Assembly (NCBI GenBank): GCA_900321275.1
Contig: ONVI01000021.1
Span: 1 to 62,211 of the forward strand
Source of the DNA: an uncultured Eubacteriales bacterium
GTDB taxonomy: Bacteria > Bacillota > Clostridia > Oscillospirales > Oscillospiraceae
Direction: 5' to 3'
Length of the DNA: 62,211 nucleotides
The notes under the pieces are model-generated. The model saw nothing but the letters and a program-made list of their open reading frames with translations, had not been told where the DNA came from and did no database searches. A program made the translations under genes and the position numbers. This document shows positions 1 through 62,211 of the stretch, one piece after another (position 1 is the first letter of the stretch; the number at the start of each line of letters is the position of its first letter).

Positions 1-177
1 GCAGGTACAGCATCCAGGGGTGCGCCAGGCGAAAAGCGGTGGCGTGGCTGACGCTCAGGTGGAACGCGGAGCCCACCAGTCCCCCGCCGCGCCGGTGAGA
101 TGGGCGATCAGTACCCACTTGATAAAGCTGCGGATGGTCTGTATGACTTCCTTTGTCTCTCTCTTCACCGAGATCAT
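1..177 (-). CDS. ClC-family chloride channel/antiporter, N-terminal part
   Basis: Partial gene running off the left edge; 59 codons are visible. The ATG follows a good ribosome binding site (GGAGG, 8 bases upstream). After a short basic cytoplasmic start (MISVKRETKEV) comes a hydrophobic segment with GAAGGLVGSAFHLSV, which matches the first helix of ClC chloride channels and H+/Cl- antiporters, followed by HPWMLYL, typical of the loop before helix C. The family moves chloride across the cell membrane as a homodimer. The selectivity-filter motifs lie outside the window, so the assignment rests on the first helix only. Confidence 0.6.
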
Positions 178-259
178 GGTCAAAGCCTCCAATTACAACA
201 GGATCTTTTTAGGCACAACGCACAGTATAGTACGTGCCGAAAGAAAATACCAGACTAAT

Positions 260-301
260 TTTAAAAAATGATCCGGGCGACCGCGAAACGTGATCGCCCG
301 A
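260..301 (-). terminator. Probable intrinsic terminator of the alpha-galactosidase unit
   Basis: On the minus strand a stem CGGGCGA/TCGCCCG (positions 294-300 and 274-280) is followed by a T-rich run (ATTTTTTAA) at 261-269. It lies downstream of the GH36 gene and upstream of the ClC gene. Confidence 0.6.
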
Positions 302-373
302 AACGCTGAATCCTCTTGTTTATTGCGTGTCATGGCAAAAGCGCGCAAGATGGGCTTACTTCCATGAGAGCAG

Positions 374-518
374 TACCCTCTCCGCCCCGGTGTGCGCACC
401 GGGGCACCTCCTCCAAAGGGGGGAGGCAAGGCTTGGCTCCCAGCTTTCTGACGCGGGAGAAACGCGTGACATTCCAAGCTCCCGGCCACTGCCGCTTGTG
501 GCGGCGCCTGAGAGGGTA
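374..518. repeat. MITE-like palindromic element, 145 bp
   Basis: Short terminal inverted repeats (TACCCTCTC at 374-382, GAGAGGGTA at 510-518) enclose several internal hairpins, including CCCCGGTG...CACCGGGG and a GCCGC...GCGGC stem. It occupies most of the 347-base gap between the ClC and GH36 genes. The style, hairpins next to runs of CTCCC/GGGAG, is shared with elements at 3.7, 16.2, 34.9 and 38.3 kb. No coding capacity was seen. Confidence 0.55.
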
Positions 519-524
519 TCTTCC

Positions 525-2144
525 TCACCGCAGCGGCACAACCAGCTTTTTCTCCTTCTCCCCCTCGCGGAAGCGGATGACGAGCCTGCCGTGCTTCCGC
601 TCCACGCCGGTCACGTTTTTGCGGCTGAGGGCTTTGAGCCGGTCATAGATTGCGCGCTTGTCAGGATCGTAGTCGCCCACGTTGTCGGAAGTGAATCGCA
701 CGCCGGCGAAGAGGGCGTTGACGAGGGCGAGGGTCTCCCGCTGTTTGGGCGTGAGCTTCAAGTTGTCGTCGCGCAGGAGAAAGACGTCCGGGTCGTTGCG
801 GAAGGCGCGGCCGTCGAGCTGACGGCGGTAGATGGTATTGAGCAGGGTGTTGCGGGTCGACGGCACCTCACGATGAAGGTAGCGCAGCTGCAGGTCGCCC
901 AGCCAGTTGAGGGTCATGTCGCAGCCAATGCGGCAGTAGTCCACCAGGCCGAAGGCCGGGGCCAGCGGCACCCCGCAGCCGAGGATGATCGTATCGCCCG
1001 CAAGCTCCCGCAGAAGCCGCATCCCGTCGTACATGACCTGCGCCCGTGTCTTGTCCCGGCGCGGGATCAGGCAGGCGGCGTAGAGGAAGTCGAGCTTTAA
1101 AAGCCCGTAGCCCCAGTCGTTTATCACGGTGTCGAAAACCTGCCTCAGCCAGGCGCGGAATTCCTCGTTATAGATATCCAGCCCGTAGAAGCCCGACCAG
1201 TTGCACCCGCCCATCTGCGGCACACCGTTTTCGTCGCGCAGAAGCCAGTCGGGGTGCTCCCTGACGAGATCGGATTTTTTCTCCGCCGTGAAGGGGGCCA
1301 GCCAGATCCCCGGCGTCATGCCGGATTCGCGGATGCGGTCGGCGGCGTATTTCATGCCGTGGGGGAATTTCGCGTTCGGCGTGAGCCAGTCCCCCACCGC
1401 GTGCTCGTAGCCGTCGTCGATCTGAAAGACGTCCGGTCTCCTGCCGGGGTGACGGAAGCCCGCCAGATCCCGCTCGATGGATTCCTCGCTGATGTTCTCA
1501 TAGAGATTGTACCAGCTCGTATAGCCTGTGAGCTTCCCGCCCTTTGCCGGGGGGATATGCAGGAGACGGAAGTATTCGTCGAAAACCTCGTCCTCTTTGC
1601 CCTTGAGGATCACCAGGTCGAACACGGGGTAGTCCCCGGTGAAGTGATGGCCGCGGCAGTCTTTTTCAAGCCGGATGAGATTGTCGACCGCGTCAAAGCG
1701 GATAATCGTGAAGCCGCTCTCCTCCGCAAGTGAGCCGAAGAGGATAAACTCCTCCCCCCGGCGCACATAGCCGTAAGTAAAGCCGTGCTGATGCCCGGCG
1801 GAGTTATACCGGACAAAGCGGTTGTCGCCGTAGCGGTCAAGGCTGTATTTCTCCACCAGCCTCTTCGGCACCCTGTCAAGGCTGTGCATCTTGTCACGGA
1901 CGCCGCGCTCATGGCTGTCGGTCCAGGACTGATAGCCGTTGAGAAACAGCCTGTCAGGCTTTTCAAAGGGAAAGTCGAAGCTCGCGCTGACACGGCGGAG
2001 CACAGACTCCCCATCGCTGTGCAGACGGAGCGTGAAGCGCGCGTCGCCGTTTTCGATCTCCCAATGAAGGCCGCCGCAGCTCCCGCTCTCCGTAGTCTCG
2101 CAGGAAAAGCCGGCGGTTTCCAGATGAACGCAGCGGAGCATCAT
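525..2144 (-). CDS. Alpha-galactosidase, glycoside hydrolase family 36/clan D
   Basis: A 539-residue cytoplasmic enzyme without signal peptide, expected to remove terminal alpha-1,6-galactose from melibiose- or raffinose-type sugars by a retaining mechanism. Clan-D TIM-barrel landmarks are clear: FQIDDGY (240-246), the nucleophile Asp352 in LLKLDFLYAA, and the acid/base Asp409 in CRIGCDM. The N-terminal 190 residues form the beta-sandwich domain and the last 70 a small C-terminal domain. It is shorter than the ~700-residue GH36 enzymes of lactobacilli. The start overlaps the stop of the upstream symporter gene (ATGA), which points to translational coupling and a two-gene alpha-galactoside uptake and cleavage operon. 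Exact substrate is inferred. Confidence 0.85.
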   Translation of the reverse strand: MMLRCVHLETAGFSCETTESGSCGGLHWEIENGDARFTLRLHSDGESVLRRVSASFDFPFEKPDRLFLNGYQSWTDSHERGVRDKMHSLDRVPKRLVEKYSLDRYGDNRFVRYNSAGHQHGFTYGYVRRGEEFILFGSLAEESGFTIIRFDAVDNLIRLEKDCRGHHFTGDYPVFDLVILKGKEDEVFDEYFRLLHIPPAKGGKLTGYTSWYNLYENISEESIERDLAGFRHPGRRPDVFQIDDGYEHAVGDWLTPNAKFPHGMKYAADRIRESGMTPGIWLAPFTAEKKSDLVREHPDWLLRDENGVPQMGGCNWSGFYGLDIYNEEFRAWLRQVFDTVINDWGYGLLKLDFLYAACLIPRRDKTRAQVMYDGMRLLRELAGDTIILGCGVPLAPAFGLVDYCRIGCDMTLNWLGDLQLRYLHREVPSTRNTLLNTIYRRQLDGRAFRNDPDVFLLRDDNLKLTPKQRETLALVNALFAGVRFTSDNVGDYDPDKRAIYDRLKALSRKNVTGVERKHGRLVIRFREGEKEKKLVVPLR

Positions 2145-3679
2145 GCCTTCTTCCCCGCTTTCAGCTCGTCGATCCTGCCGAGGATCATCTTTTCATCGTA
2201 CAGGAGAAAGAGGCAGGCGCCGATCACGCAGGTGACGGTGGCAATGGCGGCAACCGTGCGGTACTGGCCTGCTTCCACGACAGCTTCCCCGTTTACGATG
2301 TGCTTGACCGTGACGGAGGTATAGATCACCATGGACAGGGCCTGGCCCAGCTTCATGGCAAAGGTACGGGCGGCGAAGAACATGCCGCTGCGGTCCTCGC
2401 CGGTCTCCAGCGTGTTGAGCTCCGACACGTCGGCCACGCAGGCCTGGGGCAGGATGCCGAGGATCGCCATCGGGATGCCCGCGCTGACGGCGACGATCAG
2501 ACCCCACACGAAGCCCTGCCCGCACAGGGCGGTGATCAGGAAGACGGCGGCGTAGGTGAAAAAGCCGATGATAATGAGCTTCTTCTTGCCCACCTTCGGC
2601 GCAAGCCTATTGACCGGGAGATAGAGCAGCAGGCTCACCACCGTCATGATGACGGTGAGGGTGAAGGTATTGTCGGAGGGAATCCCCATCAGGCGCGTCT
2701 CAAAATCTGCAAGGCCGGTCTGGAACAGGGTGACGGCGAAGAAGTAAATCACGTCCGCGTACACAAAGCGGCGAAACTGCGCGTTCCGGAAGGTCTTGAC
2801 CAGGGAGGCGAAGGCCGGGGTCTGGACGGGCTTGGAGTCGATGTAGGCGCGCTCCTTGATGCAGACAGCGGGAACCAGGCAGGCGACGCAGGCCACCGCG
2901 CACAGGATGCCGATGGCGATGCGCATGGCGTTTTGCTGGACAAGCAGGATATCATGGAGCGTTTCGGCACTGAGCATCGCGCGCACCTGGTCCATCTTGA
3001 CGACGTTCTCCCCGCCCCCCTGGAGCATGGCCATCAGCTCATCCAGTCCGACGCCCTTCTCGGCGGCGATCGGGGTGAGGATGGCGGCAATTTTGCCGTT
3101 TTGGAAGACGTTTGCCAGGGACGGGATCAGCGTGGCCAGCGAGAAGCCCGCGATATAGGTGAAGGAGATGAAGGTGGAAACGTTGATGCGGTGCTCCTGC
3201 GTATCGCCGAGCTCCGCGATCAGCGCGTTATACGGCGTGCAGTAGATGGTCATGAACAGATAGAAGAGCATCAGCAGCGCGAAGATAATCGCGTTGTTGG
3301 TGGAGACGGAGGCCGTCTGCGGCAGGACGAACACGGCCAGCGTAATGAGCGCGAAGGGGATGGCGGCCGCCTTCATGAAGGGGATGCGTCGCCCGCCCCT
3401 GTAATTTGCGCGGTCGGACCAGCTTGCGATCAGCGGGTCGGTCACGGCGTCAAACAGACGGCCCACCGCGGTGATGATGCCGAAGAGCGTCAGCGAGCCG
3501 ATCAGCGGGTTCTGGGAAATAAACTCGCTGAGGATGCCGTTGGTGTCCAGAAAACGCTCCGCCGAGCCGGTATAGAGATGGACAAGCCAGGTGGCGATGA
3601 TGCCGGAAAGCAGGCTCCAGCCGAACTGGCCTACCGCGAAGATCCACAAAAGCTTGTTGGTGATCGGTTTCTTCTGCAT
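2141..3679 (-). CDS. GPH-family sugar:cation symporter (MFS superfamily)
   Basis: A 512-residue integral membrane protein with about 12 hydrophobic segments. The hallmark of the glycoside-pentoside-hexuronide symporters is present near residues 75-100: GRLFDAVTDPLIASWSDR followed by GGRRIPFM. A long cytoplasmic insert between the halves (about 200-250) is unusual but occurs in clostridial members. Known relatives (MelB, LacS, UidB) import sugars with Na+ or H+. A GGGAG site precedes the ATG. The stop overlaps the alpha-galactosidase start by four bases, so the likely cargo is an alpha-galactoside; that is inference from context. Confidence 0.85.
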   Translation of the reverse strand: MQKKPITNKLLWIFAVGQFGWSLLSGIIATWLVHLYTGSAERFLDTNGILSEFISQNPLIGSLTLFGIITAVGRLFDAVTDPLIASWSDRANYRGGRRIPFMKAAAIPFALITLAVFVLPQTASVSTNNAIIFALLMLFYLFMTIYCTPYNALIAELGDTQEHRINVSTFISFTYIAGFSLATLIPSLANVFQNGKIAAILTPIAAEKGVGLDELMAMLQGGGENVVKMDQVRAMLSAETLHDILLVQQNAMRIAIGILCAVACVACLVPAVCIKERAYIDSKPVQTPAFASLVKTFRNAQFRRFVYADVIYFFAVTLFQTGLADFETRLMGIPSDNTFTLTVIMTVVSLLLYLPVNRLAPKVGKKKLIIIGFFTYAAVFLITALCGQGFVWGLIVAVSAGIPMAILGILPQACVADVSELNTLETGEDRSGMFFAARTFAMKLGQALSMVIYTSVTVKHIVNGEAVVEAGQYRTVAAIATVTCVIGACLFLLYDEKMILGRIDELKAGKKA

Positions 3680-3702
3680 TTCAAATTCTCCCTTCCATAT
3701 TT

Positions 3703-3815
3703 GCCTCCCTCTCTGAGGGAGGGGGGGAAGGAGTCAGCCTGCGTCTTTCTGTGCGCTCAAAATATTGGTTGACTCCCCCCAGTCACCGGTGCGCGCACCG
3801 GTGACAGCGAGGGCC
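3703..3815. repeat. MITE-like element, copy A (GGAGTCA...TGACTCC family)
   Basis: Contains a CTCCCTC...GAGGGAG hairpin, then GGAGTCA, a core close to GCGTCTTTCTG.GCTCAAAATA, TGACTCC, and the perfect palindrome CACCGGTGCGCGCACCGGTG. The same order and near-identical core recur at 16151-16306. It fills the gap between the symporter gene and the GT-B-like gene. Confidence 0.65.
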
Positions 3816-5021
3816 TCACTTCCCCGCCGCCATCTTCACGACCTCATACGCGCCGTTGTAGATGCCCGCGTTCTTCGCGCGGAGGATGCAGCGGCACATG
3901 GCAGGCAGGATCTCGTCGCCGTTTGTCATCTCGTCGAGCATGGCGAGCACCTCTTCCGTCTTTTCGCACTCGTAGGTGCCGTCACCGACCTCGGCCGCGC
4001 GGATGGCGCCCCAGGCCTCATGCCCGCCGACGCGGTGGATCATGAGCTTCGGCACGGGGTAGAAGCTCAGCTCGCTGGGCTTGGTGATCAGCACGTCGCA
4101 CACGCGCATGAGCAGGTTTGTCACATATACGGCGGCAAAAATGTCCTTGTGGCAGAAGGCCTGCACGCCCTTGATGTTCTCATCGTTTTCGATAAACGCC
4201 TTCGACGCCTCGTAGTTGTCAAAGTGCGTCTCGGCCATCGCGCGAAGCTCCGGGATGTGGGAGACGATGGAATCCCATACCTCAAAGTGGTCGCCGGTGT
4301 TGATGAGCAGGCAGACCTTGCCCGCGCGGATCTGGGGGATCAGGTGGCGGATGATGTCCTCAAAGAGCTTCTGCTGTGCGCCCGCCCCGCCGATGGACAG
4401 GAGATAGCGCCGGGGCTTGCCGGTTTTCAGCCGGTCGAGCCTCGCCGCGCAGTCTTTCTCGATATTCTCCACGAATTCGTGGTCGACATAGTGGCCGACA
4501 TCGAAAACCGTCCCCTTCGGCATTGGCTTTAACTGCCGTTTTTTATCCATGCCGCGCAGCATCTTGTAGCCGAGGAAGGCAGAGGGGGTCTGCACGGTGT
4601 GGATGCTCCCCTCCGACAGGTGCAGCGCCATGGGCCAGTTGTCGGGAATGGCGTTGACGACCCTGGTAAAGCCCGCGTGGATTGCCGCCTGGGCGGGCCA
4701 GACATGCGTCGCCACATAGGGTGTGTCCTTCGGCAGATTTCTGAGCAGCGTCGCCATGAGCTCCGCGCTCTTCTGGTCGGGGGCGTTGTAGGTCAGCTTG
4801 CGGAAGCCTTCGGAATTGATCGGCTCCCACACGAGTTTGTTGAACAGCCAGAACTGCTGGCTGAGTCTGGAGCCGAGGGAGTACAGCTCGTTCTGCCCGG
4901 AGATGATCCTGGTGCAGGTGGTCTCCGGGAAGGAGTTGAGATCCAGCCAGTATGGTTCATATCCCAGGGCGCGGGCAGCCGAGGCGATGGCCATGGAAAT
5001 GCGGTAGTGGCCGTAGCCCAT
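3816..5021 (-). CDS. GT-B-like glycosyltransferase family protein, 5' part separated by an in-frame stop
   Basis: From the first ATG after the stop, 401 residues can be read. The opening MGYGHYRISMAIASAAR resembles the glycine-rich first loop of GT-B enzymes such as MurG and MGDG synthases, and YLLSIGGAGAQQK (about 206-218) resembles the start of the second Rossmann half; HRVGGHEAWGAIRA near 335 may form the sugar-nucleotide site. This start is doubtful: it has no ribosome binding site and would remove the first beta strand (NAVIVGNIR) that is encoded just upstream. The same frame continues upstream through a TAG at 5097-5099 to an ATG at 5213 that has both promoter and ribosome binding site. 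The gene is therefore either broken or read through. The family is only loosely recognised. Confidence 0.5.
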   Translation of the reverse strand: MGYGHYRISMAIASAARALGYEPYWLDLNSFPETTCTRIISGQNELYSLGSRLSQQFWLFNKLVWEPINSEGFRKLTYNAPDQKSAELMATLLRNLPKDTPYVATHVWPAQAAIHAGFTRVVNAIPDNWPMALHLSEGSIHTVQTPSAFLGYKMLRGMDKKRQLKPMPKGTVFDVGHYVDHEFVENIEKDCAARLDRLKTGKPRRYLLSIGGAGAQQKLFEDIIRHLIPQIRAGKVCLLINTGDHFEVWDSIVSHIPELRAMAETHFDNYEASKAFIENDENIKGVQAFCHKDIFAAVYVTNLLMRVCDVLITKPSELSFYPVPKLMIHRVGGHEAWGAIRAAEVGDGTYECEKTEEVLAMLDEMTNGDEILPAMCRCILRAKNAGIYNGAYEVVKMAAGK

Positions 5022-5096
5022 GCGGATATTGCCGACGATGACGGCGTTGTCGGGAAGCTGAAGTCCCGGCTCGTCCGTCAGCGTGAGCGTCTTGAC

Positions 5097-5213
5097 CTAG
5101 TTTTTCCCGCTGTCATCCCCGTACTTTTTGAGGAATTTCTCCTTCTGGCGGCAGGCCTTCCGGTAAGCCCCCGCCGCGATTTCATTCCCGAAGATGATTT
5201 TCGCGCGATCCAT
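5097..5213 (-). pseudogene. N-terminal 38 codons of the GT-B-like gene, ending in an in-frame TAG
   Basis: An ATG at 5211-5213 with an excellent ribosome binding site (GGAGGAAAACGCCT) opens a frame of 38 codons, beginning MDRAKIIFGNEIAAG, that ends at TAG 5097-5099 and is in the same frame as the downstream 401-codon gene. After the TAG come 25 further codons including LPDNAVIVGNIR before the first internal ATG. Read as one, the gene would encode about 465 residues. No alternative ATG, GTG or TTG start lies between the TAG and 5021. Confidence 0.6.
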
Positions 5214-5236
5214 AGGCGTTTTCCTCCGTATTCAAT

Positions 5237-5265
5237 ATTATATTGACGTTTTTGATATAATTCAA
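5237..5265 (-). promoter_or_regulatory. Sigma-A type promoter for the GT-B-like gene
   Basis: Minus strand: -35 TTGAAT (5265-5260), 17-base spacer, -10 TATAAT (5242-5237). Predicted transcript starts about 17 bases before the GGAGG-preceded ATG at 5213, which supports 5213 as the true start. Confidence 0.7.
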
Positions 5266-5320
5266 AAGCTCAAATGCTACTGACAGACTATCACAGAATA
5301 ATACCCCTGTCAAATACAAG

Positions 5321-5344
5321 AAGGCTGCCCGACCGGGCGGCCTT
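5321..5344 (-). terminator. Hairpin after the F420-ligase-like gene
   Basis: GC-rich stem AAGGC.GCCCG / CGGGC.GCCTT immediately downstream of the minus-strand gene ending at 5363. The trailing T-run is weak (CTTGTATTTG), so termination efficiency is uncertain. Confidence 0.45.
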
Positions 5345-5362
5345 CCTTGCGTTCATGCTGTT

Positions 5363-6556
5363 TTACTCGTTGGTGTAATTGTCGAAATAGCCCTGGATAT
5401 ACACGATGGGTGTGCCCTTGTCGCCGGAGCCGGAGGTCAGGTCGCACAGCGAACCGATCAGGTCCGTCAGGCGGCGGGGCGTGGTACCCTCGGACACCAT
5501 ATTCCCGACCAGGCTGTCGCCGGTCTTGGCGCGGATGCGCTCCTCGATGGCCTTGCGCAGCTCCTCGCCCTTGAGATCGCCGAAGTCGTTGTCCGCCAGG
5601 TACTTGAGCTTGAGCTCGTTCGGCGTGCCGATCAGGCCGGTGGTGTAGCCCGGAGAGACGACGGGGTCGGCCAGCTCCCAGATCTTGCCGACGGGGTCCT
5701 TGAACGCGCCGTCGCCGTAGATCATGGCCTCGATCCGCTTGCCGGAGGCGGCGCAGAGACGATTGCTGATATCCTCGGCAACCTGGCTGCAGTCGCGGGG
5801 GAAGAGCTTGACGGTCTCCTCGGTGGCCTTGTTGGAGCCCAGCAGGCCGTACTGATCGTTGTAGCCGCTGCCGTCGACCGGAGTGCAGAGGATATCGTCC
5901 AGGCCCAGGACGATCTTGGCCCCGCCCTTCTTGAGCAGGCGCTTGGAGCGTTCGCGGGTGTGGATGTCGCAGGTGATCACCGTGTCGGTATAGCCCAGCA
6001 GCGTGGTGACCTTGTTGCCGAAGATGACCTCGACCTCGCAGCCCTCGGCGCGGATCAGGTCGGAGTAAAAGTCGATATAGTCGACGCCCGTGAAGGGATG
6101 GACGACATGGCCGAACGCCGCGCGAAACTGCGCCAGCGTCAGCGTGTCGCTGTAGGGGTTGATCCCGGCCTCGTCCAGGCTGTCCCAGTCAATCAGATGG
6201 TTGCCCACCTCGTCGGAGGGGTAGGAGAGCAGCAGCACGATCTTCTCACAGCCTCTCGCAAAGCCCTTGAGCAGCAGGGAAAAGCGGTTGCGGCTGAGGA
6301 TGGGGAAGGCGACGCCGACGGTTTTGCCGCCGGTCTTCGCGCGCACGTCCGCGGCGATCTGGTCGACGCTTGCGTAGTTGCCCTGCGCGCGGGCCACGAC
6401 GGACTCGGTCACGGCGACGATGTCGCGGTCGCAGGGGGTGATTCCCGCCTCTTTCCAGGCCTCCATGACGGCGTTGGCCGTAATCTCGGCGATATTGTCT
6501 CCCTGGCGGATAATGGGCGCGCGCACGCCGCGCGCGACGGTTCCGATGCATCTCAT
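5363..6556 (-). CDS. Coenzyme F420-0:L-glutamate ligase-like protein (CofE/FbiB-N family)
   Basis: A 397-residue soluble protein. The N-terminal GTVARGVRAPIIRQGDNI and the following VAVTESVVARAQGN match the CofE family, which adds gamma-linked glutamates to F420; PILSRNRFSLLLKG and the YGDGAFKDP and SPGYTTGL segments also fit clostridial members. No other F420 biosynthesis gene is visible, and Clostridia of this kind are not known F420 producers, so the real acceptor may be something else. It is a monocistronic unit with its own promoter (6602-6630) and an AAGGAG site before the ATG. Confidence 0.7.
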   Translation of the reverse strand: MRCIGTVARGVRAPIIRQGDNIAEITANAVMEAWKEAGITPCDRDIVAVTESVVARAQGNYASVDQIAADVRAKTGGKTVGVAFPILSRNRFSLLLKGFARGCEKIVLLLSYPSDEVGNHLIDWDSLDEAGINPYSDTLTLAQFRAAFGHVVHPFTGVDYIDFYSDLIRAEGCEVEVIFGNKVTTLLGYTDTVITCDIHTRERSKRLLKKGGAKIVLGLDDILCTPVDGSGYNDQYGLLGSNKATEETVKLFPRDCSQVAEDISNRLCAASGKRIEAMIYGDGAFKDPVGKIWELADPVVSPGYTTGLIGTPNELKLKYLADNDFGDLKGEELRKAIEERIRAKTGDSLVGNMVSEGTTPRRLTDLIGSLCDLTSGSGDKGTPIVYIQGYFDNYTNE

Positions 6557-6601
6557 TACGGATTACTCCTTCTGCCGGACGGCATAGATTTTTTACGCTT
6601 G

Positions 6602-6630
6602 ATTATAACGCGGGGAAAGGCATAAGTAAA
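6602..6630 (-). promoter_or_regulatory. Sigma-A type promoter of the F420-ligase-like gene
   Basis: Minus strand: -35 TTTACT (6630-6625), 17-base spacer, -10 TATAAT (6607-6602). Confidence 0.65.
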
Positions 6631-6684
6631 GATTTTTTAAGATAAATTGAGAGAAGAGCGTTCATGGCCCCTGAAAACTCTGTT

Positions 6685-6861
6685 TCAGGAGCCATGAATA
6701 GATACGATTTCGGTCGGGTTGAACACGCGCGGGACAAGCTGACGGCTGGCAAGTCCCCGGCTTATGACCAGGCGTCCGTCCGTGACGCCGCTTGTGAGCT
6801 TCGGGAAAAGCCCCTGTCCGGGCGCGCAGAGCCCGTGACGGTATAAAAGCTCTCCCGCATG
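6685..6861 (-). pseudogene. C-terminal remnant of a metallophosphoesterase
   Basis: An open stretch of 58 codons starting directly at the GtrA stop, without its own start. It reads LCAPGQGLFPKLTSGV and then VISRGLASR ... PTEIVSI before a TGA. This is the shape of the C-terminal end of calcineurin-like metallophosphoesterases (APGQGLFP...VSRGLG...RPEIVVI). The N-terminal metal-binding half is missing, so it is a decayed gene end. Identification by motif only. Confidence 0.5.
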
Positions 6862-6863
6862 GG

Positions 6864-7283
6864 TTATTTTTCCTTCTGCGCCCGTTTGTTGGTGTCGATG
6901 CTGCCGCGAAAGACGACAAAGGTATCGTAGAGATATTCCGTCACCAGGTTGAGGGCCATGTTGATGCCTGTGACCAGATACTCGTTCCAGCCCAGACCCT
7001 CCGCGAGGAAGTTGCCGAGCATGGTGGTCAGCGGCGTGAACACGCAGTAGAACAGCGCCACCAGCCCCATCGCCCGCGGCACATTGCCTGCGCTTTTGAA
7101 GGTAAACTCCCGGTTGAGGGTGAAGTTCCACAGCACCGACGCGATGAGCGCCAGCAGATAGCAGGCCCAGTACGGCCAGTCGGTCAGCTCGTTGAGCAGG
7201 GTAAACAGCGCAATCTCGATGACGCCCGCCGAGATGGAGAACAGCACGAACTTGATCGCGCGCCAGATTTCTTTCTTGTCCAT
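6864..7283 (-). CDS. GtrA-family membrane protein
   Basis: A 139-residue protein with four hydrophobic helices (about 10-30, 36-54, 70-92 and 100-120) and the family signature LWNFTLNREFTF at 50-61. GtrA-like proteins are thought to help move or present lipid-linked sugars across the membrane during cell-surface polysaccharide modification. The C-terminus is short and basic (KRAQKEK). It lies 23 bases downstream of the ATPase-CYTH gene on the same strand and probably shares its transcript. Confidence 0.8.
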   Translation of the reverse strand: MDKKEIWRAIKFVLFSISAGVIEIALFTLLNELTDWPYWACYLLALIASVLWNFTLNREFTFKSAGNVPRAMGLVALFYCVFTPLTTMLGNFLAEGLGWNEYLVTGINMALNLVTEYLYDTFVVFRGSIDTNKRAQKEK

Positions 7284-7306
7284 AGATTCAGGGGCTCTCC
7301 TTCAAA

Positions 7307-8407
7307 TCAAAGGCTCTGCCGGTCGGCGAAAGCGCGGTTTTTATAATAGGGGTCGCCGGTGACCTCGCGGATGACCTCGATCTCCGGGGGCAGGGCCGTC
7401 GGCTCCGGGCCGTAGGCGAAGAAGATGGCCCGGTCTTTGGCGAAGGGATAGACGTCCAGCTCCATGCGCCGTTTCTCGTAGGTAAAGCGGTATTTGAGCT
7501 TGCGCACGCTCCGCAGGCTCAGATCCGCCTCCATCAGATAGGTCACATATTCCTTTTCGGAGATGGGGCGCTCGGTCACCCAGCGGGTGCCGTCCTCGCC
7601 CACGCGCTTGGTGGTATAGAAAAAGAGCTGGTCGCCGAGGCTGGACTGCTGGCGGATGCGGCGCTCGATCTCCGGGTCGGAGGAGAGCAGATAGGTCTGC
7701 ATCATCTCGATGGGCAGGGCGCCGTATTTGCGGCTCAGCGCGTCCAGATCGGGCATGGCAACCAGATACTTGCGCTTGCCGGGCTCCGGCGCACTCTCGC
7801 CCAAAATGCGGTAGATCTGTGCCACGGCGCGGTTGATCTTGTCCTCAAAGTCCACGGAGTTGTCGATCACATAGTGGGCGTGGTGCGCGCTCCAGGCCCG
7901 CAGGGTGTTGTCGTCGGCGCGGCGCGCGTCCTCGATGCTCTCATAGCGGGCGGCGTTGCCGTAGTTGTAGGCGTACTCCGCGCCCTTCGCGCAGCTGACA
8001 AGATGCAGCACCGCGTCGTAATGGCTCAGGATCTCCGCCTCGGTTTTGCCGAAGTGGGCCAGCAGCTTTGTGAAAAACGCGTCGGAGACATACGCCTTGT
8101 CGTCGAGCACGGCCCGGTCATAGACGATCAGCACCTTCTCCTCCGGAACCTGCCGCGCCGCCTTCAGGGCCAGCTCTTCCTTGTGGAGCTGATCATCCAC
8201 CACAAAATACTGGAAGTCTTCCATGGACATGCAATTGGGAAAGGGGCCGACGCCGAAGCCGGAAATCAGCTCCGTCGCGGTTTCGGGGATGGTGATGACC
8301 TTCCATCCGTCTTCGCTTTTGAACTCCTTGAGGATACGGCTGATGAGCGTGGTTTTGCCCGCCGCGGGGCCGCCGGTCAGGACGACCCGGGTGATCTGCT
8401 TGGCCAT
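7307..8407 (-). CDS. AAA_28-type P-loop NTPase fused to a CYTH (triphosphate-binding) domain
   Basis: A 366-residue soluble protein. The N-terminal half carries a Walker A motif GGPAAGKT (12-19) and LIVYDRAVLDDKAY around residue 94, an aspartate-bearing kinase-like strand, fitting the AAA_28 family. The C-terminal half (about 210-360) has the alternating charged beta strands of a CYTH tunnel, with EIERRIRQQ, RWVTERPIS and YRFTYEKRRMELDVYPF. CYTH domains bind triphosphates (adenylate cyclase class IV, thiamine triphosphatase, inorganic triphosphatase). Such fusions are known but their substrate is not settled. Own promoter at 8474-8502; GAGGAGG site before ATG. Confidence 0.75.
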   Translation of the reverse strand: MAKQITRVVLTGGPAAGKTTLISRILKEFKSEDGWKVITIPETATELISGFGVGPFPNCMSMEDFQYFVVDDQLHKEELALKAARQVPEEKVLIVYDRAVLDDKAYVSDAFFTKLLAHFGKTEAEILSHYDAVLHLVSCAKGAEYAYNYGNAARYESIEDARRADDNTLRAWSAHHAHYVIDNSVDFEDKINRAVAQIYRILGESAPEPGKRKYLVAMPDLDALSRKYGALPIEMMQTYLLSSDPEIERRIRQQSSLGDQLFFYTTKRVGEDGTRWVTERPISEKEYVTYLMEADLSLRSVRKLKYRFTYEKRRMELDVYPFAKDRAIFFAYGPEPTALPPEIEVIREVTGDPYYKNRAFADRQSL

Positions 8408-8473
8408 AGGGGGGACGCCTCCTCTTCATGTCTATTGCGAAACATCATCTCGCAAGGAACGCACGACAGGTAT

Positions 8474-8502
8474 ATTGTACCATCCCCCGTTTCCTTTTTC
8501 AA
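8474..8502 (-). promoter_or_regulatory. Sigma-A type promoter of the ATPase-CYTH/GtrA unit
   Basis: Minus strand: -35 TTGAAA (8502-8497), 17-base spacer, -10 TACAAT (8479-8474). Confidence 0.65.
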
Positions 8503-8596
8503 TGCACAGAATTCGAGTAAGCGCAGTATTCTTTTCCCGGCGGAGAGCATTCTTGAAAATTTCCAGAATATTCCTTGCGCATTTATAGCATGATGA

Positions 8597-8761
8597 CGAG
8601 ACTTTGAATACGCCACAGAGATTTATAAGAAGAGCAGCTATGACATTGCCTTAGTCCAGCGGCTTTTACGGCACAGTTCCGCCTCCGTTACGCAACGATA
8701 TATCGGCGTTGAACCGCAGAGGATAGAGAGGGCGATTGAGGGACATGCGGATTTGTTGTAA
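8597..8761 (+). pseudogene. Tyrosine recombinase (integrase) C-terminal remnant
   Basis: Reading from 8597, after two in-frame TGA codons, 54 codons give ATEIYKKSSYDIALVQRLL then RHSSASVTQRYIGVEP and a TAA at 8759-8761. This is the end of a tyrosine recombinase: the H-S-S box and the catalytic tyrosine in TQRYIG are both present. The catalytic N-terminal part is absent and no start codon is available, so it is a relic. It borders the AT-rich island that follows. Confidence 0.7.
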
Positions 8762-8768
8762 TATCTTA

Positions 8769-8797
8769 TTGATACTTGATTCCTTTCCTGTTATTAT
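8769..8797 (+). promoter_or_regulatory. Promoter of the AT-rich secreted protein gene
   Basis: -35 TTGATA (8769-8774), 17-base spacer, -10 TATTAT (8792-8797), starting eight bases after the integrase relic ends. Confidence 0.6.
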
Positions 8798-8832
8798 TAG
8801 AAGAGACTTAAATAATTTGAGGCGATTGTAAT

Positions 8833-10539
8833 ATGGCGAAGCGCATTTGCTTTTTCTTGTTGTCTTTAATTATAATTACATTGAATATTACGCAATGTTA
8901 TGCAGACGATGCACCTTCTGATAACTCCTACTCTACATATTCAAGTCTATTAAGTATAGATATCGAACAGACTACGGTAAACGCAGGAGAACTTATTGTT
9001 GCGCATTATAGTGTTTTTGCCTCTGATATTACAATATTAGGCATAAATTGGGCTAGCCGAGGCTGGCGCTCTTTACCTTGCCCTATCACTGATGAGCACA
9101 GTGTATCATACAAAACAACGGAGAATGGAGATATATGGCTTGAAATAACAGTTCAACAACAGAACGGTACAATTACTACTGTGACAAGTGAAATCGTTCA
9201 TGTAATAAATGGACTATCTGTTGATTTGAATGTGAGTGGAATAGTAAACGGCGATTCCATTTATGCAGGAGATACAATTACTGTTGAATACTCAATAACA
9301 GGGGCTAGTGGTAATTATTCTGTCGAATTCTGGTGGGATATTGAAATAGAAGATGGAAGCCATTTTAACATTGAAAAAGTTACAACATCAAACGCTTATA
9401 GAACATTCTCGTATACTGTTACAAATCAGGCAAAAAGTATAGGATTTACTATTTTTGTATTTGATAAAAATGGGTGTAGTTATGGAGGGGGAAAGGAATA
9501 TAGTGTTCTCAATGGCGGGATAATCCCTATAAAGCCTCAAAGCGGACCAACAATTGAACTGAATTCAAGCCAATTTGGAGCTGGTGAAAACATCATTGCT
9601 ACGATTAGTAATTATACGGACTTTACTATTTTAGCAGCCAATTGGTGTAGCAGAGGTTGGAAGTCTCTTCCGCTAGATTTAAGTTACTTGCCTGAAATCT
9701 CATTTACAGAATATGAAGATTGTAATATGTGGTTAGAAATAGTTTATTCTGATGCAAATGGATATATTTTCTCTGAAAAAAGCGAAGAGATACGCGTATT
9801 GGGCATTTCTATTGCTATTGATACCAAAATCAACACAACAGATGAAGGAATTGGCCAAAGTATTACTATCAACTATCACATTGAAGGTGGTACCCCTCCT
9901 TATAGAGTTAGAACCAATTGGAGTATAAAAACGCAGAATATTAATTCCGATATTCTCTTTCAAGAAAGCTCATTGCCCGATGGCTTTATAAGCTATATTC
10001 CTACTCCTGATATTGAAGAACTAAACTATACTATTTGGGTTGTTGATAGCATCAATGCGGTGGCTAGCTGTTATGAGCCTTATCCTTATAAAATTGCTGA
10101 TAATATGATTCAAGGTGTCGTTACTTATACATGGAGTACTGACAATGATGTCATAACTGCGAGTGATGGACGGATAGAAGAAACTGTTCCTGTACACAAA
10201 CATATTTCTTCACCTACTTTATTTGAAAGGGGAAAAATAACTTATCTAGGGGACGCTTTTGAGAACAGTTCTTTTAATAGGCAGATGCGAATAATAGAAT
10301 TACCAGCGTTATCAGATATGAATGTATTATTTCTCCCTGATAATCTGTTGTCAATTGAAGATGAAGCCTTCACAAATTTACCTTGTGAGGCAATTATTGT
10401 CCCTAAAACATGTGTTTCAATAGGAAAACATGCCTTCGCAAATTGCTCAAACCTTGTTTATGTATGCATGAGCAAGGAAACTTCTTTTGAGGAAAACACG
10501 TTTGAAGGCTGCGAAAATGCAGTTATTGATGCCCAATGA
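8833..10539 (+). CDS. Secreted protein with duplicated Ig-like units and BspA-type leucine-rich repeat tail
   Basis: A 568-residue protein with a clear signal peptide (basic start, hydrophobic core 7-20, cleavage near CYA-DD). Two copies of a two-part unit follow: part A (about 41-127 and 240-324) with NWASRGWRSLP and NWCSRGWKSLP; part B (about 128-226 and 325-425), Ig-like, with GDTITVEYSITG and GQSITINYHIEG. The last 85 residues read SIEDEAFTNLP ... SIGKHAFANCSNL, typical of BspA-like (LRR_5) surface proteins. No sortase motif or anchor is visible. Codon use is AT-rich, unlike every neighbour, which with the flanking integrase and transposase relics points to transfer. Function unknown; adhesion or binding is a guess. 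Confidence 0.75.
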   Translation: MAKRICFFLLSLIIITLNITQCYADDAPSDNSYSTYSSLLSIDIEQTTVNAGELIVAHYSVFASDITILGINWASRGWRSLPCPITDEHSVSYKTTENGDIWLEITVQQQNGTITTVTSEIVHVINGLSVDLNVSGIVNGDSIYAGDTITVEYSITGASGNYSVEFWWDIEIEDGSHFNIEKVTTSNAYRTFSYTVTNQAKSIGFTIFVFDKNGCSYGGGKEYSVLNGGIIPIKPQSGPTIELNSSQFGAGENIIATISNYTDFTILAANWCSRGWKSLPLDLSYLPEISFTEYEDCNMWLEIVYSDANGYIFSEKSEEIRVLGISIAIDTKINTTDEGIGQSITINYHIEGGTPPYRVRTNWSIKTQNINSDILFQESSLPDGFISYIPTPDIEELNYTIWVVDSINAVASCYEPYPYKIADNMIQGVVTYTWSTDNDVITASDGRIEETVPVHKHISSPTLFERGKITYLGDAFENSSFNRQMRIIELPALSDMNVLFLPDNLLSIEDEAFTNLPCEAIIVPKTCVSIGKHAFANCSNLVYVCMSKETSFEENTFEGCENAVIDAQ

Positions 10540-10627
10540 TTTCTAGGCAAACAGTAGCAACGCAGAACGACACCAGTACAACCTCACAGGACAATTTGGG
10601 CTTCCGCCTTATTTGAAAGTGCACATT

Positions 10628-10689
10628 CAAATCCCCCAAGGGTTTTCCTTCCCAATTAAGAAAAGTATGGAAAACCCTTTGGGGATTTG
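10628..10689. terminator. Long inverted repeat after the secreted protein gene, probable terminator
   Basis: Arms of 21 bases (10628-10648 and 10669-10689) pair with one mismatch around a 20-base loop. It lies 89 bases after the stop of the AT-rich gene. It may be a terminator or the end of the transferred segment. Confidence 0.5.
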
Positions 10690-10710
10690 CTATTATGGTC
10701 TTGCGCGTGC

Positions 10711-10734
10711 GGGCGATTCGTGAATCGCCCCTAC
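10711..10734. repeat. REP-like palindrome next to the transposase relic
   Basis: GGGCGATTC-GT-GAATCGCCC (10711-10730) followed by CTAC. Read on the minus strand it starts GTAGGGG and then the palindrome; a similar GTAGGGG-headed palindrome is at 56877-56900. Such elements are typical substrates of REP-associated tyrosine transposases. Confidence 0.5.
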
Positions 10735-10772
10735 AGCAAGAGGATGGGGCGCCGTCTCAGAAGCGGACGCGA

Positions 10773-10970
10773 TCCTTGCTTGATATAGCGATCGGGTTTC
10801 TAAAGATGAACAGCAGCAAGCAAATTCACATGCACTGTCCCAATCTGATTATTTGGCAGCGATCTTACCATGACCATATAATCCGCAATGAAAACGATTA
10901 TAGGGAAATCTGGAATTATATTGACACAAATCCCGTTCGTTGGAGAGATGACTGTTTCTTTATAGGATAA
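10773..10970 (+). pseudogene. C-terminal remnant of a REP-associated (Y1, IS200-like) transposase
   Basis: An open stretch to TAA 10968-10970 reading GFLKMNSSKQIH, then IWQRSYHDHIIRNENDYR and WNYIDTNPVRW. The WQRSYHDHIIR and YIDTNP blocks are diagnostic for the C-terminal half of Y1 transposases of the RAYT group. The HUH catalytic motif and the N-terminal half are missing, so the copy is inactive. Confidence 0.7.
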
Positions 10971-10971
10971 A

Positions 10972-11021
10972 AATTCCTCCTGTTTGTTGGTCTTTTTGAC
11001 AGGCAACAAACAGGAGGAATT
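10972..11021. repeat. Perfect 18-bp inverted repeat
   Basis: AATTCCTCCTGTTTGTTG (10972-10989) and its exact complement (11004-11021) enclose a 14-base loop. It directly follows the transposase relic and closes the AT-rich island. It could be a terminator or an element end. Confidence 0.6.
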
Positions 11022-11143
11022 CATTGGTTCAGGCAAAAATATTTATTGGTGTTTCAGTCCGCAATCACACATACTTTTATAGGGTTCGTTGGTTTCTTCC
11101 AATCTTACCCAATCCAGCAAACCGTTGCGCCGCAAGCGTTTGC

Positions 11144-11938
11144 TCACCTTACGGCGTGCTTGCGTTTGAGGCTGAGATTGTCCGCGATCATCGCGATAAA
11201 TTCGCTATTCGTGGGTTTTCCCTTGATGCCGCTGACGGTGTAGCCGAAGAACTTTTGCAGCGTCTCCACGTCGCCGCGGTCCCACGCGACCTCGATGGCA
11301 TGGCGGATGGCGCGCTCGACGCGGGACGGGGTGGTGCCGAAGCGCTTGGCAACCTCGGGATAGAGCACCTTGGTGACGGCGTTGATCATGTCCATGTCCT
11401 TGATGGTCAGGATGATGGCCTCGCGCAGATACTGGTAGCCCTTGATGTGGGCGGGGACGCCGATCTCATGGATGATGTCGGTCACAACCTCCTCCAGATC
11501 CGCGTCCGGGTGCATGACCTCCGCGCTCTCGCGGAAGTCCACGCCCACGCCGGGGGTGCGCGGCAGGTCGAAGCTGAGCTGGCGGATCCGGGTGATAAGC
11601 GCCTGTACGTCGCAGGGTTTGGGGATAAAGTATTCCGCCCCGCACTCGGAGCACTCGGCAATGACCTTGCTGTTGACAAAGCCGGACAGCACGATCACGC
11701 GGCACTGGGAGCCCCGCTCCCGCAGGCGGCGCAGTACCTCCAGCCCGTCCAGCTTCGGCAGCACCAGCTCCAGCAGCATGAGATCCGGCTGAAGCTCTGC
11801 CGCGCGCTCCAGCGCCTCCATCCCGTCGGCCGCCATGCCGACGATCTCCATATCTCCCTCGGCGGCGACCAGCTCGCTGAGCTGCCGACAAAATTCACGG
11901 TTCGGGTCGACCGCGAGAATGCGAATTCCGGTTTCCAT
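11144..11938 (-). CDS. spo0A: Stage 0 sporulation protein A (Spo0A) with altered receiver site
   Basis: A 264-residue response regulator, the master switch of sporulation. The start is set at ATG 11936-11938, preceded by GGGAGGA, rather than the longer upstream frame. The C-terminal Spo0A DNA-binding domain is well conserved ([47 protein letters not shown]). In the receiver domain the phosphorylated aspartate of the family is replaced: [13 protein letters not shown] has Glu57 where Bacillus has Asp56 in LDIIMPHLDG, and the acidic pair is Asp11-Pro12 instead of Asp-Asp. Ser85 and Lys107 of the switch are kept. The protein may act without phosphorylation. Three 0A-box-like sites lie upstream. 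Confidence 0.9.
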
Positions 11939-12052
11939 AATTGTAATCCTCCCTTGCAGCAATAGCCGGTGAAAAGCTTTTCCCAAAGCCGTAATCATCG
12001 CGTTTGTCGTGCTAAATGTACCATAAGCGCAAGTTTTGCGACAACAGAAAGC

Positions 12053-12059
12053 TGTCGAA
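12053..12059. promoter_or_regulatory. 0A-box-like site in the spo0A leader
   Basis: TGTCGAA, the core of the Spo0A binding consensus, just downstream of the predicted spo0A transcription start. Confidence 0.5.
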
Positions 12060-12080
12060 CAATCGGGATTATCTGTTGAC

Positions 12081-12109
12081 ATAATATGATAATTTCAACC
12101 GGATTTCAA
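12081..12109 (-). promoter_or_regulatory. spo0A promoter
   Basis: Minus strand: -35 TTGAAA (12109-12104), 17-base spacer, -10 TATTAT (12086-12081). It lies 143 bases upstream of the Spo0A start. Confidence 0.65.
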
Positions 12110-12149
12110 GCTTCTTTTCCCAAATTCGCCCCGTTTTTCAAAAAAGCTT

Positions 12150-12166
12150 TGTCGAATTCTGTCGAA
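12150..12166. promoter_or_regulatory. Two tandem 0A-box-like sites upstream of spo0A
   Basis: TGTCGAA at 12150-12156 and again at 12160-12166, spaced one helical turn, 41 bases upstream of the -35. The arrangement suggests Spo0A controls its own gene. Confidence 0.55.
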
Positions 12167-12177
12167 AAGCAGAGTTT

Positions 12178-12205
12178 AAGAAAACGCTGAACCTGTCAGC
12201 GTTTT
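12178..12205 (-). terminator. Terminator of the RNase lipoprotein gene
   Basis: Perfect stem AAAACGCTGA/TCAGCGTTTT with a five-base loop directly at the stop codon, followed on the minus strand by TTTTCTTAAA. Confidence 0.7.
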
Positions 12206-12813
12206 CAATCGTATAAGAGCTCAAAGCTCTCGTAGTGGTCCGGGGTATAATAGATCAGGCCATCGTTGGAGAAGATGATGCGCTCCGGCCCGCGGGACCT
12301 TTTGCCGAGGGTATTGATGTCGCATTCCGCCCATTTGCGCCCCTTGGCCTTGGGAAGCTGCCCCTCGTAGTTGCCGAAGTAGTCCCCGCCGATGCACATG
12401 CCGGGCAGCACCTGCTCCAGCGAACCGCCGACCCACCCCGCCATCTGCGCTTCCTTCTTGGTGATGAAGTTCGGCGGCAGGTGACCGTAGGTGTGGATAT
12501 AGAGGGCCACGTCATCCTTGGTGGTATAGCTTCCGTTCTCGTCGAGTATCTCCGGCTCCTGCGCCGCTTTGGGCGTCTGCGAGGGCTTCGGCGTGCGGAC
12601 CGGCTTCGGTGTCTGAACCGGCGTCGGCTTTGGGCTCTGTGCCGGTTTCGGTGTCTGAACCGGCGTCGGCGTGAGCAGTGTGAGCTCCTGCCCCTGCGCA
12701 GCCGGCTTCTCCGCCGCCGGGGCAGTGTTCTGTACCGCGCAGCCTGCCAGGAGGCACAGGGAAAGCGCCAGCGCCAGCAACACCAGTACCGGCAGCAGCT
12801 TTTTTATCTTCAT
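12205..12813 (-). CDS. Lipid-anchored barnase-like guanyl ribonuclease
   Basis: A 202-residue predicted lipoprotein: basic start, hydrophobic core and lipobox LLAGC with Cys25. A proline-rich linker (about 48-85) repeats QTPKP units. Residues 95-202 match the microbial N1/T1 ribonuclease family, close to barnase: LPPNFITKKEA, GWVGGSLEQVLPG, IGGDYFGNYEG, WAECDIN, ERIIFSNDGLIYYTPDHY. By alignment the catalytic Glu163, Arg174, Arg178 and His193 correspond to barnase Glu73, Arg83, Arg87 and His102 with one inserted residue. The enzyme should cleave RNA outside the membrane. No barstar-like inhibitor gene is visible nearby; export may itself protect the cell. Confidence 0.85.
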   Translation of the reverse strand: MKIKKLLPVLVLLALALSLCLLAGCAVQNTAPAAEKPAAQGQELTLLTPTPVQTPKPAQSPKPTPVQTPKPVRTPKPSQTPKAAQEPEILDENGSYTTKDDVALYIHTYGHLPPNFITKKEAQMAGWVGGSLEQVLPGMCIGGDYFGNYEGQLPKAKGRKWAECDINTLGKRSRGPERIIFSNDGLIYYTPDHYESFELLYD

Positions 12814-12846
12814 GTTTGTCTGGCTCCCATCATAGAGTTTACCTGT

Positions 12847-12875
12847 ATCTTACCACGCTTCTCGCCCGCTGGCAA
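12847..12875 (-). promoter_or_regulatory. Promoter of the RNase lipoprotein gene
   Basis: Minus strand: -35 TTGCCA (12875-12870), 17-base spacer, -10 TAAGAT (12852-12847); divergent from the PAP2 gene promoter. Confidence 0.55.
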
Positions 12876-12928
12876 CGCCTCATACATAATCTTTGGAAAT
12901 CTCGTCCTGAAATTTGTGCGGAAAGCTC

Positions 12929-12957
12929 TTGCATTTTGTAACAGGTTGATGTATAGT
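12929..12957 (+). promoter_or_regulatory. Promoter of the PAP2 phosphatase gene
   Basis: -35 TTGCAT (12929-12934), 17-base spacer, -10 TATAGT (12952-12957). Confidence 0.65.
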
Positions 12958-12989
12958 TGTGACAACAAGTTACGAAAAGAGGGTGCTCT

Positions 12990-13958
12990 ATGTTATCTTC
13001 TGCGGCCGCAATGTGGCTTGACACCAATCTTGCCGGCTTTGATCATTTCTTTCTGTCCATTCAGCATTTCTTTGCGGACAAAGCGGGCGTTGTGCTGACA
13101 CCGTTCTTCCGCTTTATCACGTTTATGGGTGAGAAGGGCTGGCCCTTCTTCCTGCTGGCCTTTCTGTTCCTGCTGTTTGCGAACACGCGCGATCTGGGCG
13201 TGTGCATCTTCGGCGCCGTATGCTGCGGCGCGCTGATCACGAACGTTATCCTCAAGGACAATGTGGCCCGTCTGCGCCCCTTTGAAAACTCCATCGAATA
13301 TGAGCTCTGGTGGATGGCGGTCGGTTCCCCGGCGGAGGAGGGCTTCTCCTTCCCATCGGGACATGTGACGGCCTGTGCCGCGGGCATGACCGCGATCACC
13401 ATGATGCGCGGAAAGAAGTGGATTCTTCCCTCCATCGTCATCGTGCTGCTCATGGCGATCTCCCGTAACTACCTGATGGCTCACTATCCGTCCGACGTGA
13501 TCGCAGCCATCCTCATCGGCGTGTTCTCCGGCATCGTCTCGTGGTTCATCACGCAGCTTATTTTCCGCTTCCTCAACCGCAATCGCGCGAAGGTGCCGTT
13601 CTTTGGCTGGATCCTGGACTTTGACATCCGCGACGTCCTGCCCTTCCTGCCCCGCAGGGAGAAGAAGGCCGCGCCCGCGCCTGCTCAGAAAAAAGCTTCG
13701 GCCGCAGGGGACGACGATGTGAAGACCTATTCTTCCAGGCGACAGAAAGCGGACGCCGCGCCCGCAGAGGACGTAAAGCCCGCGCCCGCCCGTCCGGCGG
13801 CGAAGGAGGAGAGCGCCGCGCCTGCCCGCAGAGCCGCCCACACCGCGGCGGAGCCGGCGAAGGCTGCCCCCGCGAGAAGCGGCGGACGCCACGCCATACC
13901 CGAGGGAGCCAGGAGCAGCCGCCCGAAGGCCCCCGGGACTTATCAGGGCAAGCACTGA
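12990..13958 (+). CDS. PAP2-family membrane phosphatase with alanine-rich tail
   Basis: A 322-residue protein. The first 205 residues form about five or six membrane helices with the three PAP2 motifs: KDNVARLRP, PSGH, and SRNYLMAHYPSD. The family removes phosphate from lipid pyrophosphates (for example undecaprenyl pyrophosphate) at the outer membrane face, or from phosphatidates. The last 110 residues are an unusual low-complexity, charged Ala/Pro/Lys/Arg tail (APAQKKASAAG, KPAPARPAAKEE), probably disordered and cytoplasmic. GAGGG site before the ATG. Substrate is inferred only. Confidence 0.8.
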   Translation: MLSSAAAMWLDTNLAGFDHFFLSIQHFFADKAGVVLTPFFRFITFMGEKGWPFFLLAFLFLLFANTRDLGVCIFGAVCCGALITNVILKDNVARLRPFENSIEYELWWMAVGSPAEEGFSFPSGHVTACAAGMTAITMMRGKKWILPSIVIVLLMAISRNYLMAHYPSDVIAAILIGVFSGIVSWFITQLIFRFLNRNRAKVPFFGWILDFDIRDVLPFLPRREKKAAPAPAQKKASAAGDDDVKTYSSRRQKADAAPAEDVKPAPARPAAKEESAAPARRAAHTAAEPAKAAPARSGGRHAIPEGARSSRPKAPGTYQGKH

Positions 13959-13970
13959 GGAATCGTATCG

Positions 13971-14020
13971 AAAGCGTACTTTTGGCGAATACGCGAATGC
14001 GTATTCGCCATGCGCTTTTT
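13971..14020 (+). terminator. Terminator after the PAP2 gene
   Basis: Perfect 12-base stem TGGCGAATACGC/GCGTATTCGCCA with a GAAT loop, extended by AAAGCG/CGCTTT, ending in a T-run at 14016-14020. Confidence 0.65.
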
Positions 14021-14123
14021 CTGCCTCCCCATAAAGGAGCGCGCCTGAAAAGGGGTCCGGGAAGGATCTCCATGGCAGATTGTTACCATACGGTAAATTC
14101 CGCGCCGGGCGCTTTCCGTGCGG

Positions 14124-14151
14124 TTGAAATTTAAGAGATTTGTGGTATAAT
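14124..14151 (+). promoter_or_regulatory. htpG promoter
   Basis: -35 TTGAAA (14124-14129), 16-base spacer, -10 TATAAT (14146-14151). No CIRCE repeat was seen. Confidence 0.65.
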
Positions 14152-14227
14152 TCATTTTTATGGAACAAATCTCGGATTTCCGGCGCCTTTCCGGCGGAAA
14201 TCCCATCATACGGAGGAAAAACGAAAC

Positions 14228-16141
14228 ATGTCAAAGAAGCAATTCAAAGCGGAATCCAAGCGGCTGCTCGATCTGATGATCAACTCCATATACACCAACA
14301 AGGAGATCTTTCTGCGTGAGATCATCTCCAACGCGTCCGACGCCATTGACAAGCTCTGCTACCTGTCTCTGACGGACGAGAACGTCGGCCTCAACCGCGC
14401 CGACTTTCGCATCGATGTGATCCCGGACAAGGAGGCCCGCACCCTCACGGTCAAGGACAACGGCATCGGCATGAGCCTGCAGGAGGCGGAGACCAACCTG
14501 GGCATCATTGCCAAGTCCGGCTCCGGCGCGTTCAAGGCGGAGATGGACAACAGCAAGGCCGAGGATCTGAGCATCATCGGCCAGTTCGGCGTCGGCTTTT
14601 ACGCGGCTTTTATGGTCTCCGACAAGGTCACGGTTCTCTCCCGCAAGTACGGTGAAGAGAAGGGCGTCAAGTGGGAATCCAGCGGCGCCGACGGCTATAC
14701 CGTCACGGAGATTGACCGTGATCAGGTCGGCACCGAGGTCATCATGCATCTCAAGCCCGACACCGAGGACGAGGTCTACGGCGTCTATCTGGAGATCTGG
14801 AAGCTCCGCGCCCTCATTAAGAAATACTCCGACTATGTGCGCTGGCCCATCATCATGGAGGTCGAGCGCAGCGAGAGCTACGATACCGGCGAGAAGAACG
14901 ACGACGGCAGCCCCAAGATGGACTACCGCACGGTCAAGCAGGAGGAGACCATCAACTCCATGATCCCGATCTGGCAGCGCGCAAAGAGCGAGGTCACGGA
15001 CGACGACTGCATCGCCTGGTATAAGGAGAAGCATCACGACGTCAAGGATCCCTGCGTACTGGTGCGCATCAACGCCGAGGGCACGGTCAGCTACAAGGCC
15101 ATGCTCTTTGTCCCCGGTGAGGAGCACGGCAGCCAGTACTACGGCGAGACCAAGGGCGGCATCACCCTCTACTCCAACGGCGTCATGATTATGGAAAACT
15201 GCGACAAGCTGGTGCACGACTATTTTGAGTTCGTCAAGGGTGTGGTGGATTCCCCCGACCTGTCGCTCAATATCTCCCGTGAGCTTTTGCAGCACGACCG
15301 CCAGCTCAAGATCATGGGCCAGAACATTGAAAAGCGCATCAAGGGCGAGCTTGAGAAGCTCATGAAGGAGGATCGCCCCAAATACGAGGAGTTCTTCCGC
15401 AACTACGGCGTGCATATTAAATGCGGCGTCTGCGACGAGTACGGCCGCTACAAGGATTTCCTGCGGGATCTGCTGATCTTCTACACCTCCGAGGATCACC
15501 AGATGACGCTCAAGGAGTATGTCGAGAACATGCCCGAGAGCCAGAAGGCCATTTACTACGCAAGCTCCGATTCCGTCAGGCACGCGCTGAGCCTGCCCCA
15601 GTGCGAGGAAGTGAAGAAGCGCGGCTATGAGATTCTGTGCCTCACCACCCCCATCGACGAGATGGTGCTGGAGGCCCTGCGCGATCAGGACGGCAAGACC
15701 TTCTGCAACGTCGTGACCGACGATCTGGGCTTTGAGACAGAGGAAGAGAAAAAAGCCGCCGAAGAGCGCGACATTGAGAACAAAGAGTTCCTCGATTTCG
15801 TCAAAGAATCCGTGGGCGACGCGGTGAGCAAGGTTCGCCTGAGCCGGAAGCTTGCCTCCCAGCCCTGCTGCCTGACCACCGAGGGCGGCCTGACCCTGGA
15901 GATGGAGAAGTACTTCCGCCGCGGGCCCAGCCCTGAGATGCGCTCCATCCGCGCGACCCGCGTTTTGGAGCTCAACCCTGAGCACAAGGCCGTCCAGAGC
16001 CTCAAATCCGCCTGGGAGAGCAGCGACACGGACAGGGCGAAGAACCTCGCCCTGATCCTCGCCCGCCTGGCCGAGCTGATGGCCGGGGCCGAGATCGAAG
16101 ATCCCGCCGCCTTCGTCAGCGAAGTAAGCGAGCTGTTTTGA
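14228..16141 (+). CDS. htpG: Chaperone HtpG (Hsp90)
   Basis: A 637-residue Hsp90 of normal bacterial length. The GHKL ATPase domain shows IFLREIISNASDAIDKL (catalytic Glu and Asn), VKDNGIGMS and GQFGVGFYAAF. The middle domain has NISRELLQHDRQLK with the ATP-contacting arginine, and the C-terminal part the dimerisation region. It refolds or remodels client proteins in the cytoplasm in an ATP cycle. GGAGG site seven bases before ATG; own promoter upstream. Ordinary member of the family. Confidence 0.97.
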   Translation: MSKKQFKAESKRLLDLMINSIYTNKEIFLREIISNASDAIDKLCYLSLTDENVGLNRADFRIDVIPDKEARTLTVKDNGIGMSLQEAETNLGIIAKSGSGAFKAEMDNSKAEDLSIIGQFGVGFYAAFMVSDKVTVLSRKYGEEKGVKWESSGADGYTVTEIDRDQVGTEVIMHLKPDTEDEVYGVYLEIWKLRALIKKYSDYVRWPIIMEVERSESYDTGEKNDDGSPKMDYRTVKQEETINSMIPIWQRAKSEVTDDDCIAWYKEKHHDVKDPCVLVRINAEGTVSYKAMLFVPGEEHGSQYYGETKGGITLYSNGVMIMENCDKLVHDYFEFVKGVVDSPDLSLNISRELLQHDRQLKIMGQNIEKRIKGELEKLMKEDRPKYEEFFRNYGVHIKCGVCDEYGRYKDFLRDLLIFYTSEDHQMTLKEYVENMPESQKAIYYASSDSVRHALSLPQCEEVKKRGYEILCLTTPIDEMVLEALRDQDGKTFCNVVTDDLGFETEEEKKAAEERDIENKEFLDFVKESVGDAVSKVRLSRKLASQPCCLTTEGGLTLEMEKYFRRGPSPEMRSIRATRVLELNPEHKAVQSLKSAWESSDTDRAKNLALILARLAELMAGAEIEDPAAFVSEVSELF

Positions 16142-16150
16142 GACCACGCC

Positions 16151-16306
16151 GCTTGCCTCCCCTCCGGGGGAGGTGGCACGGCCGATCTCCCGCGAGGCCG
16201 TGACGGATGGAGTCAACGCGCGTCTTTTTGAGAGCTCAAAATACCGGCGCTGACTCCCTCAGTCACCGGTGTGCGCACCGGTGACAGCTCCCTCAGGGAG
16301 GGAGCC
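16151..16306. repeat. MITE-like element, copy B (GGAGTCA...TGACTCC family)
   Basis: A CTCCCC/GGGGAG hairpin, a GCACGGCC...GGCCGTG stem, GGAGTCA, the core GCGTCTTTTTGAGAGCTCAAAATA, TGACTCC, the palindrome CACCGGTGTGCGCACCGGTG and a final CTCCCTC/GAGGGAG hairpin. It closely matches copy A at 3703-3815 and fills the gap between htpG and hemW. Confidence 0.7.
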
Positions 16307-16327
16307 AGACCAAGACAGGAGCAAGCC

Positions 16328-17596
16328 ATGAGTCGACCGAGATTAGGTATTTATGTCCATATCCCTTTCTGCGCATCGAAATGCGGCTACTGCGATTTCT
16401 ATTCCCTCGCGGGCTGCGATCATCTGATGCCGGAGTACCAGCAGGCGCTGATCGCGCATATCAAGGAATCTTCCCACTCCATCCGGAGCTTTGAGGTGGA
16501 TTCGATCTACTTCGGCGGCGGCACCCCCAGCTTTTACGGGGCCGACCGCCTGGTGCAGATTCTGGATCAGTTCAAGCTCAACGGCAATGTGCGCCTCGAT
16601 TCCGAGATCAGCGTGGAGTGCAACCCCGATTCTCTCAGCCCCACGGCGCTCAAGCTGCTGCGGGAGGAGGGGGTCAACCGCCTCTCCATCGGCGTGCAGG
16701 CCAGCGACAACAACCTGTTGAAGCTCATTGGCCGCCGCCACAGCTTCCAGCAGGCGCAGAAGGCTTTCCGGGACGCGCGGCTGGCGGGCTTTGACAATAT
16801 CAGTCTCGACCTCATGTACGGCCTGCCCAGCCAGACCAAGCGTGACTGGGCCGACACCCTCGCCAGGATCGTCGAGATGCATCCGGAGCATATCTCCTGC
16901 TACGGCCTGAAGCTGGAGCCGGGGACAAAGATGTACCGGGAGTATAAGGATTCGCCCATCCTGCCCAGCGACGACGAGCAGGCGGACATGTACTCCTACG
17001 CCGCCGAGATGCTGGAGCGCTACGGATACAAGCAGTACGAGATCTCCAACTTCGCCGCGCCGGGCTTTGAGTCACGTCACAACCTGAAATACTGGAACAT
17101 GGACGATTATATCAGCTTCGGCCCGGGCGCGCACTCCTGCGTGGGCAATATCCGCTACAGCTACGTCAAGGATCTGCGCGAGTATATCTCCGGCGTGCAC
17201 CGCAAGGTCAGCATCGTGGACGAGTATGAGGAGATCAGCCCCCTTGAGCGGGCGGTGGAGTACGTCATGCTCGCCATGCGCACGTCGCGCGGCATCTCCC
17301 GCTATGACTACGCCACGCGTACCCAGTGCGACTGGCAGCCCATCCAGCAGGTGCTGGAGGCCTTCCGGGAGAAGGGCTGGGTCGCGCAGACGGAGGATCG
17401 CTGGCACTTCACGGTGCCGGGTTTTCTGATCTCCAACACGCTGATCGGCATCATGCTCGAGACGCAGGCCAACGGCCGCATCGAGGGCTCGCCCTGGATC
17501 AGCGACGCGGAATACGCCGAGCGCCGGGTCAATCTGCCCAAGGGCGAAGAGGAGCTCTTCGCGGAGCTCTACGAGCAACAGAAGAAACAAAAATAA
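16328..17596 (+). CDS. hemW: Radical SAM protein HemW (heme chaperone, CPO-III-like)
   Basis: A 422-residue protein. The start is placed at ATG 16328 (AGGAG upstream), not at the longer open frame. The radical SAM cluster ligands are Cys15, Cys19 and Cys22 in CASKCGYC, followed by YFGGGTPS (SAM glycine motif) and SIGVQ. The C-terminal HemN_C domain is present. Members of this size with the CxxxCxxC spacing but without the HemN N-terminal extension are usually HemW, which inserts heme into respiratory proteins, rather than true coproporphyrinogen dehydrogenases; that choice is inference. Confidence 0.85.
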   Translation: MSRPRLGIYVHIPFCASKCGYCDFYSLAGCDHLMPEYQQALIAHIKESSHSIRSFEVDSIYFGGGTPSFYGADRLVQILDQFKLNGNVRLDSEISVECNPDSLSPTALKLLREEGVNRLSIGVQASDNNLLKLIGRRHSFQQAQKAFRDARLAGFDNISLDLMYGLPSQTKRDWADTLARIVEMHPEHISCYGLKLEPGTKMYREYKDSPILPSDDEQADMYSYAAEMLERYGYKQYEISNFAAPGFESRHNLKYWNMDDYISFGPGAHSCVGNIRYSYVKDLREYISGVHRKVSIVDEYEEISPLERAVEYVMLAMRTSRGISRYDYATRTQCDWQPIQQVLEAFREKGWVAQTEDRWHFTVPGFLISNTLIGIMLETQANGRIEGSPWISDAEYAERRVNLPKGEEELFAELYEQQKKQK

Positions 17597-17632
17597 CAGA
17601 GACAAAGCAAAGATACAGACTGAGGGATCACA

Positions 17633-19270
17633 TTGAGCGACAACTTTGACAAGCTGCTGGAAAACAAGATACAGAATACCCCCGAAAAGAAAGAGCCCCC
17701 GCAGAAAAGGCCGGAAAAAAGGATGGGCTTCGGCAAGCGTCTGCTGCTGACCTGTGTCATCGTGCTGTGCGTGGCAGCGCTGCTGGTCTGCGGCGCCGCG
17801 GTCTGGGGCTACCGATTGAGCGTCAATGGCGTAAACCTGCCGAACGTGTATATCGACGGCGTCTCCGTCGGCGGCATGACGCCCGAGGAGACCGCCGACG
17901 CCCTGCGCGAGGCGCAATGGGACGCCCTTGAGGGGGAAAGCCTCGCGGTCAGCCTCCCCGCCGGGGCGGGCTTTCGCGTGGACTACCTGCGCTCCGGCGC
18001 GGTGATGAGCCGGGACGAGGCGGTGCGCCTCGCCTGCGCCTACGGTCATGAGGGGGACGTGTTCACAAACCTCCGGGACTATCTGCTGAACTGTCTCAGC
18101 CCCGTGGACGTGGCGACGAAGGAGCGGACGCTGGACGAGACCTACATCCGCGCCTGCATGGACGAGGGACGCAGGGCGCTGGACGATATTCTCCGGAAGG
18201 ACGCCTGGAGGCTGGACGAGGAGGGCAAACGCCTGATTTTCGTCAAGGGCGCGGGCGGGGTCGAGCTGGACACCGAAGCCCTCTATGACGCGGTGTGCGC
18301 CGCGCTGAAGGCCGGGGAGAAGGAAATACACTTCGACAAGCTCCTCCGTGACATTCAGATGCCGAACCTGGCGCAGATCTATGACCAGGTCGCGGTTGAG
18401 CCGGTCAACGCCTACTTCGACACCGGGATTCGCGACATCGTGCCCGAGACGGTGGGGCGCAGCTTCGACACGGAGGCGGCCGTACAGCTCTGGCAGGCGG
18501 CGAACATCGGCGAACAGGTGGTCGTCCCGATCACGGAAATTCAGCCGGAATACACGGCGGAGGCGCTCAACGCCATCCTCTTCCGCGATTTGCTGGGCGC
18601 GCAGATGACCTATTATTACGGCTCCACGCCCGAGCGCGTCAACAACATCCGCCTTGCGGCGAGTAAGCTGGACGGCCTGGTGCTCCTGCCGGACGAGACC
18701 TTCTCGTATAACGACGTGGTAGGCCAGCGCACCGAGGCCGCGGGCTTTCAGATCGCCAAAGCCTACAGCGACGGCCAGGAGGTGGACGAGCTGGGAGGCG
18801 GCATCTGCCAGGTGAGCTCCACGCTCTACGGCGCGGCGCTCTACGCGAGGCTCAAAATCCTCACGCGGCAGAACCACTACTTCAAGGTCGGCTATCTCGA
18901 CTACGGCCTCGACGCCACCGTGAGCTGGCGGCAGCCCGATTTCCGCTTCAAGAACAACCGGGAGTTTCCCGTCAAGCTCGCCGCCTATGTCAACGAGGGC
19001 GAGCAGTCCCTGGTGGTGGAGATCTGGGGCACGGATTTTGACGGCATCAGCGTGAAGCTCTACCACACGGAGGAGGACGTCTTTGACGAGGAGCTGCCCT
19101 GGGTGCTGGTGGGCAAGCGCATCCACACCTACGGCGACCTCTACGACGCGGACGGCAACTACCTCAATACCGTCAGTGAGAATACCGGCGTCTACTACTT
19201 CCACGACGAGGACATCGAATGGCCCGACAACTACATCCGAAACCGCGGCGAGGATCAGTATCTGGGGTGA
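17633..19270 (+). CDS. VanW-family membrane-anchored protein
   Basis: A 545-residue protein starting at a TTG (GAGGG upstream). A charged cytoplasmic start is followed by one transmembrane helix (about 36-58). The extracellular part holds a peptidoglycan-binding-like region with PNVYIDGVSVGGMTPEEA-type repeats, and the VanW domain at about 335-460 with LLPDETFSYNDVVG and LGGGICQVSSTLYGAAL. VanW proteins are common in Clostridia and sit next to cell-wall functions, but the biochemical role is unknown. Located between hemW and metG on the same strand. Confidence 0.85.
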   Translation: MSDNFDKLLENKIQNTPEKKEPPQKRPEKRMGFGKRLLLTCVIVLCVAALLVCGAAVWGYRLSVNGVNLPNVYIDGVSVGGMTPEETADALREAQWDALEGESLAVSLPAGAGFRVDYLRSGAVMSRDEAVRLACAYGHEGDVFTNLRDYLLNCLSPVDVATKERTLDETYIRACMDEGRRALDDILRKDAWRLDEEGKRLIFVKGAGGVELDTEALYDAVCAALKAGEKEIHFDKLLRDIQMPNLAQIYDQVAVEPVNAYFDTGIRDIVPETVGRSFDTEAAVQLWQAANIGEQVVVPITEIQPEYTAEALNAILFRDLLGAQMTYYYGSTPERVNNIRLAASKLDGLVLLPDETFSYNDVVGQRTEAAGFQIAKAYSDGQEVDELGGGICQVSSTLYGAALYARLKILTRQNHYFKVGYLDYGLDATVSWRQPDFRFKNNREFPVKLAAYVNEGEQSLVVEIWGTDFDGISVKLYHTEEDVFDEELPWVLVGKRIHTYGDLYDADGNYLNTVSENTGVYYFHDEDIEWPDNYIRNRGEDQYLG

Positions 19271-19345
19271 GCGCGCCCCTGCCTTCCCTCTCTGAGGGAG
19301 CCAAAGCGGAATTTGATTTGAATTTCAAATACAGGAGAAGAGAGT

Positions 19346-21301
19346 ATGGAAAACAGGAAGACCTTTTACATCACCACCCCGATTTATTACCCCTCGGACA
19401 AGCTGCACATCGGCCACACCTACTGCACCGTCGCAACCGACAGCTTCGCCCGCTACAAGCGGCTGCGCGGCTATGACGTGATGTTCCTGACCGGCACGGA
19501 CGAGCACGGCCAGAAGATCGAGGAGAAGGCGAAGGCCGCGGGCGTCACGCCCCAGCAGTTTGTGGACAGGATCGTCGAAGGCGAGGGCGGCATCCTCGAC
19601 CTGTGGAAGCTGATGAACATCTCCAACGACCGCTTCATCCGCACCACCGACGATTACCATGTCCAGTCCATCCAGCGCATCTTCAAAAAGATGTATGACA
19701 ACGGCGATATCTACAAGGGCTCCTACAAGGGCAAGTACTGCACCCCCTGCGAGAGCTTCTGGACCGAGAGCCAGCTCAAGAACGGCATGTGCCCCGACTG
19801 CGGCCGCCCCGTCCATGACGCCGAAGAGGAAGCCTACTTCTTCCGTCTCTCCAAGTACGCAAAGCCCGTGCAGGAGCTGCTGGAGACCGGCACCTTCCTC
19901 GAGCCCGCCTCCCGTGTCAACGAGATGATCAACAACTTCATCAAGCCGGGCCTTGAGGATCTGTGCGTGTCCCGCACCAGCTTTACCTGGGGTATCCCCG
20001 TGGACTTTGATCCGGGCCATGTGGTCTATGTGTGGGTGGACGCCCTGTCCAACTACATCACCGCCCTCGGCTATCTCAACGACCGCTACGACGATTTTGA
20101 GAAGTTCTGGCCCGCCGACTGCCACATCGTCGGCAAGGAGATCGTCCGCTTCCACTCCATCATCTGGCCCGCCATGCTCATGAGCCTCGGCCTGCCCATG
20201 CCGAAAAAGGTCTACGGTCACGGCTGGCTCGTCATCGACGGCGGCAAGATGTCCAAGTCCAAGGGCAACGTGGTCGACCCCTACGTGCTGGCCGACAAGT
20301 TCGGCGTGGACGCGCTGCGCTTCTTCCTGCTGCGCACCTTCCCCTTCGGCTCGGACGGCAACTTCTCCAATGAGCTGCTGATCTCCACCATCAACACCGA
20401 CCTTGCAAACGACCTCGGCAACCTCGTCTCCCGCACGACAGCCATGGTCGAAAAGTACTTCGGCGGCAAGCTCCCGACGGAGCGGGAGGCTGACGCCCTG
20501 GACGACGAGCTGGTCGCCCTCATCAAGGCGGCGCCGGAGAAGTACGCCGCGCAGATGGACAATTTCCAGCCCCATCTCGCCCTGGATGAGATCTTCAAGC
20601 TCATCCAGCGCGCCAACAAGTATATCGACGAGACCATGCCCTGGGCGCTGGCGAAGGACGAGGGGAAGAAAGCCCGCCTTGCCTCCGTGATGTACAATCT
20701 GCTCGAGGCCCTGCGCGTCTCGCTCATCCTGCTCACGCCCTTCATCCCCGAAAGCTGTGAAAAGGCCTTCGCCCAGATCGGCGCAAACGCGTCCGTCCGG
20801 ACCTGGGACTCTGCTCTCGTTTACGGCGCCCTGCCCGCAGACGTCGAAGTCCGCAAGGGCGAGACCCTCTTCCCCCGCATCGACGCGGTGAAGATGCTTG
20901 AGGAGCTGGAGCAGGCCGAGAAGGCCGCAAACGCCCCGAAGGTCAAGGTCAACCCCGTCCTGCCCGATGTGACCATCGACGAGTTTGCCAAATGCGACAT
21001 GCGCGTGTGCAAGGTTCTCGCCTGCGAAGCCGTCAAAAAGAGCGACAAGCTGTTAAAATTTCAGCTCGACGACGGCAGCGGCACGCCCCGTCAGATTCTC
21101 TCCGGCATCCATAAGTTCTACGAGCCCGAGGAGCTCGTCGGCAAGACCGTCGTCGCCATCCTGAATCTGCCCCCGCGCAAGATGATGGGCCAGATGTCAA
21201 ACGGCATGCTGCTCTCCGCCGTGCGCGAGGTCGACGGCAAGGAGGAGCTGCATCTTTTGATGCTCGACGACGCCGTCCCCGCCGGCGCGCAGCTCTGCTG
21301 A
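19346..21301 (+). CDS. metG: Methionyl-tRNA synthetase with C-terminal tRNA-binding domain
   Basis: A 651-residue class I synthetase that charges tRNA-Met. HIGH motif at 21-24 (KLHIGHTYCT), KMSKS at 301-305, and a zinc knuckle with Cys132, Cys135, Cys149 and Cys152. The last ~105 residues are the EMAP/Trbp111-like tRNA-binding domain (FAKCDMRVCKVLACE), which makes MetG dimeric. AGGAG precedes the ATG. No T-box structure was recognised in the 75-base gap upstream. Confidence 0.97.
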   Translation: MENRKTFYITTPIYYPSDKLHIGHTYCTVATDSFARYKRLRGYDVMFLTGTDEHGQKIEEKAKAAGVTPQQFVDRIVEGEGGILDLWKLMNISNDRFIRTTDDYHVQSIQRIFKKMYDNGDIYKGSYKGKYCTPCESFWTESQLKNGMCPDCGRPVHDAEEEAYFFRLSKYAKPVQELLETGTFLEPASRVNEMINNFIKPGLEDLCVSRTSFTWGIPVDFDPGHVVYVWVDALSNYITALGYLNDRYDDFEKFWPADCHIVGKEIVRFHSIIWPAMLMSLGLPMPKKVYGHGWLVIDGGKMSKSKGNVVDPYVLADKFGVDALRFFLLRTFPFGSDGNFSNELLISTINTDLANDLGNLVSRTTAMVEKYFGGKLPTEREADALDDELVALIKAAPEKYAAQMDNFQPHLALDEIFKLIQRANKYIDETMPWALAKDEGKKARLASVMYNLLEALRVSLILLTPFIPESCEKAFAQIGANASVRTWDSALVYGALPADVEVRKGETLFPRIDAVKMLEELEQAEKAANAPKVKVNPVLPDVTIDEFAKCDMRVCKVLACEAVKKSDKLLKFQLDDGSGTPRQILSGIHKFYEPEELVGKTVVAILNLPPRKMMGQMSNGMLLSAVREVDGKEELHLLMLDDAVPAGAQLC

Positions 21302-21307
21302 GAAAAC

Positions 21308-21346
21308 ACGGAAGAGGCGCAAAAAACTGCGCCTCTTCTGCATTTT
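21308..21346 (+). terminator. metG terminator
   Basis: Stem GAAGAGGCGCA/TGCGCCTCTTC with a six-base loop, then TGCATTTTT. Confidence 0.8.
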
Positions 21347-21361
21347 TCGCGTTTTGGGTGG

Positions 21362-21390
21362 TTGACAAAGCGCCGCAGCTTTATTATGAT
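21362..21390 (+). promoter_or_regulatory. Promoter of the small membrane protein gene
   Basis: -35 TTGACA (21362-21367), 17-base spacer, -10 TATGAT (21385-21390). Confidence 0.7.
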
Positions 21391-21428
21391 TACGATACGG
21401 ATAGTATAACAGATTGCGAGGAACGAAT

Positions 21429-21668
21429 ATGGACGGCGAAATGCTCAAATATATGATCTATCTCTGGATGCTGGCGGTTGCGGGCGTCGGCGGGCTTACG
21501 TTTCTGGCAGACCTGATCTGGACGGCCTGCTTCAAAGTCACCGACGGTACGGCCGCAAAATTCAAGAGGGCCGCGTTTGTGAAATGCTTTCTGCGCTTTT
21601 TCCTGCTCGTCGTCATTCTGGCCGCAGCCTACGCCGCCGCCCAATACCTGGGCAGCATGACCACCTGA
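21429..21668 (+). CDS. Small two-helix membrane protein, unknown function
   Basis: A 79-residue protein. ATG 21429 is preferred to an in-frame TTG at 21414 because GAGGA lies seven bases before it. Two hydrophobic helices (about 7-32 and 54-75) flank a basic loop (KFKRAAFVK), so both ends are probably on the same side of the membrane. Own promoter and shared downstream terminator. The family is not recognised. Confidence 0.6.
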   Translation: MDGEMLKYMIYLWMLAVAGVGGLTFLADLIWTACFKVTDGTAAKFKRAAFVKCFLRFFLLVVILAAAYAAAQYLGSMTT

Positions 21669-21738
21669 GCAGGGCTGCAAACGCTGTAGTCTGCTTTTCA
21701 CGTTCTGAAAGATCGACAAAACAGGATTTTTTCCGATC

Positions 21739-21774
21739 AAAAAACCAGATCCGCGTATGCGGATCTGGTTTTTT
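21739..21774. terminator. Bidirectional terminator between converging genes
   Basis: Perfect 16-base stem AAAAAACCAGATCCGC / GCGGATCTGGTTTTTT with a GTAT loop, serving the plus-strand small protein gene and the minus-strand reductase gene. Confidence 0.85.
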
Positions 21775-21790
21775 GTTGGGTTGGTATCGA

Positions 21791-24700
21791 TTACGCGGCG
21801 TTGGCCAGCTCATCCGCGGCGAAGTCCGCGGCGCTCTGACCGGCGATGCGGCCGAAGATGGTGAAGTCGGCCACGGCGTTGCCGCCGAGACGGTTGTTGC
21901 CGTGCACGCCGCCAGTGGTCTCGCCGGCTGCAAAGAGACCGGGGATAACCGCGCCGTCGGTGCCGATGACCTCGGCGTTGTCGTTGATCTTAATGCCGCC
22001 CATGGTGTGGTGGACGCCGGGCTGCACCTTGATGGCGTAGAAGGGTGCCTGATCGAGGGGATTGGCGAAGGAGACGCGGCCGAATTCCTTGTCCTCCTTG
22101 GCCTCCACGCAGGCGTTCCAGGCCGCCATGGTCTCGGCCAGCACGTCGGCGGGAGCGCCGATGGCCCCGGCCAGCTCTTCCCAGGTTTCGCCCTTCTCGG
22201 CGAAGCCCTTGTTGATATAGCCCTGGATGACGTTGGAGGCGTCGCTCATGCGGCTGTCGACGATGAGCCAGGCATAGCCGCCGGTCTGCTCAAACTCGGC
22301 AGCAGAGACCTTGTCGCGGGTGGAGACCTCATCGAAGAAGCGCTTGCCCTCCTGGTTGACCAGGATGGCGCCGTCGCCGCGCAGACCCTCGGTGATGAGG
22401 TTTGCGCTGGTGCCTTCCACGTGGACGGTCGGGTGGAGCTGGATCTCAGCCATGTCGACGGTGTCCGCGCCGACGGCCTGGGCCATCTGGATGCCCTGGC
22501 CCTGGATGCCGGGGGCGTTGGTGGTGATGAAGCCGTCAAGCTCGGGACGGACGGCCTTGATCATGTCGTTGTTCGCGCCGAAGCCGCCGGAGGCGATGAC
22601 CACCGCCTTGGCGTTGATGGTGTAGTTTGCGTCCGGGCCCTCGGCCTTCACGCCGACGGCCGTGCCGTTATCCATCAGGATCTCGACGGCGGGAGTGTCG
22701 GTCATGAGCTTGATGCCGCGGTTTTCAAGGTTCTGCTGGAGCAGGGGGACGACGTACGCGCCGACGGAGATGACCTTGCCGTTTTCGTCCACCGGGCGGT
22801 GGATGCGCTTGACGGAGGCGCCGCCGAAGGCCGCGACGTTGTGAAGGATGATCTCGGGATTGAGGGAATCGAGCCAGGCAATGGCGTCGGGGCTGGACTC
22901 AACCAGCTTCTGCACCAGGGCGGGGTCGTTCTTGCCGCCGCCGCCGATCAGGGTGTCGAGCTGGAAGAGCTCAGAGGTATCGAAGTAGCCCTCGGGAGCG
23001 GCCTGGTAGGCCTCCCACTGCTCAGCGACGATCTTGCCGAGCTCCTGGATGCGCGCGTTGTCGGGGTAATTGGCGACCTTCTTGAGGGTGGCCTCCACGC
23101 CCGCGGCTTCCTTGAACTCATTCTGGTTGCGCCATTCGGTGGGGCCGGCGTTCATGCCGCCGGTGGAACGGACGGAGTTGCCGCCGGGGAAGGCGGTGCT
23201 CTCGAGAAGGATGACGTTCTTGCCCGCGTCGGTGGCGGTGATGGCGGCGGTCATGCCCGCGCCGCCCGCGCCGATGACGACCACGTCACAGTCAAGGGTC
23301 TCCTCCGCCTTCTCGGCGGGGGCCGCAGCCCCGGCGGGAGCGCCGGTGTAGGCGGCGGGATCAAAGCCCAGAGAGGTCAGGGCTTCGGTGACGGCGGTCT
23401 TGATGGCGGTGGAGGTGACGGTCGCGCCGGTGATGGCGTCGACGTCGACGGTGTTGCCCGCGACCATCGCGGCGGGCAGCTTTTCAGCGGCCACGGAGCC
23501 GATGCCCGGGGTCTCGTTCTGCTCGAGGATGTTGACTTCGTAGATGGTGGCGGCGTCGGCCTTGACCTCAACCACCACGTCGCCGCCGATGCCGGGGGCC
23601 TTGGCGGTGGCGGTCGCAACGTCGGCAGGCTCTTCCTTGGCCGCGGCGGTCTCGGAAGCGCCGCCCTTGGCAAACTCGGAGGCGCTCATGCCGGCGATGC
23701 GTCCGAAGACGATGAAATCGCAGACAGCATTGCCGCCCACGCGGTTGCCGCCGTGGATGCCGCCGGTGGTCTCGCCGCAGGCGAAGAGGCCGGGGATCAC
23801 ATTGCCGTCGGTATCAATGACTTCGGCCTTCTCGTCGATCTTGATGCCGCCCATGGTGTGGTGGATGCCCGGGGCAATCTTGATGGCGTAGAAGGGGGCG
23901 GTGGCCTGTGCCTCCATGCCGTTGTTGCGGCCCCATTCCTCGTCCACGCCCTTGGCGCAGGACTCGTTCCAGGCGACCATGGTGTTGACAAAGTTTTCCA
24001 CCGCGTCGCCCTCAAGGCCCATCTCCCTGGCCAGGGCCACATAGGTATCACCGGTCAGGGCGTAGCCGCCGTCGATGAACTTCTTGGTAAGGGCCAGGTG
24101 GTCGACCAGGTTCTGGTCGAAGATGATGAAGCAATAGCCGTCCGGCTGCTTGAGCTCGGCCTGGGAGACCACGTCACGGCCCGCCAGATCGTTGACGAAG
24201 CGCTTGCCCTCGGTGTTGACGATGACAGCGCCGTAGCTGCGCAGGGACTCGGACACCAGCAGTCCGTTGGACTGGATGACCGTCGGGTGGAGCTGGATCT
24301 GCTCCATATCGACCGTGTCCGCGCCGACAGCCTGGGCCATCATAATGCCGTCGCCCTGTGCGCCGGCGTGGTTGGTGGTGACGGCGTTGGCAAGGCTGGG
24401 ATCATAGCTTGCCATCAGGTCGAAGTTTGCGCCGAAGCCGCCGGTTGCGAGCACGACGGATTTGGCGTTGATGGTGTAGTTGTGATCCTCGTCCTCGGCC
24501 TTGACGCCGACGGCCCGGCCGTTATCCATCAGGATCTCGGTGGCCTTGGTGTTCACGCGCACGTCGATGCCCAGCTCCTCAGCCTTGGCGGAGAGCTTGG
24601 CGACGAGGTAGCTGCCGACGGCCTGACCGTCAGCGGGCTGGTGCAGGTACTGGTGCTGGGTGCCGCCGGTGGCCTTGACCTTTTCCAGCGGGGCGTCGAT

Positions 24701-25405
24701 GGAGAAGAGCCAGTCGACCGCTTCGGCGCTGTTCTCGGCCAGGGTGCGCACCAGGTCGGGATCGGCGAGGTCATGGCCGAGACGGAGGGTATCGTCGACA
24801 AAGTTGTCCACGGTGTTGCCCTCAAGGCCGAGCTCGGCCTGCACCTTGGTGTCGGCCGCGTTCATGCCGCCCTCGGCGCGGAGGCTGTTGCCGCCGACAA
24901 AGGGCATCTTCTCGAGCAGGATGACCTTCATCCCCTGCTGGGTCGCCATGACGGAAGCGGTCAGGCCCGCGCCGCCCGCGCCGACCACGACCACGTCGCA
25001 GTCCAGGGTGACCTCTTCCTTTTCCTTGGGGGCAGCCTCGCCGGAGGCGGCGCCCGCGTAGGCGGCGGGATCAAAGCCCATGGAGGTCAGCGCCTCGGTG
25101 ACGGCGGTCTTGATGGCGGTGCTGGTAACAGTCGCGCCGGAGATGCCGTCGACCTCGATGCTGTTGGCTTCCACAATCGCGCCGGGAAGCTTTTCCACGG
25201 CCACGGAGCCGATGCCCGGGGTCTCGTTCTGCTGGAGTACGGTAACCTCATAAATGGTGTTCGCGTCGGCCTTGACCTCGACGATCACCTCGCCGTCGAT
25301 GCCGGTGCCCTTGCCGGTGGCGGTCTGCGCGTCATCCGCGTAGGCCGGAACCACGAGGGTCAGGAGCATCATGACAGCCAGAATCAGGGATAATGCTTTC
25401 TTCAT
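21791..25405 (-). CDS. Exported tandem FMN/FAD fumarate-reductase-like flavoprotein (two complete modules)
   Basis: A 1204-residue protein with a signal peptide (cleavage near AYA-DD, residue 23). Module 1: FMN-binding domain (about 28-107) with the ApbE-type flavinylation site DGISGAT (Thr92), then an FAD-binding-2/fumarate reductase domain (about 135-575) with VVGAGGAGL, QLHPT (His373), GRDVVS (Arg410), IHHTMGG (His515) and HGGNRVGGNA (Arg555). Module 2 repeats this: DAITGAT (Thr662), VIGAGGAGM, QLHPT, TRDKVS, VHHTMGG and HGNNRLGGNA. By comparison with flavocytochrome c fumarate reductases all catalytic residues are kept in both. The substrate may be fumarate, urocanate or another enoate. 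GGAGG before ATG; own promoter. No ApbE gene in the window. Confidence 0.85.
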   Translation of the reverse strand: MKKALSLILAVMMLLTLVVPAYADDAQTATGKGTGIDGEVIVEVKADANTIYEVTVLQQNETPGIGSVAVEKLPGAIVEANSIEVDGISGATVTSTAIKTAVTEALTSMGFDPAAYAGAASGEAAPKEKEEVTLDCDVVVVGAGGAGLTASVMATQQGMKVILLEKMPFVGGNSLRAEGGMNAADTKVQAELGLEGNTVDNFVDDTLRLGHDLADPDLVRTLAENSAEAVDWLFSIDAPLEKVKATGGTQHQYLHQPADGQAVGSYLVAKLSAKAEELGIDVRVNTKATEILMDNGRAVGVKAEDEDHNYTINAKSVVLATGGFGANFDLMASYDPSLANAVTTNHAGAQGDGIMMAQAVGADTVDMEQIQLHPTVIQSNGLLVSESLRSYGAVIVNTEGKRFVNDLAGRDVVSQAELKQPDGYCFIIFDQNLVDHLALTKKFIDGGYALTGDTYVALAREMGLEGDAVENFVNTMVAWNESCAKGVDEEWGRNNGMEAQATAPFYAIKIAPGIHHTMGGIKIDEKAEVIDTDGNVIPGLFACGETTGGIHGGNRVGGNAVCDFIVFGRIAGMSASEFAKGGASETAAAKEEPADVATATAKAPGIGGDVVVEVKADAATIYEVNILEQNETPGIGSVAAEKLPAAMVAGNTVDVDAITGATVTSTAIKTAVTEALTSLGFDPAAYTGAPAGAAAPAEKAEETLDCDVVVIGAGGAGMTAAITATDAGKNVILLESTAFPGGNSVRSTGGMNAGPTEWRNQNEFKEAAGVEATLKKVANYPDNARIQELGKIVAEQWEAYQAAPEGYFDTSELFQLDTLIGGGGKNDPALVQKLVESSPDAIAWLDSLNPEIILHNVAAFGGASVKRIHRPVDENGKVISVGAYVVPLLQQNLENRGIKLMTDTPAVEILMDNGTAVGVKAEGPDANYTINAKAVVIASGGFGANNDMIKAVRPELDGFITTNAPGIQGQGIQMAQAVGADTVDMAEIQLHPTVHVEGTSANLITEGLRGDGAILVNQEGKRFFDEVSTRDKVSAAEFEQTGGYAWLIVDSRMSDASNVIQGYINKGFAEKGETWEELAGAIGAPADVLAETMAAWNACVEAKEDKEFGRVSFANPLDQAPFYAIKVQPGVHHTMGGIKINDNAEVIGTDGAVIPGLFAAGETTGGVHGNNRLGGNAVADFTIFGRIAGQSAADFAADELANAA

Positions 25406-25474
25406 ATGCGTCCTCCTTGTAATAGATGGGGCTTCCGTTTACCGGGGCGAATTGCCCTCAGGTATTCTGTGAAA

Positions 25475-25503
25475 AGTATATCATCTCCTCCTTTCAACGT
25501 CAA
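25475..25503 (-). promoter_or_regulatory. Promoter of the tandem reductase gene
   Basis: Minus strand: -35 TTGACG (25503-25498), 17-base spacer, -10 TATACT (25480-25475). The reductase can therefore be expressed apart from the FMN-string gene upstream. Confidence 0.7.
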
Positions 25504-25524
25504 TTGAGAATCCTGTCAATCTGT

Positions 25525-25575
25525 TCAAAAAATTCCCGAAAGAATTCCCGGCAGTCGTATGAACTGCCGGGAATT
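25525..25575 (-). terminator. Terminator of the FMN-string gene
   Basis: Perfect 13-base stem AATTCCCGGCAGT/ACTGCCGGGAATT with a seven-base loop; on the minus strand it is followed by TTTCGGGAATTTTTT. Confidence 0.75.
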
Positions 25576-25593
25576 GAAAGCTTATGTGTGTCT

Positions 25594-27912
25594 TTACGCC
25601 GCCTTGTCCATGGCCTCGCGCACGGCGGTCTTGATGGCGTCGGAGGTAATCGTCGCGCCGGTGATGCCGTCCACGTCGATGCTGTTTGCCTCGACGATGC
25701 GCGCGGGCAGCCATTCGACCGCGACGGAACCGACGCCCTGGGTCTCGCTGCTTTCGAGCACCTTGACATCGGTGACGTTCTTGCCGTCGGTGGTGACCTC
25801 AACGACGATGGGGCCGTTCCTGCCCGCGGCCTCGGCGGTCACGGTGACGGGCGCGGCGGGTGTGCCGTTCCGGGCTGCCTCGATGGCCTGGGCGACGGCA
25901 GCCTTGATGGCGTCGGAGGTAATCGTTGCGCCGGAAACGCCGTCCACGTCGATGCTGTTGGCGTCGACGATGCGCCCGGGCAGCCATTCGACCGCGACGG
26001 AGCCGACGCCCTGGGTCTCGCTGTTTTCAAGAACGTTCACGTCGGTGATGACACCGTCCTTCACGATGACGTCCACGACCATGGGGCCGTTCTTGCCTTC
26101 GACATTGGCCTGCACGTGGGCCGAGCCGACAGGGGCGCCGCCGGGAACGCCGTTCAGCGCGTTCTCAACGGCCTGGGCGACGGCGGCCTTGATCGCGTCG
26201 GAGGTAACGGTCGCGCCGGAGATTCCGTCCACGTCGACGGAGTTTGCCTCGACAATGCGCCCGGGCAGCCATTCGACGGCTACCGCGCCGACACCGACAG
26301 TCTCAACGCTCTCGAGCACCTTCACATCCAGAATGTTGCTGCCGTCGGTTGTGACCTCGACCACGATGGGGCCATTTTTGCCTTCGGCCACGGCCTGCAC
26401 GGTGACAGGCTCTGCCAGCGCGGTTTCCTTCGCGGGGGCGGCTTCTTCTGCGGGAGCTTCCTCAGCAGGAGCGGCTTCCTCGGCGGGAGCGGCGTTCAGG
26501 CTCGCCAGCGCCTCGGTGACGGCTGTCTTGATGGCGGTGCTGGTAACGGTCGCGCCGGTGATGGCGTCGACGTCGACGGAGTTTGCCGCGACGATCGCGC
26601 CGGGGAGCTTCTCGGCAGCCACAGAGCCGATGCCCGGTGTCTCGTTCTGTTCCACGACGGTGACGGCATAGATGTTCGTGCCGTCGGTAACGACCTCGAC
26701 CACGACGTCGCCGCCGATGCCCGCGCCCTTGCCCTGAACGGTGACGGCGTCCGCGGGGATCTCCGCGGGAGCCGATTCTTCAGCAGGAGCGGCTTCCTCG
26801 GCGGGGGCGGCCTCCAGGCTCGCCAGCGCCTCGGTGACGGCTGTCTTGATGGCGGTGCTGGTCACGGTCGCGCCGGTGATGGCATCGACATCGACGGAGT
26901 TGGCCGCGACGATCGCGCCGGGGAGCTTCTCGGCGGCCACGGAGCCGATGCCCGGGGTCTCGTTTTGCTCCACAACCGTGACGGCGTAGATGGTGCTGCC
27001 GTCGGTAACGACCTCGACCACGACGTCGCCGCCGATGCCCGTGCCCTTGCCTTGAACGGTGACGGCGTCGGCGGGGATCTCCGCGGGAGCCGATTCTTCA
27101 GCAGGAGCGGCTTCCTCGGCGGGGGCGGCCTCCGCAGCCGGTGCCGCGGTCTCGGCACCGCCGCCGAAGTTTGCGGGATCAAAGCCCGCAGAGGTCAGGG
27201 CCTCGGCGATGGCGGTCCTGATGGCGGTGGAGGTGACGGTCGCGCCGGTGATGGCGTCGAAGGCGATGGAGTTGGACTCGACAATCACGCTGGGGAGCTG
27301 TTCGGCTGCGACGGAGCCGATGCCCGGCGTCTCGTTCTGCTCAAGAATATTGACCTCATAGATGGTGTTCTCATCAGCCACGATCTCGACGATCACGTCG
27401 CCACCGATGCCCGTACCCTTGCCCTGAACGGTGACCTTGCCGTCTTCCGCGGCGACGGGTCCGGCCAGCTCGACCTCAGGCTCCGGGTCGGGAGCGACAT
27501 AGCCGAAGTTTGCGGGATCGAAGCCCGCTTCGGTGAGGGCGTTGGCAATGGCGGCCTTGATGGCGTCGCTGGTCACGGTGGCAGTGGCGATGCCGTCTAC
27601 ATCGAGGGAATTAGCCGTGCCGATGGCGGCGGGCAGCTGCTCCACCGCGAGGGTGCCAATGCCCGGGGTCTCGTTATGCTCAACGATGGTCACGGAGTAG
27701 ATATTGTCCGCGTCAGCGATGATCTCGACCTTCACGTCCCCAACCTTGCCGGGTGCGGTACCGGTGACGGTAACCGCATCGCTGGAGGCCTTGCGCATGC
27801 CCTTGGCCGGCAGCTTGCCGATCACGGCGATGTTGATCACCAGGACGGCAATCAGCGCCAGAACGAGGATCAGGTCGAACGTGCTGAACTTTTTCTCAAG
27901 GTTGTGTTTCAT
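25594..27912 (-). CDS. Membrane-anchored protein with seven tandem FMN-binding domains
   Basis: A 772-residue protein: short basic start, one transmembrane helix (about 12-32) and then seven FMN-binding (PF04205-type) domains outside the cell. Flavinylation threonines: Thr225, Thr349, Thr455 (DAITGAT), Thr568 (DGISGAT), Thr663 (DGVSGAT) and Thr754 (DGITGAT). The first domain has DGIATAT at 106-112, with the conserved Gly replaced by Thr110, and may be empty. Domains 1-4 carry NETPGIG; domains 5-7 carry ETxGVG.VAVEWLP, so two lineages were joined. Ala/Pro/Glu linkers separate domains 2-5. ApbE would attach FMN. It probably passes electrons along a chain of FMN to the reductase downstream. GGAGG before ATG. 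Confidence 0.85.
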   Translation of the reverse strand: MKHNLEKKFSTFDLILVLALIAVLVINIAVIGKLPAKGMRKASSDAVTVTGTAPGKVGDVKVEIIADADNIYSVTIVEHNETPGIGTLAVEQLPAAIGTANSLDVDGIATATVTSDAIKAAIANALTEAGFDPANFGYVAPDPEPEVELAGPVAAEDGKVTVQGKGTGIGGDVIVEIVADENTIYEVNILEQNETPGIGSVAAEQLPSVIVESNSIAFDAITGATVTSTAIRTAIAEALTSAGFDPANFGGGAETAAPAAEAAPAEEAAPAEESAPAEIPADAVTVQGKGTGIGGDVVVEVVTDGSTIYAVTVVEQNETPGIGSVAAEKLPGAIVAANSVDVDAITGATVTSTAIKTAVTEALASLEAAPAEEAAPAEESAPAEIPADAVTVQGKGAGIGGDVVVEVVTDGTNIYAVTVVEQNETPGIGSVAAEKLPGAIVAANSVDVDAITGATVTSTAIKTAVTEALASLNAAPAEEAAPAEEAPAEEAAPAKETALAEPVTVQAVAEGKNGPIVVEVTTDGSNILDVKVLESVETVGVGAVAVEWLPGRIVEANSVDVDGISGATVTSDAIKAAVAQAVENALNGVPGGAPVGSAHVQANVEGKNGPMVVDVIVKDGVITDVNVLENSETQGVGSVAVEWLPGRIVDANSIDVDGVSGATITSDAIKAAVAQAIEAARNGTPAAPVTVTAEAAGRNGPIVVEVTTDGKNVTDVKVLESSETQGVGSVAVEWLPARIVEANSIDVDGITGATITSDAIKTAVREAMDKAA
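26494..27129 (-). repeat. Two tandem 318-bp repeats encoding FMN domains 3 and 4
   Basis: Residues 262-367 (26812-27129) and 368-473 (26494-26811) are almost identical, including the APAEEAAPAEESAP linker, and differ by only a few residues (GTGIG/GAGIG, GSTIY/GTNIY). This is a recent in-frame duplication of linker plus domain. Confidence 0.75.
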
Positions 27913-27952
27913 GGCGTTTCCTCCAGAATGATAGTGGGGAAAGAAAAAGCTT

Positions 27953-28102
27953 TACTATAAAAGCTGACGCCTTTATAGTAATTTTGAGTGTGCGAAATCC
28001 TCGCCGCTCACGCGGCAGCCGGATTTCATGCACATGTAAATCCCCATGAATCAACTTTTATTCATCGCGGCAAGGCTTGCCGCATGGGGAATGGGGATTT
28101 AC
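27953..28102. promoter_or_regulatory. Hairpins upstream of the FMN-string gene
   Basis: In the 272-base gap there is TACTATAAA/TTTATAGTA (27953-27961, 27972-27980), and a 67-base structure with outer arms GTAAATCCCCAT/ATGGGGATTTAC (28036-28047, 28091-28102) and inner arms GCGGCAAG/CTTGCCGC. They may terminate the PepSY gene or regulate the FMN-string gene; the role is not clear. Confidence 0.4.
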
Positions 28103-28184
28103 TATAAAATTTTACAGTATCCCCGCGCGTTTTGCAAGAGGAAATGTGCAGATTTATCAAAAAAGAAGGTGAAGCTGCCTTTGA

Positions 28185-28475
28185 TCAGTGATCGCGGCCG
28201 CCGTACATGATCTCGCCGGTCTTGGCGTCGACGGCGTATTCGTATTCCTGAAGGCCCTGGTCGAAGGTGATTTCGTACCAGGTTCTGCCGCGCTCCCGCT
28301 CCAGGTCGATTTCCACGTCGTGGACGTCATTGCGGGCGAGGCCCGCGTCGTTCAGCGCGATCTCCAAAGCCCGGTCGCTCCCGATGCGTCCGGCGGCATT
28401 GCGCCAGAGGAAAAATCCGACAAGCAGCGCCGCGGCAAGAATCACGATTAAACCGATGATGAGTGCCTTTTTCAT
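28185..28475 (-). CDS. Small PepSY-domain membrane protein
   Basis: A 96-residue protein with an N-terminal transmembrane segment (about 5-24) and one PepSY domain outside (SDRALEIALNDAGL, then VEIDLERERGRTWYEITF, then YEYAVDAKTGEIM). PepSY domains occur as inhibitors of secreted proteases and as partners of flavin- or iron-dependent membrane redox systems. It lies upstream of the FMN-string and reductase genes on the same strand, so a link with that electron path is possible. GAAAGGA before ATG. Confidence 0.7.
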   Translation of the reverse strand: MKKALIIGLIVILAAALLVGFFLWRNAAGRIGSDRALEIALNDAGLARNDVHDVEIDLERERGRTWYEITFDQGLQEYEYAVDAKTGEIMYGGRDH

Positions 28476-28533
28476 TTCAATTTTCCTTTCTCGAAATACG
28501 CTTGAAAAACAATTGTTTTATGGAAGATCCGTA

Positions 28534-28986
28534 TTATCCGCGTTTTTCACGGAAGAACGCCCGCAGCAGGGCGGCGCATTCCTCCGCCATTACCCCGGCA
28601 TAGACCGCCGGGCGGTGGCCGTAGCGCTCAAAAAACAGGTCGATGACGCTGCCGCAGGAGCCGGAGAGCTTTTCCCGTGCGCCGTAGACCACGACGGGGA
28701 CGCGGGCGTTGATGATCGCCCCGGCGCACATGGGGCAGGGCTCCAGCGTGACATAGAGCGCGCAGCCCTCCAGCCGCCAGTCGCCAAGGGCACGGCAGGC
28801 CTCGCGGATGGCCTCAAGCTCCGCGTGGGCGGTGGCGTCGCCGGTCTCCTCGCGCCGGTTGCGTCCGGAGCTGATCACGCGCCCTTCCGTATCCACGACG
28901 ACCGCGCCCACCGGCACCTCGCCGTGTTCCGCAGCTTCCCGCGCGAGCGCGAGCGCGAGGGACATGTACGATTCGCGTTCGGTCAT
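28534..28986 (-). CDS. tadA: tRNA-specific adenosine deaminase
   Basis: A 150-residue enzyme that converts A34 to inosine in tRNA-Arg(ACG). Zinc and catalytic residues are in TAHAELEAI (His, Glu) and EPCPMCAGA (two Cys). The start is placed at MTERESYM (ATG 28984-28986), which gives the normal length; the open frame continues upstream into a repeat and has no family match there. The ribosome binding site (GGGG) is weak. Confidence 0.92.
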   Translation of the reverse strand: MTERESYMSLALALAREAAEHGEVPVGAVVVDTEGRVISSGRNRREETGDATAHAELEAIREACRALGDWRLEGCALYVTLEPCPMCAGAIINARVPVVVYGAREKLSGSCGSVIDLFFERYGHRPAVYAGVMAEECAALLRAFFREKRG

Positions 28987-29019
28987 AGAATTAACCCCGT
29001 TTATCGCAGTACGTTGAAC

Positions 29020-29100
29020 CTGCTTGTCATTCTGAGGAGCGCAGCGACGAAGAATTCCGTCGTTTCCGCAAACGACCACGGGATCCTTCGCCTGCGCGAA
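29020..29100. repeat. Dispersed repeat (GTCATTCTGAGG...GGGATCCTTCG type)
   Basis: Starts TTGTCATTCTGAGGAGCGCA and ends with GGGATCCTTCG; related palindromic sequence is at 59203-59284. This type of element is abundant in gut Firmicutes genomes. It lies between pta and tadA. Confidence 0.5.
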
Positions 29101-29124
29101 GCCATGGCACGGAAAGACAGCATC

Positions 29125-29152
29125 GCAGGGGAGGAGCAAGCCCCTCCCCTGC
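29125..29152 (-). terminator. Hairpin after pta
   Basis: Perfect 10-base stem GCAGGGGAGG/CCTCCCCTGC 15 bases after the pta stop. The T-run is weak. Confidence 0.5.
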
Positions 29153-29166
29153 AGTATTATACGGAC

Positions 29167-30165
29167 TTATACCAGCGCGGCGGTGATGAGGCTCATCTTA
29201 TAGACTTCTTCGGCGTTGCAGCCGCGGGAGAGGTCGTTGATGGGCGCGTTCAGACCCTGCAGGATGGGGCCGTAGGCCTCGTAGCCGCCGAGACGCTGGG
29301 CGATCTTGTAGCCGATGTTGCCGGACTGGATCTCCGGGAAGATGAAGGTGTTGGCGTAGCCGGCGACCGTGCTGCCGGGGAACTTGAGCTGGCCGACCGT
29401 GGGGGATACGGCAGCATCGAACTGCATCTCGCCGTCGCAGGCGAGCTCCGGATGGGTCTCCTTGACGATGGCGGTGGCGTTGCGCATGAGCTCGGGGCCG
29501 GGGCCCTTGCCGGAGCCCTTGGTGGAGAAGCTCAGCATGGCGATCTTCGGGTCGATGCCGAAGACCTTGGCGGTGCGGGCGGTCTCGACGGCGACCTCGG
29601 CCACCTGCTGGGCGGCGGTGAGGACGACGTTGCCGTCCTTGTCCTTCTTGTCCTCATAGGAGATGTTGATGGCGCAGTCACCCATGGCGATCATTTCATC
29701 GCCGCGGGCCAGAATGAAGCAGGAGGAGACAAGGTTGGAGCCCTTTTTGGTCTTGACGAGCTGCAGGGCGGGGCGGACGGTGTCGGCAGTGGAGTAAGTG
29801 GCGCCGCCGAGCAGGGAGTCGGCCAGCCCCTCTTTGACGAGCATGGTGCCGAAGTAGTTGGATTTCTGGAGCATGGCGCGGGCGTCCTCCGCGGTGGCCT
29901 TGCCCTTGCGCAGCGCGACGAAATCGTCGACGAACTTGTCCATATCGGGATAGGTGGCGGGGTCGATGATCTCCAGCCCCTCGATGTCGAAGCCGCCCTT
30001 TGCGGCCGCGGCCTTGACCTCGTCGACATTGCCGATGAGCACGGGGGTGAGGAAGCCGTCCTTCTTCAGACGCGCGGCGGCCTCGAGAATACGGGCGTCG
30101 GTGCCCTCGGGGAAGACGATCTTGCGTGGATTGGCTTTGAGGATCTCGATCAGCTTTTCAAACAT
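29167..30165 (-). CDS. pta: Phosphate acetyltransferase
   Basis: A 332-residue phosphotransacetylase, short class I form, that interconverts acetyl-CoA and acetyl phosphate in the acetate-forming ATP pathway. Family blocks: IVFPEGTDARILEAA, SNYFGTMLVKEGLADSLLGG, MLSFSTKGSGKGP, and FPEIQSGNIGYKIAQRLGG. The start at MFEKLIEIL (ATG 30163-30165) has GGAGG nine bases upstream; the longer frame adds six residues without support. No ackA is visible next to it. Butyryl specificity cannot be excluded. Confidence 0.93.
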   Translation of the reverse strand: MFEKLIEILKANPRKIVFPEGTDARILEAAARLKKDGFLTPVLIGNVDEVKAAAAKGGFDIEGLEIIDPATYPDMDKFVDDFVALRKGKATAEDARAMLQKSNYFGTMLVKEGLADSLLGGATYSTADTVRPALQLVKTKKGSNLVSSCFILARGDEMIAMGDCAINISYEDKKDKDGNVVLTAAQQVAEVAVETARTAKVFGIDPKIAMLSFSTKGSGKGPGPELMRNATAIVKETHPELACDGEMQFDAAVSPTVGQLKFPGSTVAGYANTFIFPEIQSGNIGYKIAQRLGGYEAYGPILQGLNAPINDLSRGCNAEEVYKMSLITAALV

Positions 30166-30296
30166 GGATTCTACCTCCAGCATTATATTTTTTGTTTGGT
30201 ACTATAAAGATAGCACGAAGCGGAGCTGATTTCAAGATTTTCTATTTACAAAGTAAAGCTCCCCGGATATAATATACCGACTGTAATCAAGAATAG

Positions 30297-30523
30297 GGAA
30301 GCGCTGATTCAATCGAAGTGTGCGGATTGACGAGCAGATTTTTCGCCTGATGAAGGTGAGAAATTGCAGATGTACTTAAGTGAGCGTCCAAATCTTTGAT
30401 TTGGCTAACGCGAACTTATACATGTGAGCAAAGCGAATCGGATTGTGTACATCAAGATTGCGAGACAAAATCAGACGGAAAAGGTGCCGTCAAGACGTGC
30501 GCGGCGATTGATTCAGCGTTTCC
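30297..30523. repeat. MITE, 227 bp with 19-bp terminal inverted repeats
   Basis: GGAAGCGCTGATTCAATCG at 30297-30315 and CGATTGATTCAGCGTTTCC at 30505-30523 pair in 17 of 19 positions. The interior has no family-like coding sequence and is less GC-rich than the neighbours. It takes up most of the 377-base gap between pta and the XRE regulator gene. Confidence 0.65.
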
Positions 30524-30542
30524 TCAGACAAGGAGCCGCAGT

Positions 30543-30865
30543 ATGAACCGCAGCTTTCCCGAAATTCTCTCCGCCCTCAGAAAGGAGCGGAGCATCAACC
30601 AGCGCACGGCGGCACAGGACCTCGGCATCAGCCAGGCGCTTTTGAGCCACTACGAAAACGGCGCGCGCGAACCCGGCCTGGGCTTTGTCTGCCGCGCCTG
30701 CGACTACTACGGCGTGAGCGCCGACTATCTCCTGGGCCGCAGCGACCGGCCCGACGCCGCCCTGAGCGCGGCACAGACCGCGGCGGACTACCTTGACCGT
30801 CTGCGCGGCCTGATCGGGGAAGCCAGCGCCGCCATGAACGAATACACAGGAAAGGGGCATGACGT

Positions 30866-30869
<4 letters not shown>
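30543..30869 (+). CDS. XRE-family helix-turn-helix regulator
   Basis: A 108-residue protein. Residues about 8-62 form an XRE HTH ([20 protein letters not shown] followed by [12 protein letters not shown]), and [14 protein letters not shown] is typical of clostridial members. The short C-terminal tail probably dimerises. ATG 30543 has AAGGAG seven bases upstream. The stop overlaps the lepA start (ATGA), so regulator and translation factor are coupled. Its promoter must lie in or near the MITE upstream. Confidence 0.8.
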
Positions 30870-32654
<1,785 letters not shown>

Positions 32655-32671
<17 letters not shown>

Positions 32672-32698
32672 AAAAATGAAGCTCGACGAGTGAAAAAA
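32655..32698. repeat. 22-bp tandem duplication at the 3' end of lepA
   Basis: The 22-base unit beginning TGAAGCTCGACGAGTG occurs twice head to tail (32655-32676, 32677-32698); the first copy contains the lepA stop codon. Confidence 0.85.
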
Positions 32699-32705
32699 TA
32701 AGTCC

Positions 32706-32734
32706 TTGTCTTTCCCATATTTTTATAGTATAAT
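32706..32734 (+). promoter_or_regulatory. Promoter of the yloU/fakA unit
   Basis: -35 TTGTCT (32706-32711), 17-base spacer, -10 TATAAT (32729-32734). Confidence 0.7.
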
Positions 32735-32796
32735 ATCATCCCGGTTTGTGCGGGAACGCAAAACCGTACGCGATTTGAAAGGGGGGCGCCCATTCC

Positions 32797-33144
32797 GTGA
32801 TTAATCTCTCGAACGAAAAGGGTACGATCAGCATTACGAGCGAGGTTTTGACCTACCTGGCCGGCGTGGCGGCGACGAGCTGCTTCGGCGTCAAAGGCAT
32901 GGTTGACCGCAGCAAGGAAGGCGTCATGCAGCTGCTGCGCAGGGAGTCCATTTCCAAGGGCGTCACCGTGCACTTTGAGGACGACGGCGCGATCTCCCTG
33001 GAGCTTCATATCGGCGTGGATCACGGCGTCAACATGAGCGCCGTCGCGCGGAGCATTATCAACGAGGTCAGCTATAAGCTGTCAAAGTCCGCGGGCGTAC
33101 CCGTCCGCCGCGTCGACGTCTTCATCGACACGATCATAGGATAA
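32797..33144 (+). CDS. Asp23/Gls24 family protein (YloU-like)
   Basis: A 115-residue protein starting at GTG 32797 after GGGGGG. The Asp23 fold is shown by GTISITSEVLTYLAGVAA, then GVKGMVD, and a C-terminal VPVRRVDVFIDTI. In Firmicutes this gene is nearly always followed by the fatty-acid kinase FakA homologue, as here (13 bases apart). Role: cell-envelope-associated protein of unclear activity. Confidence 0.85.
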   Translation: MINLSNEKGTISITSEVLTYLAGVAATSCFGVKGMVDRSKEGVMQLLRRESISKGVTVHFEDDGAISLELHIGVDHGVNMSAVARSIINEVSYKLSKSAGVPVRRVDVFIDTIIG

Positions 33145-33157
33145 GAGGAACAGACAC

Positions 33158-34846
33158 TTGAGAGATATGATAAATGCCGCGGCCTTCAAGGAGAGCATTC
33201 TATGCGCCTACGCCGCGCTGCAGGCCAATATACAGGCCATCAACGATCTGAACGTCTTCCCCGTACCGGACGGGGATACCGGCACCAACATGGGCCTGAC
33301 CATGGAAAAGGCCGCCATGGAGCTCCGGAAAAACGATTTCCCCACCGTCAGCGCCGCTGCCGACTGCGTGGCCTCCGCCCTGCTGAGAGGCGCGCGGGGC
33401 AACTCCGGCGTCATTCTGAGCCTCCTGTTTCGCGGAATTTCCCGCAAGCTCAAAGGCCTGCACGAGGCCGACGCGAAAAGCTTTGCCGCCGCCCTGCAGG
33501 ATGGGGTGGAGGCCGCCTACAAGGCCGTCATGAAGCCTGCCGAGGGGACGATTCTCACAGTCTCCCGCCTTGCCGCCGAAGCCGCCGTGAAAACCGCCGA
33601 AAAGGACGCGGGACTCGGAAAAACCTTTGAGGCTGCGATCAAAGCCGGGGACGAAGCCTTGGCCGATACCATCAACCTCAACCCCGTGCTCAAAAAGGCC
33701 GGCGTCGTGGATGCGGGCGGCATGGGCTTTATGGTCATTCTCAAGGCGATGTTCGCCTCTTTGAAGGGCGAGGTTTTCGCCCCCGAGGATCAGATGCGCA
33801 TTGAGGAGATTACAGAGAAAACCTCCGGCGGTTATGACGCGCGGGAGAACATCACCTTCGCCTTCGACACGGTCTATATCGTGCGCAAGAAGACGCCCGA
33901 TGTTGATCTTGAGCCGCTGCGCGCCTATCTCGATTCCATCGGCGACAGCCTGGTCATCAGTGACGACGATGAGATCTTCAAGGTGCACGTCCACACCGAC
34001 ACCCCGGGCGACGCACTGAACGAGAGCCAGAAATACGGCACGCTGGAGGTCGCCAAGATCGAGAACATGGTCATCCAGGCCGATCAGAACGCGGCGGGCG
34101 AGAAGGTCATCAGCACCGAAATTCTCCAGGATGTTGAGAAGGAGCTGGAGGCAAAGGAAGCCGAACCCGAGTACGCAGAGCCCGAGAAGCAGTTTGGCGC
34201 GGTGGTCGTGGCTGCGGGGCCGGGGATGCAGAAGCTCTTCCGTGAGCTGGGCGCCGACCGCGTCGTCACCGGCGGACAGACCATGAACCCCTCCACCGAC
34301 GATATCCTGCGGGAGATCAACCGTACCCCGGCGGAGACGGTTTTCGTCCTGCCGAACAACAAGAACATCATCATGGCGGCGGAGCAGGCGGGCGAGCTCG
34401 TCAAGGACAAGCGCGTCATCGTTATCCCCACCAAGACCGTGCCCCAGGGCATCTCGGCGCTTCTCAACTTCAACATCGACGAGAATGAGGAACCTATTGT
34501 CGAGGCCATGAAGGAGGCCGCCGCGAACGTCCACACCGCCATGGTCACCTACGCCGCGCGGGATTCCGACTTTGACGGGCATGACATCCACGCGGGCGAG
34601 TACCTTGCCCTGCTGGACGGGGCGCTGCTGGGAAGCTGCGACAGCCAGGAGAGCCTGCTGCAGAAGCTGCGCGAGGCCTTCGGGCAGTATGATCCCTCCT
34701 TCCTCACCGTTTACTACGGCGAGGGCGTGGAAAAGGAATCTGCCCAAAAGCTGGCCGAGACGATCGCGGGGGACTTCCCCGACGCGGAGCTGAGCGTGGT
34801 AGACGGCGGCCAGCCGGTCTACTACTACATGATCAGCGTGGAATAA
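33158..34846 (+). CDS. DAK2/DhaL-domain kinase, FakA (YloV) family
   Basis: A 562-residue protein beginning at TTG 33158 (GAGGAA eight bases upstream). The N-terminal DhaL domain has NVFPVPDGDTGTNM (32-45), GARGNSGVILS and GTILTVSR, the ATP/Mg2+ site of dihydroxyacetone-kinase-like domains. The middle and C-terminal domains (VKVHVHTDTPGDAL, FVLPNNKNIIMAAEQA) are typical of FakA, which phosphorylates fatty acids held by FakB/DegV proteins for phospholipid synthesis. No FakB gene is visible here. Co-transcribed with the Asp23-like gene. Confidence 0.88.
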   Translation: MRDMINAAAFKESILCAYAALQANIQAINDLNVFPVPDGDTGTNMGLTMEKAAMELRKNDFPTVSAAADCVASALLRGARGNSGVILSLLFRGISRKLKGLHEADAKSFAAALQDGVEAAYKAVMKPAEGTILTVSRLAAEAAVKTAEKDAGLGKTFEAAIKAGDEALADTINLNPVLKKAGVVDAGGMGFMVILKAMFASLKGEVFAPEDQMRIEEITEKTSGGYDARENITFAFDTVYIVRKKTPDVDLEPLRAYLDSIGDSLVISDDDEIFKVHVHTDTPGDALNESQKYGTLEVAKIENMVIQADQNAAGEKVISTEILQDVEKELEAKEAEPEYAEPEKQFGAVVVAAGPGMQKLFRELGADRVVTGGQTMNPSTDDILREINRTPAETVFVLPNNKNIIMAAEQAGELVKDKRVIVIPTKTVPQGISALLNFNIDENEEPIVEAMKEAAANVHTAMVTYAARDSDFDGHDIHAGEYLALLDGALLGSCDSQESLLQKLREAFGQYDPSFLTVYYGEGVEKESAQKLAETIAGDFPDAELSVVDGGQPVYYYMISVE

Positions 34847-34860
34847 ACAGAAAACTATAC

Positions 34861-34886
34861 GCGCCCGGCAAGTTTTTGCCGGGCGC
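34861..34886 (+). terminator. Hairpin after the fakA-like gene
   Basis: Stem GCGCCCGGCAA/TTGCCGGGCGC with a four-base loop, 14 bases after the stop; no T-run follows. A MITE-like CTCCCTC/GAGGGAG segment lies at 34898-34962. Confidence 0.5.
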
Positions 34887-34979
34887 TGACGTATATGCTT
34901 CCCTCGTGGAGGGAGCTTATGCAGTGGAAGGAGTCCACGTATTGCTCCCTCAGGGAGCCTGTAAGGAAAGGAGATTTGT

Positions 34980-36755
34980 ATGAAAACGCGCTCGACAGGC
35001 TTCTGGGTCTTCTTTGCGCTGCTGGCCGTCGTGCTGACGGCGCTGCTGGAGCTGAACAAAAACGCCCTGTATGCTTGGGCGATCGTCTACGCGCTGCTCA
35101 TCGCCTACGCCGTGATCCGGCAGAAATACCTGCGCGGAAGCCATGTTTATCTGCGTATTGTCGCCTTTCTCGCGGTGATGGCGCTCATCTGCCAGACACT
35201 GTGGGGGGTCGGCAAGCCCACGAAGCTGCGCCCCGCCGTGGAAAAGAGCGGCGGCATGACTGAGGTTGTCACCCTGCGCGACGGCAAGGTGCAGGGCGTG
35301 AAAACCGCGGACGGGGCGGTGGAGGTCTTCACCGGCATCCCCTACGCCAAGCCCCCGGTCGGGGAGCTTCGGTGGAAGGCGCCGGAAAACCCGGAGCCCT
35401 GGAGCGGTGTGCGCACCTGCACGCATTTTGCGCCCATGGCAATGCAGCCGCGCAATTCCGAGATCTACAACTCCCTGTCCCAGATCATCGGCTTTCACGA
35501 CTATGAGATCTCCCTGGACGATCATTTCCGCGACGCCGTGAGCGAGGACGCGCTGTATCTCAACCTCTGGCGGCCTGCCGGAAAAACGGAGAAGCTGCCC
35601 GTGCTGGTCTATATCCACGGCGGCGCGCTCCAGACCGGTCAGCCCTGGTACGCCGACTACAGCGGCGAGGGACTTGCCCGCAAAGGCGTGCTGGTGGTGA
35701 ACTTCGGCTACCGCCTGGGTGTGTTCGGTTTCCTCGCCACCGAGGAGCTTGCCCGTGAGGATCCCAACGGCAGCACCGGCAACTATGGCCTCATGGATCA
35801 GATCAAGGCGCTTAAGTGGGTGAGGGACAACATCGCGGCCTTCGGCGGCGACCCGGACAACGTGACCGTCGCCGGCGAGTCTGCGGGCGCGGTGTGCGTG
35901 ACGGCTCTGTGCACCTCCCCGGAGGCGAAGGGCCTCTTCCGCCGCGCCATTGCCGAGAGCTCCACCGCCACCGCCCCCAAACCGCAGCATTCCTTCCGTC
36001 TGATGGACGAGGCGCTGGAAACCGGGCGCGAGACCATGGCGCGCTTCGGCGTGAGCAGCACTGCCGAGCTGCGCGCCCTGCCCGCCGAGAAGCTCGTCGA
36101 GGCGGCGGACATAAACCACCACATCACGGTCGACGGCTATGTCCTGCCTCAGACCCCCTATGAGGCGTACAAGGCGGGCGAACATAACGAGGAGGCCATG
36201 CTCCACGGCTTCAACGCCGAGGAGGGCGCGCCCTTCATCCTCTTTGAACAGGCGAGCCTGAAAAATTACGAGGCCAAGGTCCGGGCGTACTTCCGGGATT
36301 ACGCGGACGAGGTGCTGGCGCTGTACAGCCCGACCACGGACGAGGAGGCGCGCACGATGTGGCTGAACCTCTATTCCGCGATCTACTTCACCCACGGCCA
36401 CTATTGTCTGAGCCGCGAGGATCTCTCGGTGAAGGCGCCGGTCTGGGAGTACTTCTTCGCAAAGACGAACGGCCGCCTCTCGGCCTGGCACAGCGGGGAA
36501 GAGGTCTACTGCTACAACAACATCCCGGCGGACTCGAAGCTCTACGACGAGAGCGACCGGCAGCTTGCCGACCTTTTCAGCGACTACTTTGTGAACTTCA
36601 TCCGCACGGGCGACCCCAACGGCGACGGTCTGCCGGAATGGGAACAGAGCGCGGACGGGACAAATCTCCTGTTCCTCGGCGAGAAGCAGGAGATGCATAC
36701 AGACCCCTACCTCCCCATCGACGAAATTCTCGACCGCATGCAGGGCTGGGAATAA
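34980..36755 (+). CDS. Type B carboxylesterase with N-terminal membrane segments
   Basis: A 591-residue alpha/beta hydrolase. The nucleophile elbow is GESAG (Ser301); the oxyanion region YIHGGAL (211-217) and the family start FTGIPYAKPPVGELRWK are clear, and AWHSGEE near residue 500 carries the catalytic His. Unlike most relatives it begins with about 75 residues forming two or three hydrophobic helices (8-23, 31-46, 57-74), so the enzyme is probably tethered to the membrane with the hydrolase outside. Substrate unknown; it could remove esters from lipids, xenobiotics or polysaccharides. AAGGAG before ATG. Confidence 0.85.
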   Translation: MKTRSTGFWVFFALLAVVLTALLELNKNALYAWAIVYALLIAYAVIRQKYLRGSHVYLRIVAFLAVMALICQTLWGVGKPTKLRPAVEKSGGMTEVVTLRDGKVQGVKTADGAVEVFTGIPYAKPPVGELRWKAPENPEPWSGVRTCTHFAPMAMQPRNSEIYNSLSQIIGFHDYEISLDDHFRDAVSEDALYLNLWRPAGKTEKLPVLVYIHGGALQTGQPWYADYSGEGLARKGVLVVNFGYRLGVFGFLATEELAREDPNGSTGNYGLMDQIKALKWVRDNIAAFGGDPDNVTVAGESAGAVCVTALCTSPEAKGLFRRAIAESSTATAPKPQHSFRLMDEALETGRETMARFGVSSTAELRALPAEKLVEAADINHHITVDGYVLPQTPYEAYKAGEHNEEAMLHGFNAEEGAPFILFEQASLKNYEAKVRAYFRDYADEVLALYSPTTDEEARTMWLNLYSAIYFTHGHYCLSREDLSVKAPVWEYFFAKTNGRLSAWHSGEEVYCYNNIPADSKLYDESDRQLADLFSDYFVNFIRTGDPNGDGLPEWEQSADGTNLLFLGEKQEMHTDPYLPIDEILDRMQGWE

Positions 36756-36759
36756 AAAC

Positions 36760-36889
36760 GGGGCTTGCCCCTCCCGGCAGAGGAAAGCACAAAAATACAA
36801 GAAACGTACGGCGAATTCGGGCACAATTGCGAGATCGCCGTACGTTTCCTTTATGTTTGAATGCTGTACCGTCGGGAAGGGCAAGCCCC
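36760..36889. repeat. 130-bp nested palindromic element
   Basis: Outer arms GGGGCTTGCCC/GGGCAAGCCCC (36760-36770, 36879-36889) and inner arms GAAACGTACGGCGA/TCGCCGTACGTTTC (36801-36814, 36835-36848). It begins right at the esterase stop and may also end that transcript. Confidence 0.6.
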
Positions 36890-36907
36890 CCGGCGGTATT
36901 AATACTA

Positions 36908-37065
36908 TTTTTCCATAAAACACTGTGTTTTATGGAAAAGGCAACGCGCGAACGCGCGCTGCCTGTTTTGTGCCAAAGGGCACAAAACACGTCTCATACG
37001 TCTCATACGGTCTCCGACGCGCCTTTGGCGCTATAAAACGCTTTCATAGCGTTTTATGGGAGACC
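36908..37065. repeat. Cluster of consecutive perfect palindromes
   Basis: In a row: TTCCATAAAACAC/GTGTTTTATGGAA; GGCA.CGCGCG/CGCGCG.TGCC; TGTTTTGTGCC/GGCACAAAACA; and ATAAAACGC/GCGTTTTAT, the last enclosed by GGTCTCC/GGAGACC (37009-37015, 37059-37065). Together with the element at 36760 it fills the 345-base gap between the esterase and phosphoribosyltransferase genes. No coding sequence was seen. Confidence 0.6.
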
Positions 37066-37100
37066 AGTATAAGGTATCATTTGCGGGAGCAAGCAGGTCT

Positions 37101-37655
37101 TTACGCCTTCGGGGTGCCGTCTGCGTTAAAGAGCGGCAGCTTGCCGAGAACAATGATATCGTCGCGGTTGGCGGCGTCGCCCTCGGCGAGGACGGCCATG
37201 CGGCCCGCCACGATGCCGCCGGCTTTTTTCACCAGCTCTTCCACGGCATGGAGGGACTCGCCGGTGGAGATCACGTCGTCGACGATGAGCATACGCTTGC
37301 CCTTGATGAAGGCGGCGTCCTCGGCGTCGATCACCAGGCGCTGTACGCCCATGGTGGTGATGGACTTGACGTTGACCTCAAAGGTGCCCTGCATGTAGGC
37401 CTTGGCCCCTTTGCGGGCGACGAAGTAGCGCTCAGCGGCGCTCTGCCGTGCCATTTCGTAGCCCAGCGGGATCGCCTTGGCCTCGGGCGCGATGATGTAG
37501 TCGTATTCCGGCGCGCGCTTCAAAAGCTCCGCCGCGCAATGGACAGTCAGCTCGACATCGCCGAACATGACGAAGGCGCCGATGCAGAGCTCATCGTTGA
37601 GCTTGCACAGGGGCAGTTCGCGTTTCAAGCCGGCAATGTCCATTTCGTAAGTCAT
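37101..37655 (-). CDS. Phosphoribosyltransferase family protein (adenine/xanthine type)
   Basis: A 184-residue PRTase type I. The PRPP-binding loop is RMLIVDDVISTGES (121-134), and YIIAPEAKAIPLGYEMAR with ARKGAKAYM resembles the flexible-loop region of adenine and xanthine phosphoribosyltransferases. It should salvage a purine base with PRPP, but the exact base cannot be told. AGGAGG precedes the ATG. It stands alone on the minus strand between palindromic elements and a divergent gene. Confidence 0.8.
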   Translation of the reverse strand: MTYEMDIAGLKRELPLCKLNDELCIGAFVMFGDVELTVHCAAELLKRAPEYDYIIAPEAKAIPLGYEMARQSAAERYFVARKGAKAYMQGTFEVNVKSITTMGVQRLVIDAEDAAFIKGKRMLIVDDVISTGESLHAVEELVKKAGGIVAGRMAVLAEGDAANRDDIIVLGKLPLFNADGTPKA

Positions 37656-37895
37656 TTTTGATTCCTCCTGAAAGGTATTTTGAAAACAGATCTATTTTAC
37701 CGTATCCGCCGGAAAAATCAAGAGAAAATTCAGCCGAAGCGCGAAATCCCGTCCAGCGTCCCGACTTTTGCGCCCATAAAATTTGTACGCTTTTCCTGTG
37801 GAATTGGCCGGGCTGTTCTGCTATAATACAACGAAAGCAGAAATGCAAAGCCGCCCTTGACGGAAGCGAGGGACAGGGAGCATGGGAGGGATCGT

Positions 37896-38309
37896 ATGAA
37901 CATTGAACTGAGCGAAAAGGAATACCGGCGGCTGCTGGACATGGTGTATATCGGCAACTGGATCCTGAACTCCGCCCGGGGAGAGGATCGCTTTGAGGAT
38001 TACGACCTCCTGCAGGAGAAGCTTTTCGCCATGGCTCCGGCACAGGGGATGCGCTCGCTGGTGCAGCGCTGGCACGGGCATGTCTTCCCCTCCCAGGCCT
38101 ACGAGGACGGCGGCATTCACGAGGCCATTGCCGACTATGAGGACGCGGTTTTCTTCAACATCCTGGCCGAGGAGCTGGCGAGGCGCGATCTCGGCCTGGA
38201 GGACTCCGACCCCGAGGATTACACCGAGCTTTCCGAGCGGATGGAGGACTACATGGACGAGTTTGAGAAAAACGGCCTCGGCTCGATCAATATTGAGCTG
38301 GACAATTGA
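37896..38309 (+). CDS. Conserved hypothetical acidic protein
   Basis: A 137-residue soluble, strongly acidic protein (MNIELSEKEYRRLLDMVYIG at the start). ATG 37896 is chosen because GGGAGG lies six bases before it; the upstream in-frame extension has none. It appears all alpha-helical (DYEDAVFFNILAEELARRDL; SERMEDYMDEFEKNGL). A -10-like TATAAT stands at about 37820. The family is not recognised. It is followed by a MITE-like segment and a GreA-like gene. Confidence 0.65.
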   Translation: MNIELSEKEYRRLLDMVYIGNWILNSARGEDRFEDYDLLQEKLFAMAPAQGMRSLVQRWHGHVFPSQAYEDGGIHEAIADYEDAVFFNILAEELARRDLGLEDSDPEDYTELSERMEDYMDEFEKNGLGSINIELDN

Positions 38310-38311
38310 GG

Positions 38312-38424
38312 GAGCCCTCTCAGTCACTGCCGCAAGCGGCGGCGACAGCTCCCCCCTGAGGGGGAGCCGGGCAGAGGCTTCTCCGCGCTCTTTACAAAAG
38401 CAAAGCCCCCGCGCTTTGCTTTTG
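38312..38424. repeat. MITE-like segment and hairpin before the greA-like gene
   Basis: CCCTCTCAGTCA, a GCCGC/GCGGC hairpin, GACAGCTCCCC/GGGGGAGC (38312-38372), similar in order to the elements at 3.7 and 16.2 kb, then a perfect CAAAAGCAAAGC/GCTTTGCTTTTG hairpin (38395-38406, 38413-38424). Confidence 0.55.
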
Positions 38425-38499
38425 AGAGGACGAGCAGCGGAATGAGTGAGCTTTCGCGCCGCGCGCGGAAGCGAAGGATATGGAGCTTGTGAGGACGAT

Positions 38500-39003
38500 A
38501 TGCACGACGATCTGACAAGGGAAGACATCAAAAAGATGAAGGAGGAGCTGGATTACCGCCGGCTCGAGCTCATGCCCGGCCTCATCGAGGAGGTCAAGCG
38601 CACCCGCGCCTTCGGGGATCTGAGCGAAAACTTTGAATACAAGGCTGCCAAGCAGGCACAGAACAAAAACCGCAGCCGCATCCGCTATCTGGAGGGCATG
38701 ATCAAAACCGCCCACGTGATTGAGGATCGCTCCGCCGCTGATGAGGTGGGGCTCTACGACAAGGTGGAGATTTACATCCCCGAGGACGACGAGACGGAGA
38801 CCATCCAGGTAGTGTCCACCGTGCGCACCGATCCGCGCAAGGGCCTTATCAGCATGGACTCGCCGTTCGGGAAATCCGTCCTGGGCAAAAAGGTGGGCGA
38901 CGTTATCACCGTCCATGTCAGCGACAGCTACAGCTATGAGGCCGAGATCAAGTCCATCACCAAGGGCAGGGACGACGGCTCTGTCCCCCTGCTGGGGTAT
39001 TGA
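38500..39003 (+). CDS. GreA/GreB-family transcription elongation factor
   Basis: A 167-residue protein. The N-terminal coiled coil carries FGDLSENFEYKAAKQAQ, the tip and base motif of Gre factors with acidic residues that stimulate RNA cleavage by stalled RNA polymerase. The C-terminal FKBP-like domain has SPFGKSVLGKKVGDVITV. It is more diverged than a housekeeping GreA, so it may be a paralogue. ATG 38500 follows GAGGACGAT. A strong terminator follows. Confidence 0.85.
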   Translation: MHDDLTREDIKKMKEELDYRRLELMPGLIEEVKRTRAFGDLSENFEYKAAKQAQNKNRSRIRYLEGMIKTAHVIEDRSAADEVGLYDKVEIYIPEDDETETIQVVSTVRTDPRKGLISMDSPFGKSVLGKKVGDVITVHVSDSYSYEAEIKSITKGRDDGSVPLLGY

Positions 39004-39035
39004 TGGGCTTCAGGCAAGTCACTTTGTCTATACAT

Positions 39036-39069
39036 TAAAACCTCCCGACCATTCAGTCGGGAGGTTTTT
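39036..39069 (+). terminator. Terminator of the greA-like gene
   Basis: Perfect stem AAAACCTCCCGAC/GTCGGGAGGTTTT with a six-base loop and T-run. Confidence 0.85.
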
Positions 39070-39079
39070 GGTGCCGTGT

Positions 39080-39733
39080 TTACTTGGCCGGGCGGCAGTA
39101 GACGGTGAGCTCCTTCTCAAAGCCCGCGCAGGTGAGCGTGAGCTTGCAGGACTTCGGCAGGCTGCCGTCGTCCACGCAGGTGACATGCACCGCGTACTCG
39201 TCGGTCTGCTCGATCTGCAGGATATCGGGATTGCTGGAACGCCATTCGACACTCAGCCCCTGCAGCGTCAGCGGCATGACCTGCACCGTCAGGTCGATCG
39301 GGTCATCCACCCAGATGGTGAAGTCTGTCGTAATCTCGGTGGTGAAGAACATGACGCGCAGGCCCTCAACCGTGGGTGTGGGCGTGGGAGGCGGCGTGGG
39401 AGGCTCTTCAATCGGCGGGATATACTCTGTGACGACGGGCGGCGTGATGACGGTTTTCTGCTGCTTTACGTCGGCCCCCTCGAGGCTGGTGGTAACCATC
39501 ACGATCACGGCCAGGACGACGGCGGCCACCAGGATCAGACCGAAAATGATCTGCCATTTGGTATTCGTTTCGGCGCGCTCATAGGCGGCGGTGCCTTGCA
39601 CCGTCCCCGGTGTAGGGCGCGGGGTTCGGCTGCTCTGGGTGACCCGCCGGGTACCGCAATTGGGGCAGCGGCTGCGCATGGAAGAAAAGGTCTCGCCGCA
39701 GCGACGGCACTTTACTTCGGGAAACATGGGCAT
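39080..39733 (-). CDS. Zinc-ribbon single-pass membrane protein
   Basis: A 217-residue protein. A rubredoxin-like zinc ribbon opens it (VKCRRCGETF ... RCPNCGTRR, four Cys). One transmembrane helix follows (about 61-81), then a Pro/Thr linker (PPTPPPTPTPT) and a beta-rich, probably Ig-like (Big-type) domain outside (IDLTVQVMPLTLQGLSVEWRS). The SD (GGAGG) is eight bases before ATG 39733. The function is not known; the inside-zinc/outside-Ig layout suggests a surface sensor or scaffold. Confidence 0.7.
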   Translation of the reverse strand: MPMFPEVKCRRCGETFSSMRSRCPNCGTRRVTQSSRTPRPTPGTVQGTAAYERAETNTKWQIIFGLILVAAVVLAVIVMVTTSLEGADVKQQKTVITPPVVTEYIPPIEEPPTPPPTPTPTVEGLRVMFFTTEITTDFTIWVDDPIDLTVQVMPLTLQGLSVEWRSSNPDILQIEQTDEYAVHVTCVDDGSLPKSCKLTLTCAGFEKELTVYCRPAK

Positions 39734-39786
39734 TACGGGTTCCTCCGTTCTGTTTCAATTGCAAGAAGATATCATTTGACTTATAG

Positions 39787-39815
39787 ATAATACATCTAAA
39801 TTCCCTTTTCGTCAA
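39787..39815 (-). promoter_or_regulatory. Promoter of the zinc-ribbon protein gene
   Basis: Minus strand: -35 TTGACG (39815-39810), 17-base spacer, -10 TATTAT (39792-39787). Confidence 0.7.
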
Positions 39816-39956
39816 GACATGTCATGTTCTGAAACAGCGTTTTCGCGGGTATTCCGGGACCTCTTCCCCACTTTGACCGCTTTCTCCCGGGCTGAGGCCG
39901 CATTTGCTGCGACGAACGCGCGGAAATTGGCAGCGTCTCCCCATCTGAAGCAGTAT

Positions 39957-40012
39957 AGAAAAAAGTGGATCATCGCTGCCCTCAGGTTTCGCGATAATCC
40001 GCTTTTTTTATT
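39957..40012 (-). terminator. Terminator of the ribosomal superoperon after rplQ
   Basis: Stem with arms AAAAGTGGATCATCGC and GCGATAATCCGCTTTT, just downstream of the rplQ stop, with A/T runs on both sides. Confidence 0.8.
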
Positions 40013-40020
40013 TATTCAGA

Positions 40021-40362
40021 TCAGACGAGCTCGATCACTGCGACCTCGGCAGCGTCGCCGCGGCGATTGCCGATGCGGGTGATGCGGGTGTAGCCGCCGT
40101 TGCGGTCGGCGTACTTCGGGGCGATCTCGTCAAAGACCTTCTTGGCCACGTCCTCGCGGGTGATGAAGGCCAGCGCCTGACGATAGGCGGGCAGGTCCTT
40201 CGCCTTGCCGAGGGTGATCATCTTCTCGGCCAGGGGCGCGATTTCCTTGCAGCGGGTCACGGTGGTCTCCATGCGGCCGGTGTCCAGGAAGTCGGTCACC
40301 TGCTGGCGGAGCATCGCCATGCGCTGGGAAGTGGTCTTGCCGAGTTTTCTTGTACCAGGCAT
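40021..40362 (-). CDS. rplQ: 50S ribosomal protein L17
   Basis: 113 residues, normal bacterial length. Starts [20 protein letters not shown], the conserved L17 opening, and ends in the usual strand [16 protein letters not shown]17 lies near the peptide exit tunnel of the 50S subunit. Last gene of the superoperon, 41 bases after rpoA and followed by a terminator. Confidence 0.97.
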
Positions 40363-40403
40363 ATTGTCGTTCCTCCTATAATGAGAGCTTAGCTTATCGG
40401 ATG

Positions 40404-41354
40404 TTACTGGTTGTCGTCGCTGGCAAGGGACAGACCCATCATGGTGAGCTTATGCTCGACCTCTTCCAGGGACTTGCGGCCAAGGTTGCGCACCTTGATC
40501 ATCTCGTCCTGGGTCTTGCTTACCAGATCCTCAACCGTGTTGATGTTCGCGCGCTTGAGGCAGTTGAAGCTTCTCACGGACAGATCAAGCTCTTCGATGG
40601 TCATCTTGAGCATGGTGTCGGGCTCCTTCTCCACCTTTTCGACGACAGTAGACGCGCCGCCGACGGTATCGGAGAGGTTGGTGAAAAGCGTGAAGTGGTC
40701 GCAGAGGATCTTCGCGCCCAGAGAAACAGCGTCTCTCGCGGTCATGGTCTTGTCCGTCCAGACCTCGATGGTCAGCTTGTCAAAGTCGGTCTGATTGCCG
40801 ACACGGGTGTTCTCCACCGTGTAGTTGACCTTGAGGACGGGGGTGTAGATCGAGTCGACCGGGATGGTGCCGATGGGCATCTGGGGGTTCTTGTTCTTGT
40901 CGGCGGAGACATAGCCTCTGCCGTGATCGAGAACCAGCTCCATGCTCAAGGCGCCGTCGGGGCCGAGGGTCGCGATGGGCTGCTCGGGGTTGAGGATCTC
41001 CACCTCGGCGTCGGGCTTGATGTCGCCGGCGGTGACCAGGCCTTCCCCGGAGGCTTCCAGGTAGACGGTCTTGGGGCCGGTGCTGTGAAGGCGGGCGATG
41101 ATGCTCTTGACATTGAGCACGATCTCCGTCACATCTTCCTTGACGCCGGGGATGGTGGAAAACTCATGCTGAACACCGGCGATCTTGATGCTGGTGCATG
41201 CGATGCCGGGGAGGGAAGAGAGAAGTACCCTGCGAAGAGAGTTACCAAGCGTAGTACCATAGCCGCGCTCCAGAGGCTCGATGATGTACTTTCCGTACGA
41301 GCTGTCCGCGGGCGTTTCAATGCACTCGATACGCGGCTTTTTAATTTCGATCAT
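40404..41354 (-). CDS. rpoA: DNA-directed RNA polymerase alpha subunit
   Basis: 316 residues. The N-terminal assembly domain has [19 protein letters not shown], and the C-terminal domain (about 245-316) has the DNA-binding helix-hairpin-helix [14 protein letters not shown] with [11 protein letters not shown]. The alpha dimer scaffolds the polymerase, and its C-terminal domain touches UP elements and activators. AAGGAGG before ATG. Standard place between rpsD and rplQ. Confidence 0.97.
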
Positions 41355-41436
41355 ATAATTATATAACCCTCCTTATTAGATTGCACCTTACATGGTGCCT
41401 GCGGTGATTCAGCTTACCAATTGAGGGTATCCTTTA

Positions 41437-42036
41437 TTACTTGGAGTACAACTCGACGATGAGACGCTCTTCAACGGGCAGATCGATATCTTCTCTGGTG
41501 GGGACGGCAACAACCTTACCGACCATATTGTTCGCGTCGAACTCAAGCCACTTGGGGATGACGTGATAAGCGTTGGCCTCGAGGTTCTGTTTGAAGCGCT
41601 CGATGGAGCGGCTGCTCTCTCTGATGGCGATGACCATGCCGGGCTTCACCTGGTAGCTGGGGATGTTGACCTTGCGGCCATTGACGGTGAAGTGGCCGTG
41701 ATTGACCATCTGACGGGCCTCGCGGCGGGTCGCGGCGTAGCCGAGACGGTAAACGACGTTGTCCAGACGATTCTCCAGCTGGAAGAGGAGGTTCTCGCCG
41801 GTCTTGCCGGGCATACGCTCGGCGCGCTCGTAGTAACCGCGGAACTGCTTCTCCAGCACGCCGTACACGAACTTGACCTTCTGCTTCTCCTGCAGCTGCA
41901 TGGCGTACTCGGACTTTTTACGCCGAACCTGGCTGTTGGAATTTCTGGTGGTTTCCTTCTTGAAATAGCCCATGGTGGCGGGGCTGATGCCCAGCGCCTT
42001 TGCGTGCTTGGCAATGGGCTCTCTGTTCTTAGCCAT
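41437..42036 (-). CDS. rpsD: 30S ribosomal protein S4
   Basis: 199 residues, the cysteine-free form without N-terminal zinc ligands. S4 RNA-binding domain at about 90-150 with [20 protein letters not shown] and [14 protein letters not shown]. It nucleates 30S assembly on 16S rRNA and can repress the alpha operon. In many Firmicutes rpsD stands alone; here it lies between rpsK and rpoA, as in Clostridia. Confidence 0.96.
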
Positions 42037-42056
42037 AACAGTCTATCCTCCCTTTC

Positions 42057-42458
42057 TTATACACGACGACGTTTCGGAGGACGGCAGCCATTGTGAGGAA
42101 TGGGAGTGACATCCTTGATCATCGTAACCTCGAGACCGGCGGTCTGGAGGGCGCGGATGGCGGCCTCACGGCCCGAGCCGGGGCCCTTGACAAAGACCTC
42201 GACGGTCTTCAGGCCATGCTCCATGGCGGCCTTGGCGGCCGTCTCGGCTGCGGTCTGAGCGGCGAAGGGGGTGGACTTTTTGCTTCCGCGGAAGCCAAGG
42301 CCGCCGGCGGAGGCCCAGGAGATCGCGTTGCCCTGGGTGTCGGTCACGGTGACCATGGTGTTGTTGAAGGAAGAGCTGATATGAACCTGGCCCTTTTCAA
42401 TGTTCTTGCGCTCTCTTCTGCGGGTTCTGACTTTTTTCTTAGCATTGTTCGCTGCCAT
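42057..42458 (-). CDS. rpsK: 30S ribosomal protein S11
   Basis: 133 residues. Conserved blocks [35 protein letters not shown] and [16 protein letters not shown]. It lies in the 30S platform close to the mRNA exit. AAGGAGG before ATG; 15 bases from rpsM. Confidence 0.97.
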
Positions 42459-42473
42459 GCTTCATATCCCTCC

Positions 42474-42842
42474 TTACTTCTTCTTATTCGCGATGGTGCG
42501 TTTCGGACCCTTGCGGGTGCGGGCATTGGTCTTGGAGCGCTGGCCGCGCACGGGCAGGCCGCGGCGGTGGCGCAGGCCGCGATAGCAGCCGATCTCGGTG
42601 AGGCGCTTGATGTCCAGCGCGGTCTGGCGGCGAAGGTCGCCTTCCACGATGAAGTTGTGGTCGATGCACTCACGCAGCTTGGCCTCTTCCTCGTCGGTGA
42701 GGTCCTTGACTCTGGTGTCGGGGTTGATCCCGGTCATGGCCAGGATCTTGTTCGCGCTGGTTCTGCCAATGCCGTAGACGTAGGTGAGACCGATTTCGAT
42801 TCTCTTGTCCTTGGGCAGGTCAACGCCGGCTATACGTGCCAT
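42474..42842 (-). CDS. rpsM: 30S ribosomal protein S13
   Basis: 122 residues. [20 protein letters not shown] and [12 protein letters not shown] at the start, RGLPVRGQR and TRKGPKRTI near the end. It sits in the head of the 30S subunit and contacts tRNA and the 50S. An unusual 283-base gap with a repeat separates it from rpmJ upstream. Confidence 0.97.
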
Positions 42843-43008
42843 ACTGATTGATCATCCTTTCGATTTTTTTCCGCATTTTCAGACGCGGGGCTTATTCCCG
42901 CCGGAGGGAGCCTCCGTGTCCATGCGGGATGAGTTTATAAGGACAGGATGGGGTCGTATCCCCTTTCCGTGTCTCTGATTGAATGTGAGGCGTCCGCCTC
43001 GGGGGTGA

Positions 43009-43120
43009 GATTGAGTTTGAAGTTTAGAGTGCGGAGAGTGGAGTTATGCCCGCACGGCGGACAATTTGAAATCGCTTCGAAGCGACACCTTCACTTCACT
43101 TTTCACTCTTCACTTTATCG
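43009..43120. repeat. Purine-rich palindromic repeat between rpmJ and rpsM
   Basis: Left arm of GTTTGAAG/AGAGTG pentamer-like units, centre with the perfect palindrome TCGCTTCGAAGCGA (around 43074-43087), and right arm TTCACTTCACTTTTCACTCT. Degenerate elements of this type are dispersed in many gut bacteria. The rest of the 283-base gap (42843-43008) holds nothing recognisable. Confidence 0.55.
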
Positions 43121-43125
43121 TGCGA

Positions 43126-43239
43126 TTAGCCCTGTCTCTGCTTGTGCTTGGGGTTCTCGCAGATAACCATGACCTTGCCCTTGCGCTTGATGATCTTGCA
43201 CTTCTCGCACATGGGCTTGACGGAAGGTCTGACTTTCAT
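43126..43239 (-). CDS. rpmJ: 50S ribosomal protein L36
   Basis: 37 residues: [17 protein letters not shown], then [13 protein letters not shown]. The zinc-binding form, with Cys11, Cys14, Cys27 and His32 (C-x2-C-x12-C-x4-H). GGAGG precedes the ATG. It lies 12 bases after infA, the standard order. Confidence 0.96.
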
Positions 43240-43251
43240 TGTATATACCTC

Positions 43252-43467
43252 CTACTTGCTTCTCCACACGATGCGGCCGCGGGTGATGTCGTAGGGCGAC
43301 ATCTGCACCGTGACCTTATCGCCGGGAAGGATCCTGATAAAGTTCATCCGGAGCTTTCCGGAAATATGGGCAAGGATAATGTGGCCTTTGCCGATATCCA
43401 CCTTGAACATGGTGTTGAGAGACTCGACGACCGTGCCCTCAAGTTCGATTACATCGTCTTTTGCCAA
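43252..43467 (-). CDS. infA: Translation initiation factor IF-1
   Basis: 71 residues, an S1-like OB fold: [20 protein letters not shown] and [11 protein letters not shown]. It occupies the A site during initiation. It follows map by 22 bases; the KOW-domain gene often found between map and infA in Clostridia is absent. Confidence 0.97.
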
Positions 43468-43489
43468 AGGTGATTCCTCCCAAGTCTCA

Positions 43490-44260
43490 TCAAATATCGT
43501 CTGCCATTGTAAGGATCTCCGGCTCGCCGTCGGTGATCAGAATGGTGTTTTCGTAGTGTGCCGCAAGCGAACTGTCCCGGCTCACGACGGTCCAGCCGTC
43601 GTCCAGGATCTCGACGTGCCAGTCTCCCGCGCAGACCATGGGCTCGACACAGATGGTCATGCCCTTGACAAGCCGCGGATTCGGCCGCGCCCGCGGGGTA
43701 CGGTAATTCGGCACCTCGGGCGCCTCGTGCATCTCACGGCCGATGCCGTGACCCACGAAGTCGCGCACAACGGAGTAGCCGTTTCCCTCCACGTAATCCT
43801 GCACCGCGCCGCCGATATCGGAGATGCGGTAGCCTGCTTTCGCAAAGCGGAGCCCCTCGAAGAAGGCCTGGCGCGTCACCTCGATCAGCCGTTTGGCGTC
43901 CTCGCTCACCTCGCCGCAGGGATAAGTCCCCGCACAGTCGCCGATGAAGCCCTTATAGGTCGCGCACAGGTCGATGGAGACGATGTCCCCGTTTCGCACC
44001 ACGCGCTTGCCGGGGATGCCGTGGATGACCTCCTCGTTGACGGAGACACAGGTCGCCGCCGGGAAGCCCGCGTAGCCCAGACAACTGGGCTTTGCGCCGG
44101 ACTTGACAATGAACTCATGCACCGCCTTGTCGATCTGCCTGGTGGTCAGACCGTCGCGCACGGCCTGGCGGCCCATGGATCTTGCGCCGGCCGCGATTTT
44201 CGCGGCCTGACGCAGGATCTCGATTTCTGATTTTGACTTGATATAGATTGTGTCGGACAT
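43490..44260 (-). CDS. map: Methionine aminopeptidase, type I
   Basis: 256 residues. Removes the initiator methionine from new proteins. The five metal ligands are visible: two Asp in [19 protein letters not shown], His in [12 protein letters not shown], Glu in TICVEPM and Glu in [13 protein letters not shown] 44258-44260 is chosen, two bases after the adk stop; an in-frame TTG at 44278 would overlap adk and adds six residues. The ribosome binding site is weak, so translation is probably coupled to adk. Confidence 0.95.
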
Positions 44261-44262
44261 GC

Positions 44263-44895
44263 TCAGATACCCAGGCAATCCCTGATCGCTGCAGTGGTCG
44301 CCTCGATGGTGGGCTGGTTCTGTACCTCGCGCAGCTTGCCGCGCTCGGCATAGAAGGCCTTGAGCGGCTCAGTCTCCCGGTGATAGGTAGCCAGGCGGTT
44401 CTTGACGGTTTCGGGCGCATCGTCCTTGCGGATGGTGAGCTCGCCGCCGCAGAAGTCGCACTTGCCTTCCGCCTTGGGGGGATTGTTCTCCACATGGAAG
44501 GTGGCGCTGCAGTCCCGGCAGGTCCTGCGGCCGGACATGCGCTTGACGATGACCTCGTCCTCCACCTCGATGGAGAGGGCGCAGTCGATCTCGATGCCCA
44601 TGTCCTCCATGGTCTGGGCCTGGGGGATGGTACGGGGAACGCCGTCGAGGATGTAGCCGTTCCGGCAGTCGGGCTCGGCGAGTCTTTCCTGGATGATGCC
44701 GATGATGACTTCATCGGGGACAAGCTTTCCGGACTCCACGTAAGCCTTGGCTTTCAGGCCGACCTCGGTGCCGGCCTTCATGGCGGCGCGGAGGATATTG
44801 CCGGTGGAGATGGTGGGGATCTCCAGCAGTTTGCTGAGGATCTCTGCCTGTGTTCCTTTTCCTGCGCCGGGGGCGCCAAGGAGGATCAGTCTCAT
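44263..44895 (-). CDS. adk: Adenylate kinase, zinc LID type
   Basis: 210 residues. P-loop GAPGAGKGT (7-15), the AMP site (STGNILRAA, GVPRT), and a LID domain with CRDC and CDFC, the four-cysteine zinc knuckle typical of Gram-positive enzymes. Keeps ATP, ADP and AMP in balance. Between secY and map as usual. Confidence 0.97.
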   Translation of the reverse strand: MRLILLGAPGAGKGTQAEILSKLLEIPTISTGNILRAAMKAGTEVGLKAKAYVESGKLVPDEVIIGIIQERLAEPDCRNGYILDGVPRTIPQAQTMEDMGIEIDCALSIEVEDEVIVKRMSGRRTCRDCSATFHVENNPPKAEGKCDFCGGELTIRKDDAPETVKNRLATYHRETEPLKAFYAERGKLREVQNQPTIEATTAAIRDCLGI

Positions 44896-44910
44896 GCTGC
44901 GCTCCTTTCT

Positions 44911-46212
44911 TTAATCGAGGAAGCCCTTGTAGTTACGCATGAGCATCTGGGCCTCAAGAGCACGGATCGTCTCAAGCGCAACGCCGACAACAATGATGAT
45001 GGAGGTGCCGCCGAGGGAGATGCCCGTCAGAGCGGACTGCGTAGAGAAGTGTGCAATGAGGATGGGGACGACGGCGACAATGCCCAGATACAGCGCGCCG
45101 AACAGGGTGATCTTGTTCAGGACTCTCTGGATAAACTCGCTCGTCGGCTTGCCGGGACGGAAGCCCGGGATATAGCCGCCGTTCTTCTTCAGGTTGTTCG
45201 CGACCTCCACGGGGTTGAACTGAATGGTGGAGTAGAAGTAGGCGAAGAAGATGATGAGCAGCAGGTAAATGATCGCGTAGGGGATGGAGTTGGTGCCGAA
45301 CCAGGTGTTCACCCAGCCGGTGGTCTTGCCGGTGAAGGCTGCGATGGTCGCGGGGACAGAGGCGATGGACTGCGCGAAGATGATGGGCATAACGCCGGAC
45401 ATGTTCACCTTCATGGGCAGGTAGGTGCTCTGGCCGCCGTACTGCTTGCGGCCCACCACGCGCTTTGCGTACACCACGGGGATGCGGCGCTCGGCGTCGT
45501 TGACGAAGACGATCAGAACGATGATCGCCAGTGCGCCCAGGATCATGAACAGGAAGACCCACCAGTTGAGATGGTTGGGATCGTCCGCAGGGCGGAGCAT
45601 GTTCGTGATGCTGGTGAAGATCATGGTGGGGAAGCGGGAGATGATGCTGGCAAACAGGATCATGGAGATGCCGTTGCCGATGCCGAACTCGGTGATCTGC
45701 TCGCCCAGCCACATGATCAGAGCGGAGCCGGAGGTGAAGGTCAGGATGATGACGATCGCGCACCAGACGCTGTCCTGTGCCTCGGGAACGAGGATGCCGT
45801 AGTTCTTGATGAGCATGTAGAAGCCGAAGCCCTGCAGCAGTCCGATCGCCACGGTGGCGTAACGGGTGATGGAGGCGATCTTCTTGCGGCCCTCTTCGCC
45901 CTCTTCCTTGCTCATGCGCTCGAGCGCGGGGATGGCGATGCAGAGAAGCTGAATGATGATGCTCGCATTGATGTAGGGCTGGATGCTCAGGGCGAAAATC
46001 GTAGCCTGGGAGAAGGCGCCGCCGGACATAACGTTCAGCAGGCCCAGTACGGTGTTCTGCAACTGGCTGAAGTAGGTCTGCAGCGCGGCGACGTTCACAT
46101 AGGGAACGGGGACGGCGTTGCCCAGACGGTACAGCGCCAGAATGAGAAGCGTGAAGAGGATCTTTTTACGGAGCTCTTCAATTTTCCATGCATTGCGTAA
46201 AGTCTGAAGCAC
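44911..46212 (-). CDS. secY: Preprotein translocase subunit SecY
   Basis: 433 residues with ten transmembrane helices. Landmarks: AWKIEELRKKILFTL at the N-terminus, the plug/TM2a region, EFGIGNGISMILFASI, and GGYIPGFRPGKPTSEFI. Forms the protein-conducting channel with SecE and SecG. The ATG directly abuts the rplO stop, so the two are translationally coupled. Confidence 0.97.
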   Translation of the reverse strand: MLQTLRNAWKIEELRKKILFTLLILALYRLGNAVPVPYVNVAALQTYFSQLQNTVLGLLNVMSGGAFSQATIFALSIQPYINASIIIQLLCIAIPALERMSKEEGEEGRKKIASITRYATVAIGLLQGFGFYMLIKNYGILVPEAQDSVWCAIVIILTFTSGSALIMWLGEQITEFGIGNGISMILFASIISRFPTMIFTSITNMLRPADDPNHLNWWVFLFMILGALAIIVLIVFVNDAERRIPVVYAKRVVGRKQYGGQSTYLPMKVNMSGVMPIIFAQSIASVPATIAAFTGKTTGWVNTWFGTNSIPYAIIYLLLIIFFAYFYSTIQFNPVEVANNLKKNGGYIPGFRPGKPTSEFIQRVLNKITLFGALYLGIVAVVPILIAHFSTQSALTGISLGGTSIIIVVGVALETIRALEAQMLMRNYKGFLD

Positions 46213-46653
46213 TTAAACCACCTCTGCCTTTCCGCCGGCCGCCTCGATCTTCTGTTTTGCGGTTTCGGAGAAAGCAGAAGCTTTTACGGTCAGCTTCTTG
46301 GTAACTTCGCCGTTGCCAAGAAACTTGACGCCGTACTTGCAGTGGGAGATGATGCCGGCGTCCTTGATAGCCTGCACGTCGACGACGGAGCCGTTCTCAA
46401 AGCGCTCCAGAACGGAGACGTTCAGCGAATCCAGAGGCTTTGCAAAGATATTGTTGAAGCCTCTCTTGGGGATGCGGCGCGCCAGAGGCATCTGGCCGCC
46501 TTCGAAGCCGATGCGGGTACCGCCGCCGCTGCGGGCCTTCTGGCCCTTGTGGCCGCGGCCTGCGGTCTTGCCGTTACCGGTGGCGTGGCCTCTGCCCTTG
46601 CGCTTGTCGACATGGGTGGAGCCGGCGACGGGAGAAAGATCGTTGATATACAT
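46213..46653 (-). CDS. rplO: 50S ribosomal protein L15
   Basis: 146 residues. The Gly/Lys/Arg-rich N-terminal arm (GRGHATGNGKTAGRGHKGQK) reaches into the 50S core, and the C-terminal domain ends with ASAFSETAKQKIEAAGG. Last ribosomal gene before secY. Confidence 0.97.
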   Translation of the reverse strand: MYINDLSPVAGSTHVDKRKGRGHATGNGKTAGRGHKGQKARSGGGTRIGFEGGQMPLARRIPKRGFNNIFAKPLDSLNVSVLERFENGSVVDVQAIKDAGIISHCKYGVKFLGNGEVTKKLTVKASAFSETAKQKIEAAGGKAEVV

Positions 46654-46666
46654 TCTCTGGCCCTCC

Positions 46667-46846
46667 TTATTCTTCTGTTACCTGGACGAGATAGCCGATC
46701 TTGGCGATCTTGCCGCGGGTCTGGGGATTGTCGGGCTGCAGAGTCTCGTTGCCGATCTTGTGCAGGCCGAGGGAGTAGGCAGTCGCGATGTGCTTGTCGT
46801 GTCTGCCGTTGAGGCTCTTGACGAGCTTGATTCTGAGATTAGCCAT
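46667..46846 (-). CDS. rpmD: 50S ribosomal protein L30
   Basis: 59 residues: MANLRIKLVKSLNGRHDKHI, then ATAYSLGLHKIGNE and GKIAKIGYLVQVTEE. Normal short bacterial L30, between rpsE and rplO, with AAGGAGG before the ATG. Confidence 0.95.
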   Translation of the reverse strand: MANLRIKLVKSLNGRHDKHIATAYSLGLHKIGNETLQPDNPQTRGKIAKIGYLVQVTEE

Positions 46847-46858
46847 CTTTCGCCCTCC

Positions 46859-47386
46859 TTAGCCCTGAACTTCTTCAGGATTCTTGCCTCTGACGGCAGC
46901 GACCTGCTGGGCGTTGCGCAGAGACTTGAGGCCTTCCATCGTGGCAGCCACGACGTTGGCGGGGTTGTTGGTGCGCAGGCACTTGGTACGGATGTTGGAA
47001 ATGCCCGCAGCCTCGACGACCGCACGAACGGCGCCGCCGGCGATCACGCCGGTGCCTTCGGGGGCGGGCTTGAGCAGCACGCGGCCCGCGCCGAACGCGC
47101 CGAGAACCTCATGGGGAATGGTGGTACCCTGGAGGGTGACGGTGACGATATTCTTCTTGGCGTCCTCGAGGCCCTTGCGGATAGCCTCGGAAACTTCGTT
47201 GGCCTTGCCCATGCCGTAGCCCACGCGGCCCTTGCCGTCGCCGACGACGCAGAGCGCGGAGAACTTCGCCACGCGGCCGCCCTTGACGGTCTTGCTGACG
47301 CGGTTGAGGGAAACTACCTTCTCGATGAATTCGGAGGGCGCCTCTTCCTTATTGCGGCGATCTCTTCTGTCATTGTTGTAAGCCAT
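46859..47386 (-). CDS. rpsE: 30S ribosomal protein S5
   Basis: 175 residues. The N-terminal double-stranded-RNA-binding domain ([20 protein letters not shown] and [13 protein letters not shown]) and the C-terminal domain with [20 protein letters not shown] are intact. Involved in decoding accuracy. Confidence 0.97.
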
Positions 47387-47403
47387 TTCGTTGTCCCCCT
47401 CCC

Positions 47404-47763
47404 TTAGAATTTCAGGCCGCCCTCGCGGGCGCCTTCTGCCAGTGCCTGGACGCGGCCGTGATAGATGTAGCCGCCGCGGTCAAACACGACTTCTTCGATG
47501 CCCTTCTTGAGGGCGCGCTCGGCGATCATGGCGCCGACCTTCTTCGCGGCCTCGACGTTGCCGCCGTTGCCTTCAAAGCCCTTCTCCACGCTGGACGCGG
47601 CGGCGAGGGTGTTGCCGGCGACGTCGTCGATGATCTGGGCATAGATGTTGTTCTCGCTGCGGAATACGCTCAGGCGGGGTCTCTCGGGGGTACCGGAGAT
47701 CTTGCCGCGTACTCTCTGATGGCGCTTGATGCGCTGGCCTCTGGTATCGGGTCTCTTAATCAT
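47404..47763 (-). CDS. rplR: 50S ribosomal protein L18
   Basis: 119 residues. [20 protein letters not shown] at the start and [20 protein letters not shown] at the end. Binds 5S rRNA together with L5. Confidence 0.97.
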
Positions 47764-47779
47764 TCAGGCACACCTCCGT

Positions 47780-48322
47780 TTACTTGGCGCCGGTCTTGCC
47801 TTCTTTGCGGCGGATCGTCTCGTAGTCGTACTTGATGCCCTTGCCCTTGTAGGGTTCGGGAGGTCTCTTACCACGGACTTCGGCTGCAAACTGGCCGACC
47901 TTCTGCTTGTCGATACCCTTGATGACGATGTGGTTGGGATCGGGGACGTCGATCTGGATGTCCTCGTTCTCGCTCATGACGACCTGGTGGGAGTAACCGA
48001 GGTTCATAACCAGGTTCTTGCCCTCCTTCTGGGCACGGTAGCCGACGCCGTTGATCTCAAGCTTCTTCTCGAAGCCCTTGGTCACGCCGACGACCATGTT
48101 GTCGATGAGGGTACGGGTCAGGCCGTGGAGAGAGCGGTTTTCCTTGGTGTCGTCGGGACGGGAGACATGGATGACGCCGTCCTTGAGCTCGACCTTCATC
48201 TGGGGCACGAGGGTGCGCTCGATGCTGCCCTTGGGGCCCTTGACGGTGACGTGGTTGTTCTCGCCGATCTTGACTTCAACGCCGGCGGGGACATGGATGG
48301 GTGCTCTACCGATTCTGGACAT
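47780..48322 (-). CDS. rplF: 50S ribosomal protein L6
   Basis: 180 residues. Two related domains: MSRIGRAPIHVPAGVEVKI and VTVKGPKGSIERTL in the first, IKGIDKQKVGQFAAEVR and RPPEPYKGKGIKY in the second. Located near the GTPase-associated centre. Confidence 0.97.
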   Translation of the reverse strand: MSRIGRAPIHVPAGVEVKIGENNHVTVKGPKGSIERTLVPQMKVELKDGVIHVSRPDDTKENRSLHGLTRTLIDNMVVGVTKGFEKKLEINGVGYRAQKEGKNLVMNLGYSHQVVMSENEDIQIDVPDPNHIVIKGIDKQKVGQFAAEVRGKRPPEPYKGKGIKYDYETIRRKEGKTGAK

Positions 48323-48334
48323 GTCTTTTCCTCC

Positions 48335-48733
48335 TTACCATACGAATGCCAGGACTTCGCCGCCGACATGCTCTTTGCGGGCCTGCTTGTCGGTCATGAC
48401 GCCCTTGGAGGTGGAGATGATGGCGATGCCCAGGCCCTTGAGCACGCGGGGAAGCTCGTCAGCGCCCGCGTAAACACGCAGGCCGGGCTTGCTCACGCGG
48501 CGGAGGCCCTGGATGGCCTTCTCTTTGCCGGGGAGATACTTGAGGGTGATGCGGATGATGCCCTGGGTGCCGTCGTCGATCACCTGGTAGTTCTTGATGT
48601 AGCCCTCGTTGAGAAGGATCTCGGCGATGGCCTTCTTCATCTTGGAGGCGGGGACGTCGACGGACTCATGCTTGGCGCTTCCGGCGTTGCGGACGCGGGT
48701 CAGCATATCGGCAATGGGGTCGGTGATCTGCAT
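48335..48733 (-). CDS. rpsH: 30S ribosomal protein S8
   Basis: 132 residues: [18 protein letters not shown], and [20 protein letters not shown] at the end. Binds the central domain of 16S rRNA and can repress its operon in E. coli. Here it is the first gene after a 719-base interruption of the spc operon and seems to be read from a separate promoter at 49180-49208. AGGAGGATAA before ATG. Confidence 0.97.
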
Positions 48734-49316
48734 GTGGTTTATCCTCCTGTATTTAGAGTTACCGGTTTTGGCCGGTTTCGCTCAGAGGTCCTGCGCCAAT
48801 ACCTGATTGGCCGCAGCCTTTCTGAGCGGCGTCAGAAGAAGCTCGCTCCACTCCGCTTTCCCGGTTTCCGTAAGTGCCGTGAAAGCTCCGCATCCGCTCC
48901 GCTTTCCAACCCGTTTGCGGCATGTCGTTCCGCCTGCCCGGTTTGAACCGGCGGTTCGGAAATTTCATACAACGCTTCCGGGTGTACCGCGAATCCGGTT
49001 TGCATAGCGCTGTTTCCTGTCGTGAGTCGGAAAACAGCGCTTTGCTCCCCCGAAACTCCACGCCAGGACACTGCCGAAGCCTGCGGCCGTCCCGACATGC
49101 GCGGATTCCGAAAGGGAGTGAAATCATGCTTCTCTATATGTCGCGGCCGGGAGTGATCAGTTCCCGCCGAACGTTCAATATATTACAGGATTGCAATCTG
49201 TTTGTCAATCCTTTTTTCAGCGTTTGCGACGAAAATTTTTTAATTTTTTGTGGAGATTTTACGAAATCAAGTCAGGTACTCGAATCATAAGAGCTATGTC
49301 TCACCTTGGATTGCAA
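48734..49316 (-). other. Noncoding leader between rpsN and rpsH
   Basis: No gene was found on either strand in this stretch. From the promoter at 49180-49208 a leader of about 440 bases would run to rpsH, with several inverted repeats, such as CAGCGCT...AGCGCTG around an ATTCC loop (near 49004-49040) and AACCGGCCAAAACCGGTAA close to the gene. GCAAACGGGTT also occurs in the rpsJ-rplC gap. It could be a regulatory leader (for example for S8) or plain insertion. Confidence 0.45.
49180..49208 (-). promoter_or_regulatory. Internal promoter of the spc operon upstream of rpsH
   Basis: Minus strand: -35 TTGACA (49208-49203), 17-base spacer, -10 TAATAT (49185-49180). The best promoter in this gap; it follows the hairpin array after rpsN. 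Confidence 0.7.
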
Positions 49317-49456
49317 AACAGGACGATGCTTTCGCACCGTCCTGTCAAGCTGTCGGCAAAGTGTCGACAGCTTGACAGGCAAAAATGGGAACTTCCGAAA
49401 AAGTTCCCATTTTTGCATGGATTGTACGTGAAGGGGGACTCCCCGTCCCCCTTCAC
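49317..49456 (-). terminator. Array of four hairpins directly after rpsN
   Basis: In transcription order: GTGAAGGGGGA/TCCCCCTTCAC (49428-49456, overlapping the rpsN stop); AAAAATGGGAACTT/AAGTTCCCATTTTT (49381-49414, with A/T runs like a bidirectional terminator); CCTGTCAAGCTGTCG/CGACAGCTTGACAGG (49341-49379); ACAGGACG/CGTCCTGT followed by TTTG (49317-49344). The last two share bases and exclude each other. Together they should stop or attenuate transcription inside the ribosomal operon. Confidence 0.65.
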
Positions 49457-49632
49457 AGATCCCCCTTGCAAGACCTCTGGCCCTTGTACGCCAGCTCACG
49501 GAAGCAGATACGGCAGATGCCGTAGTTGCGCAGGTAAGCATGGGGACGGCCGCAGATCTTGCAGCGATTGTACGCACGGGTGGAGAACTTCGCCTCGCGC
49601 TGCTGCTTGAGGATCATCGATTTCTTAGCCAT
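49453..49632 (-). CDS. rpsN: 30S ribosomal protein S14, zinc type, with replaced C-terminal tail
   Basis: 59 residues: [49 protein letters not shown], then RSCKGDL. The four zinc ligands (Cys24, Cys27, Cys40, Cys43) are present. Family members end with (Q/E)IPGxxKASW after AYKG; here those last nine or so residues are replaced and the stop lies within a GC-rich hairpin. The core that binds 16S rRNA is intact, so the protein is probably still functional. It is preceded by rplE (13 bases) and followed by the hairpin array. Confidence 0.9.
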
Positions 49633-49645
49633 GTTATTATCCTCC

Positions 49646-50185
49646 TTAGCTCACAAAGGGAGCGCCCATGAGCCGAAGCAGCTCGCGCGCCTCTTCGTCG
49701 GTCTTCGCGGTGGTGGTGATGGCGATGTTCATACCGCGCAGCTTCTCGATTTTGTCGTACTCGATTTCGGGGAAGATGATCTGCTCCTTGAGGCCAAGGC
49801 TGTAGTTGCCGCGGCCGTCGAAGGCGTCGGCACTGATGCCGCGGAAGTCGCGGACACGGGGCAGCGCCACGTTGAGCAGACGATCCAGGAACTCCCACAT
49901 GCGGTCCTGGCGGAGGGTGACCTTCACGCCGACCTTCATGCCTTCACGGAGCTTGAAGTTTGCAACGCTCTTGCGGGCGACGGTGGCGACCGCGTGCTGG
50001 CCGGTGATGGCGGAGATATCCTTGATCACGGCCTCGAGAGCCTTGGCGTTGTCCTTGCAGTCACCGCAGCCGACGGAGACGACGATCTTGTCGATCTTCG
50101 GGATCTGCATGACGGATTTGTACTGGTACTTCTCCATCAGAGCGGGAGCAACTTCCTCAAGATACTTTTTCTTCATTCTTGTCAT
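49646..50185 (-). CDS. rplE: 50S ribosomal protein L5
   Basis: 179 residues. [40 protein letters not shown], and [20 protein letters not shown]. Binds 5S rRNA and contacts P-site tRNA. Between rplX and rpsN. Confidence 0.97.
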
Positions 50186-50204
50186 GTCAGTATACTCCTT
50201 TCAC

Positions 50205-50510
50205 TCAGATTTCGGCGCCGCACTTCTTGCAGACGCGGAGCTTCTTGCCGTCGGCGATCTTGTGACCGACACGGGTGGCCTTGCCGCACTTGGGGCAGAC
50301 GAGCTGAACCTTGGAGGCATAGATGGGGGTCTCGACCTTGATGATGCCGCCCTCTTCGCCCTGCTTGCGGGGCTTCTGGTGCTTGGTGGCGACATTGACG
50401 CCCTCGACGATGACCTTGGCGGCCTTCGGATCGGAGACGAGGATCTTGCCCTGCTTGCCCTTGTCCTTGCCGGACAGGACAACGACTTTATCGTCTTTCT
50501 TAATGTTCAT
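50205..50510 (-). CDS. rplX: 50S ribosomal protein L24
   Basis: 101 residues. KOW motif near the start (DDKVVVLSGKDKGKQGKIL) and a zinc-ribbon-like C-terminus (VCPKCGKATRVG, RVCKKCGAEI). Assembly-initiating 50S protein. Confidence 0.97.
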   Translation of the reverse strand: MNIKKDDKVVVLSGKDKGKQGKILVSDPKAAKVIVEGVNVATKHQKPRKQGEEGGIIKVETPIYASKVQLVCPKCGKATRVGHKIADGKKLRVCKKCGAEI

Positions 50511-50525
50511 CTACTGTGCCCTCCA

Positions 50526-50897
50526 TTAAATCACTTCGGGAGCCAGCGACAGGATCTTCATGTATTCCTTGTCGCGGAGCTCACGGGCGACGGGTCCAAA
50601 GATACGGGTGCCGCGGGGGTTCTTATCGCCGGTGTTGATCAGAACGGCCGCGTTCTCGTCGAAACGGACATAGGTGCCGTCGGCGCGGCGGACGGGCTTG
50701 ACGGTACGGACGACAACGGCCTTGACCACGTCGCCCTTCTTGACGGAACCGCCGGGGGCCGCCTTGCGGACGGAGCAGACGATCACGTCGCCGATGCTCG
50801 CGTATTTGCGGCGGGAGCCGCCGAGTACGCGGATGCACTTTAACTCTTTGGCGCCGGTATTGTCGGCGACCTTCAGATAAGTTTCCTGCTGTATCAT
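50526..50897 (-). CDS. rplN: 50S ribosomal protein L14
   Basis: 123 residues. [60 protein letters not shown]. Forms part of an intersubunit bridge. Confidence 0.97.
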
Positions 50898-50909
50898 TCT
50901 GGCGCCTCC

Positions 50910-51173
50910 TTACTTAGCCTTCTCAACGATCTCGACCACGCGCCATCTCTTGTCCTTGGACAGGGGGCGGGTCTCCATCACGCGCACGATATCGCCGACA
51001 CCGCACTCGTTTTTCTCATCATGGGCCTTGAGACGGTAAGTCCGGCCGATGATCTTCTTGTAGGTCTTGTGGGCAACACGGTCCTCGACGGTGACGACGA
51101 CGGTCTTGTCCATCTTGTCGGAAACGACCTTGCCGACGCGGGTCTTCCGGGAAGTAGTTCTCGTTTCGTTCAT
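50910..51173 (-). CDS. rpsQ: 30S ribosomal protein S17
   Basis: 87 residues, an OB fold: [20 protein letters not shown] and [20 protein letters not shown]. Primary 16S rRNA binder. Between rpmC and rplN. Confidence 0.97.
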
Positions 51174-51187
51174 GATTCTTTACCTCC

Positions 51188-51376
51188 TCAGTTCTGCTTC
51201 TCGCGGAGCACGGTCTTGACGCGCGCGATATCGCGACGGGTCGCGGAAATCTTGGTGGGGTTGTCAAGATGATTCGTGGCATGCTGCATACGGAGCATGA
51301 ACAGATCCTTCTTCAGGTCGACCAGCTTGCTTTCCAGCTCCTGAACGGACATGGAGCGTATTTCGTTTGCCTTCAT
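51188..51376 (-). CDS. rpmC: 50S ribosomal protein L29
   Basis: 62 residues: [20 protein letters not shown], then [19 protein letters not shown], and [16 protein letters not shown]. Two long helices near the tunnel exit, a docking site for SRP and trigger factor with L23. The ATG is one base after the rplP stop; the longer open frame overlaps rplP and is not used. Confidence 0.95.
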
Positions 51377-51377
51377 C

Positions 51378-51809
51378 TTATTCACCACCGTTCTCGGACT
51401 CATTGCCCGCCGCGACGATCTTCGTCTTGATGGGCAGTTTGTGGCTGGCAAGGCGGAGAGCTTCGCGGGCGGTCTCTTCGGGCACGCCGGCGATCTCAAA
51501 CATCACTCTGCCGGGCTTGACGACAGCGACCCAGTACTCGGGGGAGCCTTTACCGGAACCCATACGGGTCTCGGCGGGCTTGGCGGTAACGGGCTTGTCG
51601 GGGAAGATCTTGATCCAGACCTGACCGCCGCGCTTGGTGTAGCGGGTCATGGCGATACGGGCCGCCTCGATCTGGTTGGAGGTGATCCAGCCGGGCTCCT
51701 GCGCGGCCAGACCGAACTCGCCGTAATTCACGACGTTGCCGCGGGAGGCTTTGCCCTTCATGCGGCCGCGCTGAACTCTGCGGTATTTAACTCTCTTGGG
51801 CATTAACAT
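51378..51809 (-). CDS. rplP: 50S ribosomal protein L16
   Basis: 143 residues. [19 protein letters not shown] start, [20 protein letters not shown], and [20 protein letters not shown]. Start overlaps the rpsC stop by one base (TAATG), so coupled. Near the peptidyl transferase centre. Confidence 0.97.
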
Positions 51810-52702
51810 TAGGCTTTGCCTCCTTCCTGAGCAGGAGCGGCGGGACGCGGGGCGCGGTTATAGCCGCCCTGGCCCTGGGGTCTGCTGCCGTAGGGCTGAC
51901 GGCGCTCGCCGCCCTGGCCCTGGCCCTGGGGACGACCCTCGCGGTTGTAGCCGCCGGGTCTGCGGTCGTCACGACGCTCGCCTCTGCGCTCACCGCCTCT
52001 GCGGTCGTCGCGGCGGCGGCGGTCGCCGGCGGGCTTGGAGAGATCCATCGTGCGCGGGGTGGTGCGCAGAGTCTGGGAGAGGACCTCGCCTTTGTAGATC
52101 CAGACCTTGACGCCGATACGGCCGTAGGTGGTGTTCGCTTCGGCAAAGCCGTAGTCGATGTCGGCACGAATGGTCTGAAGGGGAATGGTACCCTCGTGGT
52201 AGCACTCGCTGCGGGCAATCTCGGCGCCGCCGAGACGGCCGCCGCACTTGACCTTGATGCCGCGGGCGCCCATGCGCATGGCACGGCCCATGGCGTTCTT
52301 CATCGCGCGGCGGAAGCCGATGCGCTTCTCAAGCTGCTGGGCGATGTTCTCAGCGACGAGCTGAGCATTGGTGTCGGGGGTGCGGACTTCGACGATGGAG
52401 AGCGCGACGGACTTGCCGATCATCTTCTCCACGTCCTGGCGCAGCTTCTCGATCTGCTCGCCGCCCTTGCCGATGACCACGCCGGGTCTGGCGCAGTGGA
52501 TATAAATGCGGACCTTGGCGGAATCGCGCTCGATCTCGATGGTGGGAACGCCGGCGGAATAGAGGGTCTTCTTCAGAAATTCACGAATCTTGTAGTCCTC
52601 GACGATCAGCTCGCCGACCTTGTCCTCGCGTGCATACCAGCGGGAATCCCAGTCCTTGATAACGCCAACGCGCAGTCCATGCGGATTAACTTTCTGTCCC
52701 AT
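51809..52702 (-). CDS. rpsC: 30S ribosomal protein S3 with long Arg/Gly-rich tail
   Basis: 297 residues; the usual S3 is 210-230. The KH domain ([20 protein letters not shown]) and C-terminal S3 domain ([15 protein letters not shown]-like, [12 protein letters not shown]) are standard. The last ~70 residues add a low-complexity tail rich in Arg, Asp, Gly and Gln ([29 protein letters not shown]), probably disordered and located near the mRNA entry site. Clostridial S3 proteins often have such tails, but this one is long. Confidence 0.96.
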
Positions 52703-52719
52703 AATTCTGCCTCCTTCCC

Positions 52720-53067
52720 TTAGTCTCTCTCAGCCACGGCGATCATGATGTGGCTGGTGCGTTTGTTGATGCGGTACATACGGCCCTGCGCTCTGGGCAT
52801 GCCCCTCTTGAGGATGGGGCCTGCGCCGACGTAAGTCTGGCAGACGTAGAGCTTCTCGGGATCCATTTCGAAGTTGTTCTCGGCGTTGGCCATGGCGCTC
52901 TTGAGCACCTTGATCATGAGCTCGCAGCCGGCCTTGGGGGTGTGCTCCATCAGGGCCAGGGCAAGCTTGGCGTCCTTGCCGCGGATCATGTTGCAGATGA
53001 TCTCGACCTTGCGGGGCGCGATACGGGCGTACTTGTGCTCCGCGCGGGCAATTTTCTTTTCGTCCAT
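52720..53067 (-). CDS. rplV: 50S ribosomal protein L22
   Basis: 115 residues. [35 protein letters not shown], and [14 protein letters not shown] with the beta-hairpin that lines the exit tunnel. Between rpsS and rpsC. Confidence 0.97.
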
Positions 53068-53079
53068 TGTCTGACCTCC

Positions 53080-53352
53080 TTACTTGCCGGTCTTGCTGCC
53101 GGCGTGGCCGCGGAAGGTACGGGTGGGGGCGAACTCGCCCAGCTTGTGGCCGACCATATCCTCGGTGACGTACACGGGCACATGACGGCGGCCGTCGTGG
53201 ACGGCGATGGTGTGTCCGACGAAGGACGGGAAGATCGTGGTGGAACGGCTCCAGGTCTTGACGACCTGCTTGGTGCCGCTCTTGTTCATCTCATCGACTC
53301 TCTTCAGCAGCTCGGGAGCGGCGAAGGGGCCTTTTTTAATGCTTCTGCTCAT
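53080..53352 (-). CDS. rpsS: 30S ribosomal protein S19
   Basis: 90 residues. [40 protein letters not shown] and [20 protein letters not shown]. Head of the 30S subunit, near S13. Confidence 0.97.
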
Positions 53353-53366
53353 TTACGATTCCCTCC

Positions 53367-54158
53367 TTACTTGGCGTTGCGGCGCTTGACGATGAACTTA
53401 TCGGTGGCGTTCTTCGTCTTGCGGGTCTTGTAACCGAGTGCGGGCTTGCCCCACGGGGTCACAGGGCCGGGACGGCCGACGGGGGACTTGCCTTCGCCGC
53501 CGCCGTGCGGGTGATCGCAGGGGTTCATGACGGAGCCGCGGACGGTGGGACGGATACCCATGTGGCGCTTGCGGCCGGCCTTGCCGATGTGGACGTTGGC
53601 GTGGTCGATGTTGCCGACCTGGCCGATGGTGGCGAAGCAGTCCATGCGAACCTTGCGCATCTCACCGGAGGGGAGACGCACGGTGGCCATGCCGTTCTCC
53701 TTGGCCATGAGCTGAGCGGCGACGCCGGCGCTGCGGACAAGCTGCGCGCCCTTGCCGGGGTAGAGCTCGATGTTGTGGATAACGGTGCCGACGGGGATGT
53801 TCGCCATGGGCAGGGCGTTGCCGGGCTTGATGTCGGCGGCCGCGGAGGCCATGACGCTGTCGCCCGCGGTCAGGCCCACGGGGGCGAGAATGTAGCGGCG
53901 CTCGCCGTCTGCATACTCAACGAGGGCGATATACGCGCTGCGGTTGGGATCGTACTCGAGGCGGAGAACCTTGCCCTCGGCTTCGCGCTTGTCGCGCTTA
54001 AAGTCGATGACGCGGTACTTCTGGCGGTTGCCGCCGCCCTGGTGGCGGACGGTGATGTGGCCGTAGCTATTGCGGCCGGCGTTCTTCTTGAGAACCTCGG
54101 TCAGGCTCTTCTCGGGCCTGGCGTGCTTATCGACTCCGTCGAAGCCGGAGACGCTCAT
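53367..54158 (-). CDS. rplB: 50S ribosomal protein L2, N-terminus apparently shortened
   Basis: 263 residues; the usual length is about 273-277. The core is standard ([60 protein letters not shown] with the catalytic-centre His). The first ATG gives MSVSGFD, which aligns to about residue 15 of typical L2. The same frame upstream reads [12 protein letters not shown], resembling the conserved SRRxM of normal L2, but no start codon exists there before the rplW overlap. The AAGGAGG site is 17 bases from the ATG, an unusually long spacing. Either a deletion has removed the 5' end or initiation is atypical. Confidence 0.92.
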
Positions 54159-54180
54159 GTGGCGTCTGTATTCTTCCTCC

Positions 54181-54477
54181 TTAAACCATGCCTTCGAAGA
54201 GCTCGATGTTCTTGGAATCGGCGCTCAGCTTGACGACGGCCTTCTTCCAGGAAGCGGTCTTGCCCTGGGGGTAAGCGCCCTGGCGCTTGGTCTTGCCGTG
54301 CATGGCGGTGGTGGTGACGTTGATCACTTTGACGTCGAAGATTTCCTCGATCGCTTTCTTGATCTCGATCTTGTTGGCGTCCTTTGCGACCTCAAAGGCA
54401 TACTTCTTGATGTCGAGGTCTTCCATGGACTGCTCGGTGATGATGGGGCGGATGATGATATCGTATGCGGTCTTCAT
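54181..54477 (-). CDS. rplW: 50S ribosomal protein L23
   Basis: 98 residues. [39 protein letters not shown], and the loop [14 protein letters not shown]. Docking site for trigger factor at the exit tunnel. The ATG overlaps the rplD stop by one base (TGATG). Confidence 0.97.
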
Positions 54478-55100
54478 CAGGCGAACACCTCCTCGATCTT
54501 GGCGAGGGCGGCCTTGTCAACCACCATCTTGCCGTTGGTGAGAATCATATAGGGGCTGAGGATGTTGGCGAAGGTGGTCTCGACGCCCTCGATGTTGCGG
54601 GCGGACTTGAGCACGTTCTCATCCACGTTCTCGGTCACGACAAGGGCCTTGCCGCTGACGCCGAGCTTGTTGAGGAAGTTCTTGAAGGTCTTAGTCTTGA
54701 TCTCGTCCATTTTCAGGCCGTCAATGACCAGGATCTCACCCTCGGCAGCCTTGGAGGACAGAGCCGACTTGAGCGCCAGGCGTCTGACCTTCTTGTTGAG
54801 GGTGTAGCTGTAATCGCGAGGCTTGGGAGCGAACGCGACGCCGCCGTGATACCACACGGGGGAGCCTGCGTAACCGGCGCGGGCGCGGCCGGTGCCCTTC
54901 TGACGCCAGGGCTTGCGGGTCGTGTAGCTGACCTCGCCCTTGGTGAGGGCGCTCTGGGTGCCCTGGCGGCAGTTGGCCAGATGGTTCTTGACCACGTCGT
55001 GCAGGACGCTCTTGTTCGGCTCGATGCCGAAGATGGCCTCGGAGAGCTCGATCGTGCCGATCTTCTCGCCTGCCATATTGAAAACGTTAGCAGTAGGCAT
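54477..55100 (-). CDS. rplD: 50S ribosomal protein L4
   Basis: 207 residues. EKIGTIELSEAIFGIEPNKS, the tunnel loop RKPWRQKGTGRARAGYAGSP and GGVAFAPKPRDYSYTLNKK. In E. coli L4 also controls S10-operon transcription and translation through the leader; a hairpin in the leader here makes similar control possible. Confidence 0.97.
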   Translation of the reverse strand: MPTANVFNMAGEKIGTIELSEAIFGIEPNKSVLHDVVKNHLANCRQGTQSALTKGEVSYTTRKPWRQKGTGRARAGYAGSPVWYHGGVAFAPKPRDYSYTLNKKVRRLALKSALSSKAAEGEILVIDGLKMDEIKTKTFKNFLNKLGVSGKALVVTENVDENVLKSARNIEGVETTFANILSPYMILTNGKMVVDKAALAKIEEVFA

Positions 55101-55119
55101 TTATGCTGCTCTCCTTTCT

Positions 55120-55848
55120 TTACTTGGTACGGGCGGAAGCCTTCTGCGGGTTGACACGCGCGGAGGCCTTCTGCGGGTTGAGGGAGATGCCGGCGGCTTC
55201 GCCCTTCTTGACGGGCTGAACCTTGACGGTATCCTTGATATAGACGATGCTGCCCTTGGGGCCGGGGACGGCGCCGCGGACGGCGATGAGGTTCAGATCC
55301 GCGTCGACCTTGACGATGTCGAGGTTCTGCACGGTGACCTGCTCAACGCCCATGTGGCCGGCCTGCTTCTTGCCCGGGAAGATGCGGGAGGGATCGGTGC
55401 TCGAGCCCATGGAACCCGCGTGACGGTGGACAGGACCGCCGCCGTGGCTGGTGGGGGTACGGCCCTGGCCGAAGCGCTTGATAACGCCGGCGTAGCCCTT
55501 GCCCTTGCTGGTGCCGGTGACGTCGACCTTCTCGCCCTCGGCGAAGATGTCGGCCTTTACGGTGTCGCCGACTTCGAGCTTGGAGCTGTCGGCAAGACGG
55601 AACTCCTTGAGGTGCTTCACAGCACCCACGCCGGCCTTTTTGAGGTGCCCGGCTTCGGGCTTGGTGAGCTTCTTCTCGGCTACTTCTTCATAACCGAACT
55701 GGACGGCCTCGTAGCCTTCCTTGTCCTTGGTCATCTTCTGGACGACCGTGCAGGGGCCGGCTTCGATGACGGTCACGGGAATGACCTTGCCGGCCTCGTC
55801 GAAGATCTGCGTCATGCCGACCTTCTTGCCAATGATGGCTTTCTTCAT
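55120..55848 (-). CDS. rplC: 50S ribosomal protein L3 with repeated C-terminal extension
   Basis: 242 residues, about 30 more than usual. Normal L3 core: KAIIGKKVGMTQIFDEAGKV, KGKGYAGVIKRFGQGRTPTS, HRHAGSMGSSTDPSRIFPGK. After the usual end (KVQPVKKG) follows a tail with a nine-residue direct repeat (NPQKASARV / NPQKASART). AAGGAGG before ATG. It is separated from rpsJ by 282 noncoding bases. Confidence 0.96.
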   Translation of the reverse strand: MKKAIIGKKVGMTQIFDEAGKVIPVTVIEAGPCTVVQKMTKDKEGYEAVQFGYEEVAEKKLTKPEAGHLKKAGVGAVKHLKEFRLADSSKLEVGDTVKADIFAEGEKVDVTGTSKGKGYAGVIKRFGQGRTPTSHGGGPVHRHAGSMGSSTDPSRIFPGKKQAGHMGVEQVTVQNLDIVKVDADLNLIAVRGAVPGPKGSIVYIKDTVKVQPVKKGEAAGISLNPQKASARVNPQKASARTK

Positions 55849-56130
55849 ATTTTTTCCTCCTTGGTTATTGGTTACCTCGCTTTCAATACGTTACCGGGAT
55901 CGTACAGGTTTTGAGCTTTTCGGCTCGACCGGAGACTTGCCGCGTTTCCCGCGTCTCGCCTGACCGGAGGCATGCCGCATTTCGCCCGACCGGAACTTCC
56001 GGAAGCGTATTCAGAGGCTGGCAACTTAACCCGTTTGCCGACGCAAGCGGCAAACAATGGGTCATTTATAATGTGTGGGTCCGATCACGCGACCGGAAGG
56101 GGCTTTGTCTCAGTGCCTGACTGTTTGAAA
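55849..56130 (-). other. 282-base noncoding gap between rpsJ and rplC
   Basis: No ORF of a known family. On the minus strand it contains three imperfect copies of a unit like TCCGGTCGGGCGAAATGCGG (around 55915-56000), a GCCGCTTGCGTCGGCAAAC stem, and CCGGTAAC just before the rplC site, as also seen before rpsH. rpsJ and rplC are normally only tens of bases apart, so this is an insertion or a regulatory spacer. Confidence 0.45.
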
Positions 56131-56445
56131 TCAGAGCTTGATTTCAATCTCGACGCCGGCAGGAACCTCGAGGCTCATCAGGGCCTCAACCGTCTTCTGG
56201 GTGGGGGCGATGATGTCGATGAGGCGCTTGTGGGTGCGGCGCTCGAACTGCTCACGGCTGTCCTTGTACTTGTGGACGGCGCGCAGGATGGTGACGATCT
56301 CGGTCTTGGTGGGCAGGGGGATGGGGCCGGAGACCTTGGCGTCCGTGCGCTTGGCGGCCTCGACGATGGTCTCGGCGGCCTTGTCGATGAGCTGGTGGTC
56401 ATAAGCCTTGAGGCGGATGCGGATCATGTTCTTTGCTGCTGCCAT
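56131..56445 (-). CDS. rpsJ: 30S ribosomal protein S10
   Basis: 104 residues. [55 protein letters not shown]. First gene of the superoperon. AAGGAG before ATG. Also known as the NusE transcription antitermination factor, which suits its place behind an attenuator-like leader. Confidence 0.97.
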
Positions 56446-56559
56446 GGGTGTTTTTCTCCTTTTCGTACGTTTTGTTCGGCGACATTGGGTTCGCCCTTAT
56501 GCGTACGGATGAAACCTTCGCAATTCTCATACACACAACCGTGCGTATCAGGCCGCGTC

Positions 56560-56590
56560 CGAAAAACAAACCGGCTGTTGTGGCCGGTTT
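56560..56590 (-). promoter_or_regulatory. Attenuator-like hairpin in the S10 leader
   Basis: On the minus strand AACCGGC (56589-56583), a seven-base loop, GCCGGTT (56575-56569), then TTGTTTTTC. This has the form of an intrinsic terminator lying in the ~300-base leader before rpsJ. Further leader stems include GTACCGG/CCGGTAC (56657-56676). Confidence 0.55.
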
Positions 56591-56756
56591 CGCTCCGGTG
56601 CGCGCGATATACGCGTGTATCGGAGAGGTTTCAGCCGCCCGATTTCGTACCGGAAACAACCGGTACCGGACATACTCCACGGAAGTTACCTCGTTTTGAC
56701 GAGCAATCTCCCGCTTCATCGCATAATACGCTGTGCCTTCGCACGCGCGCTCTAAT

Positions 56757-56785
56757 AATATAACAGGCCGGTGAGCATAAGTCAA
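56757..56785 (-). promoter_or_regulatory. Main promoter of the S10-spc-alpha superoperon
   Basis: Minus strand: -35 TTGACT (56785-56780), 17-base spacer, -10 TATATT (56762-56757); an A/T-rich stretch (AAAATTTTTTACC) just upstream may serve as an UP element. Confidence 0.8.
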
Positions 56786-56876
56786 GAAAAATTTCGGCTT
56801 TTTGGTAAAAAATTTTCAGAAAGATTTGTGGGGATTGCCAAAGCAAAAAAGGGCTGTATCAAAACGAATTGATACC

Positions 56877-56900
56877 GTAGGGGAGGGTCTTGACCCTCCC
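56877..56900. repeat. REP-like palindrome
   Basis: GTAG followed by GGGAGGGTC-TT-GACCCTCCC. Same GTAG-plus-palindrome layout as the element at 10711-10734 read on the minus strand. Confidence 0.45.
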
Positions 56901-56930
56901 GCGCGGAAAAAACCGAATCAGCGCAGAAAT

Positions 56931-56968
56931 GTGGGGCAAATCCGTAGAAATATTCGGATTCGCCCCAC
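56931..56968 (+). terminator. Hairpin upstream of the superoperon promoter
   Basis: Stem GTGGGGCAAATCCG/CGGATTCGCCCCAC with a ten-base loop, followed on the plus strand by GTTTTT. The T-run faces away from the minus-strand secreted protein gene; it may belong to the adjacent REP-like element. The rest of 56786-57024 holds nothing recognisable. Confidence 0.4.
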
Positions 56969-57024
56969 GTTTTTCAAGCTTTATGCGTTTAATACCATTA
57001 TCCAATATATTTGATCTGTTTGCG

Positions 57025-57672
57025 TCAGCCGCCGTAGACGAGCACGCCGTTGACCCAGTAGTAGCCGGGCGCGCAGTCGGGGGTGATAACGGTGCCGTCG
57101 GTGTAGTAGTTGTTGCCGTTCTCGTCGATGTAGACGGGGATGTCATTGTCGTAGACCACGGTGCCGTCGGAATAGACGCGGGCTCCGTCAACGATGATGT
57201 AGTCGGGCTCATAGTAGTCGTAGCAGACGGTGACGGGATCGGTGACGACGGTGGTCGGAGCAGTGTAAACCGGAGCGCTGGGAACGAGGACGCTGATGGT
57301 GGCGACGGTCGTGGTGGTGCAGATGCTGCCGAGCTTGAAGCTGCAGTAGACTTCCCAGCCGTTCATGCCGGTCTGGAGGTTTGTAATCGTGAGGGTGTTG
57401 GTGCCCTGGCCGGTTACGCCGCTGCCGGGGAACTGGGCCCTGAAGTCGTCAAGGCTGTACTGGGTGCCGTTGGGGGCGACAAAGGCCCACTCGCTGCTCT
57501 CATAGTTGTTGGCGGCTGCAATGAAGGTGGCGGTCTCGCCGATGTAGTGGGTTTCGCTGGTGGGGTTCTTGGTGACGATAGTGACGTTATCGGCAAAGGC
57601 CGCGGAGCCGAGTGCGCAGATCATGGTGAGGGCCAGCGCCAGGGCAATGATCATTTTGACAGTAATCTTCAT
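57025..57672 (-). CDS. Secreted protein with Ig-like domain and repetitive Tyr/Asp-rich tail
   Basis: 215 residues from ATG 57672 with a classic signal peptide (MKITVKMIIALALAL, cleavage near AFA-D). Residues about 25-125 look like an Ig-like domain (YIGETATFIAAANN, GSGVTGQGTNTLTI, GWEVYCSFK). The C-terminal part has short repeated strands (DGARVYSDGTVVYDN, ENGNNYYTDGTVI) ending with YWVNGVLVYGG. No membrane anchor or sortase motif. AAGGAGA precedes this ATG, but a second in-frame ATG at 57738 has an AGGAGG site too and would add 22 polar residues. Function unknown. Confidence 0.7.
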   Translation of the reverse strand: MKITVKMIIALALALTMICALGSAAFADNVTIVTKNPTSETHYIGETATFIAAANNYESSEWAFVAPNGTQYSLDDFRAQFPGSGVTGQGTNTLTITNLQTGMNGWEVYCSFKLGSICTTTTVATISVLVPSAPVYTAPTTVVTDPVTVCYDYYEPDYIIVDGARVYSDGTVVYDNDIPVYIDENGNNYYTDGTVITPDCAPGYYWVNGVLVYGG

Positions 57673-57890
57673 GGTTTTGTTCTCCTTTCTGGTGTTGAGA
57701 TTGTTGTTGTTCGATCTATGAAGTGTGTTGGTATTCATTTTTGTATCCTCCTGTTGCGTTTTGTTTTTGTATCTCTCTTGCTTACGGGCACATAGTAACA
57801 CACGCATTATCACACAAGTGTCACATATTTTGGAAAGAAAAAAACAGGGGGAAAATGATTTCCTCCTGTCTTGTATTATTCAGTGTTTCC

Positions 57891-58676
57891 CTATAAAGCG
57901 TAATCCTCCAGGCACTGTTTCAGTCCGTCCACCGTACTGCGGAAGGAGATCCCCTGTTCTCTCAGCTTTGCGCAGTCCATCCACAGATTGTGCCGCGGCC
58001 CCGCGTCCGTGAGGCGGACGGGAAGCCCCAGCTCGTCCTTGAGCCACTGCGCGGTTTCCAGCATGGTCAGCGTGTTTTCACTGCCGTAGTTGTAGACCCC
58101 GCCGGGCAGGGAGGCGGCGGCACGCATGTTCTCCGCAACCTCGCGCACGTAAGTGATGCCGCGGCGTTGGGTCGCGGAGAAGGCCAGCTCCTTCTCCCGC
58201 AGCATGTTCATCAGAAAATTGTGCCGGTTCCTCACGCCGTACCGGGGCATGTCATACATCCAGGCCGCGCGCAGGAGTACCGTATCGGGGCTGAGCGCCA
58301 GCGCGCGGTTTTCCATCTCCAGCTTATGCCGCGCATAGAGATTGGCGGGGGCAGTCTCCCCTTCTGTGTACGGCCCATCTCCCCTGAGTCCGCCGTAGAC
58401 CTGGTCTGAGCTGAACAGCACCGTTTTGACCCCGGTTCGCACGAGGGCGAGGGGAATGATCACATTTGCCCGGTAAGAGGCCTCCGGGTTTTGCTCGCAG
58501 GTCGGGATGTCGGAGATCGCGGCGGTGTGGATGATGACGTCGGGCTCGGCTTCGTCCACGATTTTTCTGATATTGTCCTCCGACGCCTCCCGCAGCGGCG
58601 GCGCGCCCACAGCATGCAAGGCGTCCATGATCCGGGAGCCGACGAACCCCTTCGGCCCCGTGACAAGAATTTTCAT
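57891..58676 (-). CDS. RmlD-like NAD(P)-dependent sugar reductase/epimerase
   Basis: 261 residues, extended short-chain dehydrogenase. NAD(P) site VTGPKGFVG (5-13), SSDQVYGG (89-96), catalytic YARHK (Tyr114, Lys118). The RmlD family reduces dTDP-4-keto sugars (rhamnose pathway) or acts as MAT2B-like reductase; no rml genes are adjacent, so the substrate is open. The gene ends with TAG, showing that TAG is used as a normal stop in this genome. Confidence 0.8.
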   Translation of the reverse strand: MKILVTGPKGFVGSRIMDALHAVGAPPLREASEDNIRKIVDEAEPDVIIHTAAISDIPTCEQNPEASYRANVIIPLALVRTGVKTVLFSSDQVYGGLRGDGPYTEGETAPANLYARHKLEMENRALALSPDTVLLRAAWMYDMPRYGVRNRHNFLMNMLREKELAFSATQRRGITYVREVAENMRAAASLPGGVYNYGSENTLTMLETAQWLKDELGLPVRLTDAGPRHNLWMDCAKLREQGISFRSTVDGLKQCLEDYAL

Positions 58677-58739
58677 AAGCGAATTCCTCCCCTGTTTGCC
58701 GCGATTTCGGCCGTGTCGTCATGGCCGGCCATGACGGCG

Positions 58740-59177
58740 TTATTGCGCCGCCTTTTTCAGAAGCTTTACGATCTCGTCCTGAACGGGCATGCGCGCGCGG
58801 CGGGGCCAGGCGGATTCGTAGTCCTTCAGAAGCACTGCGGCGTGCTCCCTGCCGAGGCCGGGGATCAGCGTTTTTGACAGGCCCTGTACCGCGATCAGCA
58901 TCCAGTGGGCGATCTTCGGTTCGGTGTATCGCTCCGCAAAGCCGAAGAGCTTTTCCAGCACCGTGTAAAGCGCGGCGGAATCGGGTTTTTCGGCGGCAAA
59001 ATCGGAGAGCAGCTCCCCCAGCGCCTGCCCGAAGAGCTCGTGCAGGGGATCGTCCGAGGGGCCGAATTTGAGCCCGAAGAGCTCGGTGGGCCTGCGGTTT
59101 CGTTCCTGCTTTTCGCAGTCGGAGAGATAGTCGTTCAGAAGCCGGTCCATCCGGGCGAGGTAAAAATCAAGATTCAT
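58740..59177 (-). CDS. Conserved hypothetical protein
   Basis: 145 residues, soluble, probably all-helical. ATG 59175-59177 (MNLDFYLARMDRLLNDYL) has GGAGAT nine bases upstream; the longer open frame runs into a repeat. HELFGQALGELLSDF and YTVLEKLFGFAERYTEPKI are amphipathic. No family is recognised. It lies 63 bases upstream of the RmlD-like gene on the same strand and could share its transcript. Confidence 0.6.
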   Translation of the reverse strand: MNLDFYLARMDRLLNDYLSDCEKQERNRRPTELFGLKFGPSDDPLHELFGQALGELLSDFAAEKPDSAALYTVLEKLFGFAERYTEPKIAHWMLIAVQGLSKTLIPGLGREHAAVLLKDYESAWPRRARMPVQDEIVKLLKKAAQ

Positions 59178-59202
59178 GGTGATATCTCCATAGAATGTAA
59201 TC

Positions 59203-59284
59203 CCGAAGAGAGAAGCGGCGAAGGATCTTTTCTTCGTGGATAATGCCATTCGGAAAAGATCCTTCGCTGCGCTTGGGATGACAA
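59203..59284. repeat. Palindromic dispersed repeat (GAAGGATCTTTTC type)
   Basis: GAAGGATCTTTTC (59219-59231) and GAAAAGATCCTTC (59252-59264) form perfect arms, flanked by GTAATCCCGAAG and TTGGGATGAC. Related to the element at 29020-29100. Confidence 0.6.
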
Positions 59285-59305
59285 AGCCAAAATACGGCGT
59301 TTGTC

Positions 59306-60316
59306 TTACTTCTTTGCCAGGTACTTGCGCACGTCGAGTGCGACGGCCACGACGATGACGATGCCCTGTACGATGTAGTTGTAGTACGGGTTGACGCCCA
59401 GGAACTGGAGCACGATCTTCAGCAGCTCGAACACCAGCACGCCGACGAGCACGCCGCTGACGGTACCGATACCGCCGGTGGTGGAGACGCCGCCGATGGT
59501 GCAGGCCGCGATGGCTTCGAGCTCATAGCCCATGCCCATGGAGGTGGAGGCGCCGCCGGTCTTGCCCGCCAGCAGCCAGCCCGCGATGGCGTACATCACG
59601 CCCGCGGTGGTGTAGATGAGCATCAGGGTCTTGGTGGTGTTGACGCCGGAGACCTCCGCCGCGACCTCGTTGCCGCCGATGGCGTACATGTATTTGCCGT
59701 GGCGCATCTTGTTGTACAGGAACCAGAAGAGCACGCCGAAGATTGCCGCCACAAACAGCAGGTATGGCAGATGGAAGCCGTTGGAGTTGCCGATGCGGCC
59801 GTTGATGAGGTCGATGAAGCCCTTCTGGAAGCCGCCGATGGGCTGCGCGTCGGTGACGACGAGGCAGATACCGTAGACGATGGTCTGGGTACCCAGGGTG
59901 GCGATGAAGGGCGGCACCTTCAGCAGCGTGATGATCGCGCCGTTGAGAAGGCCGAGGGCAGCGCCGAGGGCGATGACGATCAGCAGCACGATGAACATGT
60001 TCAGTTCAGGCACCGCTTTCCACAGCTTGCCGGAATAATCGGCGCGCTGGATCAGGATGCCGGTGAGGCACGCGGCCAGGCCTGCCTGACGGCCGGCGGA
60101 CAGGTCGGTGCCCTTGGTGATGAGGCAGCCGGAGACGCCGAGCGCGATCAGGAAGCGGACGGCGGTATTGCTCATGAGGTTGCCGAAGTTCTTCCAGGAG
60201 AAGAAGTTGTCCTTCGTAAAGCCGACGATGATCGCGACGATGACCAGCATGACGACGATCGGGTTGGCCTTGACGTATTTTATGAATTTCTTGCCGAAGC
60301 TTTCGTTGTTGTTCAT
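59306..60316 (-). CDS. mglC: Galactose/methyl-galactoside-type ABC transporter permease
   Basis: 336 residues with eight to ten hydrophobic helices. BPD_transp_2 (RbsC/MglC) features: LIALGVSGCLITKGTDLSAGR, and the coupling region ANEVAAEVSGVN-like GGNEVAAEVSGVNTTKTLM. Sugar uptake together with MglA and MglB. It starts 25 bases after mglA ends. The galactose assignment follows from sequence length and neighbours; ribose or another sugar is possible. Confidence 0.9.
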   Translation of the reverse strand: MNNNESFGKKFIKYVKANPIVVMLVIVAIIVGFTKDNFFSWKNFGNLMSNTAVRFLIALGVSGCLITKGTDLSAGRQAGLAACLTGILIQRADYSGKLWKAVPELNMFIVLLIVIALGAALGLLNGAIITLLKVPPFIATLGTQTIVYGICLVVTDAQPIGGFQKGFIDLINGRIGNSNGFHLPYLLFVAAIFGVLFWFLYNKMRHGKYMYAIGGNEVAAEVSGVNTTKTLMLIYTTAGVMYAIAGWLLAGKTGGASTSMGMGYELEAIAACTIGGVSTTGGIGTVSGVLVGVLVFELLKIVLQFLGVNPYYNYIVQGIVIVVAVALDVRKYLAKK

Positions 60317-60341
60317 ATCCCAATCCTCCGATTATTACGAC

Positions 60342-61853
60342 TTATTCAAACTGCGTGGCGAGCGCCATGATGTTTTCCTGATTGGCCTCCTTGCCGTCGA
60401 TAAAGCCGGTGATGCGGCCGTCGCACATGACCATGATGCGGTCCGACATACCGATCAGCTCGCCCATCTCGGAGGAGATCATGATGATGCTCTTGCCCTG
60501 CTTGGCAAGGTCCGCGATGATGCAGTAGATCTCGTACTTGGCGCCGACGTCAATGCCGCGGGTCGGCTCATCCAGGATCAGGACATCCGGGTTGTTTGCA
60601 AGCCAGCGGCCGATCAGCACTTTCTGCTGGTTGCCGCCGGACAGCGACTGGATCAGTGTCTTGCCGGAGGGCGTCTTGATGTTCATTTTCTGGCGGTTTT
60701 CTTCGACAAGCGCGTCGATTTTCTTCGTGTTGAGCATGAAGCCGTAATCTACGTACTTGTTGAGGGAGGCGACGGAGATATTGTCCGCCACGCTCAGCAC
60801 GCCCATGATGCCGCTGCCGCGCCGGTCCTCGGTCAGCATGGCGACGCCATGGTCGATGGCGTCCTTGGGTCGGGTGATTTTCAGCTCCCTGCCCTGGTAG
60901 CGGATCGTGCCGCTTACGTGGGAACGGGTGCCGAACAGGCCCTCCATCAGCTCCGTGCGCTGCGCGCCGACCAGGCCCGCGACGCCCAGGATCTCACCCT
61001 TGCGGAGGTTGAAGCTGCAATGACGGAAGCTGCGGGGATTGATGGAGGTGAAGTCCTCCACCTCGAAAACGACGTCGCCGGGGACGTTGGAACGCTTGGG
61101 ATAGAGGTTGGTGAGCTCGCGGCCCACCATCTTGGTGATGATGAAGTCGGTGGTCAGCCCCTTGGATTCCCAGGTGCCGATATACTGGCCGTCGCGCATG
61201 ATGGTGACCTCGTCGCTGATGCGCAGGATCTCGTCCATCTTGTGGGAGATGTAGACGATGGCCACGCCCTCCTTCTTGAGGTCCTCCACAATGCGGAACA
61301 GCGCTTCGACCTCGTTCTGGGTCAGGGAGGAGGTCGGCTCGTCCAGGATCAGGACACGGCAGTTGCCGGCGACCGCCTTGGCGATCTCCACCGACTGCAT
61401 CTGGGAGACGGTCAGCGTACCGAGCTTCTGCTTCGGATCAAAGTCCATGCGGACGCGCTTGAGGAGCTTCGCGGTGTCTTCATACATCTTGTCGTGGTCT
61501 ACGACGGGAATAAAGCCGAGGAATTTCTTCATCGGATAACGGCCGAGAAAGATGTTCTCGCCGATGGTTCTCGCGGGGATGGGCTGGAGCTCCTGGTGCA
61601 CCATGGAAATACCCTTGTCCCAGGCCTCCAGCGGGTCGGAGATGACGGTCTTTTCGCCGTCGATCAGGATTTCGCCTTCGTCCATCTTGTAGATGCCGAA
61701 CATGCATTTCATCAAAGTCGATTTACCGGCGCCGTTTTCGCCCATCAGGGCGTGAACCGTACCGGGACGCAGCTTGAGCTGCGCGTGATCGAGAGCCTTG
61801 ACGCCGGGGAAGGATTTGCAAACGTCGCGCATTTCCAGCACGAATTCTGACAT
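60342..61853 (-). CDS. mglA: Galactose/methyl-galactoside-type ABC transporter ATP-binding protein
   Basis: 503 residues with two ABC domains, as in carbohydrate-uptake-2 transporters. First Walker A GENGAGKST, signature TVSQMQSVEIAKA, Walker B VLILDEPTSSL; second half with LSGGNQQKVLIGRWL and VLILDEPTRGIDVG, its P-loop being degenerate as usual. The start is MSEFVLEMRDV (ATG 61851-61853, GGAGG upstream); the longer frame is not supported. Between mglB and mglC. Confidence 0.93.
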   Translation of the reverse strand: MSEFVLEMRDVCKSFPGVKALDHAQLKLRPGTVHALMGENGAGKSTLMKCMFGIYKMDEGEILIDGEKTVISDPLEAWDKGISMVHQELQPIPARTIGENIFLGRYPMKKFLGFIPVVDHDKMYEDTAKLLKRVRMDFDPKQKLGTLTVSQMQSVEIAKAVAGNCRVLILDEPTSSLTQNEVEALFRIVEDLKKEGVAIVYISHKMDEILRISDEVTIMRDGQYIGTWESKGLTTDFIITKMVGRELTNLYPKRSNVPGDVVFEVEDFTSINPRSFRHCSFNLRKGEILGVAGLVGAQRTELMEGLFGTRSHVSGTIRYQGRELKITRPKDAIDHGVAMLTEDRRGSGIMGVLSVADNISVASLNKYVDYGFMLNTKKIDALVEENRQKMNIKTPSGKTLIQSLSGGNQQKVLIGRWLANNPDVLILDEPTRGIDVGAKYEIYCIIADLAKQGKSIIMISSEMGELIGMSDRIMVMCDGRITGFIDGKEANQENIMALATQFE

Positions 61854-61887
61854 AGGCCAAGCCTCCAATTTCTCAGGTGATTCATTC

Positions 61888-61921
61888 ATAAAAACGGGTG
61901 AGCCTTTCGGCCCACCCGTTC
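61888..61921 (-). terminator. Intercistronic hairpin between mglB and mglA
   Basis: Stem AACGGGTG.GCC/GGC.CACCCGTT, then TTTTTATG on the minus strand. Typical of a partial terminator or mRNA-stabilising hairpin that keeps the binding-protein message more abundant than the transporter part. Confidence 0.65.
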
Positions 61922-61960
61922 AGGTTTCAAACGGGGTTGTGTATAACCCTGGGGAGAGAA

Positions 61961-62211
61961 TTACTTGGTGACCTTCACGTAGTCGACCCAGTAGTAGTTC
62001 TGGATGGGCTCACCGGCGAGCGTCGCGACGGCGACGTCGACGGCGGCGTGGGACTGGCCGTTGGCGTCGTTCAGGACGGTGCCGGTCATGGTGCCCTCGT
62101 TGACCATCTCAACGCACTCGTCGAGAGCGTCAACGCCCACAAGGTAGATGTCCTTGCCCACGGTGCGGCCAGCCGCGGTGATCGCGGTGGCGGCGCCCAG
62201 AGCCATGGCGT
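61961..62211 (-). CDS. mglB: Sugar-binding protein of the galactose-type ABC transporter, C-terminal end
   Basis: Partial gene running off the right edge; 82 complete codons are visible before the stop. VGVDALDECVEMVNEGTMTG and TVLNDANGQSHAAVDVAVAT match the C-terminal lobe of MglB-like periplasmic-binding proteins (Peripla_BP_4). In a Gram-positive cell it should be a lipoprotein; its N-terminus is outside the window. First gene of the mglBAC unit. Confidence 0.85.
   Translation of the reverse strand, partial: AMALGAATAITAAGRTVGKDIYLVGVDALDECVEMVNEGTMTGTVLNDANGQSHAAVDVAVATLAGEPIQNYYWVDYVKVTK

Follow-up and report, generated by a model that had tools for sequence, protein, structure and literature searches.

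The locus analysed here probably uses a membrane-anchored string of FMN domains and an exported, double-headed reductase to transfer electrons extracellularly to small organic acids. The reading that we favour, and hold to be reasonably likely, is that the locus constitutes a quinone-independent extracytoplasmic flavin wire together with its terminal enzyme, which would be fed by Rnf and would have fumarate or a related alpha,beta-unsaturated acid as its electron acceptor. The locus lies in a window (the whole stretch of DNA analysed, 62,211 nucleotides) from a gut-type bacterium with relatives from the rumen. Domains, motifs, catalytic residues, a recurring gene pair, fusions and a head insertion among relatives, the divergence of the first bead and Rnf itself are observed; covalent FMN, the identity of the donor, direct contact between the proteins, the direction of electron flow and the substrates are what we infer.

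Genes, domains and motifs of the locus

As the earlier note had described, the locus contains three consecutive minus-strand genes, which are borne out as open reading frames. The domain content given there holds as well, with Pfam E-values that exclude chance: the string protein P0002 has seven FMN_bind stretches (E=5.1e-104), and the reductase P0001, taken to be an exported protein with two FMN and two FAD domains, indeed has two FMN_bind stretches (E=9.8e-30) and FAD_binding_2 over both halves (E=3.8e-165) in the order FMN-FAD-FMN-FAD, so that both proteins carry multiple FMN domains. The string gene is flanked by tadA/PepSY and by the reductase gene. The features are as follows (all on the minus strand).

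28185..28475 (-): PepSY gene P0003, 96 aa, PF03413, small membrane protein; a neighbour, judged to lie outside the system
28109..28150 (-): promoter-like site ahead of the string gene; its upstream element TGCACATTTCCTCTTGCA is conserved
25594..27912 (-): string gene P0002, 772 aa; a membrane anchor is followed by seven FMN_bind beads with Ala/Pro/Glu-rich linkers
27817..27882 (-): single N-terminal membrane helix of the string, residues 11-32 (sequence and model)
27514..27732 (-): bead 1, residues 61-133, non-canonical DGIATAT
27175..27393 (-): bead 2, DAITGAT
26803..27021 (-): bead 3, DAITGAT, 96% identical to bead 4
26485..26703 (-): bead 4, DAITGAT
26146..26364 (-): bead 5, DGISGAT
25861..26079 (-): bead 6, DGVSGAT
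25597..25806 (-): bead 7, DGITGAT
25475..25503 (-): extended -10 promoter-like site 5' of the reductase gene, TTGACG-17-TATACT
21791..25405 (-): double-headed reductase gene P0001, 1204 aa, Sec-type signal peptide (by eye)
25067..25285 (-): reductase FMN domain 1, DGISGAT
23642..25003 (-): FAD head type A, fumarate reductase-like
23357..23575 (-): reductase FMN domain 2, DAITGAT
21794..23293 (-): FAD head type B, fumarate reductase-like; carries an insertion when compared with flavocytochrome c

Between 21500 and 28600, four sigma-70-like sites were observed on both strands against 0.8 ± 0.8 expected from shuffles, and one of these lies ahead of the string gene and another ahead of the reductase gene. 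The string site is kept in 8/8 aligned sequences (the window and seven relatives) in an alignment that covered this site alone. We rejected a single operon for the three genes because string and reductase each have their own promoter-like site; to judge from these sites, the genes are consecutive yet need not form one operon. The separate sites of the string and reductase genes also count against the wire reading.

The flavinylation motif D..[ST]GA[TS] occurs six times in the string and twice in the reductase, matching the earlier count of eight good motifs and a degenerate one, the latter being DGIATAT of bead 1; in other words, the ApbE motif D-x-x-[S/T]-G-A-[S/T] is present in 8/9 FMN domains of both proteins, with bead 1 as the exception. 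The AlphaFold model of the string (pLDDT 64, pTM 0.26) contains seven separate beads and the helix 11-32. Inspection by eye gave the membrane anchor of the string and the signal peptide of the reductase as location cues, and neither a lipobox nor an LPXTG motif was seen in the reductase.

The string beads fall into three groups. In a bead tree of 7/8 strings (L073 was left out, as it was from the last-bead comparison) and 7/14 NrfA fusions, which is unrooted because the RnfG domain match was too short to enter, beads 2-4 cluster with the reductase's own FMN domains while bead 1 clusters with the anchor bead of fusions to the nitrite reductase NrfA (fusions from 14 genomes). The motif glycine is missing from bead 1 in 8/8 strings, and the other string beads have the canonical motif in 37/37 cases. 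Bead 1 may be without covalent FMN, which would leave a break in the chain beside the membrane and counts against a wire. Three results go against a special reading of bead 1 and made us slightly less confident in the plug-and-play reading given below: a glycine-less motif is also present in bead 3 of the L056 protein, constraint is weaker on bead 1 than on bead 2, and other beads join bead 1 in its group of the tree.

Taken singly, each half of the reductase scores 351-362 bits against a flavocytochrome c fumarate reductase, and both halves together score 894.5 bits with TIGR01813 (cut-off 285.45). Flavocytochrome c fumarate reductases are the best solved relatives of the heads, with urocanate reductase behind. 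The two head types are about 52% identical to each other and are combined per locus as A-B, B-B, A-A or B alone. In a comparison of 11 proteins (the search pattern detected no head in L058, and L057 was left out), equivalents of H365, E378, R381, R402, H504 and R544 of flavocytochrome c3, whose numbers and roles we take to be as in that enzyme and whose positions come from alignments, are present in 16/16 heads found. By this alignment, both head types retain the fumarate-type catalytic residues; type A has the pocket changes M236T and T377S, and type B has M236F. A literature search for substrate rules for such heads gave nothing on point, and the AlphaFold model of the reductase, made from a 3-sequence alignment (pLDDT 37.7), yields no FMN-FAD geometry or distances.

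String and reductase genes among relatives

The reductase gene is downstream of the string in 7/8 string loci (L053, the same contig as L071, was counted once with it). The eighth contig, L073, ends within the string, which is cut in bead 3, with the reductase beyond the contig; in all seven loci in which the contig continues, the distance is at most 3.5 kb, including L071, in which the reductase is cut at 189 aa, and L074, in which two other genes lie between string and reductase. In L074, a type A head is embedded in the string itself, between beads 3 and 4. Three relatives have complete anchored all-in-one versions: L054 (1795 aa) and L055 (1305 aa) are each one anchored polypeptide with FMN beads and two heads, and L056 has an anchor, three beads and a single head; L057 resembles the L056 version and is cut at the contig end. 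Because the head is inserted in one genome and the parts are fused in three, we suggest that this splitting, fusing and swapping among relatives supports a partnership of string and reductase. Together with the catalytic residues, the Rnf operon and apbE in 6/7 other string-bearing genomes, it lends support at the sequence level to the earlier proposal of an extracytoplasmic string feeding a double-headed fumarate-type reductase.

The related species thus provide a natural series of arrangements (split or fused, with one head or with two like or unlike heads, and with five to seven beads), which makes the partnership, the number of beads and the type of head testable by comparison.

Electron donor, flavinylation and competing readings

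The search of the genome for Rnf- or Nqr-type donors that had been proposed in the earlier note uncovered rnfC, D, G, E, A and B, complete and in one run at C40, with the motif DALTGAT in RnfG. This run does not adjoin the string; thus, the donor link rests on genome content and on analogy with rnf-nrfA clusters in two relatives, namely rnfC-(D+G fusion)-E-A-B ahead of nrfA, resB and a gene for cytochrome c assembly (G024), and a D+G fusion plus E and A, likewise ahead of nrfA (G020). UbiA was found neither in the organism's own genome (14/14 controls positive) nor in 21/23 other same-genus genomes sampled. Because the rnfCDGEAB set is complete, the two relatives have rnf-nrfA clusters and UbiA was not found, Rnf appears to be the likelier donor. 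The suggested "route without hemes" fits the string and the reductase, but the organism also has an FMN-NrfA fusion, which contains five heme motifs.

In our working model, ApbE would attach FMN to beads 2-7 as well as to both FMN domains of the reductase, and Rnf would draw electrons from ferredoxin or NADH and pass them across the membrane. Bead 1, which is anchored, would dock onto the donor, beads 2-7 would act as a flexible string relaying electrons outward, and the exported reductase would be held by and fed from the string via its own two FMN domains, with the type A and type B FAD heads reducing fumarate or a related alpha,beta-unsaturated acid. The gene runs in the two relatives directly connect Rnf with extracytoplasmic reduction, suggesting a mode of respiration for clostridia without quinones, with possible consequences for the use of hydrogen, fumarate and nitrite in the rumen. 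More tentatively, and with considerable doubt, we consider a genus-wide, quinone-free, Rnf-driven plug-and-play respiration, in which one conserved anchored FMN plug would be fused to exchangeable outlets (pentaheme nitrite reductase, one or two fumarate-type heads, or an extensible string whose double-headed enzyme is a separate protein) and the plug bead of the split strings would have become a docking or gating bead that is non- or weakly flavinylated and maintained by selection.

The same wire might have another donor, a NapH-like Fe-S membrane protein with a redoxin domain instead of Rnf, which we regard as rather unlikely. NapH-like proteins are given as flavinylation-associated donors in the passages of PMC8238504 cited here, and in one relative (G015) the anchored all-in-one flavin reductase is followed at a distance of about 2.4 kb by a gene pair of this kind (L054:15711-18057), which has orthologues in the organism's own genome at 84% and 71% identity. 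However, the own pair (L090:521-3242) is on a separate contig, C45, that has no FMN_bind match, the pair was not found in the L070, L072, L074 and L075 loci, and the redoxin domain equally suggests thiol chemistry or cytochrome maturation; moreover, RnfD is present in 22/23 other same-genus genomes sampled, in a count that covered RnfD alone. Less probable still is that the string is a non-directional redox buffer of the wall or a flavin reservoir, with other donors loading the reductase. The flexible linkers that join the beads (in line with the low pTM of the model) and the variation from 5 to 7 beads among six complete, unfused strings would fit such a buffer, as would a three-bead protein with one single redox potential in which, in the part of PMC10339131 used here, the authors saw no directionality. 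Against it stand the heads inserted into or fused with beads in relatives, the clustering of beads 2-4 with the FMN domains of the reductase, and the proximity of the reductase gene in 7/7 loci.

The favoured wire would depend on flavinylation, and the earlier note had held that lack of apbE would refute it. Literally, this is the case in the organism's own draft genome (completeness 93.4%), which has no PF02424 match; nor was apbE found in G063/L072. It is present in 33/36 other same-genus genomes, and in 5/7 string genomes it adjoins recG. Because this usual neighbour was not found in the own draft either, an assembly gap is likelier than true absence, which we rejected as the likeliest reading. 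That the species does not flavinylate the system at all is thus very unlikely, also given the intact motifs at eight sites and in the own RnfG. Even less credible is a conduit with the PepSY protein as the string's membrane partner. The PepSY gene adjoins the string on the same strand and its product (E=1.5e-8) has one N-terminal hydrophobic segment by eye; yet it matches only PF03413 over 96 aa, whereas PepSY-like flavinylation systems in the cited passages of PMC8238504 have PF03929 or PF16357 in a membrane protein with three helices. Moreover, the gene is present in 3/8 loci, namely the window and its two closest relatives (L069 and L073), and a conserved promoter-like site of its own precedes the string gene. 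Because of the wrong family and this distribution, we rejected the PepSY protein, which the earlier note had included in the conduit, as a component.

Relation to known flavin systems

The kind of system is known since 2021, and its general architecture, of which the earlier note knew no described example, was already in print (PMC8238504, section 18 and legend of Fig. 6D/G). In the passages cited here, Meheust 2021 (eLife, PMC8238504) reports multi-flavinylated extracytosolic proteins with up to 13 FMN sites, some in clusters with proteins that have several fumarate reductase-like domains, and proposes that electrons are transferred over longer distances and that there is a reductase platform with multiple functions. 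The head types, the swapping and fusion series, the degenerate first bead and the anchor shared with NrfA are described here and not in those passages; this exact cluster may be among the examples in the paper's figures or supplements. A search of the literature on rumen and flavinylation gave no paper on the system among the matches listed.

Like RnfG, the string has an FMN_bind domain with a flavinylation motif, and TIGR01947 (rnfG) reaches 125 bits over the full length of the string, against a cut-off of 102. No single stretch passes, and we rejected an RnfG identity because the score adds up over the repeats. RnfG/NqrC is a single FMN domain in an rnf/nqr operon, and the own RnfG is encoded at C40; the string, in contrast, has seven beads and another anchor and lies outside the rnf operon.

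By sequence, the best solved relative of the string is 8p2b (E=3e-13), a CbFMN4 domain (PMC10339131). According to the part of this paper used here (Tong et al. 2023), SaFMN3 and CbFMN4 resemble the string in their N-terminal membrane segment, repeated FMN_bind domains and flexible linkers; however, they have three and four beads that are >80% alike and are flanked by flavin transferase genes, whereas the string has seven beads in three groups and a reductase as partner. The heads share the FAD fold family and catalytic residues with Fcc3, Listeria FrdA and Shewanella UrdA, and in FrdA and UrdA electrons enter via an FMN domain (PMC8238504, cited passages and section 17). Unlike these enzymes, the reductase combines two unlike heads in one exported chain, with an FMN domain each and a separate string.

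The string and its reductase in the window and in relatives

The three genes that the earlier note had delimited were confirmed as open reading frames, and pattern and alignment checks reproduced its count of eight canonical flavinylation motifs plus one degenerate motif, the latter (DGIATAT) lying in bead 1, the first FMN-binding domain of the string.

Genes of the locus in the window (domain assignments by Pfam)
21791-25405, minus strand: reductase P0001; two FMN_bind stretches, with FAD_binding_2 across both halves
25594-27912, minus strand: string P0002; seven FMN_bind stretches (E=5.1e-104)
28185-28475, minus strand: P0003; PepSY (PF03413) protein of 96 aa

As read from the sequences, the string carries a predicted N-terminal membrane helix and the reductase a predicted N-terminal signal sequence. 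In a structure model of the string (mean pLDDT 64, pTM 0.26), the seven beads form separate folds whose arrangement is not fixed. Identity between beads 3 and 4 reaches 96% for protein and 92% for DNA, which suggests that the pair arose by a recent duplication.

A scan of 84,980 species genomes, restricted to two N-terminal patterns (MKHNLEK and KFSTFDL[IA]) and thus detecting close relatives only, found the same string at seven loci in metagenome-assembled genomes (MAGs) titled Ruminococcaceae or Oscillospiraceae; one title gives goat reticulum as the source, and the RUG isolate names denote rumen. Among 59 other genomes searched, the string was present in one (G027, the genome of L071; 76% identity over residues 1-386). 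The split form, in which string and reductase are separate, therefore looks confined to a few species, although many of these drafts are incomplete. tadA lies upstream of the string at all seven relatives' loci, and the reductase lies 3' of it at seven of the eight string loci (the window and six relatives), being cut by the contig end at L071; at L073 the contig stops within the string. Bead number is 5 to 7 in the six strings that are both complete and unfused. At L074 two other genes separate string and reductase (13544-16758); by eye, one is Ser/Thr protein kinase-like and the other has Sel1-like repeats.

The FAD domains, or heads, fall into type A (head 1 of the window) and type B (head 2), which share 52-53% identity in both the window and L069. 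In the other string genomes, A heads match that of the window at 88-97% identity and B heads at 86-91%. Further genomes of the same genus have the parts joined in one anchored chain.

Arrangement of heads in split and fused loci
Window, L069: A-B
L070, L072: B-B
L074: A head between beads 3 and 4 of the string; B head a separate gene
L075: only a B head at the locus
L054 (G015): one anchored chain, 1795 aa, seven FMN domains, heads A-B
L055 (G033): one anchored chain, 1305 aa, heads A-A
L056 (G035): one anchored chain, 893 aa, one B-like head (67%)
L057 (G007): one anchored chain, three beads, one head, truncated at the contig end

Because the same parts occur both fused and split, we suggest that string and reductase work together, these paired forms being the strongest evidence for it. 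The value of the locus lies in such natural variants, which leave its wiring open to test.

Divergence of bead 1 and of the two heads

In all eight strings the motif glycine of bead 1 is replaced by T or S (IATAT, n=3; VSTAT, n=2; VSSAT, n=3) while the final threonine is retained; as the strings are related, these are not eight independent events. The remaining complete beads of the strings, 37 of 37, have the canonical motif. Loss of the glycine is not unique to bead 1, because bead 3 of the fused chain L056 (205-2886, G035) reads DGISSAT; in some beads of L054, L056 and L057, C, G or A replaces the S/T ahead of the glycine. Bead 1 is not decaying, since its dN/dS is below 1 in 28 of 28 pairs (0.00 to 0.63); constraint on it is weaker than on bead 2 (0.04 to 0.28) and similar to that on the last bead (0.10 to 0.64; 21 pairs). 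Because a glycine-to-alanine change in the motif of Klebsiella fumarate reductase cuts flavinylation to about half, according to excerpts of a review (PMC12052999), bead 1 may be partly flavinylated, unflavinylated or holding FMN loosely.

In an unrooted tree of these short domains, bead 1 of the strings groups (support 0.79) with bead 1 of L054, L055 and L056 and with the bead next to the anchor in the seven NrfA fusions entered, chains that join an anchor, FMN_bind and Cytochrom_C552. The group also holds later beads of L054 and L056, and bead 1 of L057 is placed elsewhere. Window beads 2-4 cluster with the reductase's own FMN domains (support 0.95), and beads 5-7 form a third group (support 0.65).

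Compared with flavocytochrome c3 structures, all 16 heads found keep the equivalents of H365, E378, R381, R402, H504 and R544, residues that we take to act in catalysis. The two pockets differ, with S at position 377 and T at position 236 in type A and F at 236 in type B, and their substrates may differ too. By bit score, both heads are closer to fumarate reductases than to urocanate reductase (362 versus 299 bits for type A; 351 versus 240 for type B). The window's genome encodes three more reductases with one FMN_bind domain each (C14, C49 and C90; L061, L063 and L062), whose RRxFLK-type N-termini appear Tat-like by eye; for two of them the best match is a vinyl phenol reductase model, under its cut-off.

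Flavinylation, electron supply and an anchored NrfA

The whole-genome search for apbE proposed in the earlier note gave no PF02424 match in the window's own draft (2.74 Mb, 101 contigs, 93.4% complete). PF02424 occurs in 33 of 36 other same-genus genomes, the three without it being 65-71% complete, and apbE in six of the seven string genomes, adjoining recG in five; the string genome G063 gave no PF02424 match either. The search of the own draft for recG, the usual neighbour, was also negative, the closest hit covering part of a 1173-aa frame at 37% identity, so an assembly gap across apbE-recG is the simplest reading.

The search for an Rnf-type donor, likewise proposed there, found a complete operon (rnfC, D, G, E, A, B) on contig C40. 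Of 37 genomes searched, 35 have RnfD, including 22 of 23 others of the genus. A search of the own genome for UbiA gave no match, with 14 of 14 controls positive, and UbiA was found in 4 of 37 genomes searched, including 2 of 23 others of the genus; these counts argue against a quinone pool in most of them. Two gene runs tie Rnf to an extracytoplasmic reductase within the genus: in G024 (L092:2719-11282), rnfC, a D+G fusion, E, A and B precede nrfA, resB and a gene for cytochrome c assembly, and in G020 (L091:1060-6041) an RnfD-RnfG fusion, E and A precede nrfA. A rival candidate to Rnf as donor is a NapH-like Fer4_5 iron-sulfur protein with a C-terminal redoxin domain, encoded with a 257-aa membrane protein near the all-in-one flavin reductase of G015 (L054:14293-18057) and, as an orthologue, on own contig C45 (L090:521-4416), where the membrane protein has no Pfam match.

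The bead-1 plug recurs in the own genome on contig C18 (L059:199-1908), where an anchor and FMN_bind precede Cytochrom_C552 (E=5e-74) with five CXXC[HK] motifs, the N-terminal part being 47% identical to string residues 5-143. Chains that combine one FMN domain with five heme motifs were read in 14 same-genus genomes (L059, L030/L064, L033, L034, L036-L042, L045, L094, L095); PF02335 matches at the corresponding positions in each of the 14, and Pfam domain assignment was done on three. Of 60 genomes searched, 25 have Cytochrom_C552 (the own genome, 24 of 36 others of the genus, 0 of 23 from other families); three such proteins read in G020, G024 and G033 lack the FMN motif. The term "NrfA" is absent from the main text of PMC8238504, and no paper among the matches listed in a literature search had both NrfA and flavinylated; this fusion to a pentaheme NrfA-type nitrite reductase is possibly undescribed. 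Rnf-fed nitrite reduction through it is suggested.

The earlier note knew of no described system of this architecture. The general kind is published: the text of Meheust et al. 2021 (PMC8238504) describes proteins flavinylated at up to 13 sites, and interprets clusters that carry several fumarate reductase-like domains as probably forming a multi-functional reductase platform. Excerpts of PMC11334425 present beads-on-a-string models whose function is called unclear there, and those of PMC10339131 report the purification of proteins with three and four beads, of which the three-bead protein gave a single potential of -184 mV. Head swapping, bead-1 divergence, the shared NrfA plug and the rnf-nrfA runs were not found in the literature searched, which included that text and parts of PMC12052999 and PMC10722498. 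We conclude that the locus is real, well delimited and functionally plausible, and not unprecedented.

The PepSY gene and the region upstream of the string

P0003, taken by the earlier note as part of the conduit, is best read as a neighbour, because it occurs at three of the eight string loci (the window, L069 and L073; 98% identical; not found at the other five) and the string is preceded by a promoter-like site of its own, whose TGCACATTTCCTCTTGCA element is invariant in 8 of 8 sequences. Between this site and the string's start codon, the window has ~145 bases (27943-28087) that are lacking in seven aligned relatives. The stretch contains an inverted repeat seen by eye, TAAATCCCCAT...ATGGGGATTTA, and a 13-pair hairpin ahead of a T-rich stretch, and resembles a small inserted element or an attenuator. 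Elsewhere in the window, 56642-56727 (minus strand) matches the S10-Clostridia ribosomal protein leader (RF03136, 41.8 bits).
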